7,594 nt of DNA from positions 1-7,594 of the forward strand of contig JAPLJW010000293.1 in NCBI GenBank assembly GCA_026388365.1. The letters run 5' to 3'. Below, piece by piece: positions 1 through 7,594 of this stretch. Source of the DNA: Deltaproteobacteria bacterium. GTDB taxonomy: Bacteria > Desulfobacterota > Syntrophia > Syntrophales > UBA5619. Below the pieces are notes generated by a model. The model did not search any database, was not told the DNA's origin, and saw only the letters and a list, made by a program, of their open reading frames with translations. A program made the position numbers and the translations under genes. The stretch's first letter is position 1, and the number at the start of each line of letters is the position of its first letter.

Positions 1-1
1 C

Positions 2-1375
2 ATGATGGTGGCCATGCGGAACGACGGCGCCTCCTTCGGCGGACTGAGCCACAAGCTGATCTCACCCCGCGCCCGCGTTATCCTCCTGGCGTTCATCTAC
101 TTCTACCTTCTGCTGATTGCAGGAGCGTTCGGGAACGTCGTGGTCAGCACGACGACCGGCCTGAAGGCGGCCCCGATGGCCTGGCTCTTCCTGACGATCG
201 CCGGGGTCCTGGCCGGTCAGATGATCTACAAGTGGCGGAAAGACATCATCCTGACGACCGTCGTGCCGGTGTTCATCGCCCTCCTCGGCATCTACCTGGG
301 CACCATCCTTCCCTCCGACCAGGTCCTCGGGGCGTCCATAGCCGGCAGCCGGCCCGTCTGGGCGGTCGTCGCTTTCGTCTTCTGCTACTTCGGCGCGGTT
401 CTCCCGATCTGGCGTTTCGCGCTGCCGATCAACTATGTGGCCTCCTACATCGTTTTTCTCGGGCTCTTCTTCGGAATCGTCGGGATCTTCGTCCTCCATC
501 CCGACTTCACGCTGCCCGCCTATACGGGTTTCTCCATCGGTATCGGACCGCTCTGGCCGATCCTGTTCGTGACCATCGCCTGCGGGGCGATCTCCGGCTG
601 GCACAGCATCGTCTCCAGCTCGGGAACGGCCCGGCAGTTGGAGAATGAACTCGACGCGCGTCCCGTCGGGGGCGGCGTTATGTTGGTCGAAATGCTCCTC
701 GCCGTCTTCGCCCTGGTCATCGCCGGGACGATCTATGCATCCCCGGTGGAATACGGGGCGGCGATCAAGCTCGGACCGGGCGCCATATTCGCGGCGGGGG
801 TCTCCAAGTTTCTGGGCGCCCTGGGGATGCCGGCGGACATCGGTAAATCATACGGGAGCGTCATGATGATCGTGCTTGCGATCACCATCATGCAACTGGT
901 CGTCCGCTTCATGCGCGTGGCGACGTCCGAACTGCTCAGCGATATCAGCCCGGTCTTCCGGAACCCCCATGTCGGCACCTTTATTGCGAGTGTGCTCGGC
1001 ATCATTCTCGTCCTGACGGGGTGGTGGCAGTACCTCTGGGTCCTCTTCGGGGGGGCGAACCAGCTCATGGCGTCGCTGGCACTGATGCTGATCACCGTCT
1101 GGCTGATGTCGGAAGGGAAGAGCTATGCCTGGACCTTCTACCCGATGATCTTCATGTTCGTGACCACCGTGGCGGCGCTCCTCTTCACCTCCTGGAACCT
1201 CCTGCGGAAGGTCCTGGCGGGCGGCGTCCAGGGCGAGGCGTTTGTGGGGAACCTGCTGATGGGGCTGGTGGGGTTCTTCCTCGTCATCTGCGCCCTGATC
1301 CTCGGCTATGAAGGCTTGAAGGCGTTCAAACGATTCCGGACCCTGAAGGGGCAGGCGGCGCCGGCCAAGGCCTGA
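2..1375 (+). CDS. cstA: CstA-family membrane transporter, 5'-truncated by the window edge
   Basis: This is the C-terminal ~457 residues of a carbon-starvation protein CstA family transporter, an inner-membrane carrier; characterised relatives take up peptides or pyruvate. The frame is open to the window edge and the visible start corresponds to an internal family region (an R-N-D-G-A-S segment followed by a hydrophobic helix), so the first visible ATG is probably not the real start. Hydrophobic helices continue throughout. Family hallmarks are CGAISGWHS at about residues 194-202, followed by a serine-rich loop, and FGGANQL at about 349-355. The helix normally carrying a TTLDTATR- or VDAGTR-like motif instead reads T-I-M-Q-L-V-V-R at about 295-302. 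The protein ends in a basic tail (K-A-F-K-R-F-R). A strong terminator 32 bp after the stop separates it from the ATPase cluster. The family call is firm; the substrate is unknown. Confidence 0.9.
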   Translation: MMVAMRNDGASFGGLSHKLISPRARVILLAFIYFYLLLIAGAFGNVVVSTTTGLKAAPMAWLFLTIAGVLAGQMIYKWRKDIILTTVVPVFIALLGIYLGTILPSDQVLGASIAGSRPVWAVVAFVFCYFGAVLPIWRFALPINYVASYIVFLGLFFGIVGIFVLHPDFTLPAYTGFSIGIGPLWPILFVTIACGAISGWHSIVSSSGTARQLENELDARPVGGGVMLVEMLLAVFALVIAGTIYASPVEYGAAIKLGPGAIFAAGVSKFLGALGMPADIGKSYGSVMMIVLAITIMQLVVRFMRVATSELLSDISPVFRNPHVGTFIASVLGIILVLTGWWQYLWVLFGGANQLMASLALMLITVWLMSEGKSYAWTFYPMIFMFVTTVAALLFTSWNLLRKVLAGGVQGEAFVGNLLMGLVGFFLVICALILGYEGLKAFKRFRTLKGQAAPAKA

Positions 1376-1406
1376 CGCGGTTTGCGTAAAATGAATGCAA
1401 AACGTA

Positions 1407-1437
1407 CCCCGTCCGGAAATGGCCGGACGGGGTTTTT
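1407..1437 (+). terminator. Rho-independent terminator after the CstA gene
   Basis: A perfect 10-bp GC-rich stem (CCCCGTCCGG at 1407-1416 paired with CCGGACGGGG at 1423-1432) encloses a 6-nt loop and is followed at once by TTTTT. It lies 32 bp after the transporter stop. The Shine-Dalgarno sequence of the next gene begins only 5 bp after the T-run, so the next gene needs either a promoter upstream of this hairpin or read-through of it. Confidence 0.9.
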
Positions 1438-1454
1438 CATCGAGGAGTAAGCTT

Positions 1455-1721
1455 ATGTCGAAAGAAAAAAAGGGCGGCCTGTTTCAGGCCATCAAGGAAT
1501 TTGCCTACGGGGTCGCCGCACACGACTCGGCGCGCTTTGCGCTGAAATCGCGGGCAAGCATGGAGCACCTCTTCATCCTCATCACGATGGGGGACATGCT
1601 TGGCGTCCCCATTCTCCCCCCGTACTATTCGCTGCGGCTGCTGCCCTACGTGGTGCCCCAGATCTCCACATGGAAGCGGCGGATGCTCCGGGAAAAGGAT
1701 CTGACGGACGCCCTGGCATAA
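1455..1721 (+). CDS. Small uncharacterised protein (88 aa), paralogue of the 3800-4084 gene
   Basis: I do not recognise a named family. The protein has a basic N-terminus (MSKEKKGG), a moderately hydrophobic stretch at about residues 39-54 containing GD-x-LG, then LPPYY (54-58), LRLLP (60-64), W-K-R (73-75) and a charged end with M-L-R-E. It is clearly homologous to the small - strand protein at 3800-4084: from the shared Gly-Asp onward 26 of 40 positions are identical. The hydrophobic Pro/Tyr-rich core could lie at a membrane surface or form a hydrophobic binding patch (inference). The start is ATG 1455, with GAGGAG at 1442-1447 giving 7-nt spacing. An in-frame ATG at 1395 would translate through the terminator and is rejected. 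The gene precedes two ArsA/Get3-like ATPases on the same strand, so it is probably co-transcribed and may be their partner or client. Confidence 0.82.
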   Translation: MSKEKKGGLFQAIKEFAYGVAAHDSARFALKSRASMEHLFILITMGDMLGVPILPPYYSLRLLPYVVPQISTWKRRMLREKDLTDALA

Positions 1722-1722
1722 A

Positions 1723-1777
1723 CAATGTTGGGATTTTAATCTCTCCCCAATATTGAAATCTTGCCCTAATATTGAAA
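1723..1777 (+). repeat. Intercistronic hairpin and 10-bp direct repeat
   Basis: CAATGTTGGG (1723-1732) pairs with CCCAATATTG (1746-1755) over 10 bp with one G-U wobble, leaving a 13-nt loop. It starts immediately after the small gene's stop codon. There is no T-run, so it is not an intrinsic terminator; an mRNA-stability or processing role is possible. The right arm overlaps a direct repeat, AATATTGAAA, at 1749-1758 and 1768-1777 (19 bp apart). The segment is much more AT-rich than the flanking genes. Confidence 0.5.
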
Positions 1778-1778
1778 G

Positions 1779-1786
1779 AAGGAGGT
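1779..1786 (+). promoter_or_regulatory. Perfect Shine-Dalgarno without a well-placed standard start
   Basis: AAGGAGGT is fully complementary to the 16S rRNA tail. The only standard in-frame start nearby, GTG 1785, overlaps it. At normal spacing downstream the in-frame codons are ATC (1791) and ATA (1794). A TGA at 1773-1775 closes the frame upstream. The start of the first ATPase is therefore uncertain by up to three codons. Confidence 0.75.
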
Positions 1787-2774
1787 GGTTATCATATCGC
1801 TTACCACGATATTTGAACAATACCCGGACCGGCGCTACATCATGTTCGGAGGCAAAGGGGGCCTCGGCAAAACCACTTTTTCGGCGGCAACAGCCTACTA
1901 CCTGGCCAAGCAGGGGAAGAAGGTCCTCGTCTTTTCCGTCGATCCCCAGGCGTCGCTCAGCGACATTTTTAAGCAGGACATCTTCGGAAAGGGCCCCACG
2001 GAGATCATGCCCAACCTCTACGCCCAGGAGATCGACGCGGACAAAAGGGTGAAGGCCTATCAGCAGGAGATCCGCCAGAAGATCCTTGACATGTACAAGA
2101 TGGAGCAGATCCCGGAGGAGATCGAAAGCTACATCCAGGCGGCGGCAGCGGAGCCCGCGATGGAGGAGAGCGCGATCTTCGACGAGGTGGTGGACATCGT
2201 CGTCAAGGGGGGGTACGACTATTACATCTACGACCTGGTCCCGCTGGGCCATGCGCTTTATTATCTCAGCATGGCCTCGGTTTACGACAGTTGGATCGAT
2301 AACATCACGGGACTCCGGCAGCAGATGCGGGAGTACGACCAGGTGGCCGCGGTCATCCGCAGGGACAAAGAAGAGCTTGACGAGGATGCGATCCTCAACG
2401 AACTTCTCTACATCAAGGACCGGATCAACAAGTCCTCGCGGATTCTCACCGACAAGAAAATGACCGCCTTCTTTTTCGTCCTCACCGCGGAGGAGATGAT
2501 CATCAGCGACACGCTGAAGGCGGCGGAACTCTTTGCCAAGTTCGACGTGCCGCTCTCCGGCTACATCATCAACCGGGTCCTGCCCGCGGAGCTCAGGGAG
2601 CAGAACATCCCCGAGTATCTCAAGAACCGGATCACCATGCAGGAGCATTACCTTCGCGTCATCGACAACCAATTCGGGAAGGAGATCCTCGCCCGGGTTC
2701 CCGAGATGGAACGGGACGTGACCGGCCTCGATATGATCGAGAAGGTGGCAAAGGGAATGTTCGGAAATTTTTAA
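1785..2774 (+). CDS. ArsA/Get3-like P-loop ATPase, first subunit
   Basis: The protein (329 aa if started at GTG 1785) is a deviant-Walker ATPase of the ArsA/Get3 branch of SIMIBI NTPases, a dimeric cytosolic fold that couples ATP binding to partner-protein or metalloid handling. The P-loop is GGKGGLGKTT at residues 22-31 with signature Lys24. Switch I is SVDPQASLSD (51-60) and keeps Asp53, equivalent to catalytic Get3 D57, but lacks the usual His of DPAH. EID at 82-84 and a P-A-M-E-E-S-A segment near 124-130 match ArsA/Get3 landmarks. Switch II is DLVPLGHALYYL (150-161), against the usual DTAPTGHTLRLL. The adenine-site Asn is in I-I-N-R. There is no CxxC zinc motif, so it is neither a classical Get3 nor a fused double-domain ArsA. 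It lies 28 bp before a second ATPase of equal length. The start codon is uncertain. No client is evident beyond the small neighbours. Confidence 0.9.
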   Translation: MVIISLTTIFEQYPDRRYIMFGGKGGLGKTTFSAATAYYLAKQGKKVLVFSVDPQASLSDIFKQDIFGKGPTEIMPNLYAQEIDADKRVKAYQQEIRQKILDMYKMEQIPEEIESYIQAAAAEPAMEESAIFDEVVDIVVKGGYDYYIYDLVPLGHALYYLSMASVYDSWIDNITGLRQQMREYDQVAAVIRRDKEELDEDAILNELLYIKDRINKSSRILTDKKMTAFFFVLTAEEMIISDTLKAAELFAKFDVPLSGYIINRVLPAELREQNIPEYLKNRITMQEHYLRVIDNQFGKEILARVPEMERDVTGLDMIEKVAKGMFGNF

Positions 2775-2802
2775 CGGGGTGAAGCGTTTAAGGAGGATAA
2801 CC

Positions 2803-3792
2803 GTGGATCAGATCACGATCAGCATGACCCAGTACATGAAGAACCACCCGCGGATGAAGTACATCTTTTTCGGCGGCAAGGGGGGCGTGGGCAAGACGGT
2901 CATGGCGGGAACGGCGGCGTTGTGGGCCGCCAAGCAGGGGAAAAAGACGCTCCTGGCCTCGACCAATCCCGTCCACAGCCTCTCCAGCCTCCTGGAGCAG
3001 GATGTCTTCGGCAAGGCGGCCGTCGTCTGCGATGAGCAGAACTGTTACGCCTTCGAGATCGACACCAAGGACACCATCGAACGGTCCAAAAACGAAATCC
3101 GGAAAAAGATGAACTGGTTCCTGAAGTTCGCCGACATCACGACCAAGGCCGACGACTTCGTCGAGTCGGCCACGATGAACCCGGCCTTCGAGGAATCAGC
3201 GATGTTCGAGAACATGGTCGATTTGATGTTCAAGAACGAATACGACTTCTACGTCTTCGACACCGCGCCCACCGCCAACGCCCGGCGGCTCCTGGGGATG
3301 TCGAAGGTGTACTCCCTCTGGGTGGACAAAATGCTCAAGAGCCGGGAGGAGGCGAAGACCCTCCGGGAGCTGCTCTCCTACACAAAGAAAAAGGAGTCGG
3401 ATCCGCTCCTGGACGATCTCCTCGCCTTCAAGAACCGGATGGGCAAGGCAGCGGAACTGCTCAAGGACGAGGCGCTCACCGCCTTCTTCTTCGTCACGCT
3501 GCCGGAGAGCCTTCCCATCGCTGTCATCACCCGGTTCATCAACTGGTTCCATGAATTCGGGATCCCCGTGGGGGGCGTCATCGTCAACGGGCTGATCCAG
3601 AAGGAGCAGGCCGGCGCGGACACCATCGACTTCGTCAAGAACCGGATCCTGATGCAGGAAGAGCACATGAAGGAGATCTGGGAGATCTTCGGCGACCGCG
3701 TCCGGGCGATCGCGCCGCTCCTCGAAACGGAGATCAAGGGGGCGAAGATGCTCAACCGGACGATCGATTACCTCTTCGTCCCGGAGAAATAG
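2803..3792 (+). CDS. ArsA/Get3-like P-loop ATPase, second subunit with Switch I Asp-to-Asn
   Basis: This 329-aa paralogue of the preceding ATPase has the same ArsA/Get3 architecture. The P-loop is GGKGGVGKTV (24-33) with signature Lys26. Switch I is STNPVHSLSS (53-62): Asn55 replaces the Asp that activates water in Get3 (D57), and the second conserved Asp is Ser62. EID is at 85-87. N-P-A-F-E-E-S-A (126-133) matches the first subunit. Switch II starts canonically, DTAPT (153-157), then reads ANARRLL instead of GHTLRLL. The adenine-site Asn is in V-I-V-N-G. No CxxC motif is present; C76 and C81 lie elsewhere. The chosen start, GTG 2803, follows AAGGAGG (2790-2796) by 6 nt; an upstream in-frame GTG (2779) has no such site and would include the SD in coding sequence. 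It is probably slow or inactive as an ATPase alone and likely pairs with its neighbour (inference). Confidence 0.92.
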   Translation: MDQITISMTQYMKNHPRMKYIFFGGKGGVGKTVMAGTAALWAAKQGKKTLLASTNPVHSLSSLLEQDVFGKAAVVCDEQNCYAFEIDTKDTIERSKNEIRKKMNWFLKFADITTKADDFVESATMNPAFEESAMFENMVDLMFKNEYDFYVFDTAPTANARRLLGMSKVYSLWVDKMLKSREEAKTLRELLSYTKKKESDPLLDDLLAFKNRMGKAAELLKDEALTAFFFVTLPESLPIAVITRFINWFHEFGIPVGGVIVNGLIQKEQAGADTIDFVKNRILMQEEHMKEIWEIFGDRVRAIAPLLETEIKGAKMLNRTIDYLFVPEK

Positions 3793-3799
3793 ACGCCTC

Positions 3800-4084
3800 C
3801 TACAGGTCGGTCGCCTTGTCCATCAGGTCCCGCTCCCGCAGCATGCTCCGTTTCCACGCCTTCAGCTCCGGGAGGATATGGGGCAGAAGCCTCAATGTGT
3901 AGTAAGGCGGGAGCAAGGGGAGGCCGAGAAGATCGCCGAAAAGGATCAGCGTAAAATATTGATTGAGCGTTCCCCTCTCCTTCCGCAGGGAAACGTCCAT
4001 TTCGTATGTGGTGAATCCGTAGAGAACTTGCCGTAACGTCCGGCCATAACGCCGAAGGATGATGAACAAATCGGAAGATTTCAC
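3800..4084 (-). CDS. Small uncharacterised protein (94 aa), inverted paralogue of the 1455-1721 gene
   Basis: This second copy of the small-protein family is transcribed toward the ATPases, its stop 7 bp from the stop of the second ATPase. The core matches the first copy: GD-LLG (50-54), LPPYY (58-62), LRLLP (64-68), W-K-R (77-79), M-L-R-E, then D-L-x-D. The N-terminal 40 residues differ and are basic and amphipathic. The start is GTG 4084, preceded on the - strand by GAGGAGG and GGAGAAGGGG; the nearest purine-rich match is only a fair SD. Similarity to its paralogue is strong in protein but modest in DNA, so the duplication is old and the copies have probably specialised. The function is unknown; a partner of the ATPase pair is the natural hypothesis. 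A TATAAC on the - strand upstream could be a -10, but no convincing -35 is seen. Confidence 0.82.
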   Translation of the reverse strand: MKSSDLFIILRRYGRTLRQVLYGFTTYEMDVSLRKERGTLNQYFTLILFGDLLGLPLLPPYYTLRLLPHILPELKAWKRSMLRERDLMDKATDL

Positions 4085-4265
4085 GACCCCTTCTCCGCCT
4101 CCTCATGGAATACCCACGAGCCCCTTGTATCACGGTTATGGTCCGGTTGGCTACGACTATGTTCCCCCCGATACGCAGGGGGAGCCGTTATATTTTTGGT
4201 TTGTGCAGGAAGCAGCCAATAGGCTTCATGTGGAAGGTAATTTGACGAAACGCAAGTCACAATGA
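4059..4265 (+). other. Doubtful small ORF (68 aa) overlapping the start of the small - strand gene
   Basis: An open + frame begins at ATG 4059 or 4062 behind a weak GAAGG and overlaps the 5' end of the divergent small gene by 26 bp. The product is rich in Pro, Gly and Tyr at first (HGYGPVGYDYVPP), then has an amphipathic run (F-V-Q-E-A-A-N-R-L) and a basic end. I recognise no family. It may be a small real gene, a decayed fragment or chance. The surrounding 4085-4320 stretch holds nothing else I can support. Confidence 0.2.
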
Positions 4266-4320
4266 TTTGTGTCTCGCATTATTGGAACGGCTTAAGCAGG
4301 GATGGAACGACTATTATGTT

Positions 4321-4590
4321 TCAATTGGTGAAATAAGCCGCCGTCGGTGTAACGGCTTTAATCCCCACCGATACCTCGCTTCCATCGGCTTTTTTGCCGT
4401 GGATGACGAATTCGCTCAACCCGATGGATTTCTCCGGATTCCCCCAGTCATAGGTATAACCAAACCTGGGCCAGGGGTACGGGCACACCGGCGGCATAAG
4501 TGTATTTCGTCCGGTTCTGGAAGAAACGCTTGCAGTCCGCAAATCCGCCCGGATTGTCTCAGCCACCGCCTCTGATAAAAAACCGGATTC
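4321..4590 (-). pseudogene. Probable C-terminal remnant of an unidentified protein
   Basis: On the - strand the last ~60 codons read as good protein: MPPVCPYPWPRFGYTYDWGN (from ATG 4497), then a GLSEFVIHGKK segment and a V-G-I-K-A-V end before TGA at 4321-4323. The frame continues openly upstream to about 4590, but no start or ribosome site is visible, and farther upstream it runs into the out-of-frame 3' end of the DUF6515-like gene. A neighbouring frame around 4500-4557 is also protein-like (F-A-D-C-K-R-F-F-Q-N-R-T-K-Y), which suggests a frameshift. This fits a gene that has lost its N-terminus. I cannot name the family; a functional 58-aa protein from ATG 4497 remains possible. Confidence 0.4.
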
Positions 4591-4592
4591 AC

Positions 4593-5321
4593 CTATTTCA
4601 CGGTGTACCCGCGGCCGTCGAGGCAGGCGGACATCGCCCGCTGATAGTCCGCGCGCTTCTCGATCTTCAGAGGTTCGGGCGAACCGCCAGGCGGCTGCGT
4701 CGGGTCGAAACCGGTCTGGTCCACCGCCCAGCGGTGGCATGCATACCGATCATCGGCCTGCTGCTTTTCACTCTGTCCCTGGCGGGGATAGATGAACATC
4801 TGTTCCGCCGGCGGCGGCGCCTGACTGACTTCCTCCTTCGGCGGCTCGACGACCACGTAACCGTTCCCCCGGTTCGCGTAATAGACTTCGTTGGCATAGT
4901 AGTAAGGTACGCCGTGCAGCCAGATCGTCGAGTAGTAGGACGGGAGGAAAGGCATGAAGAGACCGATCGGAGGCACGACGACGGCGAAGCGTGGCCCCTG
5001 CGGGCGGTACCAGGCCCCTCCGGAGAAATAGTATCGTGCGCCGCCGTGAACTACCACCCGGTGGTCGCGGGGCAATGCGCCGATCACCTGACCGTGGGCC
5101 GGGTAGGAACGGTCGTGGTGATAACGGGAATCCTGGAATTGGCGTAAGTCCGAACGGCGGTGATCTAACTGTGCCGAGACGGGTCTCTCGGGGGACACAC
5201 GGCGATCGGGACGATCCGGCTGCGCTGAGGCCCACACTGGCCCGGACAGCATCACTCCCGACAACAGGACCAGCATCAACCCGAATGCAAAATACAGGTT
5301 TGTCTTGTAATGGCTTGCCAT
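4593..5321 (-). CDS. Secreted DUF6515-like protein with a C-terminal module shared with its neighbour
   Basis: This is a 242-aa exported protein. The signal peptide spans residues 1-33 (hydrophobic core LMLVLLSGVMLSG, likely cleavage after W-A-S-A). A polar Arg/Asp/His-rich linker follows. At roughly 90-165 lies a Tyr/Gly/Val-rich domain resembling DUF6515: an HGGARYYFSGGAWYR segment, a V-V-V-P-P-I-G stretch, H-G-V-P-Y-Y-Y and GYVVVEPP. From about 176 the tail matches the upstream lipoprotein: YPRQGQ, then a Cys-x2-WAV-x-QTGFDP motif, and RAMSACLDGRGYTVK at the very end. It may act as a periplasmic or outer-envelope structural protein; no enzyme motif is seen. The start ATG 5321 follows AAGGAGG by 8 nt; an upstream in-frame ATG (5381) has no comparable site and would extend past the signal peptide. 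It lies 56 bp downstream of the lipoprotein gene on the same strand, so it is likely its operon partner. Confidence 0.85.
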   Translation of the reverse strand: MASHYKTNLYFAFGLMLVLLSGVMLSGPVWASAQPDRPDRRVSPERPVSAQLDHRRSDLRQFQDSRYHHDRSYPAHGQVIGALPRDHRVVVHGGARYYFSGGAWYRPQGPRFAVVVPPIGLFMPFLPSYYSTIWLHGVPYYYANEVYYANRGNGYVVVEPPKEEVSQAPPPAEQMFIYPRQGQSEKQQADDRYACHRWAVDQTGFDPTQPPGGSPEPLKIEKRADYQRAMSACLDGRGYTVK

Positions 5322-5425
5322 AGCTCTTGCCTCCTTGAAACCGGATAGGGGTTGTCGATCAAGGTTCATCGTATTTCTCACCGCACGGTGTAGCCGCGGC
5401 CTTCAAGGCAGGCGGACATCGCCCG
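4600..5425 (-). repeat. Direct DNA repeats between the two envelope genes (4600-4640 and 5385-5425)
   Basis: The 41-bp segments at 4600-4640 and 5385-5425 differ at 3 positions; each encodes the end of its protein (RAMSAC, then GRGYTV). A second shared segment, TCGAAACCGGTCTG, occurs at 4705-4718 and 5715-5728, followed in both by ACCGCCCA; it encodes part of QTGFDP. DNA conservation this high between otherwise different genes suggests duplication of the ends of one gene or gene conversion. Confidence 0.85.
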
Positions 5426-6016
5426 CCGGAAGCCGGCCGACTTTTCTCCAAGCTTGGCGTCGCGGACCCGTCCCTGCGCGGCATAGGCCTCCTCCTGTTG
5501 CCGGGCATATTCCGCCCTCGCCGAATCCGATGCGGCGCCGGCCATCATTCCCCCGGTCGCTCCGATCAGGGCGCCTCCCCCTGCATGCCGCGGCCCGCCG
5601 ATCAGCGCACCGAGCACCGCGCCGGCTATCGTGAACGCAACGGTATCGTGCCCCAACGGAGGCATCGGCACGACGCTGACGCGCTGATCCGTCGGGATCG
5701 CCGACTGCCCCGGATCGAAACCGGTCTGCTGGACCGCCCAGTTGTAACATTCGTAGTGGTCGCGGGACTGCTGTTCCGTTGTCTGACCCTTCATCGGGTA
5801 AAAAAAGACCTGTGTCGAGGGAACTGGGGCCTCGGCGGCCTCCCCGGGCATGGATTGCGGAATCGGCCGATAGGGTACGGGATAGCATGCCGACACGACA
5901 AGGACGGCCAGGAAAAGAGAAATCCAGACGAGGGCTCCGGACGCCCTCCGCAGATTCTGCCCGATCCTCTCTGTCCGATCCTCGCCGGCCGTCTTCCTGC
6001 AGATCGAGATTTTCAT
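5378..6016 (-). CDS. Glycine-zipper lipoprotein
   Basis: This 212-aa protein is probably a lipoprotein of the outer membrane or periplasm. It has an unusually long basic N-region (residues 1-26), a hydrophobic segment WISLFLAVLVVSA (31-43) and a lipobox V-S-A-C with Cys44 as the acylation site. A module at about 71-104 (F-F-Y-P, GQTTEQQ, an E-C-Y-N-WAV segment and QTGFDP) is shared with the downstream gene. A glycine-zipper segment at about 131-161 (AGAVLGALIGG, then GGGALIGATGGMMAG) resembles those that insert in or span membranes. An Ala/Arg/Gln-rich helix and RAMSACLEGRGYTVR at the end follow. The start ATG 6016 has AAGGAG 8 nt upstream, which supports the long N-region despite the distance to the lipobox. 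It heads a likely two-gene operon; a sigma-54-type promoter lies about 110 bp upstream. The exact role is unknown. Confidence 0.85.
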   Translation of the reverse strand: MKISICRKTAGEDRTERIGQNLRRASGALVWISLFLAVLVVSACYPVPYRPIPQSMPGEAAEAPVPSTQVFFYPMKGQTTEQQSRDHYECYNWAVQQTGFDPGQSAIPTDQRVSVVPMPPLGHDTVAFTIAGAVLGALIGGPRHAGGGALIGATGGMMAGAASDSARAEYARQQEEAYAAQGRVRDAKLGEKSAGFRRAMSACLEGRGYTVR

Positions 6017-6135
6017 TTTTGGTTCTCCTTCATCATGGAATGCCGCCGAAACGATCGGTACAGAGAGAATGGCGGCGGACGCTGTACGTTATTTTTTCAT
6101 TCATCCCCTTTTAATCTGTATAATACCAATGATAC

Positions 6136-6152
6136 AGCAAAGAGCGTGCCGA
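6136..6152 (-). promoter_or_regulatory. Sigma-54-type (-24/-12) promoter for the envelope operon
   Basis: The - strand reads TCGGCACGCTCTTTGCT, matching the sigma-54 consensus YTGGCACG-N4-TTGCW at every defined position except one (C for T before GG). The essential GG and GC dinucleotides are separated by exactly 10 nt. The predicted start is near 6125, giving a ~110-nt leader before the lipoprotein ATG at 6016. Use of this promoter would need an enhancer-binding activator, which is not in the window. Confidence 0.65.
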
Positions 6153-6165
6153 TTGCGTCACGCAA
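6153..6165. promoter_or_regulatory. Perfect 13-bp palindrome adjoining the -24 element
   Basis: TTGCGTCACGCAA is a perfect 6+1+6 inverted repeat that begins directly upstream of the -24 element. Size and placement fit a dimeric DNA-binding protein. At this position it would more likely be a repressor operator or accessory site than a distant enhancer site. Confidence 0.45.
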
Positions 6166-6263
6166 CAATGTAAATCTTGAATATAAGACTGATATAGAAT
6201 ATTTGCGGAAGAATGGCAAGCGCCTTCACGAAAAAATATGGGTAAAAAATATCCGCTTGTACG

Positions 6264-6291
6264 ATCCACCTGTGAACTAAATATCCACCTG
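6264..6291. repeat. Two copies of a 9-bp direct repeat
   Basis: ATCCACCTG occurs at 6264-6272 and 6283-6291, 19 bp apart, in an AT-rich stretch; AAATATCC is also repeated nearby. The region 6166-6300 shows no convincing gene. Two copies are too few to call an iteron array. Confidence 0.35.
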
Positions 6292-6315
6292 CCGGTTTCT
6301 GATCCTTTTTTTTCG

Positions 6316-6375
6316 GTCCGCGCTATCGGGACCTTCGCCCGGAGCGGGAATCGCCGGGCCGGAGATGGCGCGGAC
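6316..6375. other. 60-nt GC-rich two-tier hairpin in the intergenic region
   Basis: GTCCGCGC (6316-6323) pairs with GCGCGGAC (6368-6375); the stem extends by one G-U pair and ATC/GAT to 12 bp. An inner perfect stem, GCCCGG (6337-6342) with CCGGGC (6354-6359), sits inside. An alternative stem, GGTCC (6315-6319) with GGACC (6329-6333), would compete with the outer one. It is preceded by eight T on the + strand, so it is not an intrinsic terminator in either direction. It could be structured RNA or a DNA cruciform. Confidence 0.5.
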
Positions 6376-6409
6376 AGTTTATGCGTATTGATTGACCGAT
6401 TTTAGTTTT

Positions 6410-6463
6410 TCGGCAGGAATGCCGATACAAATAACGAAAGAACGGTCTGCGGTGCTCGTTATT
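6410..6463. repeat. Two further inverted repeats in the gene-free region
   Basis: TCGGCA-GGAA-TGCCGA (6410-6425) forms a 6-bp hairpin with a GNRA-type loop on the + strand. AATAACGA (6430-6437) and TCGTTATT (6456-6463) form a perfect 8-bp inverted repeat with an 18-nt loop. Neither has a T-run after it. From 6464 to 6587 I see no gene or clear signal. Confidence 0.4.
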
Positions 6464-6587
6464 CGTTCATGACATTGGCATCTAACACATAAGAACCAAG
6501 GGCCCATGGGTGATGATCGCCCGTTGAAGGCCGAAAGTTTGGAGATATGATTCCGGCGCAGGACAAAACGGCATCTGTGGATCCCGC

Positions 6588-6624
6588 AGCCCCCCGAAGG
6601 AGTGAACCCCTCTGGGGGGCTTTT
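6588..6624 (+). terminator. Terminator-like hairpin with its T-run facing +
   Basis: AGCCCCCC (6588-6595) pairs perfectly with GGGGGGCT (6614-6621), and TTTT follows on the + strand from 6621. No + strand gene is seen upstream. On the - strand the hairpin lies just after the radical SAM stop (6637) but is followed by GC-rich sequence, so it is atypical for that gene, although it may still protect or end its transcript. Confidence 0.55.
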
Positions 6625-6636
6625 GTCGATTCAACC

Positions 6637-7594
6637 CTATTTCCCGAAGGTCGCCACCGGTTCGCCGGCAACGACAATCGTGTTTGTTTTTTCTTTTTTA
6701 ATCCTGGCGGGATGCGCCTTTTCCAGCGCCACGGCGGCCTCGTTTTTCTCGTAAAAAGCAGCAGGTTCGCAGGTCCAGCCCGCGGCAAGGCGCGCCTCTT
6801 CCCGCTTCAGGGCAAACCAGGCAAACCACCCGAGAGGCAGGGCCGCGATACGCGTTTTCCAGCCGAAGGCGGTGTAGATATCCTGGAGCAGCCGATCCGC
6901 TTTTGCGGCCAGCCGCGGATCATTTTGATACCACTTCCTCATCGCCCAGACGGCGCCTGCATAGGTGGATCGCAGCGGGAACACCTCCCAGGCGACGCGC
7001 TTCCGGACGCGCGGGCGGGGATCATCCCGGTACTGCCACCAGCCATTCAGAAGAATCCGGATCATCCGGAGCAGACTCGGGCCGTTCACCGCAAAGTCAC
7101 GCCCGAAGGCCTCCAGAAGATATTTTTCTTCCCGGCCATCCCGAATATGCGGGTGGCGGTAATTGAAGCGATACTGCCCATGGGCGTCGGCTGTGGGGAA
7201 CTCCGTTTCCGGCAGGAGCGACCCATCCTGTCTGTGTTTTTCGTACAGGGGCGTGCCCGGAATCGGCGTGTAGAGCATGAACTGGTGGAAGACCGTCTCG
7301 TGGCTGACGGCGTAATCGATGATGGCATCCATATTTTCCGGCCTGTGGCCTTCGAGGCCGATGATCGATGAACCCAGGACGCGGATCCCGTGATCCTGAA
7401 GCAGGGTGACGAGCGCACGCGTATCCACCCCTTGAAGTTTGTCGTAGGCGCTCTCCTTGCCTTCCAGCCCCATCCAGCCCCAGCCGATCCCCAGTCTCAC
7501 CAGTTGATCGATCGTATAGGGTTGCAGAACGCGCGCCGAGCTGAAGACGTAGATGGCCCAGCTTTTCCGGTTTTCTTCCATCAGTTCGAGGAGC
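6637..7594 (-). CDS. B12-binding-type radical SAM protein, C-terminal part
   Basis: The frame is open through the right window edge (L-L-E-L before the first visible Met), so the N-terminus and the Cys motif that binds the [4Fe-4S] cluster lie outside; 318 residues are visible. The N-terminal visible part is the second half of a radical SAM barrel: a repeating strand-helix pattern with WGWMGLEGK, then a G-I-R-V-L-G-S-S-I-I-G-L-E-G strand and loop, followed by FMLYTPIPGTPLYEKH, a hallmark of many B12-binding-domain radical SAM enzymes. The rest is a helical C-terminal extension rich in Trp and Arg (a W-W-Q-Y segment; LGWFAWFALKREEARL) ending in a basic tail. The substrate cannot be told from this part; relatives act on lipids, cofactors and natural products. 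It is separated from the envelope operon by a ~620-bp gene-free region. Confidence 0.85.
   Translation of the reverse strand, partial: LLELMEENRKSWAIYVFSSARVLQPYTIDQLVRLGIGWGWMGLEGKESAYDKLQGVDTRALVTLLQDHGIRVLGSSIIGLEGHRPENMDAIIDYAVSHETVFHQFMLYTPIPGTPLYEKHRQDGSLLPETEFPTADAHGQYRFNYRHPHIRDGREEKYLLEAFGRDFAVNGPSLLRMIRILLNGWWQYRDDPRPRVRKRVAWEVFPLRSTYAGAVWAMRKWYQNDPRLAAKADRLLQDIYTAFGWKTRIAALPLGWFAWFALKREEARLAAGWTCEPAAFYEKNEAAVALEKAHPARIKKEKTNTIVVAGEPVATFGK

Follow-up and report, generated by a model that had tools for sequence, protein, structure and literature searches.

Operons combining CstA, a small protein named CstX and an ArsA-type ATPase were described by Castillo and Saier in 2010 (PMC2963123). 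In the accessible text of that study, adjacent ArsA pairs occur in two organisms ('Par' and 'Sth') and CstX is doubled in two ('Par' and 'Tko'), CstX is taken as a one-TMS protein, and the single-domain ArsA is suggested to be a possible homodimer. The same text presents an ArsA-type ATPase as the component thought to energise the carrier in the ArsA-ArsB arsenite pump. A role for the CstA-linked ArsA has been proposed since 2010 (PMC2963123, accessible text), and no experimental work on it was found in the literature searched. According to the accessible text of a separate report (PMC5847655), pyruvate uptake by E. coli CstA involves a small protein encoded next to it. We compared these systems with a 7,594-nucleotide stretch of deltaproteobacterial DNA (the window), in which the original prediction had recognized a module of two ArsA/Get3-like ATPases and two small proteins and had known of no described system with this layout. 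The operons described in 2010, ArsA pairs and doubled CstX included, contradict that last claim.

Parts of the locus

The module belongs to a known, little-studied transporter operon that joins CstA with a small helper protein and ArsA-type ATPases, and its four genes form the accessory half of that operon. All four open reading frames were recovered at their predicted positions, with tandem ATPases and small-protein paralogues at both ends, the second inverted (Table 1). The predicted module had, however, omitted the adjacent upstream gene, which encodes CstA. The hairpin between CstA and small1 has an 11-bp stem with 9 GC pairs in the window, and its sequence is also present in the related locus L001.

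Table 1. Features of the window and the evidence for each
Feature	Coordinates	Strand	Evidence
CstA-family carrier (carbon starvation protein A), 3' part	2..1375	+	PF02554 (E 2.3e-91); start outside window
Hairpin and following T run resembling an intrinsic terminator, between CstA and small1	1406..1433	+	Consensus match only
small1, CstX-like protein, 88 aa	1455..1721	+	NF041419 below cut-off; PF25952 homologues; hhalign
Extended Shine-Dalgarno AAGGAGGTG of ATPase1	1779..1787	+	Sequence; composition of 57 upstream regions
ATPase1, ArsA/Get3 type	1794..2774	+	Probable start ATA 1794; ORF 1785-2774 opens at GTG 1785
ATPase2, ArsA/Get3 type, 329 aa	2803..3792	+	ORF; profile matches; switch motifs
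small2, second CstX-like paralogue, 94 aa, inverted	3800..4084	-	NF041419 (E 1.2e-8), below cut-off

The two small proteins are 44% identical over 75 aa (E 2e-19). Both match the cory-CC-star model NF041419 below its cut-off of 80 bits, small1 at 36.8 bits (E 2.9e-9) and small2 at 34.8 bits. At least 120 listed homologues of small1 carry PF25952, which was not among the matches in the local Pfam scan of the window proteins. A small1 profile was matched by hhalign at 98.4% to eight proteins that occupy the CstX position. In the tree, small2 belongs to a 14-row group apart from small1, with 98/99 support on just 79 columns. The AlphaFold model of small1 has three helices with a mean pLDDT of 70.7, too weak for a fold search, and a sequence search of solved structures with the small family returned one chance match at E 2.1. 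CstX was compared with YbdD since each is a small neighbour of CstA; hhalign gave 0.5-1% against a YbdD/YjiX profile of two sequences only, and we do not claim homology. The 118 genomes sampled from the phylum of L001 had no match to PF04328 (YbdD/YjiX, KCU-star).

A branch with SH-aLRT support of 100% sets apart the 70 CstA rows of at least 480 aa from related loci. No solved structure was found for CstA or YbdD by sequence search, and the AlphaFold model of the L001 CstA orthologue has a predicted LeuT/APC fold.

Both ATPases had been given 329 aa. This length stands for ATPase2, but for ATPase1 it counts from the GTG at 1785, which sits within the Shine-Dalgarno sequence. We aligned 77 ATPase1 and 73 ATPase2 rows, the window included. 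In 57 of the 77 ATPase1 genes the start is apparently AUU, AUA or AUC behind an extended Shine-Dalgarno sequence, and the aligned start codon in the window is probably the ATA at 1794. Non-AUG starts, in many cases preceded by an extended Shine-Dalgarno sequence, are known from infC, pcnB, cvfC1 and ccpN (PMC9410913 and PMC13009471, accessible text); the pattern, if true, would add a widespread gene to this short list.

Gene linkage across genomes

The order CstA-small-ATPase1-ATPase2 was complete in 64 of the 80 best related loci, which were picked by likeness to the small protein and whose titles name several phyla. In the remaining 16, contig ends lie nearby or CstA is rearranged or was not found. 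CstA lies within 1 kb upstream of small1 on the same strand in 72 of the 80 loci, and both ATPases are present in 72. In the 8 loci without both ATPases, the contigs end 68 to 1,778 bp past small1; for three of these (L055, L057 and L062) a truncated locus is the likely explanation, though unproven.

Because these loci were picked by small-protein likeness, two tool-drawn phylum samples of 118 genomes (the phylum of L001) and 151 genomes provided a fairer test of linkage. Among the 151 genomes, the small family occurs in 16 and ATPase2-type genes in 16, with both together in 15; in 12 genomes both are on one contig, with the ATPase pair within approximately 0.7 kb of the small gene. A further 41 genomes have remote ArsA matches only (up to 121 bits). 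In the 118-genome sample, where counting was limited to sites next to CstA or small genes, the small gene adjoins an ArsA-type ATPase in 15 of 16 small-bearing genomes. The expectation that the small family travels with the ATPases was thus borne out in both samples; the ATPase beside it is a single one in 3 of these 15 genomes. PF02374 matches were found in all 118 genomes, remote P-loop kin included, and strong ArsA genes also occur away from CstA (up to 339 bits, in G085), indicating that ArsA-type ATPases are generally not tied to the small family. These results confirm a gene order beyond chance, and the constant partner is CstA rather than an unidentified client.

A small gene at both ends of the ATPase pair recurs elsewhere, inverted in L128 and L129 and in line in L130 and L131. 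Second CstX copies were also found with neither CstA nor an ATPase pair within the few kilobases retrieved (L092-L094, L138 and L139). The neighbours of five lone small copies, two proteins each, have no transporter in common; a radical-SAM/TRAM gene adjoins two of them. Searches of plasmids gave no DNA match to the module and no tblastn match to small1, and remote CstA-cory-ArsA sets on plasmids were reached through ATPase1 matches. Three haloarchaeal plasmid matches that we examined proved to be ArsA genes, and the annotation within 5 kb of them lists no CstA; they were set aside.

ATPase active sites and proposed mechanism

Both ATPases match PF02374 (E 2e-69 for ATPase1 and 3e-65 for ATPase2) and score above the cut-off of 135 bits for TIGR00345 (GET3/ArsA/TRC40 family), at 228.3 and 207.1 bits, respectively. 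They are 33% identical over 326 aa and form separate clades, as two sister groups in the tree. The intradimer Walker A lysine motif GKGGxGKT is present in both. The switch-I aspartate (Get3 D57 position) is kept in all 77 ATPase1 rows (SVDPQA in the window), and asparagine replaces this catalytic residue in all 73 ATPase2 rows (STNPVH in the window). Switch II reads DLVPLGH instead of DTAPTGH in ATPase1 and DTAPTAN in the window ATPase2. However, of 8 single CstA-linked ArsA proteins, 6 likewise have a switch II other than DTAPTGH (DTAPTGL, DMAPTAL and DTPPTGL), and the change in ATPase1 does not by itself have to imply lost function. The distinctive mark of the pair is the asparagine of ATPase2. 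The separate clades with their fixed active-site asymmetry are what the present analysis adds. From this asymmetry we predict that ATPase1 and ATPase2 form an obligate heterodimer in which a single site hydrolyses ATP efficiently, in contrast to the homodimer proposed in 2010, and the two probably function only as a mixed pair.

The gene linkage, the grouping of ATPase1, of ATPase2 and of the CstA found with the pair into one clade each, the asymmetry of the active sites, the start-codon pattern and, as a prediction, the CstA fold are computed results. We consider it moderately probable that the two-ATPase operon encodes an obligate heterodimer with one efficient hydrolytic site, docked by CstX on CstA, that gates or energises uptake. 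CstA, with its predicted LeuT/APC fold, would be the carrier. ATPase1 and ATPase2 would form a Get3/ArsA-type heterodimer binding two ATP, only one of which would be hydrolysed efficiently because of the asparagine of ATPase2. CstX (small1, and in many genomes small2 as well) would dock the heterodimer onto CstA from the cytoplasmic side, where its nucleotide cycle may gate or energise the uptake of a small organic substrate by analogy with ArsA and ArsB. In many genomes, the weak AUU/AUA/AUC start behind an extended Shine-Dalgarno sequence may keep ATPase1 limiting, so that it stays paired with ATPase2. A more specific version, in which a LeuT-fold carrier is made ATP powered by a CstX-docked, one-site Get3-type heterodimer whose ATPase1 is limited in many lineages by an IF3-sensitive AUU/AUA/AUC start, is speculative and rather unlikely. 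The natural asparagine in one subunit makes two questions concrete, namely, which site hydrolyses ATP and whether the pair drives or gates a LeuT-fold carrier.

Several observations count against an uptake heterodimer docked on CstA. Carriers of the LeuT/APC fold can run on ion gradients alone, and E. coli CstA, named a pyruvate/proton symporter, has no ArsA gene beside it. L078 carries small1 and the ATPase pair, yet nothing in its 7 Mb genome matches the L001 CstA. The switch II departures of single ArsA proteins, the lack of detectable homology between CstX and YbdD, the lone second CstX copies and the terminator-like hairpin of the window weigh in the same direction.

The pair could instead be a biogenesis chaperone that, like Get3, serves in targeting or assembly, delivering CstX and/or CstA to the membrane without a role in transport; this reading is possible but doubtful. 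It agrees with the Get3 fold family, and among solved structures the archaeal proteins 3ug6 and 3zq6 are nearest. For the targeting or assembly machine of the original prediction the evidence is neutral: where the ATPases align with the client helices of Get3, their length, charge and overall hydropathy are similar to those of 3ug6 and 3zq6, but this stretch has fewer methionines (1 and 2 versus 7 and 5) and a slightly lower hydropathy peak, a modest difference. The zinc motif is missing, as predicted, with no CxxC in either window ATPase or in any of the 77 and 73 rows. CstX has a moderately hydrophobic stretch (19-residue maximum of 1.49 in small1 and 1.35 in small2), which is far under the 2.6 of a CstA helix, and a single constant partner transporter would be odd for a general targeting factor. 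A less probable reading takes ATPase1 and ATPase2 as two homodimers with different jobs, adjacent through duplication only. The homodimer suggested for single-domain ArsA and the single ArsA of some CstA operons are consistent with this, but the strict pairing and the two sister groups argue against it, and an ATPase2 homodimer would be without the catalytic aspartate at both sites. An arsenite or other metalloid efflux ATPase is very improbable despite the ArsA-like sequence, as the window ATPase1, like 62 of the 77 ATPase1 rows, has no cysteine (the window ATPase2 has two), the conserved metalloid-binding cysteines were not found, the arsenical-pump model TIGR04291 gives approximately 100 bits for each ATPase against a cut-off of 650, the partner is CstA, and the eight window proteins scanned include zero ars genes, in agreement with the predicted lack of an arsenite transporter and arsR.

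Comparison with known systems

The window shares with the CstA-CstX-ArsA operons an adjacent CstA, a small protein of approximately 90 aa and single-domain ArsA proteins of approximately 330 aa, with no arsR or other ars genes in the window. The accessible text of PMC2963123 does not describe which gene of a pair carries the asparagine, nor the division into ATPase1 and ATPase2, nor the AUU start. The cory-CC-star proteins (NF041419) of Cytobacillus and Paracoccus plasmids, which belong to the eight-protein set matched by hhalign, also lie between CstA and ArsA, as small1 does. However, two annotated members have a C-terminal Cys-Cys, whereas the window proteins end in DALA and ATDL, and those operons have one ArsA rather than two. 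E. coli CstA also has a small neighbour, YbdD, but this protein has no profile similarity to CstX and no ArsA is adjacent. Compared with the ArsA-ArsB pump, the window has two separate single-domain ATPases, no cysteine in ATPase1 and a different carrier.

BagA and BagB (Rv3679/Rv3680) are likewise two different Get3-like ATPases encoded as a pair, and both chains are in structure entry 6bs3. The corresponding models NF053622 and NF053621 match the window ATPases at 39-53 bits, below their cut-offs of 400 and 521. Both window ATPases share the fold family and the intradimer Walker A lysine with Get3/TRC40 and differ from it in having no CxxC, no catalytic aspartate in ATPase2 and fewer methionines in the client-helix stretch. 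If the proposed heterodimer is real, the pair would represent a Get3/ArsA machine that naturally works with one site.

Gene content and assignment to a described system

The original prediction described two ArsA/Get3-type ATPases bracketed by two related small proteins, and its four open reading frames were confirmed in position, with CxxC, the zinc motif, in neither ATPase and no ars gene among the eight window proteins scanned. It had omitted the adjacent upstream gene, which encodes CstA (carbon starvation protein A). Both ATPases score above cut-off against PF02374 and TIGR00345 and share 33% identity; small1 and small2 have 44% identity across 75 residues and match NCBIfam cory-CC-star (NF041419) with scores under its cut-off. 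A terminator-like hairpin, common in sequence to the related locus L001, lies between CstA and small1 and may determine how much carrier is made relative to the accessory proteins. Farther along the window, two neighbouring minus-strand genes, for a DUF6515 protein and a protein with a weak glycine-zipper match, have nearly identical C-termini (RRAMSACLEGRGYTVR and QRAMSACLDGRGYTVK).

Features of the window
Feature	Positions	Strand
CstA	2-1375	
Terminator-like hairpin	1406-1433	
small1	1455-1721	+
ATPase1 start region	1779-1796	
ATPase1 open reading frame	1785-2774	+
ATPase2	2803-3792	+
small2	3800-4084	-
DUF6515 protein	4593-5381	-
Protein with weak glycine-zipper match	5378-6016	-

The original prediction knew of no described system with this layout; we assigned the window to the operon described by Castillo & Saier 2010 (PMC2963123). 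The available part of that paper reports 26 CstA-ArsA associations, 24 of them with the small protein CstX. In 'Par' and 'Sth' it notes neighbouring ArsA genes that form a pair, and 'Par' and 'Tko' each have two paralogues of CstX. It proposes that CstA is energised by ArsA with CstX as the linker, and suggests ArsA homodimers. The small-family profile matched, at 98.4%, a set made up of eight proteins that occupy the CstX position in CstA-ArsA loci. Two of the eight are named cory-CC-star, a name without a match in a full-text literature search.

Conservation of the locus and copies of the small gene

GTDB genomes were scanned with the small-family alignment and the best 80 of 353 loci were retained. 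CstA, small1, ATPase1 and ATPase2 occur in this order on a single strand in 64 of these 80. In eight others, which contain CstA and small1, the contig stops 68 to 1,778 bp past small1, with one ATPase unseen in L032, L049 and L052 and both unseen in L028, L055, L057, L062 and L066. L055, L057 and L062 show no ATPase in the available 0.7 to 1.3 kb after small1, which does not prove truncation and is consistent with the wider spacing in their kin L048 and L054. The last eight have both ATPases without a same-strand upstream CstA: the available upstream DNA is shorter than 1 kb in L035, L046, L065 and L051, CstA is divergent in L070 and downstream on the opposite strand in L071, and L073 and L078 have no CstA in the roughly 8 kb of the locus. 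The CstA of L001 as query found a match in six of these eight genomes, with none in the draft of L035 or the 7-Mb genome of L078 (G004). L078, with small1 and the ATPase pair, is the clearest exception to CstA linkage.

Two phylum samples were drawn automatically, each including its centre genome: 118 genomes from the phylum of L001 (G001) and 151 from that of L076 (G006). In sample 1, the small family was found in 16 genomes and CstA in 59. A manual tally of neighbourhoods against PF02374 positions placed CstA beside the small gene in 14/16 genomes and an ArsA-type ATPase in 15/16. CstA, small gene and ATPase pair stand together in ten (CstA divergent in G067); CstA and a small gene accompany a single ArsA in G048, G084 and G117; in G015, which carries CstA and two small genes, the contig end truncates the ATPase; G029 carries a small gene plus the pair on a 5.6-kb contig that lacks CstA; and G104 has a lone small gene on a short contig. 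G036 and G115 gave no small match in this search, yet each has, between CstA and ArsA, a small ORF that matches weakly (18-21 bits).

Sample 2 contained the small family in 16 genomes, CstA (E up to 1e-20) in 17 and ATPase2-type genes (>250 bits) in 16. CstA lies within 1.5 kb of the small gene in 15/16. Small and ATPase2-type genes co-occur in 15 genomes, in 12 of which the small gene and the pair are about 0.7 kb or less apart on the same contig; they are on separate contigs in G133, G146 and G246. CstA was not found in G133, the ATPase was not found in G268 (small gene and CstA present), and the small gene was not found in G236 (CstA and pair present). A second ATPase (141-239 bits against the ATPase2 query) adjoins ATPase2 in 15/16 genomes; in G133, ATPase2 starts 394 bases into its contig.

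An additional small gene is present in 16 of the best 80 loci (a fragment only in L064). It is inverted and downstream in six, about 2 kb beyond small1 in L001, L003, L030 and L046 and farther in L023 and L050, and in tandem upstream of small1 in nine. In sample 1, excluding a 32-residue fragment in G091, of the 12 genomes whose small1 match is strong (E <1e-38), 8 contain a further copy, which in three lies elsewhere in the genome; in sample 2, 15/16 genomes have two or three copies. Among the sample 2 brackets (loci L128-L131), G215 and G281 have the window's gene order with the last gene inverted, about 1.5 kb beyond ATPase2, whereas in G159 and G227 small genes stand at both ends, in line. 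The window's small2 falls in a 14-row group separate from small1 (98/99 support, on 79 columns only); the extra copies in L039, L049, L066 and L068 group with small1. These counts indicate that a doubled CstX is common and variable in place and type. CstX-like genes also occur with neither CstA nor an ArsA pair in the surrounding few kb (L092-L095, L099, L138 and L139); L099 has an ArsA match of 17 bits nearby, and a radical-SAM/TRAM gene adjoins the CstX-like gene in L093 and L095.

Active sites and start codons of the ATPase pair

The P-loop, including the intradimer lysine, is retained in both ATPases. ATPase1 has Asp at switch I in 77/77 rows and DLVPLGH at switch II in 76 (DLAPLGH in 1), and ATPase2 has Asn in 73/73 and DTAPTAN in 70, plus two variants and one gap; the window is among these rows, and one locus enters twice, as L070 and L097 from the same contig. 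Six more pairs show the same Asp/Asn split, the two remote ones with DMPPFGH and DTAAVAN at switch II, and all 11 outgroup ArsA have the Asp. Because switch II also deviates from DTAPTGH in 6/8 single CstA-linked ArsA, the Asn is the distinctive mark of ATPase2. Such single ArsA (L091, L098 and L087-L090) have DMAPTAL, DTPPTGL and DTAPTGL with the switch-I Asp intact. In a quick-method tree, one branch sets off the ATPase1 rows and another the ATPase2 rows, and the two groups are sisters among the rows used.

Alignments to 3ug6 and 3zq6 place the switch-I residue at the Asp of the STDPAH motif, which we take to be D57 of yeast Get3. D57 is described as priming the attacking water (PMC10248533, available part). 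The accessible text of PMC2963123 notes that single-domain ArsA may carry Asn in place of this Asp and does not state which gene of a pair carries it. The natural reading of these sequences is that the pair would form an obligate heterodimer with one efficient hydrolytic site.

The codon at the aligned ATPase1 start is ATT in 50 of 77 rows, ATG in 16, ATA in 4 (including the window), ATC in 3, GTG in 2, TTG in 1 and CCA in 1. Translation of ATPase1 thus apparently begins at AUU, AUA or AUC downstream of an extended Shine-Dalgarno sequence in 57/77 rows (L001-L097 plus the window), and an apparent AUA-type start of this kind is seen in the window. In sixteen of the 57, from 15 distinct loci, the reading frame contains no ATG, GTG or TTG between the upstream stop and the aligned start, nor from there to the Met adjoining the P-loop. 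In 39 a GTG stands three codons before the start, within the Shine-Dalgarno sequence, and some of these offer a further candidate farther up. The 50 ATT compare with 11 expected from the genes' own Ile codon use, the simulated p being a guide only since the sequences are related. By a looser test (any ATG, GTG or TTG within a range of positions and with a short Shine-Dalgarno sequence), 69/71 ATPase2 and 75/81 small1 genes have a standard start. On the ATPase1 tree the trait takes five changes, and it is missing from another four ATPase1 genes of sample 2, all ATG (two remote ones are outside this count). In the parts of the sources available, non-AUG starts with an extended Shine-Dalgarno sequence are described for Staphylococcus aureus infC, cvfC1 and ccpN (PMC13009471), and AUU starts for E. 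coli infC and pcnB (PMC9410913).

The CstA carrier and comparison with known systems

In a quick-method tree carrying a long-branch warning, one branch separates 68 CstA rows labelled pair-linked, together with the rearranged rows L070 (whose gene is also the L097 row) and L071, from CstA with a single ArsA or without ArsA; the 68 comprise every CstA of at least 480 aa beside small1, including L097 and five loci without a visible ATPase. The orthologous CstA of L001 gave a confident predicted fold (pLDDT 86, pTM 0.88) that matches the APC/LeuT-fold carriers KimA, Nramp and ApcT (VIA Z of 26.8, 26.0 and 25.2), with LeuT matched by Foldseek. The best-supported mechanism is that a docked heterodimer would gate or energise CstA, and its main rival is that of a biogenesis chaperone.

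The module is real, conserved and part of an already described system. The present analysis adds the constant difference between the two ATPases and the pattern of ATPase1 start codons; neither was found described in the portions of the literature available. YbdD was rejected as a relative of CstX, no relation being detected against a two-sequence YbdD/YjiX profile. E. coli CstA has YbdD as its small partner and serves in pyruvate uptake, according to the accessible part of PMC5847655.
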